This document shows positions 1 through 48,329 of a stretch of 48,329 nt of DNA, piece by piece. Position 1 is the stretch's first letter. Every line of letters begins with the position of its first letter. Below the pieces are notes generated by a model. The model was not told where the DNA came from. It was given only the letters and a program-made list of their open reading frames with translations, and made no database searches. The DNA lies in assembly GCA_016839875.1 (NCBI GenBank), contig JAEOTK010000174.1, positions 1 to 48,329 on the forward strand, given 5' to 3'. Origin of the DNA: Candidatus Heimdallarchaeota archaeon (GTDB taxonomy: Archaea > Asgardarchaeota > Heimdallarchaeia > Heimdallarchaeales > Heimdallarchaeaceae). A program made the translations under genes and the position numbers.

Positions 1-13
1 GAGGTTATTCTAT

Positions 14-184
14 ATGAGCAAGCAGAAGAAAATCAGAAGAACAAAGTATTATTATGATGATAGAATTGAAGAAACCGATGTTCAAGCAAAAGCAAGAAAA
101 ACTTCGAGATCTATTTATGGTCGTGCTGCAAAGAAACCTTGGCAATGGGCTGAATATATCAAACTAAGATTAAAGAATTATTGA
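14..184 (+). CDS. small basic protein of unknown function (56 aa)
   Basis: A short ATG-started frame encodes 56 residues, strongly basic (many Lys and Arg), with a C-terminal half rich in aromatics (motif KPWQWAEYIKLRLKNY). A GAGGT ribosome site at 1-5 sits 8 nt before the ATG, which supports translation. No cysteine pairs, membrane segment or signal peptide are visible. The charge suggests nucleic-acid or ribosome contact, but that is inference and I do not recognise a family. It is followed 43 nt later by the Tag glycosylase gene on the same strand, so the two may be co-transcribed. The window edge hides whatever lies upstream. Confidence 0.6.
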   Translation: MSKQKKIRRTKYYYDDRIEETDVQAKARKTSRSIYGRAAKKPWQWAEYIKLRLKNY

Positions 185-227
185 TTTTTCGGCAAAATTT
201 TTGTAACCAAAGAGGAAACACAGTATA

Positions 228-800
228 ATGAACTCTAAAAGATGCTGGGGAGATAAAGATGATTTATCTCGTGAATATCACGATAATGAATGGGGAGTTC
301 CCGTCCATGATGACAAAACACTATTCGAATTCATAATTCTAGAAGGGGCTCAAGCGGGACTAAACTGGATGACTATTCTAAAACGAAGAGAGGGATATAG
401 GAAAGCTTTCGCGAATTTTGATTTTCACAAAATAGCTAAATACGATGCAAAGGATGTAAAGCGATTAATCAAGGATGAAGGTATTATAAGAAATAAACTC
501 AAAATTGAATCTGCAATACAAAATGCAAAGGTCTTTCTAAAAATTCGAGAAGAGTTTGGATCTTTCGATAAATATCTGTGGCGTTTCGTTGATAATACAC
601 CAATTAATAACAATCCTGAAACTTGGCAAGATGTTCCAGCTAAAACAGAGTTATCGGATGAAATCTCTAAAGATTTGAAGAAAAGAGGAATGAAATTTGT
701 AGGTAGTACAATAATTTACGCTTTCATGCAAGCAGTTGGAATGGTCAATGATCATTTAGTTGATTGTTTTATGCACAAACAAATCATTGATGAATATTGA
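228..800 (+). CDS. tag: DNA-3-methyladenine glycosylase I (Tag)
   Basis: This base-excision-repair enzyme removes 3-methyladenine from alkylated DNA. The 190-residue length is typical of Tag. The family signature is clear: RCWG at the N terminus, YHDNEWGVP, LFEFIILEGAQAGLNW and a C-terminal MVNDHLVDCF. The four ligands of the Tag 'zinc snap' appear present as C6, H18, H176 and C180; the zinc role is established for the E. coli enzyme. An AGAGGAA ribosome site lies upstream of the ATG. A second alkylation-repair gene, the Ogt-like gene at 8471, is also in the window, but the two are not linked in an operon. Confidence 0.95.
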   Translation: MNSKRCWGDKDDLSREYHDNEWGVPVHDDKTLFEFIILEGAQAGLNWMTILKRREGYRKAFANFDFHKIAKYDAKDVKRLIKDEGIIRNKLKIESAIQNAKVFLKIREEFGSFDKYLWRFVDNTPINNNPETWQDVPAKTELSDEISKDLKKRGMKFVGSTIIYAFMQAVGMVNDHLVDCFMHKQIIDEY

Positions 801-897
801 GAGATTTTGTTTTTGTGTTCAGTTTTGATGTAACATTTATGAACTAGTGAATTCAGCAAAATTACAATAATTATCAGATAAAGAAGAGGTGATAATT

Positions 898-1539
898 TTG
901 CTGAAAAAAGAACGATTTGCAGTTTATTCACATTTAGTAGGATTGGTGTTTGCAATAGTGGGAGCTATTATCCTAATTGTTACTGCAATTAGAATTGAAA
1001 CACATCGTTTTATTGCTCCTTTGTATAGTCTTGCTATAATTCTTCTTTTTGCATCTAGTACATTATATCATTTTTTCAAGAAAGGAGAAGATCAATTTTC
1101 CTTTTGGAGGGTTCTAGATCATGTTGCAATTTTTATCATGATTGCAGGATCCTATACTCCCTTATGCTATATCTATTTAACAGGAGCTTGGCGGTGGGGA
1201 ATTATCTCAGCACAATGGTTCTTGGTTTTGTTAGGACTAATACTCAAGCCCTTTGTTTTAGATTGGTCAAGATGGATTGAGACTAGTATCTATTTGTTGA
1301 TGGGGTGGATGGCTGTTTTTCCAATCAGGAAATTTATTTCCATCATGCCAGTAAGTGTTTTGGTCCTTGTTTTCGTAGGTGGTTTAGCTTATACATTAGG
1401 AGCAATTCTCCACATAATGAATAAAGAGGTAGTTTCTGAAGTATTCAGTTTTCATGATCTCTTTCATATAGGTATTATAATTGGAGCGGCATGCCACTAC
1501 TTTGCAGTATATATTGCAATTACTGTTCCATTTGGTTAA
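898..1539 (+). CDS. hemolysin III / PAQR-family membrane protein
   Basis: About 213 residues with seven predicted membrane helices, typical of the hemolysin-III (YqfA/PAQR) family. The conserved polar motifs are present: SSTLYH after helix 2, an Asp in LDHVAIFIMIAGSYTP, and HDLFH plus ACHYFAV near the end. In PAQR proteins these His and Asp residues form a metal site in the membrane, linked to hydrolase activity. I chose TTG at 898 because GAGGTGAT at 886-893 is a near-perfect ribosome site 4 nt before it. The longer frame from GTG 889 would start inside that site. The biological role in archaea is unknown. It is convergent with the hydrolase gene downstream. Confidence 0.88.
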   Translation: MLKKERFAVYSHLVGLVFAIVGAIILIVTAIRIETHRFIAPLYSLAIILLFASSTLYHFFKKGEDQFSFWRVLDHVAIFIMIAGSYTPLCYIYLTGAWRWGIISAQWFLVLLGLILKPFVLDWSRWIETSIYLLMGWMAVFPIRKFISIMPVSVLVLVFVGGLAYTLGAILHIMNKEVVSEVFSFHDLFHIGIIIGAACHYFAVYIAITVPFG

Positions 1540-1551
1540 GATATGAAACTA

Positions 1552-3285
1552 CTAGCTAATTGGCAATAGGGTAGACAATGTCCAAGCGAATAGGAATGCA
1601 TTGAGCAATGCAGCAGACTCTAGTGTTCCTGTTCTGTCAAATAGCCAAGTTGTAACAACTGTATAGATTACAAATAAGGGAAGCAACATTATTATAAACT
1701 GCATACTGAATCCTAAGAATCCAGACAGAATCTTGTAGTCAAAGATAATTAGGGGAAGATATTGAATTAGTAGAACAAGTAATAATGGCAATATCTTAAT
1801 TCCTACAATTTTTGTTGTTGTTAAGATTCTGTTTTGTATCGTTCTTTCCTTGATGTTTGCGCGATAAATACCTGAGATAAATATTCCATCAACTGCAAAA
1901 AATAGGAACATAAATGGAAGAAGGATCAGAAACATTCCCATCCTTAACCATGAGAAATTATTGAATAAAGGCACGATAAGTTTCATACTTATTCCTGGTA
2001 TTTGTTCGACAATCAAATCAATAATGATAAGCAATAAGAAGCATTGAAGAGCGAAAATCAACATCTTCCAATTAGAGAATCGTTTTACTAGGTCCTTGAT
2101 TATCTCTTTGTATCCTTTCTCTGGATTTTTTCGCTTAAGGTTAATTAGCACCCAAATGATTCCAACAATGGTCAGAGATAGTAACCAGAATATTCCTGTG
2201 AAACCTAATGAAAGAGGGAATAAAATTGATTCCATCCCAAATAACAAGATGGGGGGAACGAATAGTACTATATGTAGGAAACTCCATATAAGTCCCGTTT
2301 TCCAGAGACTGAAACTGACATCTATTTCCTCTTCTTGTTTTTCTCTTCTTCTGAAGAAAGAAATGTCATAAGCTATATTCGCAAATGGAATAAAGAAACC
2401 AACGAATGAGAAAAAGCTTAGTGTAATGAATAAATCGCGGTATGGATACAAGAATACTCTTTTGTTATCATCAATGTTAAATGCTTCAAACATCCATTCA
2501 ATTGTTCCTCTAACTAAACTTCTGCTCATCGGCTCAAATAAATGGTTGGTCTTTGGTATTATCAGTTTTCTAGCTGTTTGATTAGAAAAACTACCGTACA
2601 ACTTATTTGGTTCAACAATTTCAGATGTTCCAAAAATTGGTGAAAGTTTTTCTCTTGTGTCATCTAAATCATCAAACACCTCATCATATTGTCCTATAGC
2701 AATTAACAAATTACTCGGAGTGGTTGAGTTTAACTCTCCATAAATAGAAACTGTGGAATTTAATGATAAACCACCTATGAAAATGTGAGTCTGTATTTCT
2801 CCTTCGATTACCGATGCAGCACGTATAGCTCCAACTCCCATGCTGTGACCTACAAGACCAATATTGCTAGAATTTACATGTGCTAAGGAACGTAAATACT
2901 GGATGGTTGTGGATACTCCTAATGTATCATCTGTTGTACTATCCAAATTACCTCCAGTATTACCGTGTCCAATTGCATCTATAGTTACAGCAACTACTCC
3001 CCTTCTACCAAGTTCAAGAGCTAATGCACTCATTGTTTCTTTGGCGTTCATAACACCGTGGATTAATACTACGGCAGGAAGATTGCTTAATGTTTCAGCA
3101 TTTTTTGGTTGATATAAGTAACCATTAATGATGGTTCCATTATCATCTAAGGTTATTGTTTTGACTTGAACTTGACCAAAACCTGTATTGAATAATTGAG
3201 CTAATACAATGAAAGAACTGAATACTAGAATATAAACCAGTAAGATGATAAGTAGTTTGTTTATTTTTCTCATTCTAGCAATCAT
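1552..3285 (-). CDS. alpha/beta hydrolase fused to a multi-spanning membrane domain
   Basis: A 577-residue protein in two halves. Residues 1-32 contain one membrane helix. Residues 55-275 form an alpha/beta hydrolase of dienelactone-hydrolase/peptidase-like type: oxyanion region LIHGVMN, DAIGHGNTGG, nucleophile elbow GHSMG (S148), probable acid D201 in GQYDEVF, and H248 in KTNHLFEP. Residues 280-577 hold about eight membrane helices with no family I recognise. With one helix before the hydrolase, that domain is probably outside the cell. Substrate unknown. A TATA-like GTTTAAAT about 27 nt upstream suggests a nearly leaderless mRNA. It is downstream of, but probably separate from, nothing co-directional closer than the HypD-like gene 50 nt upstream. 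Confidence 0.8.
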   Translation of the reverse strand: MIARMRKINKLLIILLVYILVFSSFIVLAQLFNTGFGQVQVKTITLDDNGTIINGYLYQPKNAETLSNLPAVVLIHGVMNAKETMSALALELGRRGVVAVTIDAIGHGNTGGNLDSTTDDTLGVSTTIQYLRSLAHVNSSNIGLVGHSMGVGAIRAASVIEGEIQTHIFIGGLSLNSTVSIYGELNSTTPSNLLIAIGQYDEVFDDLDDTREKLSPIFGTSEIVEPNKLYGSFSNQTARKLIIPKTNHLFEPMSRSLVRGTIEWMFEAFNIDDNKRVFLYPYRDLFITLSFFSFVGFFIPFANIAYDISFFRRREKQEEEIDVSFSLWKTGLIWSFLHIVLFVPPILLFGMESILFPLSLGFTGIFWLLSLTIVGIIWVLINLKRKNPEKGYKEIIKDLVKRFSNWKMLIFALQCFLLLIIIDLIVEQIPGISMKLIVPLFNNFSWLRMGMFLILLPFMFLFFAVDGIFISGIYRANIKERTIQNRILTTTKIVGIKILPLLLVLLIQYLPLIIFDYKILSGFLGFSMQFIIMLLPLFVIYTVVTTWLFDRTGTLESAALLNAFLFAWTLSTLLPIS

Positions 3286-3306
3286 ATATTATAGGTATAA
3301 TTAAAA

Positions 3307-3318
3307 TTTACTAGTAAA
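3307..3318. promoter_or_regulatory. TATA region with 12-bp palindrome before the hydrolase gene
   Basis: TTTACTAGTAAA is a perfect 12-bp palindrome within the AT-rich promoter of the minus-strand hydrolase gene. It overlaps a TATA-like element centred near 3317, about 30 nt before the ATG. It could be an operator for a dimeric regulator or simply part of the promoter. It lies just after the stop codon of the HypD-like gene, so it may separate two transcription units. Confidence 0.35.
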
Positions 3319-3334
3319 ATTTAAACAAAATAAT

Positions 3335-5698
3335 TCATTTAGTACCGTGCTCTGTTCTTTTAATGATTTCATTTTGCAGGCTTTCACCAAGATTGATAAA
3401 ATAATCACTATAACCTGCTACTCTCACAATGAGATTTCTGTATTTTTCTGGTTCCTTTTGTGCTTCTCGTAAGGTATCAGCAGAAACAACATTGAATTGA
3501 ATGTGGTGTCCATCTAATTTGAAATATGCTCTGATTAGATGAACTAAATTAGTTATTCCCTTTTCATCTTTTAGAAGATCGGGGGTGAATTTCTGATTGA
3601 GTAAGGTTCCGCCTGTTCTCAATTGATCGATTTTGCTTGCCGATTTAACTACTGCAGTAGGTCCTTTGATATCCATACCTTGAACTGGAGATATACCCTC
3701 AGACAAAGGCTCACATTCTTCTCTTCCATCAGGAGTTGCTCCAATTACACTACCAAAATAAACATGTACTGTAGTTGGAAGAAGATTTATTCTGTGAAAT
3801 CCTCCTTTAGTATTTGGAATGCCATTGACTAGCTTATAATATGTTTCAAATATCATTTGCAAAACTTCATCTGGATAAGTCTCATCATTCCCATACTTTG
3901 GTGTATTATTCCTTAGATTTAGTAAAATCTCATAATTATCTGTAAAATTATTTCTAAGAGCAGAAAGTAACTCATCCATACTAATATTCTTCTCATCAAA
4001 AATATTGTATTTGATAGCTGTCAATGAATCTGTAATTGTCCCTAAACCAACACCTTGTATGTATGTTGTATTATATTTAGCTCCTCCATCATTGTAATCA
4101 ATACCATTTGCAATGCAATCTTCTATTAACAGTGACATAAACGGTGACGGAAGAATATCTGCCCAAAGCCTTTCTATTATATTATTGCCCATTATTTTTA
4201 TGTCAATGAAGTGTTCCATCTGCATCTCAAAAGCTTTGTAAAGCTCATCGAATGATTCAAATGTTCTAGGATCCCCTGTTTGCAATCCAATCAATTTCCC
4301 AGTTCTTGGATCATTGCCGTTATTAAGTGTGATTTCTAGTATTTTTGGAATGTTGAAATAACCAGAGAGAATGTAACTTTCTTTTCCAAAAGCTCCAGTT
4401 TCAACACAACCACTAGCACCACCATTTCGAGCGTCTACAATGGATTTTCCTTGGTTTAACATTTCTTGTATAATTGCATCAGTATTAAATATGGAAGGTT
4501 GCCCAAATCCTGTACTAACTATTTTCAATGCTCTTTTTAGAAAACTGTCAGGTGTTTTACTGCTAATTTGTACCATAGAACTGGGTTGTAAAATTCGCAT
4601 TTCTTCAATTATATCAAGAAGTAAGAATGATAACTCATTTACTGCATCTGAACCATCTTCTTTTACTCCTCCTAAATTAATAAGGCAAAAATCTGTATAA
4701 GTATTGCTTTCTTCTGCAGTAACCCCTACTTTAGGGGGGGCTGGTTGATTGTTAAATTTGATCCAAAAGCATTGAAGGAGTTCTCTTATTTCCTCGATCG
4801 ATTGAATTCCTTGTTCCAAATCCTTGCTATAAAATGAGAAGATGTTCTGATCAAGACGACCTGGATTGAATGAATCCCATGTGATTAATTCAGTGATTAC
4901 TCCTAGATGAATAAACCAGTAATGTTGTAGTGCTTCCCATGTTGTTCTTGGAGCATTTTCTGGAACATAAGCACAAATCTCTGATATTTTCAATAGTTCA
5001 CTTTTTCTTTTTGGATTATTTTCTTCTTGAGCTAATTTTTCTGCTTCTTCTGAATATCTTTTAGAAAAACCAATAATTGCATCTGCTGCAATATCCATTG
5101 CTTTCAATTCTTCTCTCTTTTTTTCTGCATCTGGATCTTTTTGAAAATCGAGTTTTTCCATGCTTATATTGATTTCATTTTTCAAATCTGAGAAACCTTT
5201 CAAGAATACGTTTTTACCTGCCACAGTGTGTCCTGGAGCTCTTTGTTCCATGAATTCTGTAAAAACTCCAGCTTCATAGGCATTAATCCATTTCTTATCC
5301 ATTCTGTTGAAAATTGTGTCCCTAATTGCTTTTCCTTGCCAAAAAGGTATTATTGTTTCTTGATATACTGTCTTTACTTCGTCCCTAACTGAAAATGAAA
5401 TTTTCTTCCTGGAATCAAGAATTTCGAGATCCTTCAAACTATGAATGCAAATTTCAGGATAAGTTGGAGCAGCTTGTGGTTTAGGTCCTCTTTCTCCTAC
5501 AATTAACTCCCCTTCGTTTATACAAATTGCTTTGTTGTCAAGAATATATTTGAATGCAAGAGCTCTAGCAACAGGAATTGAAACTTCTTCTGCAGCATCA
5601 TTTTGATAAAAATCAGTAAGTAAAGCTGCTCTTTCTACAGATAAAGAAGGAATATCTGTTAAACTCTGTTCCCTGAGCTTTACAACTCTTTCTTCCAA
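3335..5698 (-). CDS. hypD: glycyl radical enzyme, probable trans-4-hydroxy-L-proline dehydratase (HypD-like)
   Basis: A 787-residue glycyl radical enzyme. HypD removes water from trans-4-hydroxy-L-proline to give pyrroline-5-carboxylate in anaerobes. The radical site is RVAGYSDYF (G762) and the thiyl cysteine is in SGCVETG (C431, general base E433). Active-site residues I recall for Clostridioides difficile HypD (F152, H160, D278, S334, F340, C434, E436, Y450, T645, G765) all appear here with a constant offset of three: F149, H157, D275, S331, F337, C431, E433, Y447, T642, G762. This favours HypD over glycerol or propanediol dehydratase, although those numbers are from memory. It starts with TTG; its GGTGG ribosome site lies in the last codons of the activase gene, implying translational coupling. 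No proline-forming reductase (ProC) is visible nearby. Confidence 0.8.
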   Translation of the reverse strand: MEERVVKLREQSLTDIPSLSVERAALLTDFYQNDAAEEVSIPVARALAFKYILDNKAICINEGELIVGERGPKPQAAPTYPEICIHSLKDLEILDSRKKISFSVRDEVKTVYQETIIPFWQGKAIRDTIFNRMDKKWINAYEAGVFTEFMEQRAPGHTVAGKNVFLKGFSDLKNEINISMEKLDFQKDPDAEKKREELKAMDIAADAIIGFSKRYSEEAEKLAQEENNPKRKSELLKISEICAYVPENAPRTTWEALQHYWFIHLGVITELITWDSFNPGRLDQNIFSFYSKDLEQGIQSIEEIRELLQCFWIKFNNQPAPPKVGVTAEESNTYTDFCLINLGGVKEDGSDAVNELSFLLLDIIEEMRILQPSSMVQISSKTPDSFLKRALKIVSTGFGQPSIFNTDAIIQEMLNQGKSIVDARNGGASGCVETGAFGKESYILSGYFNIPKILEITLNNGNDPRTGKLIGLQTGDPRTFESFDELYKAFEMQMEHFIDIKIMGNNIIERLWADILPSPFMSLLIEDCIANGIDYNDGGAKYNTTYIQGVGLGTITDSLTAIKYNIFDEKNISMDELLSALRNNFTDNYEILLNLRNNTPKYGNDETYPDEVLQMIFETYYKLVNGIPNTKGGFHRINLLPTTVHVYFGSVIGATPDGREECEPLSEGISPVQGMDIKGPTAVVKSASKIDQLRTGGTLLNQKFTPDLLKDEKGITNLVHLIRAYFKLDGHHIQFNVVSADTLREAQKEPEKYRNLIVRVAGYSDYFINLGESLQNEIIKRTEHGTK

Positions 5699-5700
5699 AT

Positions 5701-6504
5701 TTAACCACCTATTTCCACATTAAAGCCTAATCTCTCGAAATAAGATTTGATATCTATCATTTCATTTTCTGAAGGAGGTTTTATTTCTTCGGTTTTGTAC
5801 ACTCTTTTTAATCTTCTATATTTTTCTTCTCCCATCTTGTTATATGGAAGGAGATTTACATCATTTATGTTATCTAATGATTTAATGAAATCAATTAGTC
5901 TGGCTAGGTTATCTTCAGTACTTGTTATTCCCGGTATGATTGGAATTCTAATAATGACTTCTTTTCCTAATTCGCTTAAGTATCTTAAGTTATCATGAAT
6001 TAGTCTATTAGAGACCCCAGTAAATTGAGTGTGTTTATTGTCATCTATTAGTTTGAGGTCATACAAGAACAAATCAACCATTTCAACTACCTTTTCAAAA
6101 ATCTCTTTTTCAGCATATCCCGATGTATCAAGTGTTGTGTGAATCCCCTTTGCTTTGCATCTTTTGAGTAGTGAGATAAGGAACTCGGGTTGATGCATAG
6201 CTTCTCCCCCCGAAAAAGTGACACCACCATTTGATTCTTCGTAAAAGATCATATCCTTTTCAATCTCTTCCATAACTTCATCAGTAGTAATTTTCTTACC
6301 AATGACCTCTTGTATTTCAGAAGATGATTCGTTTTGATTCTTCATAGTTTTTTGGATTCGTTCTGGTTCAACGTTTTGACTTTCTGGATTATGACACCAC
6401 CAGCAATTCATAGAACAGCCTTTGAAAAATATGGTTGTACGTATCCCTGGTCCATCATGGATTGCGAATTTTTTAATGTCAAAAATATATCCAGAATTAG
6501 TCAT
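5701..6504 (-). CDS. glycyl radical enzyme activase (radical SAM)
   Basis: A 267-residue radical-SAM enzyme that generates the glycyl radical on its partner, here the dehydratase encoded 2 nt downstream. The 4Fe-4S motif CxxxCxxC is C30, C34, C37 in GCSMNCWWCHNP. It is preceded by FAIHDGPGIRTTIFFKGC, typical of the PflA family, and followed by the SAM-binding VTFSGGEAM. Between residues 40 and 90 many dehydratase activases carry a ferredoxin insert with two extra clusters. Here the linker has no cysteine, so the protein resembles the short PflA form. Its last codons supply the ribosome site of the dehydratase gene. The protein is cytoplasmic and oxygen-sensitive by family. Confidence 0.92.
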   Translation of the reverse strand: MTNSGYIFDIKKFAIHDGPGIRTTIFFKGCSMNCWWCHNPESQNVEPERIQKTMKNQNESSSEIQEVIGKKITTDEVMEEIEKDMIFYEESNGGVTFSGGEAMHQPEFLISLLKRCKAKGIHTTLDTSGYAEKEIFEKVVEMVDLFLYDLKLIDDNKHTQFTGVSNRLIHDNLRYLSELGKEVIIRIPIIPGITSTEDNLARLIDFIKSLDNINDVNLLPYNKMGEEKYRRLKRVYKTEEIKPPSENEMIDIKSYFERLGFNVEIGG

Positions 6505-6589
6505 ATTCTCACTTAGGTAGCTTATTTTTCTCTTAATTTGGTTCTATTTTAATTTACCTAGAACAGGTAAAATGACTTCTTAATGTGCT

Positions 6590-7276
6590 TTAATGAGAAT
6601 TGTCTAGAGGTTCTTTCAATTTCATATAAACTGTTTTGATTCGATCATAGAAGCCTTTTGTATGATAGGTATTATTTATTCGTAGTTTATACTTATCATA
6701 ATGGTGTCCCCATTCATGTATTAATGTTCTAAGAAAAGTTTTTGGAGCTACATATTTTTGTGTCTTAGCGGTTCTACTGTAAACAGAAACTGAATGTTTC
6801 ACATCGTCTTCTCCACGACTTCGATATACGCCATAGTACTGTCCTCCTCTTCTCGTATACCTTCTTTTTCCTCCAGTATAAACACGCAGATCAGGTAATC
6901 CATAAATGAGATTAAGTTCTGCTATAGCTTCATTTGAGAATTCTTTGATTGCTTCTTCATTTCCTTCATTCAATGCTTCAGCTAATAATTTAACAGCAAC
7001 ATGCAATGCCTTAACACTACTTCTTGGAAGTGGTTCAATGGTTGCAGTATTAGATTTGTTATAATCTGAAGTTTGGGAAGAAGACCAGCTCTTTTCAGAA
7101 GTCTTTTTTGTTGTTTTGGGTTTTGGAGGTTTCATTTTAGGAGTAAGTAAAGAATATGGAACTCTAAATCCTCCTCTTTCAGTCTCAACTGTCACAGTCT
7201 TCCTATTTTTTCTTATTACCTTTCCCTCAATTGTCTCGTCTTTATATGGAAAACTTACATTCACAACATCAGTCAT
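6590..7276 (-). CDS. putative zinc metalloprotease with N-terminal SH3-like domain
   Basis: About 228 residues from ATG 7276; the longer frame starts at an upstream GTG in the leader. Residues 1-45 look like a small beta-barrel (VNVSFPYKDETIEGKV...). A low-complexity Lys/Ser/Thr linker covers roughly 46-82. A C-terminal domain has the zinc motif HEWGH (187-191) with a further His about 14 residues later in HTKGFYDRI. HExxH plus a downstream His suggests a SprT- or minigluzincin-like zinc site. There is no signal peptide, so it is probably cytoplasmic. It is the first gene of a minus-strand run leading to the activase, with an 85-nt gap. Protease activity is inferred from the motif only. Confidence 0.6.
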   Translation of the reverse strand: MTDVVNVSFPYKDETIEGKVIRKNRKTVTVETERGGFRVPYSLLTPKMKPPKPKTTKKTSEKSWSSSQTSDYNKSNTATIEPLPRSSVKALHVAVKLLAEALNEGNEEAIKEFSNEAIAELNLIYGLPDLRVYTGGKRRYTRRGGQYYGVYRSRGEDDVKHSVSVYSRTAKTQKYVAPKTFLRTLIHEWGHHYDKYKLRINNTYHTKGFYDRIKTVYMKLKEPLDNSH

Positions 7277-7344
7277 ATGTATTCTCACTATTTTTTATGT
7301 AGATGAACTATTAATTTCTGTAATTCTCGAATGATATGAACCTC

Positions 7345-8409
7345 TCACTCTTTTAAAATTGTCTGAATCAAATCATCGAATTTAGGGATAGAAATACCCG
7401 TTTTATCTTTAACAAATGAAGCAACATTTTCTAAGTGGAAGACTGTTTCCTTGATTTGCTGTATTGTTTCTTCTCTTATTCCTGCTGTTTCTGGACTTTG
7501 TTTAAAGAATAACAATATATCCATTATTCTGCGTGCTGCTGCTAGTATTTCAAAATAATTTATGTCTTCTACTTTTGAACCTCTTGCTTCTTCATAATAC
7601 ATCAAAACCATGTCACGGATTTGTTTACCTGAATATGCTCCTATTAATAGTAATGTCCAACCAAGATCTTGACGAAAATCACCAATATTACATGCTGGCC
7701 AATCTATAACATACGCTTTGCTATCTTCTGAGAGCATAATATTGTGAGGATGGAAATCTCCGTGAAGAATAGAAATTTTCTCGAATTGTAGAATACTTTT
7801 TTTCTCTTTGAGCCATTGAAGTAAAGGATTCATATCTTGAAGATGGTTTTGAATAATTATTTTTTCAATTTTCTTTATTCGTTTATCTAATAAATAACTA
7901 GGAGTTATTATTGCATCTGTGTCAGTATAGATAGATAGTATTTTCCAATCCAAACTGTGAAGATCAACAAATAATTTACTAAATATTTGATAAAAATCAA
8001 CAACTATTTTATCAAAGTCTTTTTTCTGTTGAGCTTTTGTAAATTCTTCCCCCATGTCTTTGCCTATAATTCTCTCCATAACAATAAACGGGTATCCAAA
8101 ATATTCTGTATCTAACTCAAGAATATATGTTTCTGGGACAGGATATCCTGCATTAAATAAAGCTTCCAAAACCCTGAATTCCCATTTTGTTTTTTCTTCA
8201 AGGTTGCTCCCAGGAAAGATTCGGAGTATCAAATTCATTTCTTCTTCTTGTTCTTCCTGTTTATATCTATAAATGAAAGAAAATAACTCTGTTTCCCATC
8301 CTTTAGCTAGGGATGTTATCTCATGTAACTCAATTTCTTTTCTTTCAGGGTATTTTTCCTTGAAGTATTTTGCTAAATTTTCTTCAATTGAAAAAACTGA
8401 TAAAGGCAT
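7345..8409 (-). CDS. aminoglycoside phosphotransferase / choline kinase-family protein
   Basis: A 354-residue small-molecule kinase of the APH fold. The catalytic loop is LHGDFHPHNIM, the Brenner motif HxDxxxxN, and the metal-binding segment is VIDWPACNIGDFRQDLGW. The N-terminal lobe has beta strands around LILRIFPG with the ERII region of the ATP pocket. Related archaeal and bacterial proteins phosphorylate sugars, amino alcohols or antibiotics; the substrate cannot be read from sequence. The ATG lies about 27 nt from the centre of the palindromic TATA box at 8432-8441, which predicts a leaderless transcript. The box is shared with the divergent Ogt-like gene. An antisense ORF over its 5' half is a shadow. 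Confidence 0.85.
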   Translation of the reverse strand: MPLSVFSIEENLAKYFKEKYPERKEIELHEITSLAKGWETELFSFIYRYKQEEQEEEMNLILRIFPGSNLEEKTKWEFRVLEALFNAGYPVPETYILELDTEYFGYPFIVMERIIGKDMGEEFTKAQQKKDFDKIVVDFYQIFSKLFVDLHSLDWKILSIYTDTDAIITPSYLLDKRIKKIEKIIIQNHLQDMNPLLQWLKEKKSILQFEKISILHGDFHPHNIMLSEDSKAYVIDWPACNIGDFRQDLGWTLLLIGAYSGKQIRDMVLMYYEEARGSKVEDINYFEILAAARRIMDILLFFKQSPETAGIREETIQQIKETVFHLENVASFVKDKTGISIPKFDDLIQTILKE

Positions 8410-8431
8410 AAGAATTCACTTACTTGTCACT

Positions 8432-8441
8432 TATTTAAATA
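8432..8441. promoter_or_regulatory. palindromic TATA box serving two divergent genes
   Basis: TATTTAAATA is a perfect palindrome, so TBP could bind it in both directions. The centre is 27 nt from the kinase start codon (8409, minus) and about 26 nt before the GTGAT ribosome site of the Ogt-like gene (ATG 8471, plus). Both distances fit an archaeal start site about 26 nt from the TATA centre. The whole divergent promoter region is only 61 bp. Confidence 0.6.
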
Positions 8442-8470
8442 GTGAAAAAGTAAAAAAATCTTGTGATATA

Positions 8471-8980
8471 ATGAAAGGTATTATCTCAAAACATAAAGAC
8501 TCATTTACTGGTATTTTACTTAATGATGATAAGCTGTTTTATACATTTTATTCTTTCAAGAGTAAAAACGAAGCTGCATCATATTTCTCAAAGATTGCAA
8601 ATGAAGAAGTAGAAATAGAGGAGGGACACCATCCAATAATTGATGCTATTAACGGGATTGTTGATGGAACTTCATTTGATTTACCTAGAATAGAATTTGA
8701 TTTCAGTGGTTTTACTAATAACGAAATGGCTGTTCTCAAAGAGCTACTAAAGGTACCTGCAGGAGAAGTAGTTTCGTATGGTGAGCTTGGAAAAAGAGTA
8801 GGTATCTCTCATGGTGGACAATTTGTTGGTAATGTAATGATGAAAAACAGATTTGGTCCCATTGTTCCTTGCCATCGTGTAATTTTATCTAGTGGAAAAC
8901 TTGGTAAATTTGCTGGAAGAAGTAATCATCCCATGAAAAAGAAACTATTGAGACAAGAAGGTGCTAAATTCAAAGAGTAA
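8471..8980 (+). CDS. ogt: methylated-DNA-protein-cysteine methyltransferase (Ogt/MGMT)
   Basis: A suicide DNA-repair protein that takes the O6-alkyl group from guanine onto its own cysteine. About 169 residues, the usual size. The acceptor motif is PCHRVI, preceded by the helix-turn-helix region VPAGEVVSYGELGKRVG and followed by GKLGKFAG. The frame is open further upstream to 8273 but that part overlaps the divergent kinase gene. ATG 8471 has a GTGAT ribosome site at 8463-8467 and is correctly placed for the TATA box at 8432. Residues 1-70 form the poorly conserved N-terminal domain. With Tag it gives two independent alkylation-repair routes in this window. Confidence 0.93.
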   Translation: MKGIISKHKDSFTGILLNDDKLFYTFYSFKSKNEAASYFSKIANEEVEIEEGHHPIIDAINGIVDGTSFDLPRIEFDFSGFTNNEMAVLKELLKVPAGEVVSYGELGKRVGISHGGQFVGNVMMKNRFGPIVPCHRVILSSGKLGKFAGRSNHPMKKKLLRQEGAKFKE

Positions 8981-9003
8981 TTGTAACAGCTTCTTTTCTA
9001 TCT

Positions 9004-10056
9004 TTACACTATTTTCTTTCTTTTTCGATTTAATTTTGCAATAATGGGAAGTATAAGACTTAGTGATAACAATCCTAAGAAACTGCTTTCCTCTGTATTT
9101 TCGGGTTCAGTGATAATTGGTCTCTTTTCAACTTCTACTTCCAAACTTGTCAGATTTTCGTAAGTGATGAAATTATAGTACATGTCTACAGCGTAGATGT
9201 CAACACTATAGGTTCCATTTCCGCTAATTGTGAAACTTCCGTTGAAATGATTATTACCTTCATTCTCAAGATCATAGCTATTTACTAAATATGTATGAGA
9301 AGATATGACTGCATACAAATGAGCTGTTACCTGTGATATTGTATTGTCATCAGTAATTTTCACTCTGATATTTAATATATCAGAAAATTGGCTCTCTAAG
9401 TGTTCAAATGCAGATTCTTCTAATACTGGAGGAGTGTTCTCTAAACATCCAAGAGCCTTTGCTATGCAATAACAAAATTCTTTGTAGTATATCGCAGTGT
9501 TACCTGTAACAATGTTTCCATCGACATAAGCTCTAACATCTAGATAAATCCCCCCCGCATTGGTTAAATCACCACTAATACCTGCATATCCAGTTACGTA
9601 TGTATCATTAATTACTCCCGCTTCTGCTAAAACAAGTGGTCCGTGACAAATAGCAGCGAGAATTATTACTTCTGAATGCGCTAATCTAACTTGATCTAAA
9701 ACTTCTTCACTCGTAATCAGATTGGCAGGACCTTCTCCTCCAGGAATAATAATACAATCATACTCTGAAACATTAACTTCTGAAATCAAAATATCTGTTT
9801 CAATGTCTCCACCAGAATGAGTAACAATTTTTTCGAGTCCAGCGATTGTAAAATCTGTTCCGCCTCTTTGTTGCAACCAGTTCTTAACATTGTATAATTC
9901 ACCATGATCATAACCATCAGCTACAAAAGCTACAAATTTATATCCAGTAAGATCAATTGTGTCTGCTTTGGTTATTGTAGATGTGTTAAATAAGAAGATA
10001 GATAATAAAAGCAAGAATAGAATAAATTGAACGATCTTCAGGTTTCTGCTTCTCAT
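9004..10056 (-). CDS. membrane-anchored extracellular DJ-1/PfpI-family protein
   Basis: About 350 residues. Starting at ATG 10056 gives a clean signal peptide (MRSRNLK then a hydrophobic run). Residues 35-205 are a DJ-1/PfpI domain: CIIIPGGEGPANL and nucleophile elbow AAICHGPLVLAEAG with the reactive Cys. Residues 205-310 look like an Ig-like beta-sandwich (SGNGTYSVDIYAVD). The C terminus has a Glu/Asn-rich stalk, a single membrane helix and a basic tail (LNRKRKKIV). The enzyme domain should therefore face outside, whereas most DJ-1 proteins are cytoplasmic. Protease, glyoxalase or amidotransferase activity cannot be told apart. A TATA-like GATTATAA near 10088 suggests an almost leaderless mRNA. 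The longer TTG-started frame adds four residues only. Confidence 0.8.
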   Translation of the reverse strand: MRSRNLKIVQFILFLLLLSIFLFNTSTITKADTIDLTGYKFVAFVADGYDHGELYNVKNWLQQRGGTDFTIAGLEKIVTHSGGDIETDILISEVNVSEYDCIIIPGGEGPANLITSEEVLDQVRLAHSEVIILAAICHGPLVLAEAGVINDTYVTGYAGISGDLTNAGGIYLDVRAYVDGNIVTGNTAIYYKEFCYCIAKALGCLENTPPVLEESAFEHLESQFSDILNIRVKITDDNTISQVTAHLYAVISSHTYLVNSYDLENEGNNHFNGSFTISGNGTYSVDIYAVDMYYNFITYENLTSLEVEVEKRPIITEPENTEESSFLGLLSLSLILPIIAKLNRKRKKIV

Positions 10057-10129
10057 TATACTATCCAAGAAGTAGAAAACGCACTTATAATCTTGTGGTA
10101 TAAGAAGCCATTCATAATATTTCAGGAAT

Positions 10130-10933
10130 TTATTTCAAACTTGCTATTATATCATCAACAATATTGCTGAAAACTTCTTCAGTTTTATCATCTATTAACA
10201 CTGCAGGTTTTCCAACGTCTCCTGCTTCACAGATTGCTGGTATCAATGGAACTGCACCAAGAAACCTGAGAGATAACTTCTCTGCAATTCGTTTTCCGCC
10301 ATCTTTCATGAAGATATTTGTAACTTCATTACAATGAGGACAAACAAAACCTGACATATTTTCAACAACTCCAATGATTGGAGATTGTGTAACTTCTGCA
10401 AAGTTTATTGATTTTGATACATCTAATAACGAAACTTCTTGAGGAGTTGTTACAATTATCATTCCATCTAGTTCCTTAATCGTTTGAACAATGGACAAAG
10501 GTTCATCACTGCTTCCAGGTGGGAGATCCACGAGAAGAAAGTCTAATTCACCCCAAATGACATCAGCAATCAACTGCTTTAGAGCTTTTATTTTCATTGG
10601 TCCTCGCCAAATAATTGCCTTGCTCTTATCCTGCAGAAGAAATTCCATTGAAACAATTTTTACTCCACCAGATTCTATAGGTAGTATTTTGTTGTCCTCT
10701 ACCTTCAGCTCATCAAATTCGACACCAAACATAAGAGGAATATTTGGACCTGTTATATCTGCATCTAATACACCTACTTTGTATCCTTTGTTAGCTAGAG
10801 TTTGAGCAACGTTGACTGTAACAGTTGTTTTTCCTGTCCCTCCTTTACCAGACAATATGGCGATTTTGTGTTTTATTTTCGATAATGTTTCCTCGATTCT
10901 TTTATCTTCTTCACTTTGTAAATTTACGTTCAT
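10130..10933 (-). CDS. Mrp/NBP35-family Fe-S carrier ATPase
   Basis: A 267-residue P-loop ATPase of the ParA/MinD superfamily that assembles or carries iron-sulfur clusters. The deviant Walker A SGKGGTGKTT spans residues 28-37, followed by DADITGPN and DLPPGSSDEP, all hallmarks of Mrp/ApbC/NBP35. A CxxC pair in FVCPHCNEV near residue 195 is the expected bridging-cluster site at the dimer interface. No N-terminal DUF59 or ferredoxin domain is present, the usual archaeal form. The Fe-S-dependent activase at 5701 is an obvious type of client, but no direct link is visible. The gene stands alone, divergent from the FAD oxidoreductase gene. Confidence 0.93.
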   Translation of the reverse strand: MNVNLQSEEDKRIEETLSKIKHKIAILSGKGGTGKTTVTVNVAQTLANKGYKVGVLDADITGPNIPLMFGVEFDELKVEDNKILPIESGGVKIVSMEFLLQDKSKAIIWRGPMKIKALKQLIADVIWGELDFLLVDLPPGSSDEPLSIVQTIKELDGMIIVTTPQEVSLLDVSKSINFAEVTQSPIIGVVENMSGFVCPHCNEVTNIFMKDGGKRIAEKLSLRFLGAVPLIPAICEAGDVGKPAVLIDDKTEEVFSNIVDDIIASLK

Positions 10934-11024
10934 TTATTTTGCACCAGGAATTCATTTAACTCTTCAGACCCCCTACTTAAAAATTCGATGATATAACGAT
11001 AAATACCACATTCATTGGATAAAC

Positions 11025-11034
11025 CTTTTTAAAC
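11025..11034 (+). promoter_or_regulatory. TATA box for the FAD oxidoreductase gene
   Basis: CTTTTTAAAC is a plausible archaeal TATA box in the short region between the divergent Mrp and oxidoreductase genes. It predicts transcription from about 11056, which rules out the longest frame (TTG 11043) and leaves ATG 11076 or 11091 as start codons. Confidence 0.4.
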
Positions 11035-11090
11035 CATAATTCTTGTCTTTGTTGTATCAGAAGCACGATTTCTTGATGAGATGTTCAGTG

Positions 11091-12434
11091 ATGACAGAGA
11101 AGCAATACGACATTGTGATTATCGGAGCAGGCATGCTTGGAATGGCTACAGCCTATTATTTGAAAATGAATAATTCAGAGAAAAAGATTCTTGTTGTTGA
11201 TAAGGAAGCTTCAGCTGGAGCAGGAAACACAGCACAATCAGCAGCAATGTACAGAGATACTTTTTCATCAGAAGTCAATCTTATGTTAAGTAGCACAACA
11301 AGAGATTTCTTCAAACATGTTCAAAATTATTTGGGAGTTGCACTATCATTAAAGGATATAACCTACTTATGGTTGATGGATAGAGAGCAATTTGAGCAAA
11401 ACAAAAATGCAATTGAAGCTATGATCGACAATAAAATCCGATTAGAGATTCTTGAAAGGGATGATATTCAGAAGAAATTACCTGAAATCGTAGTTGATTT
11501 TGAGGGAAATCAAGATGCTGAATTACTTGGTTTAAGGAACATAGATTACGGAATTCTTGGATATGATTGTGGGGAGCTGGATGCAGATAAAATAACAAGA
11601 GACTTTTATGAAACAGAATTCAAGAAAATGGGTGGAGAGACATTATATTCAACTAAAATAACTAAACTAGTTCTTGAACCAGTAGGAGAAAAACTTGGAA
11701 TTCCAGGAGAACCAGTAGGATGGCAAAAGAAGAAAATCGGTGCTGCAGAGACAGAGAAAGGAGAAAAAATAATTGCTGATACATTCTTACTTGCGACAGG
11801 ACCGTGGGCTAATGAACTAGCTCTACCTTTAGGAATTAATTGCCATTCAATGCCATTGAAAAAATCTCTTTATAGAGTGCAACATGACAGACTTTCAGGA
11901 TTATTAGATAACGATAATTTCAACGAAGATAAGACTATACCTTTCATAATATTCCCAATGTATGGACTCTATACAAAACCTGTAAAATATAATAACAGCA
12001 TTTGGATTGGGGGAGGATGTGTCGTTGGAAAGCCTTTTGAGATGACAAATACTGACGATATAACTTCAGAAAATAATCCCTTAAATGATTTTGAAGCTGA
12101 TCCTCGTAAATATGAGTATGATCACTATTTAATTCTCTCTGAATACCTACCCGTGTTAAAGGATCTACCATTAACAAGTTGTTGGGCAGGCTATTATGCT
12201 ATGAATACAATAGATAAAAATCCAGTAATCTTCAAAACTGATAATATAGATGGGTTGATTGTTGTAACATCCGCTTCAGGTAGTGGAATAATGAAAGCAG
12301 ACGCTATTGGTCGGATTGCTGATGCATTATATCGTGGTGAAAAATATGCTGAGCTCTTTGGTGGAACTAAATTCAAAGTTTCCAGGTTGAGCTTAAAAGA
12401 AAGAGATGTAGACAAAGAGTATTTCGTTATCTAA
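11091..12434 (+). CDS. FAD-dependent oxidoreductase of the DAO family (sarcosine/D-amino-acid oxidase type)
   Basis: About 447 residues from ATG 11091. The ADP-binding motif is IVIIGAGMLGMATAYYL, followed by the acidic end of strand 2 (VVDKEASAGAGNTAQS) and a second flavin motif DTFLLATGPWANEL. The C-terminal SGSGIMKADAIGRIADAL closes the FAD site. This is the DadA/GlpO/sarcosine-oxidase superfamily, which oxidises amines, amino acids or glycerol-3-phosphate. A short linker at residues 190-220 interrupts the usual order. Substrate unknown; proline-like or N-methyl amino acids are possible, given the hydroxyproline dehydratase in the window, but that is speculation. The predicted start site near 11056 excludes the TTG-started longer frame. 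ATG 11076 is an alternative start. Confidence 0.82.
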   Translation: MTEKQYDIVIIGAGMLGMATAYYLKMNNSEKKILVVDKEASAGAGNTAQSAAMYRDTFSSEVNLMLSSTTRDFFKHVQNYLGVALSLKDITYLWLMDREQFEQNKNAIEAMIDNKIRLEILERDDIQKKLPEIVVDFEGNQDAELLGLRNIDYGILGYDCGELDADKITRDFYETEFKKMGGETLYSTKITKLVLEPVGEKLGIPGEPVGWQKKKIGAAETEKGEKIIADTFLLATGPWANELALPLGINCHSMPLKKSLYRVQHDRLSGLLDNDNFNEDKTIPFIIFPMYGLYTKPVKYNNSIWIGGGCVVGKPFEMTNTDDITSENNPLNDFEADPRKYEYDHYLILSEYLPVLKDLPLTSCWAGYYAMNTIDKNPVIFKTDNIDGLIVVTSASGSGIMKADAIGRIADALYRGEKYAELFGGTKFKVSRLSLKERDVDKEYFVI

Positions 12435-12493
12435 ATTCCCCAAAATCACCATTTCCAAAAAAGTTAATAAATACTTTATTCATCTTGTTATTC

Positions 12494-12535
12494 GAGGAGA
12501 CCTCAATGGGGTATCGTGTTCTTCTTCCCTAATAA
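12494..12535 (+). promoter_or_regulatory. possible leader peptide and hairpin upstream of leuS
   Basis: A GAGGAG ribosome site (12494-12499) is followed by ATG 12506 and an eight-codon frame MGYRVLLP with two tandem CTT leucine codons, ending in TAA TAA (12530-12535). GAGG and CCTC around AGA can pair, which would hide the ribosome site. A TATA-like TTAATAAATAC (12464-12474) could start transcription close to here. It lies about 160 nt before the leucyl-tRNA synthetase gene, so leucine-dependent control is conceivable. The frame is very short and may be chance. From here to 12696 I see no other gene. Confidence 0.3.
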
Positions 12536-12696
12536 GTCGGACAACTGCTCTATTGGTTTCAAGTTTTCTTGTTTCTTTTACAGCTTTAAGATGACAATAG
12601 ATAACTCTTTTAATGACAATTTTAGCATCAGTGCAAAGGAACGAAACAACAGCTGTTCAAGGAATATTAAAGACTGTACAACTAAAGGTGAGAATT

Positions 12697-15630
12697 TTGA
12701 CAACTTTCCTAGATGAAATACGTGAAATAGAAAAAAAGTGGCAGAAAAGATGGCAAGATGACCAAATATTTGTTGGAAATGTAGATAGCTCAAGACCCAA
12801 GTGGTTTTTTACAGTATCTTATCCGTACGTTCAAGCTCCTTTTCATATAGGTCATAGTCGAACCTATGGAATGGGCGATATCTTTGCTCGTTACAAAAGA
12901 CAAAGAGGATTCAACGTTTTGTGGCCAATGGGTTTTCATATTACAGGTACACCTGTTCTTGCTGTATCTTGGAAAATTAGGAATAACGATGAAGATGAAT
13001 GGGAGAAATATCGTGATTATGTCTCAATCTATGAAGATGATGAAGAGAGAATAGAAGAACTAGTTGCTTCTTTTACAGAGCCAGAAAATGTAGCAAATTA
13101 TTTTTCAGAGAAAATTATCAACGATTTTCTACTCATGGGTTATTCACTTGATACTACAAGACAATTCACTACAGGGGATAAGGACTATAATAAATTCATT
13201 GAGTGGCAATATTTCAAGTTGAATAATAAAAATCTAATCACCAAAGGAGACCATCCTATACTATGGTGTGTGAATGATAAAAATGCTGTTGGTGAAGATG
13301 ATATACAATCAGGAGATGAGCTTAAAGTAGAAGTGTCTGAATTTGTTGGCATTAAGTTTAAACTTGAAAATGGAGTCTTTCTGGTTGCAGCAACTCTTCG
13401 ACCTGAAACTATCTACGGAGCAACCAATGTTTGGATTCATCCTGATGCTTCATACAATGAAATTTCAATTGATGGTGAGAAATGGATAGTTTCTATAGAA
13501 GCAACACTGAAGTTAATGGAACAAAATCATGAGACTGAGATAATCAGAGAATTAGAAGGTAAAGAATTACTAGATAAAAATGTTGAAGTTCCCTTAACAA
13601 AAGCCAAAATTCCAATTTATCCAGCAACTTTTGTTGATACTGATCATGCCACAGGAGTTGTATATAGTGTTCCTGGTCATGCCCCCTATGATTATGCAGC
13701 TTTAGTTGACTTACAAAGAGATGAAGAGACCATCGAGAAATATGATTTGAATTCAGAGACGTTAAAACAAATTAATCCAATATCCTTGATAGAAGTAAAA
13801 GAATACGGAGAATTTCCAGCTGTAGAGATATACGAAAAACTGGGTATAAAATCTCAAAAAGAAATTAAGAAATTAGAAGAAGCTACACAGACAATCTACA
13901 AGGACGAGTACTACTCTGGAATTATGAAAGAAAATACTGGAGAATTTAAGGGATTGAAGGTAGAAGAAGCTAAGGATAGAGTAGCTGATACCCTCTTCGA
14001 GATTAATTTAGCAGCTCCAATATATGAACCATCTACCAAAGCATTTTGCAGATGTGGAGGTCAAATTGTTGTTGCTATTTTACAGAATCAATATTTCTTG
14101 AATTATGGTGACAAAGAATGGAAAGAAAATGCCTTCAAAGCATTGAACAAAATGAGTATTATACCAGAAAAATACAGGCTAAGTTTCGAAAATACTTTTC
14201 ACTGGTTGAATCAAAGACCTTGTGTCCGTAGACGAGGATTAGGAACAGAGTTTCCATTTACCAAAGGAGAAGGATGGATAATAGAATCTTTGAGTGATTC
14301 AGTTATCTACATGTCCTTTTACACCATTGTCAGATACATTAAGAATAATAATCTTCAACCTGAACAACTAAAACCTGAATTGTTTGACTATGTGTTCTTA
14401 AGTGAAGGAGACATCAAAGAAGTAAGTAAGAATACCTCAATATCCGAAGAAATTATTAAACAAATGAAAGAAGAATTTGAGTACTGGTATCCAAATGATT
14501 TAAGACATACTGGTATCCATCACATTTCAAACCATTTGTCATTTGCTATCTTCCATCATGTTGCAGTATTTCCAGAAAAATACTGGTTGCCTGCATTTTC
14601 GATAAATGAGATGTTGAGTTATGAAGGAGAATCGATGAGCAAAAGTAGGGGGAACGTAATCCCAATAGCACACATCCCAGACAGATATAGTGTCGACCTA
14701 ACTAGATTGCATTTAGCTTCAATTGCAACAGCAGATACTGTTGTAGATTGGAGAGAATCTGAGGTTAGTTTTGCTCAACAAAGAATGAAGAAATTCTGGG
14801 ATTATGCATTGAGTGTAATTGATGTTAAGAAAGTGAAAGAATCTGATTATTCCTTCCCATCAAAAGTCTTCCTTTCTTCAGTTAAAGCCAATCTGGAAGC
14901 TGCTCTAAATGCAATTGAAAAATTCAATGTAAGAGACTATATTCTGGATGGCTATTATGCAAACATAAAAGCAATTGATGCATACCAAAAATTAGCAGAA
15001 CACCTGTCTGAAGTTGAAAGAAAAACTGTGTTAAGAGAAGTCATAGAATTTTTGGTTGTTTTTATGGCTCCTGCTATTCCTCACATCTGTGAAGAATTGC
15101 ATGAAAGAATGGGATACAGTGATTATGTTTCTTTGAAGATAATTCCAGAAATAGATATAACTGCAGATGATAAAATCTATGCACTCCAAGCTAAGTATAT
15201 GGATGACTTGATGGAAGATATAGAACAAATTGTGAAGCTTGTCAAAAAACAACCAAAGAAGATTCATATTTATATCAACGCAGAATGGAAGAATACTCTC
15301 TATAAATTGGCAAATAATATCTTCAAGGAAGAAGCAGTTCAGATAAATAAAATAATGCAAGAAGCTAAAGGAAACAAAGAACTAAGCAACTATATGAAGG
15401 AAATTGCAAACGAAGCAAAACTGATGTTAAAGGATCCTACTATATTTAGAATCAAGATGCTGGGATCAAAGGATCAGAAAAAAGCAATTGAAGGATATAA
15501 GGAGTTTATCAGTAACAAGTATAGTGATTCAGAGATCTTAATTCATCTAGCAGATGATAAAGAAACATACGATCCACAGAAAAAATCACAAAAAGCTAGA
15601 CCAATGAAACCTGCCTTACTTCTAGAATAA
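12697..15630 (+). CDS. leuS: leucyl-tRNA synthetase, archaeal/eukaryotic type
   Basis: Charges tRNA-Leu with leucine. About 977 residues from TTG 12697. HIGH motif in APFHIGHS (residues 50-53), editing-domain (CP1) motifs TLRPETIYGATN and SVPGHAPYDYAAL, and KMSKS variant SMSKSRGN. The CP1 position and the C-terminal region with KKPK-type lysines match archaeal and cytosolic eukaryotic LeuRS rather than the bacterial form. I chose the TTG because AAGGTGAG lies just upstream (12685-12692) and the protein then begins at the family's usual LDEIREIEKKWQKRW. The open frame back to ATG 12613 has no ribosome site and an unconserved extension. Downstream, an inverted repeat at 15665-15692 may mark the transcript end. 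Confidence 0.95.
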   Translation: MTTFLDEIREIEKKWQKRWQDDQIFVGNVDSSRPKWFFTVSYPYVQAPFHIGHSRTYGMGDIFARYKRQRGFNVLWPMGFHITGTPVLAVSWKIRNNDEDEWEKYRDYVSIYEDDEERIEELVASFTEPENVANYFSEKIINDFLLMGYSLDTTRQFTTGDKDYNKFIEWQYFKLNNKNLITKGDHPILWCVNDKNAVGEDDIQSGDELKVEVSEFVGIKFKLENGVFLVAATLRPETIYGATNVWIHPDASYNEISIDGEKWIVSIEATLKLMEQNHETEIIRELEGKELLDKNVEVPLTKAKIPIYPATFVDTDHATGVVYSVPGHAPYDYAALVDLQRDEETIEKYDLNSETLKQINPISLIEVKEYGEFPAVEIYEKLGIKSQKEIKKLEEATQTIYKDEYYSGIMKENTGEFKGLKVEEAKDRVADTLFEINLAAPIYEPSTKAFCRCGGQIVVAILQNQYFLNYGDKEWKENAFKALNKMSIIPEKYRLSFENTFHWLNQRPCVRRRGLGTEFPFTKGEGWIIESLSDSVIYMSFYTIVRYIKNNNLQPEQLKPELFDYVFLSEGDIKEVSKNTSISEEIIKQMKEEFEYWYPNDLRHTGIHHISNHLSFAIFHHVAVFPEKYWLPAFSINEMLSYEGESMSKSRGNVIPIAHIPDRYSVDLTRLHLASIATADTVVDWRESEVSFAQQRMKKFWDYALSVIDVKKVKESDYSFPSKVFLSSVKANLEAALNAIEKFNVRDYILDGYYANIKAIDAYQKLAEHLSEVERKTVLREVIEFLVVFMAPAIPHICEELHERMGYSDYVSLKIIPEIDITADDKIYALQAKYMDDLMEDIEQIVKLVKKQPKKIHIYINAEWKNTLYKLANNIFKEEAVQINKIMQEAKGNKELSNYMKEIANEAKLMLKDPTIFRIKMLGSKDQKKAIEGYKEFISNKYSDSEILIHLADDKETYDPQKKSQKARPMKPALLLE

Positions 15631-15664
15631 AAATAAAGAAAATTCCAAGTAAAAATAGGGTGAA

Positions 15665-15692
15665 AAATTAGAAAATCTGAAAAATCTAATTT
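15665..15692 (+). terminator. inverted repeat downstream of leuS
   Basis: AAATTAGA (15665-15672) and TCTAATTT (15685-15692) form an 8-bp stem with a 12-nt loop, 35 nt after the leuS stop. There is no long T run, so it could be a weak terminator or an RNA-stability element. The rest of the 280-nt region to 15910 holds a further inverted repeat, AGTATT-A-AATACT (15837-15849), which may be the TATA region of the next gene. I see no other gene there. Confidence 0.3.
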
Positions 15693-15910
15693 CTCCCCAT
15701 TCTTTCGTCTATAATGTTCTCTGAACATATAATAAGTAATATGCATAATTTTAAAAGGGCAGTTTCACCCGAGCATTTACAACATAATGTAAAAGCAATT
15801 TTAGTTTGCAATATTTTATGTTCATATAAGCAAGGAAGTATTAAATACTGCTTAAGCAAAATAAATCTATACTACATAGAGAAAGCAAAAAGATATCACG
15901 GGGCACAATA

Positions 15911-16594
15911 ATGATGATACAAAATTCCAAGATTGATGGAGTAACTCTTAAAAAAATGATGATCACTGCTGCTAGTAATTTGGAGCAAACAAAGGAGCAT
16001 CTTAATGAAATTAACGTTTTTCCAATACCTGATGGAGATACAGGTGTTAATCTGTTTTTGACTATTAGAACTGTAGTCGAGCAATTAGATGAGACTGATC
16101 CATCTTCAATTCAGGAAGCAGCACAATTAATAACCAAAGGGAGCTTTCTCGGAGCAAAAGGTAATTCTGGAGTAATTATTTCTCAATTCTTCCAAGGATT
16201 CTGTGCAGAAATTGAAGAGCATGATGAAGTAGGAATCGATGTTTTCGCACAAGCACTCGAAGCTGGTTGTGAATGGTCTTATGAAGCTGTTCTTCACCCT
16301 ACTGAAGGAACTATTCTAACAGTTATCAAAGATACAGCAGCAGTTGCTAAGAAAGTAGCAGAAAAAGGTGGAGACTGGAATGAAATGATTACAGAAACTT
16401 ATTCTACTGCAGTTGTTTCACTAGAAAATACACCGAATCTTCTACCTGTTCTTAAAGAAGCAGGTGTTGTTGATGCAGGAGCAAAAGGATTCGTTAATGT
16501 CTGGCTTGGCTGGTGCTTCCAACTTATGGACAGCTTAGGAATCAAAATTGCACATATTGAAGAAGAACACGACAAATTACAAAATGGTAATTAG
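15911..16594 (+). CDS. DAK2-domain protein (DhaL / FakA N-terminal domain-like)
   Basis: A 227-residue stand-alone DAK2 (DhaL-like) domain. The nucleotide-binding signature INVFPIPDGDTGVN carries the Asp residues that hold Mg-ADP in DhaL, and GSFLGAKGNSGVIISQFF is the second conserved loop. HPTEGTILTVIKD and VVDAGAKGFV match the kinase domain of FakA, which phosphorylates fatty acids bound to FakB (DegV). FakA normally has two further domains after DAK2; they are absent here. A DegV-family gene is at 27873, so a reduced Fak-like pair is possible. A dihydroxyacetone-kinase role would need DhaK, which is not in the window. The gene is convergent with thrS. ATG 15914 is an alternative start. Confidence 0.85.
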   Translation: MMIQNSKIDGVTLKKMMITAASNLEQTKEHLNEINVFPIPDGDTGVNLFLTIRTVVEQLDETDPSSIQEAAQLITKGSFLGAKGNSGVIISQFFQGFCAEIEEHDEVGIDVFAQALEAGCEWSYEAVLHPTEGTILTVIKDTAAVAKKVAEKGGDWNEMITETYSTAVVSLENTPNLLPVLKEAGVVDAGAKGFVNVWLGWCFQLMDSLGIKIAHIEEEHDKLQNGN

Positions 16595-16628
16595 ATTAAT
16601 ACCATTTATTACTCTTTTATTTTAATTA

Positions 16629-16662
16629 AAAAAATAGTAGAAATGAGTAAACATTTACTCAT
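16629..16662 (-). terminator. hairpin and T-run terminator of thrS
   Basis: ATGAGTAAA (16643-16651) and TTTACTCAT (16654-16662) form a 9-bp perfect stem with almost no loop, and the thrS stop codon (16655-16657) lies inside it. On the minus strand it is followed by a seven-T run (16629-16635). This resembles an intrinsic terminator and separates the convergent thrS and DAK2 genes. Confidence 0.5.
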
Positions 16663-18574
16663 ATTTTCGGATTTGACCAAGAACATCTGAAATGAAATCT
16701 TTCACTTTCACTCCAAATTCTACTTTGTTTCCTCTAGATCTTACTGCTATAGTTTTAGAATCAATTTCCTTTTCTCCAACATTGATGATATAAGGAATCT
16801 TTTGCATAGTTGCATGTCTTATCTTATATTCCATCCTCTCACCGCTAAGATCAGCTTCAGCTCTAATCCCTTCTTTCTGAAGCATCTCTTCAACTTGTAA
16901 AGCATATTCAGTATGATCGTCTGTAATTGGAATAATTACAGCTTGAACAGGACTCAACCAAACAGGGAATTTACCCGCATAGTGTTCTACTAGTATAGCG
17001 AAGAATCTCTCAGTAGCTCCATAGATTGTTCTGTGGATAACAAATGGACGATGTTTTTGCCCATCTTCCCCGATGTAATTTATATCGAATCGATCAGGGA
17101 GATTGAAATCAACTTGAATAGTAGCTAATTGCCACCTTCTTCCTAGTGCATCTTTAACATCAACATCTATCTTTGGACCATAGAATGCTCCTTCTCCTTC
17201 TTTGATTTTATATGGGAGGTTCATTCTTTCCATAGCTTTCATTAATGAATCAGTTGCATGATTCCAACCTTCTTCTTCTCCAATTGACTTTTCAGGTTTT
17301 GTGCTTATGAAGTATTCCCATTCTTCAAATCCAAAAGTTTTGTAGAACAGTTCAACCATCTTAAGAACACCTACAATCTCATCTTCTAGTTGATCCGGAA
17401 GCATGAAGAGATGAGCGTCATCTTGAGTGAAGCTTCTGATTCGGAATAAACCATGAAGAACACCAGATAGTTCGTATCTGTATACTGTACCCATTTCCCC
17501 GAAGCGCACAGGTAATTCACGATATGAGTGCGATTTGCGATTGTAGATCATCATGTGACCTGGGCAGTTCATGGGTTTAACGTACCATTTTTCTCCACGT
17601 AAATCTACTGGGAACATATTTTCTAAGAAATACTCTGTATGACCACTAGTCTGCCAAACATTTTCCTTGTATATGTGTGGAGTTTGAACTAAGACATAAC
17701 CTGCTTTTCGATGCTCTGTTCTCCAGAAATTCTTTATAACTTCTAGAACTGTTTCTCCTCTGGGGAAGATTAATGGCATTCCAGGACCCCATTCATCAGC
17801 TGTATCGAAAAGGTCTAATTGACGACCTAGCATTCTATGATCTCGTTTCTTTGCTTCTTCTAACATCTGTAGATGTTTTCTCAATTCCTTTGGTGAGAGA
17901 AATGCTACTCCATATACTCTTTGTAGATGTTCTCTATTCGCATCTCCTCGCCAGAAAGCTGCTGAAACATGAAGAATTTTGACTGCTTTGATTCTTCCAG
18001 TTGAAGGGATGTGTGGTCCTCTACATAAGTCTTTGAAACTTCCATTACCATGAGAGTAGAAAGAGACATCCTTTGCATCTGTTTCCTTAAGGATTTCAAC
18101 TTTGAATTTATTGTCTTCTTCTTTTTGATAGTATTTTATTGCATCAGCTATAGACATTTCTTCTCTTTTGAAAGCTGTATCTTCTGCTATTGTTTCTTCT
18201 ACTTTCTTTTGTATTTTCTCTAAATCCTCCTGAGTAAACGGTTTCTCAACATAGAAATCATAATAGAAACCTACTGGATCAATACTTGGTCCAATAGTTG
18301 GTCTAGCATCTGGAAAAAGTTCCATAACAGCTCCTGCCATTATGTGAGCTCCACTATGATTTAAAACATGTAGAACTTCCTCGGATTTATTAGTCAGGAT
18401 CTCCAATTTTACATCTTCGTCTATTTTGTAAAATAGATCCACTAGCTTTCCATTCACTTTAGCTGCTAATGCGGCATTTGCTAGTCCTTCACTTATCTGT
18501 TTTGCAACATCTAACACAGTACTGTCTTTAGATACTTCTATAGTACTTTCATCTGGTAACACTATTTTGACCAT
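16655..18574 (-). CDS. thrS: threonyl-tRNA synthetase, TGS/bacterial-eukaryotic type
   Basis: Charges tRNA-Thr with threonine. At 639 residues it has the layout of bacterial and eukaryotic ThrRS: TGS domain (1-62), the N2 editing domain with HSGAH (H73, H77) and CRGPH (C184, H188), the class II catalytic core (about 240-530), and an anticodon-binding domain. Zinc-site motifs include KPMNCPGHM and the DDAHLF and VIHRTIYG regions. Many archaea instead have a DTD-like editing domain and no TGS; this one does not, so a bacterial or eukaryote-like affinity is likely. The ribosome site AAGGTGAT is 3 nt before the ATG. The leader holds stems and an overlapping small ORF, described separately. Confidence 0.96.
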   Translation of the reverse strand: MVKIVLPDESTIEVSKDSTVLDVAKQISEGLANAALAAKVNGKLVDLFYKIDEDVKLEILTNKSEEVLHVLNHSGAHIMAGAVMELFPDARPTIGPSIDPVGFYYDFYVEKPFTQEDLEKIQKKVEETIAEDTAFKREEMSIADAIKYYQKEEDNKFKVEILKETDAKDVSFYSHGNGSFKDLCRGPHIPSTGRIKAVKILHVSAAFWRGDANREHLQRVYGVAFLSPKELRKHLQMLEEAKKRDHRMLGRQLDLFDTADEWGPGMPLIFPRGETVLEVIKNFWRTEHRKAGYVLVQTPHIYKENVWQTSGHTEYFLENMFPVDLRGEKWYVKPMNCPGHMMIYNRKSHSYRELPVRFGEMGTVYRYELSGVLHGLFRIRSFTQDDAHLFMLPDQLEDEIVGVLKMVELFYKTFGFEEWEYFISTKPEKSIGEEEGWNHATDSLMKAMERMNLPYKIKEGEGAFYGPKIDVDVKDALGRRWQLATIQVDFNLPDRFDINYIGEDGQKHRPFVIHRTIYGATERFFAILVEHYAGKFPVWLSPVQAVIIPITDDHTEYALQVEEMLQKEGIRAEADLSGERMEYKIRHATMQKIPYIINVGEKEIDSKTIAVRSRGNKVEFGVKVKDFISDVLGQIRKYE

Positions 18575-18663
18575 TTAATCACCTTAAAATTCAGATTACT
18601 CAAAAGGACAGCGCACCTACTTTCAAGTAGGGATATCAAAAAAACGTCGGGATATTGTTTCAT
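18562..18663 (-). CDS. possible 33-aa upstream ORF overlapping the thrS start
   Basis: An ATG at 18663 (minus) follows an AGGTGA ribosome site (18666-18671) with the spacing used by other genes here. The frame runs 33 codons, hydrophobic in the middle and basic at the end, and stops with TAG 10 nt inside thrS in another frame. Such an overlap would allow translational coupling of thrS to this ORF. It contains no threonine codon, so classical attenuation by threonine is not supported. Its second half necessarily includes the thrS ribosome site. It may be real or chance; comparison with relatives would decide. Confidence 0.3.
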   Translation of the reverse strand: MKQYPDVFLISLLESRCAVLLSNLNFKVIKWSK

Positions 18664-18683
18664 ATTCACCTAACATCTGTCCT
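18605..18683 (-). promoter_or_regulatory. structured 5' leader of thrS
   Basis: AGGACAG (18677-18683 read on minus) can pair with CTGTCCT (18605-18611), enclosing about 65 nt. Inside is a hairpin CCTACT-TGAA-AGTAGG (18616-18631). A TATA-like TTAAATATAT lies at 18701-18710, which places the transcript start near 18683, exactly at the outer stem. The pieces are self-consistent with a folded leader ending just before the thrS ribosome site. It is not a known riboswitch or T-box that I recognise. Confidence 0.4.
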
Positions 18684-18700
18684 CAATGCAGTTATGTAAC

Positions 18701-18712
18701 ATATATTTAAAA
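18701..18712 (-). promoter_or_regulatory. TATA box of thrS
   Basis: On the minus strand the stretch reads TTTTAAATATAT, a good archaeal TATA element, about 130 nt before the thrS ATG. It predicts a leader of about 108 nt that starts at the outer stem of the folded region. The plus-strand MFS gene diverges from here. Confidence 0.45.
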
Positions 18713-18861
18713 AATTTATTACTTAATCAATTTATTGAATTTTACTAGTTTTTCATTTCTATGAGCAAAACAAGCACAATATTAATATTCGTTACTATTT
18801 TTCTTGAAACAGAATTCGATATTTCTTGATTAGTAATCAATTGAAAAGGAGGATAATATCT

Positions 18862-20391
18862 GTGCTGAAGAAACACTTTGTGAGTTTGTCTATATTTCAA
18901 ATAATGGCACAGTTTAGAAGAGGAATATTCTACTTCTTCCTTAGTATTTATCTTAAGGAGTATCTCGATATCACAAATACAGAGATGACTCTTTTTGCTA
19001 CTCTTCCAATGATAGCTAATATTGCTTCACAATCTGGTATATGGGGGAGAATTTCTGATAAATACAAGAAACGTAGATTACTGATTGTCTTTGGAGAAAT
19101 ATATGCAGCTGTTGGTTACTTAGTAGTTTATTGGATACACAAAGGATATGAAACTGGAGGAGCTTTAAGAGCTGCAGCTTTTACAATTATTATTGGTTTT
19201 ACGATTGTTGAAGCTGGGTGGAGTAGTAGTAATTTAGGTTGGACAGCACTTATTGCAGATTTAACGAGAGATTCGGAAAGAAGCAAAACTATGGGTTTGT
19301 TACAATTTGTTGGGGGGATAGGTAATGTGATAGGAGTTACAGCAAGTGGATTTTTATACAAAGATGGAATAGGATTTGCTGGAGGGAATCTGTTTTTTAT
19401 AGCATCAGGAATTATGATTTTCAGTGTTTTTGCGTTATTCTTGATTCCTGAATCATATGAAGATCTTGAGAAAAGTGATAATGAAGAACTAGTTGAAATA
19501 GTTAAAGAGCAACGAGAAATGAGAAAAAATGCAAGTAGTGATTCAAAATCATTGAAATGGGATTGGAAGCTTTTTGTTTGGTTGTTGGTGATTCTAGCAG
19601 TTATTAATATTGGTGGAAATAGCATAGGTCAATTATTGAATATACATGTTCGGCTTCCTGATACCTTCAACGCATCTGACATGGTAGTTGCTCAACTGAG
19701 AAATACGACGAATATTTCTATGATTGTTGCTGGTCTAGTTATTGGTTTCTTAACGAGTAAGTTTGGGGATGGAAAAATGCTTCTCGTTGGATTCATACTT
19801 GCATTTGTAGGAATAATGCTTCTACCTTTTGCTCCACATATAATTTTTGTTTTCATCTATATGGCATTCAGGGGTTTCACAAGAGTATGGGTTAATACTA
19901 CAGCATATTCAATGGTAAACAGAGTAGTACCTTTGGAACAAAGAGGAAGAATGATGGGCTATTATAATGCTACATTCTACCTTTCATGGGGTTTGGGTGG
20001 AACAATTCTAACTGGTCCAATCGCAGATGCTATAGTAAGTTCAAATGTAATTATAATAATGACCTATACAGTTTTGGGTATCCTAGTTGCTGGAGTTTGG
20101 GTTTTTCTAATGGTCAAAAAAATCAGTGGATTAAGAAATAACAAAAAATTGTTTATTGGTTCAGTTGTTGGTTGGGTGTGTGTATTGGGTGTTATTACAG
20201 CTTTTGCTGCCAATCCAATTGCTTCTTCCATCATCAGCTATGGTACTTCAGATTCCTATGCGTATAAAGTAACCTTTCTCATCGCAGCAATTTTAGTATT
20301 ATTAGGAACTCTTACGTACATCTTTTATAGGCCAAAAACATTTGATTCACTTATTTTGGATAGAAATAAAGTTAAAACGAGTGTTACTTAG
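18862..20391 (+). CDS. major facilitator superfamily transporter
   Basis: About 509 residues with roughly twelve membrane helices and an extra C-terminal pair. Loop 2-3 carries the MFS signature GRISDKYKKRRLL, and the second half has a matching GFLTSKFGDGKMLL. The C half contains QRGRMMGYYNATFYLSWGLGG, typical of multidrug-type MFS proteins. I chose GTG 18862 because GGAGG at 18848-18852 lies 9 nt before it; the frame from TTG 18826 would start upstream of this ribosome site. The substrate is unknown. A charged cytoplasmic loop lies near residues 200-230. It diverges from thrS across a 287-nt region that holds the thrS leader and promoter. Confidence 0.88.
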   Translation: MLKKHFVSLSIFQIMAQFRRGIFYFFLSIYLKEYLDITNTEMTLFATLPMIANIASQSGIWGRISDKYKKRRLLIVFGEIYAAVGYLVVYWIHKGYETGGALRAAAFTIIIGFTIVEAGWSSSNLGWTALIADLTRDSERSKTMGLLQFVGGIGNVIGVTASGFLYKDGIGFAGGNLFFIASGIMIFSVFALFLIPESYEDLEKSDNEELVEIVKEQREMRKNASSDSKSLKWDWKLFVWLLVILAVINIGGNSIGQLLNIHVRLPDTFNASDMVVAQLRNTTNISMIVAGLVIGFLTSKFGDGKMLLVGFILAFVGIMLLPFAPHIIFVFIYMAFRGFTRVWVNTTAYSMVNRVVPLEQRGRMMGYYNATFYLSWGLGGTILTGPIADAIVSSNVIIIMTYTVLGILVAGVWVFLMVKKISGLRNNKKLFIGSVVGWVCVLGVITAFAANPIASSIISYGTSDSYAYKVTFLIAAILVLLGTLTYIFYRPKTFDSLILDRNKVKTSVT

Positions 20392-20454
20392 AGATGATTT
20401 TAGTTGATGTAAAAAGTTAAAAAAGACCTATTCAGTTTCTCAATTGTGAATTAA

Positions 20455-21591
20455 ATGACAATAACTGAAGAAGAAGTTATACCTATTTTGAAAAAACTAA
20501 TTCAAATAAAAACAGAAAATCCACCTGGATTAACAATTGAAGCAGTAAACTACCTAGTGAAAGAATTTGAAAAAAGTGGAATACACTCTGAAATCCAAGA
20601 ATATGCAGAAGGGAAAGCGAATATCATAGCAGAATATGGTGATGCAGAAAAAACGGTAATTATAACAGGTCATCTTGATACTGTTCCTGCAGGAAACGAA
20701 GCTAAGTGGAAATATCCTCCTTTCGAAGGAGTCGAAGATCAAGGTAAAATTTATGGAAGAGGGTCTACCGACATGAAAGGAGCTGTTGCTGCTTATGTTT
20801 CTGTTATGAGGAAGCTAAAAGAAAATGAAGTAAAACTCAAAAAGAAAATTATCTTCTTAGGAACAGCTGATGAAGAGATAGGTATGGATGGCTCTTTAGC
20901 AGCTAAAAATGATGGAATAATGGAAAATTGTGATTTTGTTTTAATTGGAGAACCAACTGAACTTAAAATCGGTATTGCAGAAAAAGGTACATTGTGGATT
21001 AAGATTGCTGTTAAAGGTAAATCAGCTCATGGTTCTACACCACATCTGGGTATAAGCGCAATCGAAGGTGCTGCAAAACTACTTCTAAGGATGAAAGAAG
21101 CTGTTCCTGAACTTGATCATACAGTACTTGGAAAGTCATCATTAAACATTGGTAAAATAAGTGGTGGAACTTTAATCAATGTTGTACCAGAATATTGTGA
21201 ATTTGAATGCGATTTTAGACTTGTTGATGATAACCTTAGAGACCAAACAAAAAAGAAAATAAACAACATCATCGAGGTTTTTAACAACGAAGAGGAAGCT
21301 GAAGCTGAAATTGAAATCATTCATGAAATACCTGCAATCGAATTAAAGGAAGAATCAGCATTTGTTGAGTTACTAAAAGATAAAGCAAAAGAGTTAGGGG
21401 TTTCTGAAATAATAGGCGTCAATTATGGTACTGACGGTGCAATGCTTGTTCCTGATTATAATACACCATTCGTTATCATGGGTCCAGGAAAGTTAGATCA
21501 ATTACATGTAACTGATGAATACACAGAAAAACAAGAAGTACTAGATTATGCAAATTTAGTTTATCAGGCAATAATTGAGAGTTTCTCTTAG
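20455..21591 (+). CDS. M20-family peptidase/deacylase (ArgE/DapE type)
   Basis: A 378-residue zinc hydrolase of the M20 family, which cleaves N-acyl groups or dipeptides. The metal motif is TGHLDTVPAG (H73, D75 as general helper), bridging D106 in RGSTDMKGA, catalytic pair TADEEIG (E140, E141), and a C-terminal MGPGKLDQLHVTDEY giving the last zinc His. Residues about 175-290 form the dimerisation domain. The family includes acetylornithine deacetylase, succinyl-diaminopimelate desuccinylase and carboxypeptidases; no arginine or lysine pathway genes are adjacent, so the substrate is open. A TATA-like GTTAAAAAAG lies about 38 nt upstream of the ATG, so the leader is short and has no ribosome site. 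Confidence 0.88.
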   Translation: MTITEEEVIPILKKLIQIKTENPPGLTIEAVNYLVKEFEKSGIHSEIQEYAEGKANIIAEYGDAEKTVIITGHLDTVPAGNEAKWKYPPFEGVEDQGKIYGRGSTDMKGAVAAYVSVMRKLKENEVKLKKKIIFLGTADEEIGMDGSLAAKNDGIMENCDFVLIGEPTELKIGIAEKGTLWIKIAVKGKSAHGSTPHLGISAIEGAAKLLLRMKEAVPELDHTVLGKSSLNIGKISGGTLINVVPEYCEFECDFRLVDDNLRDQTKKKINNIIEVFNNEEEAEAEIEIIHEIPAIELKEESAFVELLKDKAKELGVSEIIGVNYGTDGAMLVPDYNTPFVIMGPGKLDQLHVTDEYTEKQEVLDYANLVYQAIIESFS

Positions 21592-21698
21592 CATTTAACA
21601 ACCGGGAAACTCTTTTTTCTCGTTTTTTGAAATGTAAACGTTTTAATGATTGGGTTGGCCTTTATTCTTTGGAAGAATTTCAGGGGTAGAGAAAAAAA

Positions 21699-22550
21699 AT
21701 GGATTCCACCACTGAGGATGCCCAGGTAGAACGAACAAGAAGAATCAAGAAAATTAAATCAATAGCGAAGGGATTCAGAAGAGAAGAATTTTCACTATCA
21801 CAAAAGAAATCAAAAACAATCAGAAAAGTTGAGGAAGCTGTTCTAGAGTGTTTGAATTATGGGTGGGAAATTGATTCAATGTTGGAAGAAGGAGAGTTAT
21901 CTCCATATGAGTTTGATCAATTATCTACACGTTTAGACAAACTAGGTTTAGTGACAAAACAGCTAGCAGAGAATCATCAAGAAATCGCACAAACATTGAA
22001 TGACATCCTTCTAATTTTTAGATTCTTAAAAGAGATGGTAACTGAAGTCGAGTATATTGAAGATGCGAAAATAAACGATTCTGGACATGTTACAGAACAA
22101 AGTTTCATTACAAAAACAGGTTTTACTATCGATGAAACATCGTATTATGAAATTCTTGAAAAACTGGATTCTTTATTTGAAGAAAAGAAAACCGACAATG
22201 ATGTATACAATATATCTAAGCTGGAAAGAGAGCTGAACAATGCGATTAAAATCGTAGGAAGAATTGATACAGATGTTGTATTAAATGTGCTTTACCTCAA
22301 ACCACCAGCTCCTATGCTTGAGATTTTAAATTCAATAGAAATTCTAAAGGCAACTATTGAGCCTATTTACAATCTGATCAAAGGAAAATACTTCAGAGAA
22401 CAGATAAAAAGTGCTAAGATTGGAATGGACTTGTTAGCAAGAAACAACAATCTTAATGTTGGTGAAACTATCAAAATTAAAGGTCTTTTCAGCAGAACAA
22501 AAGGATTAGAATACTTCGAGGAATTGAGCACTATTTTGACCAATTATTAA
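21699..22550 (+). CDS. helical protein of unknown function (283 aa)
   Basis: A 283-residue, mostly alpha-helical and highly charged protein, not recognised. The first 40 residues are basic (RTRRIKKIKSIAKGFRREE), the rest contains heptad-like stretches that suggest coiled coils around 60-120 and 145-190. There is no signal peptide, membrane helix, cysteine motif or nucleotide-binding loop. A segment near 200-240 (NVLYLKPPAPMLEIL) may be a turn between helical bundles. It lies between a peptidase and TldD on the same strand with gaps of 107 and 61 nt. A structural or scaffolding role is possible but not shown. Confidence 0.7.
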   Translation: MDSTTEDAQVERTRRIKKIKSIAKGFRREEFSLSQKKSKTIRKVEEAVLECLNYGWEIDSMLEEGELSPYEFDQLSTRLDKLGLVTKQLAENHQEIAQTLNDILLIFRFLKEMVTEVEYIEDAKINDSGHVTEQSFITKTGFTIDETSYYEILEKLDSLFEEKKTDNDVYNISKLERELNNAIKIVGRIDTDVVLNVLYLKPPAPMLEILNSIEILKATIEPIYNLIKGKYFREQIKSAKIGMDLLARNNNLNVGETIKIKGLFSRTKGLEYFEELSTILTNY

Positions 22551-22611
22551 TTGGAATAATATTTGGCATTCATTGGAAAAAGATTTTTAACAAGTGAGGA
22601 AATTTCAATCC

Positions 22612-24084
22612 ATGCAAGAAAACAAAGAGGATCTAGTGGATTTAGTTGCTTATGGAATAAAGTGCTGTGAAAATAAGGGAGTAGAATATGCTGATGTTAA
22701 ATTCATGGACACTCAAATGGAAGATATTTCCTTCAAAAATGATGCTCTAGAAAGAATGTCCTCAACTAACAAGCGAGGTATAGGAATTCGTTGTTTGGTT
22801 AGTAAAAGTTGGGGTTTTGCTAGTTCCAATGAGTTAACAAGAGATAAAATTAACGAATTAGCTGATAAAGTTGTTAAAATTGCTAAAGCTTCTGCACTAG
22901 TTAAGAAATTTGATATTGAGTTTGCAGATGAACCTGTTCATGAAGCTAAGGTGAAGACACCTGTTAAAATAGATCCCTTTGAAGTAGAGTTAAAACAGAA
23001 AATAGACGTTTTGCAAGAAAGCGCTAAACGAGCAAAAGATTATTCTGATCTTATAAAATTTGCAACTAGTCATTTCGTTAGTAGAAAAGATCATATGGTT
23101 CTTCACACAACTGAAGGAACAAAGATAGACCAGACTATAATCTGGTGTGGTGGTGGAGTAGCTTCTACTGCAATTGAAGGTGGTGAAGTTCAAACAAGAA
23201 GTCTTCCCGCAAGCTTTAGAGGAGATTTTCAAACCAAAGGATTCGAGTATTTTGAAAGCTTAAATTTGCTCGATGTAACAGAAGAAGCAGCTAAAGAAGC
23301 CGTTCAACTTCTATCTGCTAAGAAAATGCCTAGTGGAAAATCAACGATGATTTTAGGACATTCTCAACTGGCTCTACAAGTTCACGAGAGCTGTGGTCAT
23401 CCTACAGAATTAGATAGAGCTATAGGATATGAAGCAGCTTATGCTGGAACAAGTTTTCTCACTCCAGATTTACTTGGAAAAGGATTCAAATATGGTAATG
23501 AACTTGTCACTATGGTTGCTGATGCTACCGTACCTGGTGGTCTTGGAACTTTCTTCTACGATCATGAAGGAGTGGAAGCACAAAGAGTAATTATGGTAGA
23601 TAAAGGAATTTTCGTTGCTTTCATGTCTTCAAGAGAAACCGCAGAAGCTATAGGTTTAGAGAGAAGTTCTGGTGCATCTAGAGCGATGGGCTATGACAGA
23701 ATACCTATTATTAGAATGACTAATGTTAATCTAGAACCTGGAGATTGGGGATTTGATGAATTGATTGAAGACACCAAAGATGGCTATTTCTTGGATACCA
23801 ATAGAAGTTGGAGTATTGATGATATAAGAATGAATTTCCAATTTGGAACTGAAATTGGGTGGAGAATAGAAAACGGTGAAATGACTCATTTGATTAAGAA
23901 TCCCACCTATGAAGGAATTACTCCAGAATTCTGGGGGAATGTCAGTGGGATTTGCAACAACAAGCATTGGGCAGTTTTCGGCACTCCTAATTGTGGTAAA
24001 GGTGAACCTGGTCAAGCAGCTTATGTTGGTCATGGAATTGCTCCAACCAGATTTGACAATGTTAGAGTTGGTATTCTTCAGTAA
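22612..24084 (+). CDS. tldD: TldD-family zinc metalloprotease subunit
   Basis: TldD pairs with TldE to form a protease that degrades unfolded peptides and, in bacteria, matures microcins and CcdA. The catalytic HExxxH motif is in QVHESCGHPTELDRA. Further family motifs are FYDHEGVEAQRV and SSGASRAMGYDR. About 490 residues from ATG 22612. The frame is open to GTG 22594, but the TATA-like AGATTTTTAA (22581-22590) is centred about 26 nt before the ATG, which predicts a leaderless mRNA starting at that codon. The TldE partner is encoded at 36718-38079 on the other strand, so the pair is split. The gene ends convergent with the esterase gene. Confidence 0.92.
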   Translation: MQENKEDLVDLVAYGIKCCENKGVEYADVKFMDTQMEDISFKNDALERMSSTNKRGIGIRCLVSKSWGFASSNELTRDKINELADKVVKIAKASALVKKFDIEFADEPVHEAKVKTPVKIDPFEVELKQKIDVLQESAKRAKDYSDLIKFATSHFVSRKDHMVLHTTEGTKIDQTIIWCGGGVASTAIEGGEVQTRSLPASFRGDFQTKGFEYFESLNLLDVTEEAAKEAVQLLSAKKMPSGKSTMILGHSQLALQVHESCGHPTELDRAIGYEAAYAGTSFLTPDLLGKGFKYGNELVTMVADATVPGGLGTFFYDHEGVEAQRVIMVDKGIFVAFMSSRETAEAIGLERSSGASRAMGYDRIPIIRMTNVNLEPGDWGFDELIEDTKDGYFLDTNRSWSIDDIRMNFQFGTEIGWRIENGEMTHLIKNPTYEGITPEFWGNVSGICNNKHWAVFGTPNCGKGEPGQAAYVGHGIAPTRFDNVRVGILQ

Positions 24085-24133
24085 AGTGAGTTTTAACAGA
24101 AATGGATAAAACACTTGTATTTGTTCTTTCCAA

Positions 24134-25099
24134 TCAACTAAACCGTTTTTTTGCGTATTCTCCTATTTTCTTCAGAGCTTTCTTACTCTCAGGCATAAGA
24201 TTACCAAATATCTGAAAAACATGAAACATATCTGACCACAGATCTACTGTGACATCGACTCCTTGTTTCTTTGCCTTTTCTGCAAAACGAGTAGTGTCAT
24301 CAAGTAGTAATTCAGCTGTACCAGTTTGAAATAGTAAAGGTGGGAGACCAGTTAAATCTGCATAAAAGGGAGATGCTATTGGATGTTTTCTGTCCTCATC
24401 TTTCAAATATAACTTTACAGCTTCTACAATTTCAAATTCAGTAAGCATAATTTCTTCATCAACTTTGCTTTTAATAGATTCACCTGTTATTGCTAAATCT
24501 GTGCATGGAGAAAGACAAATGCCTGCAGCTGGAAGAGGTTGTCCGTCGTCTCTCAATTTTATGAGTGTTGAAAGGGTTAGAGTCCCACCTGCTGAATCTC
24601 CTACAATTAAAACGTTTTTTGGATCTATATGTTTTGCTTTTAAAATCCATTCATATGCTGAAATAGCATCTTCTAAAGCTGCTGGGAAAGGATTTTCTGG
24701 TGCAAGCCTGTAATCTAAAAACAGAACTGGGGATTCAGAAACCTTACCTATATGAGCTGCTAGAGAACGATGTGATTTTGGAGATCCAGCAATAAAAGAC
24801 CCTCCATGCAAATACAATATTGCTCTATTCTTCATAGATTTAGTAGGGGATAACCATTCTCCGTTTATTCCATCAATGGTTATTGGTTTAACTTTAACTC
24901 TCAATGGTTTTTTGAAGAGAAATGTATTTCCATCTAGACTTCTTCGTTGTTCTACTACATTCAATTCTTCTTCCACTTTAAGTGACATTAGTTTCATTAT
25001 TCGTATGAAAAAGCGAGCTCTAATACTAACCATACTCTTGATATGAATTGAACTCATAAATAAATGATTGGGGATTTGGGATATTACCCATAATTCCAT
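24134..25099 (-). CDS. alpha/beta hydrolase-3 esterase (HSL family)
   Basis: A 321-residue carboxylesterase of the hormone-sensitive lipase family. The oxyanion motif LYLHGGSFIAG, the nucleophile elbow VGDSAGGTL and the acid/His region (DLWSDMFHVFQ) are all present. The first 30-40 residues look like a helical cap, and an internal ATG at the MKLMSLKVEEE segment is an alternative start. It is encoded 14 nt downstream of the aminotransferase-SCP2 fusion, so the two are probably one operon. Family members cleave short-chain acyl esters; a lipid-related substrate would suit the SCP2 domain next door, but this is inference. Confidence 0.9.
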   Translation of the reverse strand: MELWVISQIPNHLFMSSIHIKSMVSIRARFFIRIMKLMSLKVEEELNVVEQRRSLDGNTFLFKKPLRVKVKPITIDGINGEWLSPTKSMKNRAILYLHGGSFIAGSPKSHRSLAAHIGKVSESPVLFLDYRLAPENPFPAALEDAISAYEWILKAKHIDPKNVLIVGDSAGGTLTLSTLIKLRDDGQPLPAAGICLSPCTDLAITGESIKSKVDEEIMLTEFEIVEAVKLYLKDEDRKHPIASPFYADLTGLPPLLFQTGTAELLLDDTTRFAEKAKKQGVDVTVDLWSDMFHVFQIFGNLMPESKKALKKIGEYAKKRFS

Positions 25100-25113
25100 T
25101 ACAGATAGAAATT

Positions 25114-26844
25114 TTATCTAAGTAGAGCAAAATACTTAGTAAACATCATTATGGTTTTTATTCCCTTGACCTTCAATTTCCCAGTTATTAATGCTTTAAC
25201 AGGACTTATCTTTCCCAACCCTAATCCCATGAATGTAGCTCTTGTAGTTATAATTGATCCATTGCACTCTTTCTTAGCTTCTTTGACAATATCTGTTGTA
25301 TTGTTTATCTGTTTGAATTTAATCTTTCCATTTTCAACATATAAAACCATAGCCTTCAGATCTTCTTTTGCAACAATTAGTAGGGTATATTTGTCTTCTT
25401 TAAATTTCTGAAATTCTGGTTTGGTATTCAGTGATTTAAGCATTGCAAAGAGAATTGATGCAAAACCTTCGTAATCTTTGATTTGATTGTATAGTGGTAA
25501 AACCATTTCCATTGCTTTTTTATATCGTTTTACTATCTCATCTATGGTTGATTCATCCATTGGTGTTGAAAGAATAAATGCAGTAACACCTATAGAAACT
25601 GCATAAAGACCATTGATGGCTAATGCTAAAGTTAAGTATTTAGAAAGTTCCAATGTTGGAATTAATTTAAAGACAGCTTGTCTTCCATCAATTACTGGTT
25701 CCTCGAAAAGATATACATAGTTTAGAGATTGCATTCCACTAACTTGTCCTTTAATATTGAGCTCTTTTAGAACCTCTCTTAATCCCTCTCTTAATCTAGT
25801 TCCTAGTCGATCTAGTCTTTCAACTTCTGCTTCGTTATAAAGCTCCATTGCTTTAATCCCAGCAGACATTGTCATGGCATTTCCGCTAAATGTACCTGAA
25901 TGGGTAATGAATTCTTTCTTTGTAGGATTAAATTGATCAATGATTTCTTTTTTCCCTCCAAAAGCTCCTATGGGTAGTCCGCCACCAATTGTCTTTCCAA
26001 GAGCAGTTAAATCAGGAATGACATCGTAATATTCCTGTATTCCACCTGTAGATAAACGAAATGTGATTACTTCATCAAATATCAGTAGTATATCGTATTT
26101 TATGGTAAGTTCTCTTAATCCTTGTAAATATTCTTTGGTAGCTATAACTCCTCCTCCTGATCCCATTACAGGTTCGAGAATCATTGCAGCAATTTTCTTG
26201 TGATGTTTCTTCATTATTTTTTCTACTGCTTCTAAGTCATTGTAAGGGACAATGAAAACATCTTCAAGAATAGTATTTGGTACCCCCTTCTCTGTTGTAG
26301 CAATAGGCATATCTTCTGCTGTAAGATTAGGAGTAATGTTTACCTCAACATAATCGTGCGAACCGTGATAACCCCCCTCTGTTTTGATAATCTTGTCCTT
26401 TCCAGTATATTTACGGGCAGCTCTTATTGCAAACATTGTTGCTTCTGTTCCTGAATTACAAAACCGCATTAACTCGATTGAGGGAGTTCTTTCACATATA
26501 ATCTTCGCTAAATCATATTGAACTTGCATAGGAGCAGCATGTGATGTGCCTTCTTTTCCTTGCTTTTCAATCACTTTGGCAATTTCAGGATGAGCATGTC
26601 CATGAATATTGACTGTCATGCTGTTAAGAATGTCTATGTATTCATTTCCATCAACATCGTAAAGATAGCAGCCTTTGCCTTTAGTCACAAAATAAGGATA
26701 AGGATAGAAATGTGCAACATTACGAGTTCCTCCTCCAGGTAACCATTTTTGTGCTTCTTCAAAATGTTTTCTAGAAATAGGTGTTTTTTCTTTATATTGC
26801 TGTACTATATCTTCTTTTATTTTTTCAATTTCCTCAAAAGTCAT
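25114..26844 (-). CDS. class III aminotransferase (GSA aminomutase-like) fused to an SCP2-like domain
   Basis: A 576-residue two-domain protein. Residues 1-450 are a PLP-dependent class III aminotransferase like glutamate-1-semialdehyde aminomutase: CNSGTEATMFAIR (phosphate site), FDEV (D257), and the Schiff-base K284 in ALGKTIGGGLPIGAFGG. Residues 455-576 resemble an SCP2 sterol-carrier domain, ending in GKISPVKALITGKLKVKG. SCP2 domains bind lipids or acyl-CoA. No haem-pathway gene is near, so it is unlikely to be plain HemL. A substrate held by the SCP2 domain is an attractive guess. A GAAGGTAAA ribosome site precedes the ATG. The esterase follows 14 nt downstream. Confidence 0.85.
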   Translation of the reverse strand: MTFEEIEKIKEDIVQQYKEKTPISRKHFEEAQKWLPGGGTRNVAHFYPYPYFVTKGKGCYLYDVDGNEYIDILNSMTVNIHGHAHPEIAKVIEKQGKEGTSHAAPMQVQYDLAKIICERTPSIELMRFCNSGTEATMFAIRAARKYTGKDKIIKTEGGYHGSHDYVEVNITPNLTAEDMPIATTEKGVPNTILEDVFIVPYNDLEAVEKIMKKHHKKIAAMILEPVMGSGGGVIATKEYLQGLRELTIKYDILLIFDEVITFRLSTGGIQEYYDVIPDLTALGKTIGGGLPIGAFGGKKEIIDQFNPTKKEFITHSGTFSGNAMTMSAGIKAMELYNEAEVERLDRLGTRLREGLREVLKELNIKGQVSGMQSLNYVYLFEEPVIDGRQAVFKLIPTLELSKYLTLALAINGLYAVSIGVTAFILSTPMDESTIDEIVKRYKKAMEMVLPLYNQIKDYEGFASILFAMLKSLNTKPEFQKFKEDKYTLLIVAKEDLKAMVLYVENGKIKFKQINNTTDIVKEAKKECNGSIITTRATFMGLGLGKISPVKALITGKLKVKGIKTIMMFTKYFALLR

Positions 26845-26991
26845 GACTGTTTACCTTCTTCTATCGTTTGACCTCTAACTGCTATTTAAACAATTTGAAG
26901 AATCTAAAGCTGAAGAAGTATTTCTTTATTTGATTTTCTTGTCCAAAAAAAACCTTTTAAAGATTCTAAAATAGCTGTTTCTTTGATATTA

Positions 26992-27813
26992 ATGAAATTT
27001 ATTTACAGAGTTTTTATTCAAATAGGAATAGTACTTGGTTTTATTGGGACTATTGTAGTGAATGTATTATCTTCAGTAGGAATTATCAATAATATAGATC
27101 CAGGTACTCTTTCTGATGCGATACCAAATTATTTTGTTCCTGCCGGATTAACCTTTTCTGTTTGGGGATTGATATATATTGGTTTAGCCTTTCTAACTGT
27201 TTATAGTACAATCGCTCTTTTCAAGAAGAAAGAGGAAGAATCTTATTTCATAAATAAGATGGGAGTAGAATTCATTATAGCTTCAATCGCAAATATTGTA
27301 TGGGTTTTCTTATGGCATTATCAAGCACCAGGAAATTACATGGTTGAATTTTCTCTAATAGCTATGGTTGTGTTATTAGCATCACTTCTAACAATGTATA
27401 TTCGACTAAAAATAGGAAAGAGTGAAATATCACAAAAAGAAAGATGGTTTATTCATATTCCAATTAGCCTCTATCTAGGCTGGATTACCATTGCAACTGT
27501 TGCAAATGCTACTGCCGTAATAGTTGATTTATCGATCAATAAACTATTGTATTCTGGTTATGCTTTAACAGAAATTTATTGGACAAATTTCATGCTTATT
27601 GTTGCAACAATTATCACACTACTAATGCTATATATTAGAAAAGATATCGCTTATAGTTTAGTTGTTATTTGGGCTTTTGTAGGCATAATTATCAAAAGAA
27701 TAGATATTGCTCCTATACAATTAGAAATAATAGCAACAGCTGGTGTTGGCATTGGATTAATATTAATTACAATAGGTTTCGTTGTTTTTAGATATTTAAG
27801 AACGAAATCTTAA
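26992..27813 (+). CDS. TspO/MBR-related tryptophan-rich membrane protein
   Basis: About 273 residues with seven to eight predicted membrane helices. The segment FVPAGLTFSVWGLIYIGLAF recalls the TspO/MBR loop and helix, and IANIVWVFLWHYQAPG and ISLYLGWITIATVANATA match the longer 'tryptophan-rich sensory protein' branch. TspO proteins bind porphyrins or sterols; in this long branch the function is unknown. A TATA-like CCTTTTAAAG (26953-26962) predicts a start near 26985, so ATG 26992 is the likely, almost leaderless start. It is followed by a T-rich stretch (27814-27829) that probably ends the transcript. Confidence 0.75.
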   Translation: MKFIYRVFIQIGIVLGFIGTIVVNVLSSVGIINNIDPGTLSDAIPNYFVPAGLTFSVWGLIYIGLAFLTVYSTIALFKKKEEESYFINKMGVEFIIASIANIVWVFLWHYQAPGNYMVEFSLIAMVVLLASLLTMYIRLKIGKSEISQKERWFIHIPISLYLGWITIATVANATAVIVDLSINKLLYSGYALTEIYWTNFMLIVATIITLLMLYIRKDIAYSLVVIWAFVGIIIKRIDIAPIQLEIIATAGVGIGLILITIGFVVFRYLRTKS

Positions 27814-27835
27814 TTTTTTTTGTTTTTAATAAATA

Positions 27836-27843
27836 TTTATAAA
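27836..27843 (+). promoter_or_regulatory. TATA box of the DegV gene
   Basis: TTTATAAA, an ideal TATA core, is centred about 33 nt before the DegV ATG. This predicts a leader of only a few bases. It sits directly after the T-rich tract that ends the TspO-like gene. Confidence 0.55.
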
Positions 27844-27872
27844 TTTGCAATTTTTTATTAAATTTGATTTAA

Positions 27873-28757
27873 ATGCACAATTATGTTGTTATTACAGATT
27901 CTGGATCTGATCTTAGTGAGGAATTAATCAAAAAATACAACATAAGTATTATGCCATTCTCTGTCATATTACCTGATACTAATGAAGTTCTTAAGGAAAG
28001 AATTGAGATAACTAATGAGGAATATTATGAAAAAGTGATTACATCTAAGAAACATCCCAGTACTTCACAACCTAATCCTAATGATATGCTTGAAGTCATT
28101 AATGAAGTAGAAAAGGAAGGAATAGAAAACATTCTATATATTACAATGGCTGCTAGTATCACTGGAACTTATAGCACAGCTCATTTGGCAAAGAAATTAT
28201 ATGAAAAGAAAGGTGGAAAAGCTAGATTAGAGATTTATGATTCTTATCAAGCTTCGATGGCTGTTGGAATCCAAGCAATTAAGGCTAGTATTCTTTTTCA
28301 ACAGGGAAAAAGCATGGATGATGTAATTGAGTACCTTAATTACTTTAAACTAAATGAGTTAAAATCTACTTTAACTGTTGAAACTCTTAAGTATCTGATG
28401 AAAGGTGGAAGAGTTAGTAAATTCAGATATGCTGTTGGTTCTCTTCTAAATTTAACTCCATGTCTAGAAGGAACATATGAGGGAAAACTAGAAGGTTTTT
28501 CTGCTGCACGTTCATATGAAGATGCTATTAAGAAAATAATAGATCATGCTTATGAAGATATAAAAGTTAAAGAAAACCTTGCAATCTATATTACTGAAGG
28601 AAAGGCGGAAAGAGGTATAAAGATCGCCAAAGAATATCTTAATGAGAAATATCCAGAGATAAGAATATTAGATGTCTTCCAGATTGGTTCAGCTATTTTC
28701 ACTCATACAGGACCAGGAATTGTTGCAATTATATTATTCAAATATTTTGAACATTGA
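27873..28757 (+). CDS. DegV-family fatty-acid-binding protein (FakB-like)
   Basis: A 294-residue DegV protein. The family binds a fatty acid between two domains and in bacteria (FakB) presents it to the kinase FakA. Recognisable features are VVITDSGSDLSEE at the N terminus, the TSQPNPNDM loop, the head-group segment TMAASITGTYSTA, and LKYLMKGGRVSKFRYAVGSLLNLTPCL. The last His of the FTHTGPG motif is present. Archaeal membranes are built on ether lipids, so the ligand may be a different acyl or isoprenoid acid. The DAK2 protein at 15911 is a possible kinase partner, 12 kb away. The MscL-like gene follows after 48 nt. Confidence 0.92.
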   Translation: MHNYVVITDSGSDLSEELIKKYNISIMPFSVILPDTNEVLKERIEITNEEYYEKVITSKKHPSTSQPNPNDMLEVINEVEKEGIENILYITMAASITGTYSTAHLAKKLYEKKGGKARLEIYDSYQASMAVGIQAIKASILFQQGKSMDDVIEYLNYFKLNELKSTLTVETLKYLMKGGRVSKFRYAVGSLLNLTPCLEGTYEGKLEGFSAARSYEDAIKKIIDHAYEDIKVKENLAIYITEGKAERGIKIAKEYLNEKYPEIRILDVFQIGSAIFTHTGPGIVAIILFKYFEH

Positions 28758-28805
28758 TTTCTGAGCTTAGAAGAGTTTATATTCTTAATCTGAATTTTTT
28801 TGTAG

Positions 28806-29213
28806 ATGTTTATGGCTGTAGTTGAAGAAGAAATACTAAAAGAATTAACAAAAATTCGTGAAATATTAGAACCTAAAGAAGAACCGAAAGAGGAAGAGAA
28901 ACCACAAAAAGGAATAAAAGGTAGAGCAATAGGATTCAAAGATGATTTTGTAGGTTTTCTAAAATCTTATGGTGTGCTTGGATTAGCTGTAGCTTTCATC
29001 ATGGGTCTCTATCTAAAGGATTTGGTAGATGCTCTTGTGGGAGACTTAATAATGCCTGTTATAGCATATATTCCCGGAGTAGAATCTTGGGAAACTTTCA
29101 TGGCTGGACCTTTTGCAATAGGTCATTTTTTGGGGACTTTATTGATGTTCTTAATTATTTCATTAGTTGTTTTTGTATTAGTTAAATTATCGAAGAGATT
29201 GGGTTTAGACTAA
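28806..29213 (+). CDS. mscL: MscL-like mechanosensitive channel with N-terminal acidic coiled coil
   Basis: A 135-residue protein with two membrane helices. The first (KSYGVLGLAVAFIMGLYLKD) and the following LVGDLIMPVIAYIPG match the pore helix and loop of the large-conductance mechanosensitive channel, which opens under membrane tension to release solutes. The second helix is LGTLLMFLIISLVVFVLVKL. In bacterial MscL a helical bundle sits at the C terminus. Here the C tail is very short and a Glu/Lys-rich helix with heptads covers residues 5-40 at the N terminus instead, possibly doing the same job. ATG 28812 is an alternative start. The gene is co-directional with DegV. Confidence 0.8.
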   Translation: MFMAVVEEEILKELTKIREILEPKEEPKEEEKPQKGIKGRAIGFKDDFVGFLKSYGVLGLAVAFIMGLYLKDLVDALVGDLIMPVIAYIPGVESWETFMAGPFAIGHFLGTLLMFLIISLVVFVLVKLSKRLGLD

Positions 29214-29282
29214 TCAATCTCCTCTTTATATTTTTTAACTGCGAAAGAAAAATTAAAGATATGTATACTTTTTTGTTTATCA

Positions 29283-30740
29283 ATGATTGATTTAAATTTA
29301 AATGAAAGCGAATTAGACATAGCAGTAGAACGAGCTCGAGAGAGAAATATTGTCATTCCCACTTTTGCACAACAGAGAGATCCAGATTTAGTGCCTTCTA
29401 GAATTGTAGAAGAACTTAAAGAAATTGGACTTTGGCAGGTACATCCACGTAATCTCTTCAGAATCACATGGAAAAACGAACCTGTGGAAAAATCTGGAGG
29501 TTTTCATGAAGTAAATTATCTTGAAATACCCTCTGAATTGACAGGAGTTGATGCGAAAATTGTTGCCTTAGTTGGTAAATTTTTCCCTACAGGTGCACAT
29601 AAAGTTGGGGCAAGTTTTGGATGTCTTGTTCCCCGTTTAGTTACTGGTCAATTTAATCCAGTAGATCACAAAGCAGTATGGCCTAGTACTGGAAATTACT
29701 GCAGAGGAGGAGCATACGATTCAGCTCTTTTAGCATGTGAATCAATTGCTATACTCCCAGAGGAAATGTCAAAAGAGAGATTTGACTGGTTGAAAACAGT
29801 AGCGGGAGAAATAATCAAAACTCCTGGAAGCGAGAGTAATGTAAAAGAGATTTTTGACAAAGTGTGGGAATTACGAAGAACTCGTGATAACATTTTTGTT
29901 TTTAATCAATTTGATGAGTTTGGGAACTATCTATGGCATTACGATATTACTGGGCATGCTATGAAAGAAGTTATTGAGAAGGAGTATGCCAATAAGAACT
30001 TACATGGTTTAGTTTTAACAACTGGTTCTGCAGGGACTATAGCATGCGGAGATTTTTTGAAAGAATCTTATCCCTTATTGAAAATCGCAGCAGGTGAAGC
30101 TTTACAGTGTCCTACTATGTTGTTAAATGGGTTTGGTGCTCATACAATTGAAGGAATTGGCGATAAACACATCCCATGGATCCACAATGTAAAGAATACA
30201 GATCTAGTAATTGCAGTTGATGATGATGATACGTATAACATTATGAGATTGTTCAATGAACCAGAGGGACATAAGTATCTTTTGGAAATGGGAATATCAG
30301 AAGAGTTTGTTAACAAGTTACATCTTCTTGGGATATCTAGTATTGCTAACCTAGTTATGGCAATCAAACATGCAAAATATTTTGAATTAACAGAAAACGA
30401 TGTTGTTCTAACAGTATTTACAGATTCTATGGAACTTTATCAATCTCGTATAAAGGAATTACATGAAAAACATGGAAGTTATACTAGAGAGGATGCAATT
30501 CGTGATTTTCATGCTCATTTACAAGGATTGAAAACTGATAATATGCTAGAATTAAATTATCGACAACGCAAGAGGATTCATAATCTGAAATATTTCACTT
30601 GGATTGAGCAACAAGGTAGAGACGTAGAAGAGCTTAACCGACAATGGTATGATCCTTCTTATTGGGAATCCATTAGAAGTCAAATAGATAAAATTGATGA
30701 ACTTATTATTGCTTTCAATGAAAAAGTAGGTTTAATTTAG
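29283..30740 (+). CDS. PLP-dependent fold-type II enzyme (cysteine synthase-like)
   Basis: A 485-residue PLP enzyme of the tryptophan-synthase-beta superfamily. The Schiff-base lysine is in FPTGAHKVGASFG, the substrate loop in WPSTGNYCRGG, and the phosphate loop in TTGSAGTIACG. It is much longer than cysteine synthase (about 310 residues); the extra length is mainly a C-terminal helical domain with many charged residues (YRQRKRIHNLKYFTW). Family members do beta-eliminations or beta-replacements on amino acids; the substrate is not known to me. The ATG appears leaderless. A T-rich tract follows at 30760-30786. Confidence 0.8.
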   Translation: MIDLNLNESELDIAVERARERNIVIPTFAQQRDPDLVPSRIVEELKEIGLWQVHPRNLFRITWKNEPVEKSGGFHEVNYLEIPSELTGVDAKIVALVGKFFPTGAHKVGASFGCLVPRLVTGQFNPVDHKAVWPSTGNYCRGGAYDSALLACESIAILPEEMSKERFDWLKTVAGEIIKTPGSESNVKEIFDKVWELRRTRDNIFVFNQFDEFGNYLWHYDITGHAMKEVIEKEYANKNLHGLVLTTGSAGTIACGDFLKESYPLLKIAAGEALQCPTMLLNGFGAHTIEGIGDKHIPWIHNVKNTDLVIAVDDDDTYNIMRLFNEPEGHKYLLEMGISEEFVNKLHLLGISSIANLVMAIKHAKYFELTENDVVLTVFTDSMELYQSRIKELHEKHGSYTREDAIRDFHAHLQGLKTDNMLELNYRQRKRIHNLKYFTWIEQQGRDVEELNRQWYDPSYWESIRSQIDKIDELIIAFNEKVGLI

Positions 30741-30759
30741 TTCTAATAATCACTCCACT

Positions 30760-30786
30760 ACCCTTTTTTTTCAATTTTCTTTTTCC
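30760..30786 (+). terminator. T-rich terminator after the PLP enzyme gene
   Basis: A pyrimidine-rich tract with T8 and further T5 runs starts about 20 nt after the stop codon, the usual archaeal termination signal. No hairpin is needed or seen. Confidence 0.5.
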
Positions 30787-30827
30787 GTATTTAAATGAAA
30801 TTACGGATATACTCTTGAGGATATCCT

Positions 30828-31640
30828 ATGAGTGATGTTATTGGAGGAGATAATAGAGAACTGAAGAAAGATCTAATATCTTCTCTAATAGACGTCAAAA
30901 TAGATTCTAAGGAGAAATTTCTCCAGTCTTTAGAGAGACAAGAAGAAAGAGTACAGAATTGCATCGATGAAACCATAGATGTCCTTCAAGATCATATCCC
31001 AAAAGAATTTTTGATACAAACAGTTGCATCTTTTGAAAATCTACAATTACTTCTGATTGTGAAAAAATTGAACAAAAGAAAGCATTTTACTAGAAATCAA
31101 ATAATAATAAACTTCTTAGCAATTTTAGATAATCTTCTTGCTTCTGTTTATGAGCAATTGACTCCACACCATTTCGACCTACTTAAGCAAAACTTACAAG
31201 GTCTGAGTGATGGAAAATCCTTTAGTTACAATGAAATGAAGAAAATACAGATTGAATTAATTCAGCGAGGATACATCTCGAAGATAAGAAAATTGGGCTA
31301 CACATTGAAATTGAAAGATAAATATTGCCATATAATCAACCATATGATGTCAGTTTATCCCCAGTATAGAGATAAAATAAATGAGATGGAAATTGCAGGA
31401 TATGAATTGGTTCATTCTAAAGTGATACCAAAAATCGAAACTACAAAATCTGCAGCTGTAATTATAGGAGCACTGATTTCCTCTTACTTTAATAAAAAAG
31501 AAGAGCAATCATTATTCTGGAAATATTTGGAAGAGATTACAGACGAAGAAGAAGATAAGATTAGAAAGAAAGTTTATCGGTTCAAATCTAATTTGAAGAA
31601 GGATAATGAGTCTAATCTACTTAGTTATTCTCTTGAATAG
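30828..31640 (+). CDS. helical protein of unknown function, possible cyclin-like fold (270 aa)
   Basis: A 270-residue, helical, Lys-rich protein that I do not recognise with confidence. The C-terminal part (about 180-255: AGYELVHSK then TTKSAAVIIGALISSYF and a further helix pair) has the spacing of a cyclin repeat as in TFIIB, where an Ala-rich helix follows a Pro. No zinc ribbon is present at the N terminus, so it is not a standard TFB. An N-terminal coiled coil is likely at 25-55. GAGGATAT before the ATG serves as ribosome site. It lies between a PLP enzyme and an MFS transporter gene and has no obvious functional neighbour. Confidence 0.6.
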   Translation: MSDVIGGDNRELKKDLISSLIDVKIDSKEKFLQSLERQEERVQNCIDETIDVLQDHIPKEFLIQTVASFENLQLLLIVKKLNKRKHFTRNQIIINFLAILDNLLASVYEQLTPHHFDLLKQNLQGLSDGKSFSYNEMKKIQIELIQRGYISKIRKLGYTLKLKDKYCHIINHMMSVYPQYRDKINEMEIAGYELVHSKVIPKIETTKSAAVIIGALISSYFNKKEEQSLFWKYLEEITDEEEDKIRKKVYRFKSNLKKDNESNLLSYSLE

Positions 31641-31734
31641 TCGTTTTGCCAAATTGTACGCAATCCGTTTCATTATATTTATAAATCTGTAATAGTTCAT
31701 TCGTTCAATTTAATTTTAGAACGGTAGAATACTC

Positions 31735-33138
31735 ATGGATGATGATGTCGGCAGTCCAGAAATCCTATCCGGAGCTGATCAGCTCGATACGGAGATACCT
31801 GAAGAAGCTCCTAAAGACGAACCGACATATCTAGATGTATTCAAAAATAAGGAATTTATGAAACTGCTTTCTGGTCAGTTTTTTAGCAATTTTGGTGATG
31901 CTATTTTTCGAATTGCAATTCAACTTTATGTTTACGAGATTACTCTTTCAATAACCGCTATGACTCTTGTATTAGCGGCTCAAACTATACCATGGATAAT
32001 CGTTGGTCCTATTGCTGGAGTTTTTGCTGATCGTATAAGTAGAAAGGCAATCATGGTAGGTGCAGATATATTAAGAGGTGTTTCAATTGTAATTCTTCCC
32101 TTTATACCTAATCTTTATGGTATAGCTGCTCTTGCATTCATATTGGGAGCTGCTTCAGCTACTTTTGTTGCACCACGTTCTGCTGCAATTCCTGAAATAA
32201 CAGGTTTAAGGTTATATGTTAAAGCAATATCATTAAGTCAATTAGTTTTCCAAACATTAGCTGTTTTAGGACCCCTCTTTGCAGCACCAATCTACATCCT
32301 GTTAGGACCTTCTACCTTTTGGATTACAAGTGGATGTTATTTTGTTTCAGCAATAATACTCTTCTTCACTTTGATACCTTCAGCTGACAGAAATAAGGAG
32401 GAAACTATAACAATTAAAGTAGTTCTGAGTGATCTAAAAGATGGATTTTCGTATCTTCTAAAACACCCTACGGTCAGATTATTGATATTCATGTTTACAT
32501 TCATAATAATAGGTACGGCTTTTGCTGGACCGCTTCTTCTCCCTTATCTTTTTGAGGTCAAGCATAATGCAATTGCTATTCAGTATTTCAACACGCCACA
32601 TAACTTATTTGATGTTCTTAATCCTACATTTCAACAATCACTTAAGGATCTAGCAGATAGGGAATTTGGATATCTTGGAGCTGTGGCTGCTCTCGGTTCT
32701 ATAGCCGGTAATCTTGTTTTTGGAAGATTTGAAAAACGAATTGGCAGACCTTTAGCAGTAACCTTAGGTACCATTTCTATTTCACTGTACTATTTCATTT
32801 TTCTATTCAAGCCTAATTTTTATCTACTATTGGGAGTAGGTCTGTTCAATGGTTTCTTGAATGGAATGTTCAATTTAGCAATTAATGCGCTTTTTGCAGA
32901 AAATGTACCAAATGAAGTTAGAGGAAGAGCATATAGCGCAACAAATGCATATATCCAGGTGTTCAGCGTAATGTGTTTATCAGTATCAGGATTAACAGCA
33001 GATTCAGTTGGAATTATTGCAACAATGACTGGTGCAGGAGTTTTTCTTCTAATAACAACAATTATTATACTATTTTGGACAAAATTCTATAAATTTGCAG
33101 GAGAGCCTCCAAAACCAACACTTGACCATGTAGGATAG
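31735..33138 (+). CDS. MFS transporter, EntS/tetracycline-efflux-like
   Basis: A 467-residue transporter with an acidic cytoplasmic N tail of about 35 residues followed by twelve helices. The start of helix 1 (LLSGQFFSNFGDAIFRIAI) and loop GVFADRISRKAIMVGADILRG are typical of the MFS_3/EntS exporter group. The second half contains GNLVFGRFEKRIGRP and NEVRGRAYSATNAY. Between helices 7 and 8 is an unusually long outer loop (roughly 265-310). Likely an exporter, substrate unknown. It is the second MFS protein of the window and is not closely similar to the one at 18862. Confidence 0.88.
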   Translation: MDDDVGSPEILSGADQLDTEIPEEAPKDEPTYLDVFKNKEFMKLLSGQFFSNFGDAIFRIAIQLYVYEITLSITAMTLVLAAQTIPWIIVGPIAGVFADRISRKAIMVGADILRGVSIVILPFIPNLYGIAALAFILGAASATFVAPRSAAIPEITGLRLYVKAISLSQLVFQTLAVLGPLFAAPIYILLGPSTFWITSGCYFVSAIILFFTLIPSADRNKEETITIKVVLSDLKDGFSYLLKHPTVRLLIFMFTFIIIGTAFAGPLLLPYLFEVKHNAIAIQYFNTPHNLFDVLNPTFQQSLKDLADREFGYLGAVAALGSIAGNLVFGRFEKRIGRPLAVTLGTISISLYYFIFLFKPNFYLLLGVGLFNGFLNGMFNLAINALFAENVPNEVRGRAYSATNAYIQVFSVMCLSVSGLTADSVGIIATMTGAGVFLLITTIIILFWTKFYKFAGEPPKPTLDHVG

Positions 33139-33237
33139 ATTCATTTTCTAATGATTTTGTTAATATTTTTGTTTAAGTTTGGTGAAGACTTTCGCAAGGT
33201 TTTTTTAGCTAAATCCATATATTTTCCATTGATTTAA

Positions 33238-35676
33238 ATGAATAGAAATCAAAAAGTATTAACTATTTTGTGTCTAGTTGTCACAACACTTCTCCTTTCA
33301 TCTACATTTATTACACTAAATACATATGGATATGATTGGAATATTACTGAAACTACGACACTTATTGAACATGATAACGTTGCATACGGGGTTATTGAAG
33401 GTAATCATGAAATTGAAAATCAATATCTTGAGACTGAATTTGCTGCACAACTGAGATATATAAGAGAAGCACAAAGCTCATCAACAACATCAATGGCCAA
33501 TGGATCCAATGTTTTCAGAAAATCCTTTGATTCTTCATACTATGACAGTTTCTCTAGATTCTTCTATGAGGAATCGGAATGGAAGGATCATCCTACATAT
33601 CTAACAGCAACAAATGATACTGGATATGGACCAAATTTCAATTTTACTGTTGGGTTGAATGATCAAGGATTACTTGATCTTAAATCAGCAACTTCATTGG
33701 AATTGGAAGCAAATGTCATTTATCTCTTTAGAGTAAACCTAAGAGCAGGAGAAATGTTTGATTTAAACATTCGAACAACTGCTTTGCTAAATTATCTAGT
33801 GTACTTCAACGAAGTATATTCTAGTGGAGGTTCAATAAATGGTGATAATAGAGATATACTACCTCTTGTCGCAAGAGAGAAGGGTGAGTATTATATATAC
33901 TTCTATTCTTCAGCTGAGAATTATATAATAATTGAACCTAGAGATATTATAGTCCATAAATATTCGGTTGATTCACCTATAGCTAGTAGATTTGTAAATG
34001 AACCAGATCAAGTATGGAACGAGTCCAAGAACCTTTTTGAGGAAAACAGAAATAGTGAAGCTGTACATGCATTTTATTTCAATGTTCCAGCTGGAGCTTA
34101 TGAATTTAAGTATATTAGATTTGATAATGCAATAGATACATTAGCTTTTGTGAACCAACAAGGCTTATACTATGATACTTCAACACAACCATCCTACATG
34201 GATTTAGTATTAGGTTTTGGAACATTTGAGAAATATACTTGGAATTTTGAACATGATACAAATATGCTAGTCTACATATTAAGTGAGAGAGATCCTATTG
34301 ACTGGGTAGAGTTTGATTATATATTCTCAATTACAAGTGTAGATGTACCAACTCTAGAATCAGGCGTTGAATATGAATATCAAGACGATCTTTTGAGTTT
34401 TGGTGTTAATATTGAGGAAACACAAATGATATACTTGAATCACAGTGGATTTGGTAACCATGCTATGTGGATAATGAATTATGTCACTGATGGTTTACTT
34501 TATGGAAACTCCTATACTTTGCGCCCTCTTGGAGAAGATGCAGATAAGATAATCTTAGATCCTGGATATTATTATTTCATGACGCCATTTGTAAGTACAT
34601 ATGACTTTGATATATTGTTGAGTACGATAGATATTGAAGACTATAATGGTACAAAAACATATGAATTCAACCAAACTCTAGGTACTCCCGAGAGCTATAA
34701 ACTCCTAAAATTCGAGATTCCACCGAATATATACCATAACTACAATTTCACATTTACGATGCAAAATAACTACACGGTAGAGCTTCAATATGAGATTTTC
34801 AGAGGAAACTATTTGCATGGTTCAACCTATACAGAGACAGTAGGTAATCAAGAAGATACTGGAATTTTCCAAGGTTATGATACCAATGATACTCAAGTCT
34901 TATCATTTTACACACTAGAAGATTCTGTAAGATATGTTTTGATTAGTGTTCTAGATATTTACAACAATACAGGAGCTACTTGGGCAGATTATGGTGTTGC
35001 TTATGTAAATCAAACAACTGTTCAGATCATACTAAAGGAAGATCCTGATTATCCCGATGCATTCAATGCTATTGACATGGAATTCATCTATGATGCATTT
35101 CTTGATGAAAATGGAACTTGGACTGGAGATTACTTATTCTATGATGATGGGAACGATAGAACAATGTACATAATTAATACAACTGTTCCTCTAAATACTT
35201 GGTATTCAATTGAGATTTTCATCATAAATGGAACCAGAAGTAGTGTAACCTATTATCTTCCACATAGTGATGGTACCCGTCCTGATGAATTCAGAAGAGA
35301 AGCAGTATGGAACAAATATTACTATAAGGACTGGAATTCCGGTACTACATATTTAGTAGATTATGACACGACTCACTCTCCTGATAATACAACCTATGCA
35401 ATTCACTTTGGTGTTTTAGCACCTGAGTTGATATTCATGTTTAATGTATATCATCAGAATCTTAATGGTTCTATCTCAATAGAGTTTGTTCCGCATACAT
35501 GCACAGTTATCAATCCCTATGACTTTGAAGCACTTTCTAGTGGTCTTTCAACTGGAGGTATTATAGCACTCGCTATTATTGGTGGATTAGCAGGAACTGC
35601 AGCGATTGCCGTTCTTGTTGTTAAAGTCATTATACCTAAAGTTAAAACAAAGACACCAAGTTCTCCTAGCTACTAA
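33238..35676 (+). CDS. large glycosylated surface protein with signal peptide and C-terminal anchor
   Basis: An 812-residue protein not assigned to a family. Residues 1-31 form a signal peptide. Residues 32-775 are beta-rich, Tyr/Asn/Asp-rich and low in cysteine, with about 18 N-glycosylation sequons (NxS/T), as expected for an archaeal cell-surface protein. One membrane helix (GGIIALAIIGGLAGTAAIAVLVV) lies near 778-800, followed by a short basic tail. Repeated beta-sandwich domains seem likely, but no clear sequence repeat is seen. It could be an S-layer-like or receptor protein. The gene is monocistronic: AT-rich promoter upstream and a T-rich tract after the stop. Confidence 0.75.
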   Translation: MNRNQKVLTILCLVVTTLLLSSTFITLNTYGYDWNITETTTLIEHDNVAYGVIEGNHEIENQYLETEFAAQLRYIREAQSSSTTSMANGSNVFRKSFDSSYYDSFSRFFYEESEWKDHPTYLTATNDTGYGPNFNFTVGLNDQGLLDLKSATSLELEANVIYLFRVNLRAGEMFDLNIRTTALLNYLVYFNEVYSSGGSINGDNRDILPLVAREKGEYYIYFYSSAENYIIIEPRDIIVHKYSVDSPIASRFVNEPDQVWNESKNLFEENRNSEAVHAFYFNVPAGAYEFKYIRFDNAIDTLAFVNQQGLYYDTSTQPSYMDLVLGFGTFEKYTWNFEHDTNMLVYILSERDPIDWVEFDYIFSITSVDVPTLESGVEYEYQDDLLSFGVNIEETQMIYLNHSGFGNHAMWIMNYVTDGLLYGNSYTLRPLGEDADKIILDPGYYYFMTPFVSTYDFDILLSTIDIEDYNGTKTYEFNQTLGTPESYKLLKFEIPPNIYHNYNFTFTMQNNYTVELQYEIFRGNYLHGSTYTETVGNQEDTGIFQGYDTNDTQVLSFYTLEDSVRYVLISVLDIYNNTGATWADYGVAYVNQTTVQIILKEDPDYPDAFNAIDMEFIYDAFLDENGTWTGDYLFYDDGNDRTMYIINTTVPLNTWYSIEIFIINGTRSSVTYYLPHSDGTRPDEFRREAVWNKYYYKDWNSGTTYLVDYDTTHSPDNTTYAIHFGVLAPELIFMFNVYHQNLNGSISIEFVPHTCTVINPYDFEALSSGLSTGGIIALAIIGGLAGTAAIAVLVVKVIIPKVKTKTPSSPSY

Positions 35677-35712
35677 ACTCCCTTCCTTTTCTTTTTTCTT
35701 TTATTTTTCTTA
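35677..35712 (+). terminator. T-rich terminator of the surface-protein gene
   Basis: Directly after the stop codon the plus strand is almost pure pyrimidine with several T4-T6 runs. It also covers the end of the convergent dehydratase gene. Confidence 0.5.
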
Positions 35713-36663
35713 ATTTATTCTCTTTCGAAGTATATCAAAAAACTCTGTAATGTCTATATTTCCACCCGATATGATTACACCGATATTCTTAGATTTTAAG
35801 TCAAGTTGATTAGATAACACTCCAGCTAAAGAGACAGCACCTGAAGGCTCAACTACAAGTTTCATTCTAGTCCAAAGAAATTCCATAGCATCTACAATTG
35901 CTTCTTCAGTAACAGTAATTATGTCGTCAACATTCTCTCTTATAATTCGGAAAGTATTAGGTCCTAGTTGAGTTCTTAATCCATCTGCGATTGTATTTGG
36001 GTTAATTGAAGGATAGATTTTACCTTCTTTATATGATCTATAAGCATCATCTGCATTCTTAGGCTCAACACCAATCACTTTTGTGTCTTTGCTTAACCAT
36101 TTTGTGGCTAATGATGTGCCTGATAGAATCCCTCCTCCTCCACAAGGTGCAAAAATATAATCAAAATCTCCTATTTCTTTGATAAGTTCATAAGCTGATG
36201 TACCTTGACCATGAATAACATTCAAATTATCGGAGGGATGAATTAGAGTATAACCATGTTGATCTATTAATTCTTGTGCAACTTCTTCTCTGTCTCCTGG
36301 TTTAGATCCGCAGAATACTACATCAGCTCCATATTCCTTTGTAGCTGCTATTTTGGCTTTTGGAGCATTTTCAGGCATAACGATAACAGCGTATACACCA
36401 GCTTTTGTTGAAGCCAGAGATAAAGCCTGTGCATAATTTCCAGATGAGTGAGTGATTACTCCTTTTTCTTTTTGTTCTGAGCTCAGAGCAGAGACTGCAT
36501 TGAAAGCTCCTCTAAATTTGAAAGAACCAGTTTTCTGAAAACTTTCCATCTTAAGATAACAGTTTCCTCCTACAAATTTATTCAAAGTTGTGGATTGCAT
36601 AACTGGAGTTAGATTAATAGCTTCCTTGATTCGATGATAAGTTTCTTCTATTATTTCAGACAT
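35710..36663 (-). CDS. threonine/serine dehydratase or serine racemase-type PLP enzyme
   Basis: A 317-residue fold-type II PLP enzyme. Schiff-base K49 lies in the signature KTGSFKFRGAFNA, SSGNYAQALS is the substrate loop, and CGGGGILSGTS is the phosphate loop. The length matches catabolic threonine dehydratase (TdcB) and serine racemase, without the C-terminal ACT-like domain of biosynthetic IlvA. It would convert threonine to 2-oxobutanoate or serine to pyruvate, in line with amino-acid fermentation. It is co-directional with the TldE gene upstream (gap about 54 nt). No allosteric domain is visible, so it is unlikely to be feedback-inhibited by isoleucine. Confidence 0.9.
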   Translation of the reverse strand: MSEIIEETYHRIKEAINLTPVMQSTTLNKFVGGNCYLKMESFQKTGSFKFRGAFNAVSALSSEQKEKGVITHSSGNYAQALSLASTKAGVYAVIVMPENAPKAKIAATKEYGADVVFCGSKPGDREEVAQELIDQHGYTLIHPSDNLNVIHGQGTSAYELIKEIGDFDYIFAPCGGGGILSGTSLATKWLSKDTKVIGVEPKNADDAYRSYKEGKIYPSINPNTIADGLRTQLGPNTFRIIRENVDDIITVTEEAIVDAMEFLWTRMKLVVEPSGAVSLAGVLSNQLDLKSKNIGVIISGGNIDITEFFDILRKRIN

Positions 36664-36717
36664 TAGTAACTAACCTGTATTTTTGAATGATTGATATTTC
36701 TATTTGATTAATTGTGA

Positions 36718-38079
36718 CTAATGTTTACTCTTTCCTGTGAATTTGAATGACTTTAGTTTTATAGAAGGACAAATTGTAGATACATTTTTTTCTGTGTTTT
36801 CGCTAATCAATGGTACATCTTTCAGAAAATCTTGGAGATTATCTGTAAACCTGAAATTCTTAGCAGCTGAAACTATCTCTCCATCTTCAATATATAATAA
36901 ACCATCTCTAGTCAAACCTGTTATAGCACCAAGTCTTCTATTAACAAAATTGGTATAGTGTAATCTATTTACGAAGAAACCTTTTTTTGTTTCTTCAATC
37001 ATCTCTTCTAATGATGAATCCCCGGGATAAAGAGTAAGATTCATTGGCATAACCCAGCTGAACACATAATCGGAGTACGGGATGATTTGATGACCTGTTG
37101 TCCTAGCTTTGTCATTCAAGTATCTTGAAGCCATGAAATTATTGTAGATTATAGTTTTTGGAACACCTTCTTCAACAAGAAAAACAGGATTTTTACTCAC
37201 TCCTTCTCCATCAAATGGAGTTGATAATAGTGTTTCAGGATTAAGAGGATCATCAAGTAGTGTGAGTTTCTTATCAAACAATTGAGAACCAATCTGATCT
37301 GCAATAAAGCTCTGTGATTCATGGTAGGAATTTGCAGAAAATCCGAATGATAGAAACCTCATTAGGGTTGTTGCTGCAGCAGGAGATAAAACAACTTCAT
37401 AGTCGCCTGGTGAATAATCTTTTGAATTACAAGTACTCACAGATAGCTCAGTAGCTTTTCTTGATATTTCATCTGGTGATAGATGAGAAGGATCCCTTAC
37501 ATGTTGTTCTTCTTTGGCATATCCTTTATTTTCTTTCTCTGTTAAAGAATTAACAACTAAACCATTGTATGTAATCTGATGAGAATCATCGATTCCGTTT
37601 GAATTTAAAACTCGAAATCTGAGATCGTTAATATATACAGAACCTGCTAGCTTTGCTTTGCTATCGACTTCTTCTGCAGCGTTTACAGCTGTTTCAACAA
37701 TATCAGCTCTTTGAAATTCATCTAGTAGATTTCCTGTTGATGGAATTGTTGTTTTAGGTGCATCATCTTTTTCAGGAAAACCTTGGAAAAAAGATATTTC
37801 AGGTACAAATGAAAGCATTGATTCAAGTTGTTTTATAGATGAATCAATCGATTTGTTAGTTAGCGTTGTAAGAGAACTTGAACAGACTCTCTTATCTTTT
37901 GACACTCTAAATAGAAATCTGTAAGTATGATCTGAAACATTTTGGTGAATAGTCGAATTTGCAAATCTTGTTAGTGAATGTAATCTATCCACACAATTAA
38001 CTTCATAAGAATCAAATGGAGCAGCTTCAAGAGCTTTTTGAGTGTAATTAATTAAGGAAAGAAAATTTTCTGAAAACAT
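36718..38079 (-). CDS. tldE: TldE (PmbA)-family protease subunit
   Basis: The non-catalytic partner of TldD. About 453 residues from ATG 38079, chosen because AAAGTGAT precedes it at the standard spacing. The frame is open to 38190, but the extra 37 residues (two Cys-rich helices) would include the predicted promoter (TTTAAATTA near 38145). PmbA/TldE features include FDGEGVSKNPVFLVEEG, KTIIYNNFMASRY and the C-terminal GAITGLTRDGLLYIEDGEIV. The HExxxH motif of TldD is missing, as expected for TldE. TldD itself is 12 kb away on the other strand. The gene is divergent from tmk. Confidence 0.88.
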   Translation of the reverse strand: MFSENFLSLINYTQKALEAAPFDSYEVNCVDRLHSLTRFANSTIHQNVSDHTYRFLFRVSKDKRVCSSSLTTLTNKSIDSSIKQLESMLSFVPEISFFQGFPEKDDAPKTTIPSTGNLLDEFQRADIVETAVNAAEEVDSKAKLAGSVYINDLRFRVLNSNGIDDSHQITYNGLVVNSLTEKENKGYAKEEQHVRDPSHLSPDEISRKATELSVSTCNSKDYSPGDYEVVLSPAAATTLMRFLSFGFSANSYHESQSFIADQIGSQLFDKKLTLLDDPLNPETLLSTPFDGEGVSKNPVFLVEEGVPKTIIYNNFMASRYLNDKARTTGHQIIPYSDYVFSWVMPMNLTLYPGDSSLEEMIEETKKGFFVNRLHYTNFVNRRLGAITGLTRDGLLYIEDGEIVSAAKNFRFTDNLQDFLKDVPLISENTEKNVSTICPSIKLKSFKFTGKSKH

Positions 38080-38243
38080 TTTATCACTTTTACCATCAAA
38101 TAGAATTTGTTCTCTTATGCATTTTAATCGATATTCGCAATAATTTAAACATTTCTCTAAAAAGTGTCCACTCAATCTATCTAGCATCAATTATATTGTT
38201 GGTCACCGTAACTGTTTTAATACATTTGATTTCATTTGTTGAT

Positions 38244-38876
38244 ATGTCTGATTCTCCTCAAGCTGGAGTATTCATCTGCTTCGAAGGCATCGATGGTTCG
38301 GGAAAAACAAGTCTCTCACGCTTTGTTGTTGACTTTCTCAAATCTGTTGGACATAATGCAGTGTATACTACAGAACCTACTAGGTATTCTGTTCCTGGAA
38401 GAAGACTTCGAGAGAGTTTTTTTGCTCCTGAACGCTTACCTGTAGAGGAAGAATTTAGATTATTTTTGGAAGATCGAATCATTCATTTAAAGGATGAAGT
38501 TATTCCCCAATTAGAAGATGGAAAGATTGTTGTAACTGATCGTTACTATTTTTCATCAGTAGCATATCAAGGATCTAGAGGCTTAGATTGGCGTTATATC
38601 TTAGAAGAAAATGAGAAAGTTTCTCTTGTTCCAGACCTTGTATTATTACTAGATTTACCTGTGGATGTTGCCATTACAAGAATTGCGAATGATCGAGTTG
38701 AAGGTGTTAATACCTTTGAGAAAAAGGAGAATCTACAAAGAGTTAATGAGATTTATTTTGCTTTAGTAGAAAAGTTTCCTGATCTATTTCAAGTAGTTGA
38801 CGTAGATAAATCACTTTCTGATGTTAAGGATATTATCAACAATCTGGTATTGGATTTTATTAAAAGCAGAGAATGA
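38244..38876 (+). CDS. tmk: thymidylate kinase
   Basis: Phosphorylates dTMP to dTDP for DNA synthesis. About 210 residues from ATG 38244. P-loop FEGIDGSGKTS, the substrate motif TTEPTR, the DRY motif VVTDRYYFSSVAYQG and the LVLLLDLP strand are all as in Tmk. The frame is open upstream to 38196, but a TATA-like TTTTAATAC is centred about 27 nt before ATG 38244, which predicts a leaderless mRNA at that codon. It ends 2 nt before the stop codon of the convergent ecfT gene. Confidence 0.95.
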   Translation: MSDSPQAGVFICFEGIDGSGKTSLSRFVVDFLKSVGHNAVYTTEPTRYSVPGRRLRESFFAPERLPVEEEFRLFLEDRIIHLKDEVIPQLEDGKIVVTDRYYFSSVAYQGSRGLDWRYILEENEKVSLVPDLVLLLDLPVDVAITRIANDRVEGVNTFEKKENLQRVNEIYFALVEKFPDLFQVVDVDKSLSDVKDIINNLVLDFIKSRE

Positions 38877-38877
38877 G

Positions 38878-39618
38878 TTAACCTCTGAAGAAGATAATTA
38901 TACAAACTAATGCTGCAATAGAGATCATCATTATAAAAATATCAATAATTCTGATGCTAAGATCTAGCAAATGATTATCTCTTCTTATTGGTTTAAATCC
39001 TTTTAATATCATAGATTCTGCTAAATCCACTCCTCTATTCATAGATCCTGTTATAAGGGGTTTGAGAGTTTTTCTTAAGATGTAAAATTGCTTTCCCATC
39101 TTCCACTTTTTTGCGGTTAAACCTTTCAGTTTACGGATATTATTGATCTCAATTACTTCTTTACTAAGAACAGGAATAAATTGGTATATTGTAGTAATTA
39201 ACCAAGTTAAGATTGATGGCACATACATCTTTTCCAAAGATATAGAGAGCTCATAAGGACTTACAGTATAGAAGAACCAGCTTATTATAAAGAACGAGGA
39301 TACTAGCCGTATCTCAATTGCTGCAAAGAACATGTAGATGCTTTCTATTGTTACTGTATAATGAGCAATTAGGGTAGCTAATCCTGAAAATAACGACAAG
39401 AAGAAGACAGCTACTAGAATATATTTAGGATTTATTCTTGATATTAGAACTAATAATAAAGAAAATGAAACCAAGCTTATTAGGACGTATAAGTTCATCG
39501 AATATAAGACACTGACAAGAAAAGCTATTAGAATTACTAACTTACTTCTTGGATCAAGATAGGTTGTTTTCTTGTATGTAAGAAAAACACTTTCTTTTGT
39601 ATTGTTGTTTCTCAACAT
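38878..39618 (-). CDS. ecfT: ECF transporter transmembrane component EcfT
   Basis: A 246-residue membrane protein with five to six helices. EcfT couples ATP hydrolysis by EcfA to the vitamin- or metal-binding S component. The coupling-helix motif, normally A-R-G, appears as MNRGVDLAESM after the cytoplasmic helices, and LTAKKWK precedes it. A GGAGAAAT ribosome site lies before the ATG. It follows the EcfA-like double ATPase gene by 15 nt, so the two form one operon. No S component is seen in the window, which suggests a shared (group II) module. Confidence 0.88.
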   Translation of the reverse strand: MLRNNNTKESVFLTYKKTTYLDPRSKLVILIAFLVSVLYSMNLYVLISLVSFSLLLVLISRINPKYILVAVFFLSLFSGLATLIAHYTVTIESIYMFFAAIEIRLVSSFFIISWFFYTVSPYELSISLEKMYVPSILTWLITTIYQFIPVLSKEVIEINNIRKLKGLTAKKWKMGKQFYILRKTLKPLITGSMNRGVDLAESMILKGFKPIRRDNHLLDLSIRIIDIFIMMISIAALVCIIIFFRG

Positions 39619-39633
39619 ATATATTTCTCCTAA

Positions 39634-41109
39634 TTATGCAGTGTCTATTTCACTCCTCTCTGAAATTTTGAGTAAGTGATTTTTGTCTAAAACAGGACAT
39701 AATTTGCCCTGATCCAGATACACTATCCTGTCGACAAAATCAGCTAACCAATCCCAATCATGACTTACTATGATGATTGCTTTGTCATTTTCTTTTAATT
39801 TCTTAAATTGCTTAATTAACCATTCTTTATTCTGTTGTCCCAATCCATTGGTTATTTCATCTACAATTATAATATCTGGATCATGATAAATTGCAGTAAG
39901 AAATGCGAGTCTTCGTTTTTCTCCATGAGAGAGAGAATGAGGATTGTTTTCCTTATACTCATTTAACATACTCTGAACTAGTAAATTTGAAATTTCTTGA
40001 TCTATTACTTCTTTTCCAAGATTCTTTGCTATAAAACCTATTTCTTCTTCTACTGTCTCTTCAAAAAATTGGATTTCTGGGTTTTGAAACACAACACCAA
40101 TATGCTCCGAGATAGTTTTCCATTCAATTTGCTTTAATTCATCATTATTTATGCGAATTTCTCCTGTCTTTGGTTCTAATAATCCACACATTAATTTAAT
40201 CAAGGAAGTTTTGCCAGATCCATTATCTCCTATAATTCCAATTATCTCTCCTTTGTTTAATGTAAGTGATATGTTGGCTAAATCGAGTAAATTTGGATAT
40301 TCAAATGAAACATTATCAATTTCGATTATTCCTGCATTCGGAATGTTTTTTTTATTCCCATATTGGCTATTTTTCTGTATAGGTATTTTTTTCTTGCTTC
40401 GCTCTTCCTTTTTTTCTTTGGATAACATTGAATCTTTTGTGATTTTCCCTTCTTCTAATTCAATTAGCCTTGTCGCAATTCCTTCATATTGTTTATATTC
40501 ATGAGTAGAAACTATCACAGTTTTACCTTCGGCATGAAGTTTTTGGAGAATTGAGAGAATCTTCTTCTTATTATTTATGTCAAGATTCGCTGTTGGTTCA
40601 TCAGCGATTATGATTTCTGGTCTAGTGGCTAAAGCACATCCAATAGCTACCTTTTGTTTCTCTCCTTCTGATAGATTCTCGACCTTTCTATACAGTATTT
40701 TCTTCAAATCAATTTGTTTTGTTATTGTTTCTATTATCTCTGTAATTTCGTGTCTTGGATAACCACGGTATTCTAAGGAAAAAGCTAGTTCAGAAATGAC
40801 GTATGGTGTTGTAAAGGAATTCTCAATTCTTTGAGGAATATATCCCATACTCTCTGATAATGTAGAAACCGAAGTTTCTAGCACATCCTCTTGTTTGAAA
40901 CATACACGTCCCTTCTGTTCTCCAGTGTAGAAATGTGGAATAAGACCAAGGATAGAATAACAAAAAGTACTTTTTCCACTTCCACTTGGACCTGTTAAAA
41001 CAACAAACTCATTTTCTAGTATTGATACTTTCAGGTCTGAAATCGTCCATTTTTCTCGCAGGTTATAACGAAAACTATAATCCTCAAATGAGATGGCTGT
41101 TTTTGACAT
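39634..41109 (-). CDS. fused double ATPase of an ECF transporter (EcfA-EcfA')
   Basis: A 491-residue protein with two ABC ATPase domains. Domain 1 has Walker A GPSGSGKST, signature LSEGEKQKVAIG and Walker B IIIADEPTAN. Domain 2, from about residue 265, has GDNGSGKTS, LSHGEKRRLAFL and IIIVDEITNG. The Walker B of domain 2 ends in DEIT; Glu is kept in both. The two EcfA subunits of other ECF transporters are separate polypeptides or, as in many archaea, fused like this. A basic linker rich in Lys/Glu joins them (residues 225-250). It sits 18 nt downstream of the DHH gene and 15 nt upstream of ecfT, so all are probably co-transcribed. Confidence 0.92.
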   Translation of the reverse strand: MSKTAISFEDYSFRYNLREKWTISDLKVSILENEFVVLTGPSGSGKSTFCYSILGLIPHFYTGEQKGRVCFKQEDVLETSVSTLSESMGYIPQRIENSFTTPYVISELAFSLEYRGYPRHEITEIIETITKQIDLKKILYRKVENLSEGEKQKVAIGCALATRPEIIIADEPTANLDINNKKKILSILQKLHAEGKTVIVSTHEYKQYEGIATRLIELEEGKITKDSMLSKEKKEERSKKKIPIQKNSQYGNKKNIPNAGIIEIDNVSFEYPNLLDLANISLTLNKGEIIGIIGDNGSGKTSLIKLMCGLLEPKTGEIRINNDELKQIEWKTISEHIGVVFQNPEIQFFEETVEEEIGFIAKNLGKEVIDQEISNLLVQSMLNEYKENNPHSLSHGEKRRLAFLTAIYHDPDIIIVDEITNGLGQQNKEWLIKQFKKLKENDKAIIIVSHDWDWLADFVDRIVYLDQGKLCPVLDKNHLLKISERSEIDTA

Positions 41110-41127
41110 CCAGAAACCTCTAAATTT

Positions 41128-42138
41128 CTATAGTGTTTTTATTTCTTTTAATAATAGCTCCAAAAGATACTTCATTTTCTTGTCAGGTTCTTTTGGTATG
41201 ATTTCTGACTTTGTAATGTTTAATCCTGCAGCTGTTTCATGCCCTCCTCCTGAACCTTCTAACTTTGTAGCTATTTGATTTGCCACATTTCCAAGATGAG
41301 TATTATTTACTGCTGCAAATTCTTTTGTACATCGTAAACTTATCCTGTGTTCCCCATTGGAAGCGCTAGCAACTACTAGAGAACAACTAGCTCCTACATC
41401 AATTAATGATCTAGCAACTGAAGATTCAAAACTACTTATGTATGATATTACGTAAATGTTTTGTTCTTCTTTATGTACGAGGATTCTCGAAGCTCCTTTG
41501 AGTCTAGCAATCTTTTCTGAGATAGTCAAAGCTGTTTGAAGAAGCTTACCTGCATCATCATATTTTCCTCCAACATCGATTAGAAATTGTGTTATTATCA
41601 AGGTTCTTGGGGATAGATATCTGAATCTTCTAGTATCAAATAATATGCCTGTTAGTAATAGAGTAGCAATTTCTGTAGATATGCTAATTTTCAGATCATT
41701 ATAGATTTGAGCTATAATTTCTGCAGTTGAGGTTGAATCATTAATGATTGTTCCTTTTGCTTGCTTTGAGAACTCATGAGCTGAGTGATGGTCAATGATA
41801 AAAATAGGAATTTCTTTGGATATATAATTGTCTAGAGCGAAATCTCCAATTTGAGTTAAATTATTTGTATCACATAGGAAAATAGCTTCTAAATTATCTG
41901 GCAATTGACTTTTGAATATGTCTTTCTTACCTTCAGGAAGTATCTTCTTTGATAACTTACTTAGTGAAGAAGCTAAGAGATGAATTATTGATCCAGGAAT
42001 GAGCTGTTGAATTAAATCTTGCAATCCTATTGCACTAGAAACAGCATCAGGATCTGCATTGTGATGAGTAAAAATTCCAATACTTGATATGTTCTCTTTC
42101 TTCAAAAAATCAGTTATTTTTAGGAATTCTTTAGACAA
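41128..42138 (-). CDS. DHH/DHHA1 phosphoesterase (NrnA/RecJ-like)
   Basis: A 336-residue phosphoesterase of the DHH superfamily, which hydrolyses short oligonucleotides, pAp or cyclic dinucleotides. Motif I is FTHHNADPDAVSSA, motif III is IIDHHSAH and the DHHA1 substrate motif is GSGGGHETAAGL. The archaeal cluster of prefoldin beta, DUF3194 and DHH phosphoesterase is conserved in several lineages, matching the order here. The start is TTG 42138 with a perfect GGAGGAGCT ribosome site (42142-42150) inside the upstream gene. The 19-nt overlap implies translational coupling. Confidence 0.92.
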   Translation of the reverse strand: MSKEFLKITDFLKKENISSIGIFTHHNADPDAVSSAIGLQDLIQQLIPGSIIHLLASSLSKLSKKILPEGKKDIFKSQLPDNLEAIFLCDTNNLTQIGDFALDNYISKEIPIFIIDHHSAHEFSKQAKGTIINDSTSTAEIIAQIYNDLKISISTEIATLLLTGILFDTRRFRYLSPRTLIITQFLIDVGGKYDDAGKLLQTALTISEKIARLKGASRILVHKEEQNIYVISYISSFESSVARSLIDVGASCSLVVASASNGEHRISLRCTKEFAAVNNTHLGNVANQIATKLEGSGGGHETAAGLNITKSEIIPKEPDKKMKYLLELLLKEIKTL

Positions 42139-42425
42139 ATTAGCTCCTCCTTTATGATCTCTTGCCCAAGTTCATTTAATTCTTCTTGGAATCTTTCAAA
42201 CTCTTGGGTTGTTAACCCACCTGACATATCGAATTCAAGCGATAAAGTGATAAGATTATCAGAATCTTGTGATAGATTGACTATGAAATTAAAATCCGTT
42301 AGGAGTTGCCAATGAGAATGTTTCTGAATGTATCCGTTTAATTTTTCTTCAACTATAGATGCTAGTTCTTCTAGTTGGATATCAGTCAAAGGACCAATGC
42401 CTAAATCTATTATCTCGGATGACAT
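42120..42425 (-). CDS. DUF3194-like small protein
   Basis: A 101-residue acidic protein with a predicted alpha/beta layout (helix, long beta strand pair, helix). It contains VNLSQDSDNLITLSLEFDMSGG and ends in a Leu/Glu-rich helix. Size, shape and position between prefoldin beta and a DHH phosphoesterase match the archaeal DUF3194 family, which shares a fold with KEOPS subunit Pcc1. The similarity is recalled from gene order and pattern, not computed. It overlaps the DHH gene by 19 nt and carries that gene's ribosome site. Function unknown. Confidence 0.6.
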   Translation of the reverse strand: MSSEIIDLGIGPLTDIQLEELASIVEEKLNGYIQKHSHWQLLTDFNFIVNLSQDSDNLITLSLEFDMSGGLTTQEFERFQEELNELGQEIIKEELICLKNS

Positions 42426-42478
42426 AAGTCATACTTCTCATATATTGATGTAATTAGTTATAAGGGAATGTGGGTTGA

Positions 42479-42820
42479 TTATTTTTTACCCAAAAGCTTC
42501 TCTTGTAGTTCTTTCACTGAGGAGACTAATTTTTTCTCTCTGCTTGTTAGAGATGAAAGTCTTACTTCTATTTTCTCCTGCTGTTCAGCCAGATATTTAT
42601 TTATGTCTTCAACATTCGATTGAAACAATAATCGACCTGCAGATCTATAGATGACCGCAGAAGAATCTAAATCTTTGGTTTCTTTTAATGCAGTTGTGAT
42701 ATCTCGTTTCTCTAATTCAAATTGCTGTAAATTCACTCGAATTACTTCTAATTCTTGGACAAGTTGATTGAAACGTTGAAGCTCTTCTTGTTGTTCGGGA
42801 GTAATTTGTGGAGCTGCCAT
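42479..42820 (-). CDS. pfdB: prefoldin subunit beta
   Basis: A 113-residue prefoldin beta subunit. Prefoldin is a hexameric jellyfish-like chaperone that captures unfolded proteins and passes them to the thermosome. The two long coiled-coil helices flank a short beta-hairpin region (SSAVIYRSAGRLLFQSN), with typical start ITPEQQEELQRFNQLVQELEV. The GAGAGGAT ribosome site (42825-42832) and a TATA-like GGTTTATTTG (42864-42873) lie upstream, so it has its own promoter. It is located directly downstream of the actin gene; actin is the classic client of eukaryotic prefoldin. Confidence 0.93.
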   Translation of the reverse strand: MAAPQITPEQQEELQRFNQLVQELEVIRVNLQQFELEKRDITTALKETKDLDSSAVIYRSAGRLLFQSNVEDINKYLAEQQEKIEVRLSSLTSREKKLVSSVKELQEKLLGKK

Positions 42821-42862
42821 ATTTATCCTCTCATAGTATTTTGAAAAACGCTGCTGAAGAAG

Positions 42863-42873
42863 TCAAATAAACC
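42863..42873 (-). promoter_or_regulatory. TATA box of the prefoldin beta operon
   Basis: On the minus strand GGTTTATTTGA is preceded by an A-rich stretch like a BRE. It predicts a transcript start near 42841, giving a 20-nt leader with GAGAGGAT as ribosome site. This separates pfdB from the actin gene. Confidence 0.45.
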
Positions 42874-42934
42874 TTTTGATAAAAGGGAAACAGCTGAAAG
42901 GGATTAACTGATGTTAACTTACAAGGAAAGTTTT

Positions 42935-42979
42935 TGAAAAATAAAAAGAAAAAGAGGGAAGTAAAGGAGAAAAATTTGA
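42935..42979 (-). terminator. T-rich terminator of the actin gene
   Basis: Immediately after the actin stop codon the minus strand is dominated by T and C with several T4-T5 runs. That is the common archaeal terminator. The nearby promoter of pfdB supports two separate transcription units. Confidence 0.5.
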
Positions 42980-44116
42980 TTAAATACAACGATATACGGA
43001 TGTTGGTCCAATTTCTTTGTATTCTTTCTTGGTAACCCATAGTTTTGCAAAAGTCTTGAGGGAGCTTAAAATACTTCCACCAATCCAGACAGAATATCTT
43101 CTCTCAGGAGGTGCAATGATTTTTACTTCCATTGTCTCAGGAACTAATTCAGTTAGTTCTTTATGTAGACGTTCTTTAAGACCTGGGAACATAGTAGAAC
43201 CGCCAGATAGTACAATATTTGCATATAGATCTCTTCGAAGATCGACATCACAGTTTTGTATTGATCTGTATATTAATTCGTCTAGTGGGTTTTCTTCTGA
43301 TCCAATAGCACCTGGATTAAAGAATAATTCAGGAGCCATGAAACGTTCTGCACCAATGGTTAATGTTTCACCATCTGGTAATGTGTATGTTTTCTCCATT
43401 CCAGAAACTTTCTCAGCAAGCTTTAATTCCTTCTCAGGATCTAGAGCTACGTAACAAAGGCGTTCCTTAATATCTCGGACTATTTCTCTCTCTGCACTGC
43501 TTGAGAGTGAATAACCTCGCTGACGTAGAAGTCTGCGGAGATAGTCTGTAACATCACGTCCACCTATATCTGAACGATGAATTGCATGACTAATTGCAAA
43601 CCCTTCATAGACCGGAACGATATGTGTAACTCCATCTCCGGAGTCAACAACTATACCGGTTGTACGACCTGAAGCGTAAAGAGATAAGATAGCCTGCATT
43701 GAAATGTACATCGCTGGTACATTAAATGTATCAAACATCAATTCCGCCATTTTCTCCTTATTTTGATTTTTATTCAAAGGAGGTTCAGTTAGCAGAACAG
43801 GATGTTCATTAGGATTGACTCTTAAATCATTGTAGAAAGTATAATGCCAAATACGCTCCATTGCATCCCAGTCTTGAACTTGTCCATGCTCTACAGGATA
43901 GACTAGTTTCAAAACACCTCGGAGGTTAATAGCTTCCTCGCCTATGTAATATTCACGCACGTAGTGCTCGACATCAGTCATGATTATTTGATATTTTGGA
44001 TAACCAATAATTGTTGGGAAAACGCTTCTGGGTTGGTCTTCACCAGCAAAACCGTTTTTAGTAAAACCAGTACCATTATCTATAACCAGTGGTTTGTTCT
44101 GTATCATCTCTTCCAT
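42980..44116 (-). CDS. actin (Asgard lokiactin-type)
   Basis: A 378-residue actin, essentially the size of eukaryotic actin. Phosphate loop 1 is [17 protein letters not shown], phosphate loop 2 is [13 protein letters not shown], and the nucleotide-binding segment is [10 protein letters not shown]. The Pro-rich loop [17 protein letters not shown], the YPVEHG segment with the His equivalent of H73, and the C-terminal [12 protein letters not shown] also match actin. The N terminus is longer than that of actin and the C terminus ends VYRCI. I chose ATG 44116 because AAAGTGAT lies just before it; the GTG at 44125 is part of that site. Such actins form filaments and are a hallmark of Asgard archaea. 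A promoter-region inverted repeat is listed separately. Confidence 0.97.
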
Positions 44117-44159
44117 AGTTATCACTTTTTACTAACTTTGTTTGAATCCATTTAGTTAT

Positions 44160-44177
44160 GGTTATTGAATCATAACC
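44160..44177. promoter_or_regulatory. inverted repeat at the actin transcript start
   Basis: GGTTAT and ATAACC flank TGAATC, giving a 6-bp stem. It lies about 45-60 nt before the actin ATG. A TATA-like TTTAATTAA sits further upstream, near 44190, so the repeat would fall at the predicted start site. It could be an operator or the first structure of the mRNA. Confidence 0.3.
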
Positions 44178-44350
44178 CTAATTCTTAATTAAACTTTTTG
44201 ATAGTCTGAAGGACTTTGTCATTAATACTATCGTAGCTTTTATAAGCCCAACAATCGATTCTTATCTGTTCACTGTTCTTTTATACCTAAAAATCAATCT
44301 AGAACAATTTTTGATTTATTCTAAATTTTAAAAACAGTTGAGCATACTTC

Positions 44351-45199
44351 TCAGAAATCGTTCTGTGTTGTTCTATTAACTAGTTTAGCTCGTTTTTCTC
44401 TTCTCTCTTGCTTTTCATCTGTCATGAACTGATCTAAAATCTTTTCCTGTTCTTTTGAATAAAATTTTCCTTTTGAAAAAACAATCTTAACCTTGTCTTT
44501 TTGTTCCTTAGATTTTAAACCTTGAATTTTCACATTGGGATCAGTGCAGAGAACATATGATTTGTCCACACCTCCTAGTTGTCCCAAATCAATATTTTTC
44601 AATTTATTTCGTTCAAAAGACAATGAAGCTATATTCTTGTATTGAGCTAATGGTTTAAGATTTATTTTTGAGATTTTATTGTCCCCAAGATCGATTTCAG
44701 AAATTTTTTTGCATAGCATTAAAGCATCTAATTCAATGCTTTTTATTTCATTACTATAAAGACGTAATTCCTTAATCTTTGACCATTTAGTTTTTTCATC
44801 TATTTCTATCTTCTCGATTAAATTATAGTCTAGATTGATTGCTTTTAGATTCTTATTGTTCCTTAAAGGTTTAAGGTTAATTTCCTTGAGGAGGTTATTC
44901 TGAAGATTAAGCGATTCTAATTCCAGACATTCATTTAAAGGACTAAGGTCTATCTTTACTATTTGATTGTTGCTTATATCCAACCTTTTGAGTTTCTTAC
45001 ATTTTGATAAAGGTGATAAATCTATATCGATCAATAAATTAGAACTTAGATTCAATTCAATTAAATCAACAAACCCTGAGAGTTGAGATAGGTCGACTTC
45101 TGATATACTTAAGCAAGAGAGATTCACATCTTGTATCTTCTGATCAATAGTAATATGAAAACTATCGCTATTTTGTTTACCCGATATTACTATGTGCAT
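44351..45199 (-). CDS. leucine-rich-repeat protein (SDS22-like)
   Basis: About 282 residues from ATG 45199; the longer frame starts at a TTG without a ribosome site. Residues 25-225 hold eight or nine leucine-rich repeats of 22-25 residues, with consensus LxxLxLxxNxIxxIDLxPLxxC. These form an arc that binds other proteins. The C-terminal 50 residues are highly charged (Lys/Glu), with an RRE-type basic helix. LRR proteins of this type are abundant in Asgard genomes. There is no signal peptide or membrane helix, so it is cytoplasmic. The partner is unknown; the actin gene is the next gene downstream on the same strand. Confidence 0.85.
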   Translation of the reverse strand: MHIVISGKQNSDSFHITIDQKIQDVNLSCLSISEVDLSQLSGFVDLIELNLSSNLLIDIDLSPLSKCKKLKRLDISNNQIVKIDLSPLNECLELESLNLQNNLLKEINLKPLRNNKNLKAINLDYNLIEKIEIDEKTKWSKIKELRLYSNEIKSIELDALMLCKKISEIDLGDNKISKINLKPLAQYKNIASLSFERNKLKNIDLGQLGGVDKSYVLCTDPNVKIQGLKSKEQKDKVKIVFSKGKFYSKEQEKILDQFMTDEKQERREKRAKLVNRTTQNDF

Positions 45200-45226
45200 T
45201 TTATTCAATCTCTTGGTCTGAACCAA

Positions 45227-45557
45227 AGAATCCCGTAAGATATTATGTCAAAATATAATAATAAGTTTATCCGATATACAGACTTTGAATCTTAACATCA
45301 AACAATCTCCGTTTTTGATCTTTTTTATTCATTTTTCACCTTTCTAATCATTGGAATCTTATCAATCCAATAATTCAAAAACTGGATATTTACAATGTCT
45401 GTGCCCTCTACCACACACATCAAAACAATCCAATAATTAAAATACAAATAATCTAATTATTAAAATATTTATAAGAATGTTAATAAATGTTTCTAAGTAA
45501 ATCCGACTGACCCAGTCGCAAGAAAACTTGTGGTGGGAAATATTTGGTGAATAAAAA
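45227..45557. promoter_or_regulatory. intergenic region with SBP promoter, direct repeats and leader hairpin
   Basis: A 331-nt AT-rich stretch with no gene seen. It holds a 13-bp direct repeat, CAATCCAATAATT, at 45363-45375 and 45426-45438, which could be a regulator site. A TATA box ATTTATAAG lies at 45467-45475. The predicted leader contains a perfect hairpin CGACTG-ACC-CAGTCG (45505-45519) and a GGTGA ribosome site (45546-45550) before the ATG of the solute-binding protein. The left end carries the promoter of the LRR gene. Confidence 0.45.
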
Positions 45558-47381
45558 ATGAATAAGAAATTATTTACACTTGCACTTGTTGCAATATTCA
45601 GTACATCAATAGTGATGGGAGCTACTTCAGCTCAAACAACAGAAATAAACATAGCTTTTTCGATTAACTTGTTGTCACCCAATACAAGTCCTGCGAGAAA
45701 TCAATGGTCACTATTGATGGAGCAAACTCTGCCAAAAATAGGAATAGGTATTACTTTCCATGAATCAACAGGATGGGGTAATATAGCACCACGAACATGG
45801 TCATATCCAATGCTGGATTATGATTACATTCCTACATATGCAGAGGGCGGTTATGATCTCCTTTTTGTTGGTTGGTCATGGCCTCTTGATTTGAACCTAC
45901 AGAGTTTATATGAAACTACTGCAATCACTCCTAATGGAGATAATCACTACCAATATAGTAATCCTACATATGATGATTTGTTAGAAGATTATATGGCAGA
46001 ATTAGACTTCACAGAGAGAATACTACTTGCAAAGGAACTCCAAGAAATTATCTATGAGGATCTTCCAGGTGTAGCTCTTGTTTATCCACGATCACTCTTT
46101 GGATTTAAAGAAGGTCTTACTGGTATTGATGATCTACTGCTTGCTAGTACTAATCATCGTGTAGAATTCTGGGATGATCCTGAGGATCATATAATAAAAT
46201 ATGCAATTCCAGCAGATCTTAGAGAACCAAACGTCTATCAAGCTGAATCATTTTATGATTGGCAGTGGATGTACCCAGTTTATGGTTGTCCAGTTAAAAG
46301 AGCACAAAATACTCATCTTTGGGAACCTGAGATAGCTTCTGAAATAAATGTAACCGATGTAATAGATGATAAAATCAATGTTACAGTAACACTAGATCCA
46401 AATGCCAGATTCAGTGATAATGAACTTGTTTTACCAGAAGACCTCAAATACAGTTTTGAATTGCACATGACACCTGCTGTTGGAAGCTCAAATTATGGTA
46501 CTCTAACATATTGGTTCCCCACTAATGCATCAATCTCTATTGTAGGTGGAGCCCCTGGAAATGTAGCAGGAGGACAAGTATTGTTCGAATTTTCTGGTGT
46601 TTTCAACCTGTGGGAGAGTATATTCAATACTCAAATTATTGATAAGCATGCTCCTGGTAGTACTGGTGTTGCAGATTTAATCGGTATACATGGATATGAT
46701 ATATTCAATGATGTTCCTGGAACTGGAGATGCTGTATTTAATTTGGTTAAATCCTGTGGTCCATTCATGATGGAAAGCTATGATTCTATCAACAGTGTTG
46801 TTAAACTGGTTCCTAATCCATATTGGCATGGAGAACCAGTCAAACTAACAGAATGGTATCTAACATTTATCTCTGGTAAAGACAGCGCAGTAGCTGCACT
46901 TCTATCTGGTGAAATCGATCTAATGGATGCTCAATACTTCCCAGTCTTAGCAGACTTTGAAGGTGTAGCAGGTATAGAAGGTGTTTTGGTTAAAGATCCA
47001 AGCCATCAAGAAATGTCCATTAATCTATTACATCCTGTAATGGGTACCGGTGAATTAACTCCTCTTGGAACTCCAGAAGCTGCTAAATATATTCGACAAG
47101 CAATCAGTCATGCCGTACCTCGTCAAACAATTGTTGATGAAATACTAGAGGGTCTTGGTGCTCCAGCCACAACAGCAATCCCTGATTCTGTTATTGGTTA
47201 TGATGATACATTAGAACCTTATGCGTATGATTTAGATCTAGCTATCGATTTGATGGAAAGCGCAGGTTACACAATAGAAGTCGAAGTTCCAGAAACTACT
47301 GGTATTGCAGGTCTAGTTTTCATTGCACTCCTTGGCTTATCAGCTCTTGAAGCAATGAGAAGATTACGATCGAAAAAATAA
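45558..47381 (+). CDS. family-5 solute-binding protein, apparently circularly permuted, membrane-anchored
   Basis: A 607-residue secreted binding protein of an ABC importer for peptides, nickel or sugars. A signal peptide covers residues 1-25 and a single helix plus basic tail (582-607) anchors the C terminus. The order of parts is unusual. Residues 28-200 match the C-terminal lobe of family-5 proteins (KIGIGITF, YDLLFVGWSWPLD, YSNPTYDDLLEDY, ERILLAKELQEII). Residues 205-573 match the N-terminal lobe and hinge (LDPNARFSDNE, CGPFMMESYD, VPNPYWHG, LLSGEIDLMD, IRQAISHAV, YDLDLAIDLMESAGY). The normal protein runs N-lobe to C-lobe; here the C-lobe comes first, joined at the usual post-AGY position. 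No permease genes are in the window. Confidence 0.8.
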   Translation: MNKKLFTLALVAIFSTSIVMGATSAQTTEINIAFSINLLSPNTSPARNQWSLLMEQTLPKIGIGITFHESTGWGNIAPRTWSYPMLDYDYIPTYAEGGYDLLFVGWSWPLDLNLQSLYETTAITPNGDNHYQYSNPTYDDLLEDYMAELDFTERILLAKELQEIIYEDLPGVALVYPRSLFGFKEGLTGIDDLLLASTNHRVEFWDDPEDHIIKYAIPADLREPNVYQAESFYDWQWMYPVYGCPVKRAQNTHLWEPEIASEINVTDVIDDKINVTVTLDPNARFSDNELVLPEDLKYSFELHMTPAVGSSNYGTLTYWFPTNASISIVGGAPGNVAGGQVLFEFSGVFNLWESIFNTQIIDKHAPGSTGVADLIGIHGYDIFNDVPGTGDAVFNLVKSCGPFMMESYDSINSVVKLVPNPYWHGEPVKLTEWYLTFISGKDSAVAALLSGEIDLMDAQYFPVLADFEGVAGIEGVLVKDPSHQEMSINLLHPVMGTGELTPLGTPEAAKYIRQAISHAVPRQTIVDEILEGLGAPATTAIPDSVIGYDDTLEPYAYDLDLAIDLMESAGYTIEVEVPETTGIAGLVFIALLGLSALEAMRRLRSKK

Positions 47382-47399
47382 ACCTAATAATGCAAAAAT

Positions 47400-47432
47400 C
47401 TTTTTTTCCCCTTTTTTTTTCTTTTTTTTCTT
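47400..47432 (+). terminator. T-rich terminator of the solute-binding-protein gene
   Basis: A pyrimidine tract with T7, T10 and T8 runs begins 19 nt after the stop codon. This is the strongest archaeal-type terminator in the window. The following 150 nt to 47581 hold a promoter-like TTTTAAAATC (47522-47531) and no other gene. Confidence 0.6.
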
Positions 47433-47581
47433 AACAATTAAAAAATAATAATTTCATATCTTGAAAACTAGCAAATTCAGACTTTGTTTTACAATATTTT
47501 TGCTTCTGCCAGAGAGGAAGATTTTAAAATCTTACTAAAATCCTCTAACTTGACTATAGATAAGGTATTGGTGTCTTATAA

Positions 47582-48329
47582 ATGGCAAAATTCAAACTTA
47601 CTAAATTACAAGTTCCCAAGGAATTTACCAATAAATTTCTTACCAAAATCTATACAACAAAATTCCTTAATCAGGTTATTGTAGATCCTCAAAGTCCGAA
47701 AGAACAAGCAAGGATTCAAAAACATATTAACGAATTTGAGGATTTTCAATCTCGCTTAGTAGACATGAGTTATAGATTACAAATAAGTGACTATTCTCTT
47801 CAAGATATAAATAAAGAAGATTTCGAAAAATTATATGATTATGAAAAATTATTTGGAGATATCAATTCATTCCTTGAGGAGTATGAGAACAATGTATCTT
47901 CTGATTATGATAGGTTACAGAAATTGAAGAAAGAAGAAAGAATACTTTCAGCTTTATTTCTTTTGCAAGGAGAAACAGAAAAAGATGATTTCTCTATCGA
48001 TTTGTTAGCTTCAGGTTCTCGAACTTTCACAGTTTTGGGTGAAATACCTGCTTCTTATGCAGAACTAGTACGTTTTTATCTAAACGAAATTACTGCAGGA
48101 AAATTGTTCTTCTGGAGCTCAAAGTCTGATGATAAAGAAAAACAAATAGTCTTATGCATTTCATTAATGAATAATAAAGAAAAAGTAGAGGAAATATTAA
48201 ATGAAAATCATTTCAACTCAACTGATTTTGATTTAGACATCCTCAACTTTCTTGAAAATAAAAAAGAGAAATCTTCAATTGGGGATCTCTATTCATCAAC
48301 CACTAAGGAGATATCAGCTGTAGAAGGAA
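47582..48329 (+). CDS. A-type ATP synthase subunit I (partial, N-terminal part)
   Basis: An open frame from ATG 47582 to the window end, about 249 codons without a stop. It begins MAKFKLTKLQVP and continues with a long coiled coil (about 40-125) rich in Glu, Lys and Leu. Then comes an alpha/beta segment FTVLGEIPASYAELVRFYL followed by IVLCISLMNNKEKVEEIL. This pattern is typical of the cytoplasmic half of subunit I/a, the stator of archaeal A-type ATP synthase. The membrane half would follow beyond the window. It is usually the first gene of the ATPase operon. Assignment is by pattern memory; other coiled-coil proteins cannot be excluded. Confidence 0.65.
   Translation, partial: MAKFKLTKLQVPKEFTNKFLTKIYTTKFLNQVIVDPQSPKEQARIQKHINEFEDFQSRLVDMSYRLQISDYSLQDINKEDFEKLYDYEKLFGDINSFLEEYENNVSSDYDRLQKLKKEERILSALFLLQGETEKDDFSIDLLASGSRTFTVLGEIPASYAELVRFYLNEITAGKLFFWSSKSDDKEKQIVLCISLMNNKEKVEEILNENHFNSTDFDLDILNFLENKKEKSSIGDLYSSTTKEISAVEG

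Follow-up and report, generated by a model that had tools for sequence, protein, structure and literature searches.

The closest described counterparts of the protein considered here are binding proteins of the DppA/OppA/NikZ type (PF00496, cluster C), with which it shares the sequence family, a signal peptide and, over the matched part, the fold; Dpp-type permease genes are also found beside at least one of its permuted relatives. The order of the parts differs: in place of the canonical order (N-C), the protein has the C-terminal part followed by the N-terminal part, its termini lie in lobe 2, and its C-terminal membrane helix follows what was formerly the middle of the chain. The one precedent found in the open-access literature, in another structural cluster, is MglB-2 of Treponema pallidum (Tp0684, TpMglB-2), likewise a binding protein of an ABC importer that was circularly permuted in nature. 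In its description (PMC4990184), TpMglB-2 is presented as a permuted 'Type Ic / Cluster Bc' glucose-binding protein that retains ligand binding and ligand-induced closure, and the type is assigned to treponemes and Gram-positive bacteria; there, the authors name membrane anchoring as a possible reason for the permutation and see no immediate structural advantage. TpMglB-2 has the cluster B sugar-binding fold and another cut, whereas the present protein is assigned to cluster C, and the permuted part of TpMglB-2 is poorly conserved in sequence, whereas both parts align well here; the family-5 permutants are mostly archaeal, show two different cuts and are spread over more than one clade. No report of a permuted family-5 protein or of permuted archaeal binding proteins was found among the open-access papers searched.

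The window, that is, the whole stretch of 48,329 nucleotides that was analysed, carries the gene and the parts listed here, each with the evidence on which the assignment rests.

45558..47381, + strand: circularly permuted family-5 solute-binding protein gene, 607 amino acids, ATG start (open reading frame, Pfam, PDB matches, order in homologues, rejoining)
45558..45638, + strand: predicted signal peptide region, residues 1-27 (hydrophobic N-terminus; helix 3-24 in the model)
45660..46127, + strand: segment corresponding to the C-terminal part of canonical proteins, residues 35-190, placed first (HMM, Ccan positions 1-149, E 1e-59; PDB matches)
46128..46190, + strand: new junction of about 21 residues, from the old C-terminus to the old N-terminus (HMM limits; junction lengths of relatives)
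46191..47270, + strand: segment corresponding to the N-terminal two thirds of canonical proteins, residues 212-571, placed second (HMM)
47268..47273, + strand: cut site after LMESAGY, where canonical relatives continue into the C-part (HMM; canonical relatives)
47301..47375, + strand: C-terminal membrane anchor, helix 582-606, with basic residues at the end (sequence, model, hydrophobic C-termini in relatives)

The direct neighbours of the gene encode a leucine-rich-repeat protein (44351-45226, minus strand) and a protein with no Pfam family above the cut-off. An actin-family gene (42980-44125, minus strand) and a gene for a CbiQ-like protein (38878-41109, minus strand), which adjoins a double ABC ATPase, are located further away in the window.

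As an earlier note on this DNA had proposed, the encoded family-5 (SBP_bac_5) solute-binding protein was confirmed to be circularly permuted in nature; its C-terminal third comes first. Two HMMs seeded from a canonical-order protein and grown by iteration, which were used to read the order of the parts, assign residues 35-190 to the C-part (E 1e-59) and residues 212-571 to the N-part (E 5e-113), far beyond chance. In phmmer searches against the PDB, positions 383-481 of 8efz correspond to residues 99-196 and positions 165-322 to residues 399-571, so that the order is swapped; the same swap is seen with 5f1q and 6ofq, with a weaker stretch for the C-part, and the exchanged-order matches were reproduced with a profile of 31 family members. 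The native chain matches PF00496 with 131 bits (cut-off 32.4), over residues 257-574 alone (profile positions 4-281 of 368); the profile is not matched through to its end, the matched portion lies at the C-terminal side, and the native C-part has no match to it. When residues 207-573 and 28-206 were rejoined in that order, the match extended to profile positions 4-349 and rose from 131 to 143.7 bits, and the PDB matches became single and continuous (for example, 8efz 165-481 and DppA 250-477). Both parts are homologous to one parent and lie in exchanged order within one reading frame, which is what defines a natural circular permutant. This reading is upheld by each test that had an outcome: the profile order, the matches after rejoining, the modelled structure of the larger part, and, as described below, the order in homologues, the independent genomes and the canonical relatives of the subfamily.

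The full-length structural model (pLDDT 85.3, pTM 0.79) is mostly well predicted in both parts, with low confidence at residues 71-80 and 82-90. Structural alignment, with coverage limited to residues 207-574, places model residues 211-573 on DppA 1-342 with an rmsd of 2.3, and superposition recovers the DppA/OppA cluster C fold over the N-terminal two thirds; the structural matches listed for the model are DppA/OppA/NikZ-type proteins, and a match to a family outside this listing is possible. For the C-terminal half of lobe 2 and the return to lobe 1, sequence profiles match but the isolated piece folds poorly (11 rows, mean pLDDT 44.4), and residues 30-206 are therefore judged on the full-length model and on the sequence. 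Model residue 573 corresponds to DppA residue 342, which lies within lobe 2, with the lobe limits taken from a study of oligopeptide-binding proteins (PMC10924461). Accordingly, lobe 2 is split, with one portion at the C-terminus of the chain and the remainder at the N-terminus. The proposal that the lobes stand in the wrong order is therefore loosely worded: the C-part and the N-part are exchanged, and the cut falls inside lobe 2, not between the lobes. In the same study, the N- and C-termini of oligopeptide-binding proteins are described as near each other (PMC10924461), which makes such a permutation feasible. The sequence and the model both show the signal peptide ahead of the moved part and the anchor behind the other part.

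A protein search returned 314 relatives at E <= 1e-5 from 7997 candidates scored. The 120 matches listed of these 314 include the window protein itself; of the other 119 homologues, 117 have the C-part before the N-part and the remaining two are partial. Two canonical-order relatives, which appear to display the ancestral order, show most clearly that the window protein arose by rearrangement of an ordinary one: L085 (genome G030) is 35% identical to it over 466 aligned positions and 46.5% in the C-part, and L089 (G046), which sits near permease genes, is 32% identical overall and 43% in the C-part. Both carry the same subfamily motifs as the window protein (LSPNTNPARNQW, KIGIGV and STGWGDI.PRT), but with the N-part followed by the C-part. 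A PDB search with a divergent permutant, L052, gave weak matches only (best E 0.039).

The window protein most likely serves an ABC importer as its peptide receptor, anchored in the membrane, with the ligand class inferred from the family and from the neighbours of related genes. Taken as a whole, a permuted, membrane-anchored cluster C binding protein that captures peptides for a Dpp/Opp-type permease is an explanation in which we have high confidence. The signal peptide would export the protein and the C-terminal helix would hold it in the cell membrane; the chain would fold as the usual two-lobed Venus-flytrap, with a linker of about 21 residues between what were once its N- and C-termini. 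The new termini would lie in lobe 2 (at about DppA 342/343), probably in a surface loop, so that the anchor would emerge from lobe 2, and oligopeptides captured outside the cell would be passed to a permease that is presumably encoded elsewhere in the genome.

The alternative that survives best, although we regard it as improbable, is that the permuted protein has another job, such as surface sensor, adhesin or scavenger, and feeds no ABC permease. It draws on the extra domains of some relatives, on the five to 14 profile matches per genome, a count that takes in fragments and weak partial matches, in nine genomes to which the loci led, and on the neighborhood of the window gene, where no permease family was found among the 19 of 45 window frames of at least 100 amino acids that were scanned. 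The neighborhoods of several relatives speak against it and make the best argument for function. The Dpp names of neighbouring genes follow the usage for these families. Directly downstream of the permutant L188:8102-9808 from Baldrarchaeia (G040), on the same strand, lie DppB-, DppC-, DppD- and DppF-like genes, and a bacterial type 2 permutant (from Bacillota; types are defined below) adjoins a DppB-like gene. A prolyl oligopeptidase gene precedes the L188 permutant and an M20 peptidase gene adjoins the L189 permutant, which fits peptide use. In G005, a pair of permease genes is followed, at a distance of about 1.1 kb, by a permutant that runs off the contig (L185:8329-9207).

A further argument for permease partners comes from G059 (Heimdallarchaeum endolithica, P0104), a single contig of 3,326,783 bases and presumably a closed genome. 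It yields 16 PF00496 matches on 13 loci, namely 11 intact type 1 genes, one frame-broken type 1 gene and one fragment of the N-part, and no canonical-order family-5 protein was found in it at the sensitivity of the PF00496 profile. In the same genome, the 14-kb stretches that hold a DppBCDF-like set (L177) and a DppB/C pair (L176) lack a binding protein gene; in G002 and G005, by contrast, a canonical protein is encoded beside permease genes. Given that only permutants are found and that the permeases have no adjacent binding protein, the permutants appear to serve unlinked permeases. The frame-broken gene, L179:3413-4977 (minus strand), is split over two overlapping frames.

Still less probable, in our judgment, is a domain-swapped chain, whose C-part would pack against the N-part of a second molecule to give a dimer or a string. 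Chains of this family can be concatenated, as the tandem arrays (L054, L105 and, for type 2, L134) and the fused C-N-C-N protein L064 indicate; the monomer model, with both parts mostly well predicted (pTM 0.79), speaks against a swap but is not decisive, nor is the length of the junction. In type 1 frames the junction has a median of 21 residues and a 5-95% range of 20-34 (228 frames, some identical), as expected for close termini within one fold. Finally, an assembly chimera or mis-joined gene, for which no supporting evidence was found, has a negligible probability and was rejected on the strength of independent assemblies, given that a full-length relative 86% identical to the window protein is found in another assembly, that matches at E <= 1e-60 were obtained in 29 of 195 same-phylum genomes, and that the same order occurs in relatives on megabase contigs, among them one of 3.08 Mb (Heimdallarchaeum aukensis) and one of 3.33 Mb (H. 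endolithica).

A single permuted, anchored binding protein that feeds an ABC permease thus remains the preferred reading, and the distribution of this architecture was surveyed with the two part HMMs. We denote as type 1 the C-N order of the window protein and as type 2 the order in which the second half of the N-part is followed by the C-part and then by the first half of the N-part. Altogether 297 of 709 different frames and proteins matched the HMMs, comprising 200 of type 1, 48 canonical, 26 of type 2, two C-C-N, one C-N-C-n1 and 20 partial (9 N, 4 C-n1, 3 n2-C, 2 C and 2 n2); the loci were chosen from search rows, some of them overlapping, and these counts are not frequencies. With L067 as the query (G040; its near-copy P0121 is named Baldrarchaeia), the 120 listed of 4962 matches include 93 canonical, 21 type 1 and six type 2 proteins. 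Five of these 21 type 1 proteins have an organism name, one Baldrarchaeia and four Thermoprotei, Thermoproteota or Desulfurococcaceae. A metagenome bin reached via an Anaerolineae record likewise contains type 1 (L189); the contig has just 4,594 bases, which leaves the bin assignment unsure. A Chloroflexota survey at E <= 1e-50 matched three of 61 genomes, with one match spanning both parts; the cut-off was strict and this fraction is not a measure of rarity.

The type 2 cut corresponds to window residues 427/428, in the loop after NPYW. All 120 listed of 662 matches to a type 2 query from a Lokiarchaeota-named record, the query included, have this order, and the organism names among the other listed matches are Thorarchaeota in all cases but two. 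Type 2 also occurs in Bacillota (L190, a metagenome bin), where a survey with the type 2 protein at E <= 1e-40 matched three of 61 genomes, including that of the query. Type 2 is multi-copy in Thorarchaeota-type genomes, with five tandem copies at L134 and further examples at L133 and L138-L155 and among P0241-P0360; the first frames of L138 and L139 (1693 and 1971 amino acids, ended by the fetched end) begin with a type 2 permutant. Of the 228 type 1 frames, 22 retain a stub of an Asp/Gly-rich loop where they are cut, and each of these comes from the Baldrarchaeia/Thermoproteota set or from genomes G027, G029 and G062. The same motif occupies the equivalent loop in 30 of 141 canonical frames and in 80 of 152 frames of type 2, counts in which identical proteins may be included more than once.

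Several relatives have more complex architectures. L064:1-2883 (minus strand, ended by the contig end) joins a divergent permutant to a window-type permutant through a TSP3-like linker that scores just below the Pfam cut-off. L063:2020-3129 (minus strand) consists of a signal peptide, the last quarter of the N-part and the C-part in canonical order, followed by a FIMAH domain, and thus represents half a binding protein. In L122:1441-3816 (plus strand), the anchor of a permutant is followed by a cysteine-rich tail that may comprise a zinc ribbon and a RING-like domain.

Among proteins from loci, a hydrophobic C-terminus is present in 84 of 86 type 1 proteins and in all 23 of type 2, against 17 of 44 canonical ones. 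Of the 72 tree rows, four permutants lack it (P0180, P0210, P0173 and L097) and 15 canonical proteins have it. The tree offers five independent pairs for anchor versus permutation, too few to show a link, and the association between permutation and a C-terminal anchor is therefore a lead only.

The number of origins was addressed with trees built from de-permuted alignments, after near-copies had been removed by identity thresholds and frames discarded in which one part or the other was insufficiently covered; the trees were made quickly and have long branches. Five long or poorly aligned loci were dropped from the 62-row tree and thirteen from the 73-row tree, all canonical except L155 (type 2, 62-row tree). 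The best 62-row tree requires five changes for type 1, at least three of them forced by branches with SH-aLRT of 95 or more, and the 73-row tree requires seven, at least four of them forced at the same level. A single clade of all type 1 proteins (26 of 62 rows) was rejected by the AU test (p 5.9e-9). Two further groupings were rejected in 32-row sets that were hand-picked from the 73 rows after the tree was seen, namely one clade that unites the Baldrarchaeia/Thermoproteota proteins and the window's group (8 of 32 rows, p 1.6e-6) and a type 1 clade of 6 of 32 rows (p 9e-37; nearer permutants were left out of this set). These tests do not distinguish several gains from a single gain followed by several returns to canonical order. 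Type 2 forms one clade in the best 62-row tree (five rows, L155 dropped) and needs two changes in the 73-row tree (eight rows, L155 included), where a single clade was not rejected (AU p 0.559). The canonical proteins L085, L089 and L135 are nested in the window's group on the tree, and the window's group as one clade without them was not rejected (p 0.407), so that the order of these three can be explained without a reversal.

As judged from these sequences, permutation occurs in more than one clade and at two cut sites. The permutants would have arisen when a gene was duplicated in tandem, the copies fused and their outer parts were lost; duplication with loss of both outer parts is a plausible route, and tandem arrays and a fused two-copy protein do exist. 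A broader and more tentative scenario, which we consider slightly short of an even bet, is that permutation of family-5 proteins was recurrent and selected: it would have occurred at least twice independently at the same site in lobe 2 and once more at a lobe 1 loop, spread to multi-copy families in Heimdallarchaeia and Thorarchaeota, and replaced the canonical order in Heimdallarchaeum because it shifts the tether on the flytrap and so changes the lobe that is held at the membrane.

Profile-based domain annotation shortens these permutants and masks their architecture. The surprise lies in the number of lineages and the two cuts in which family-5 permutation has occurred; in one single-contig archaeal genome (G059), the permuted form is the sole form found of this receptor family. 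With many permutants, two cuts and canonical sister proteins, the family provides a natural experiment on why chains permute, and it poses the question whether the position of the tether on the two lobes matters for the hand-over of ligand to the ABC permease.
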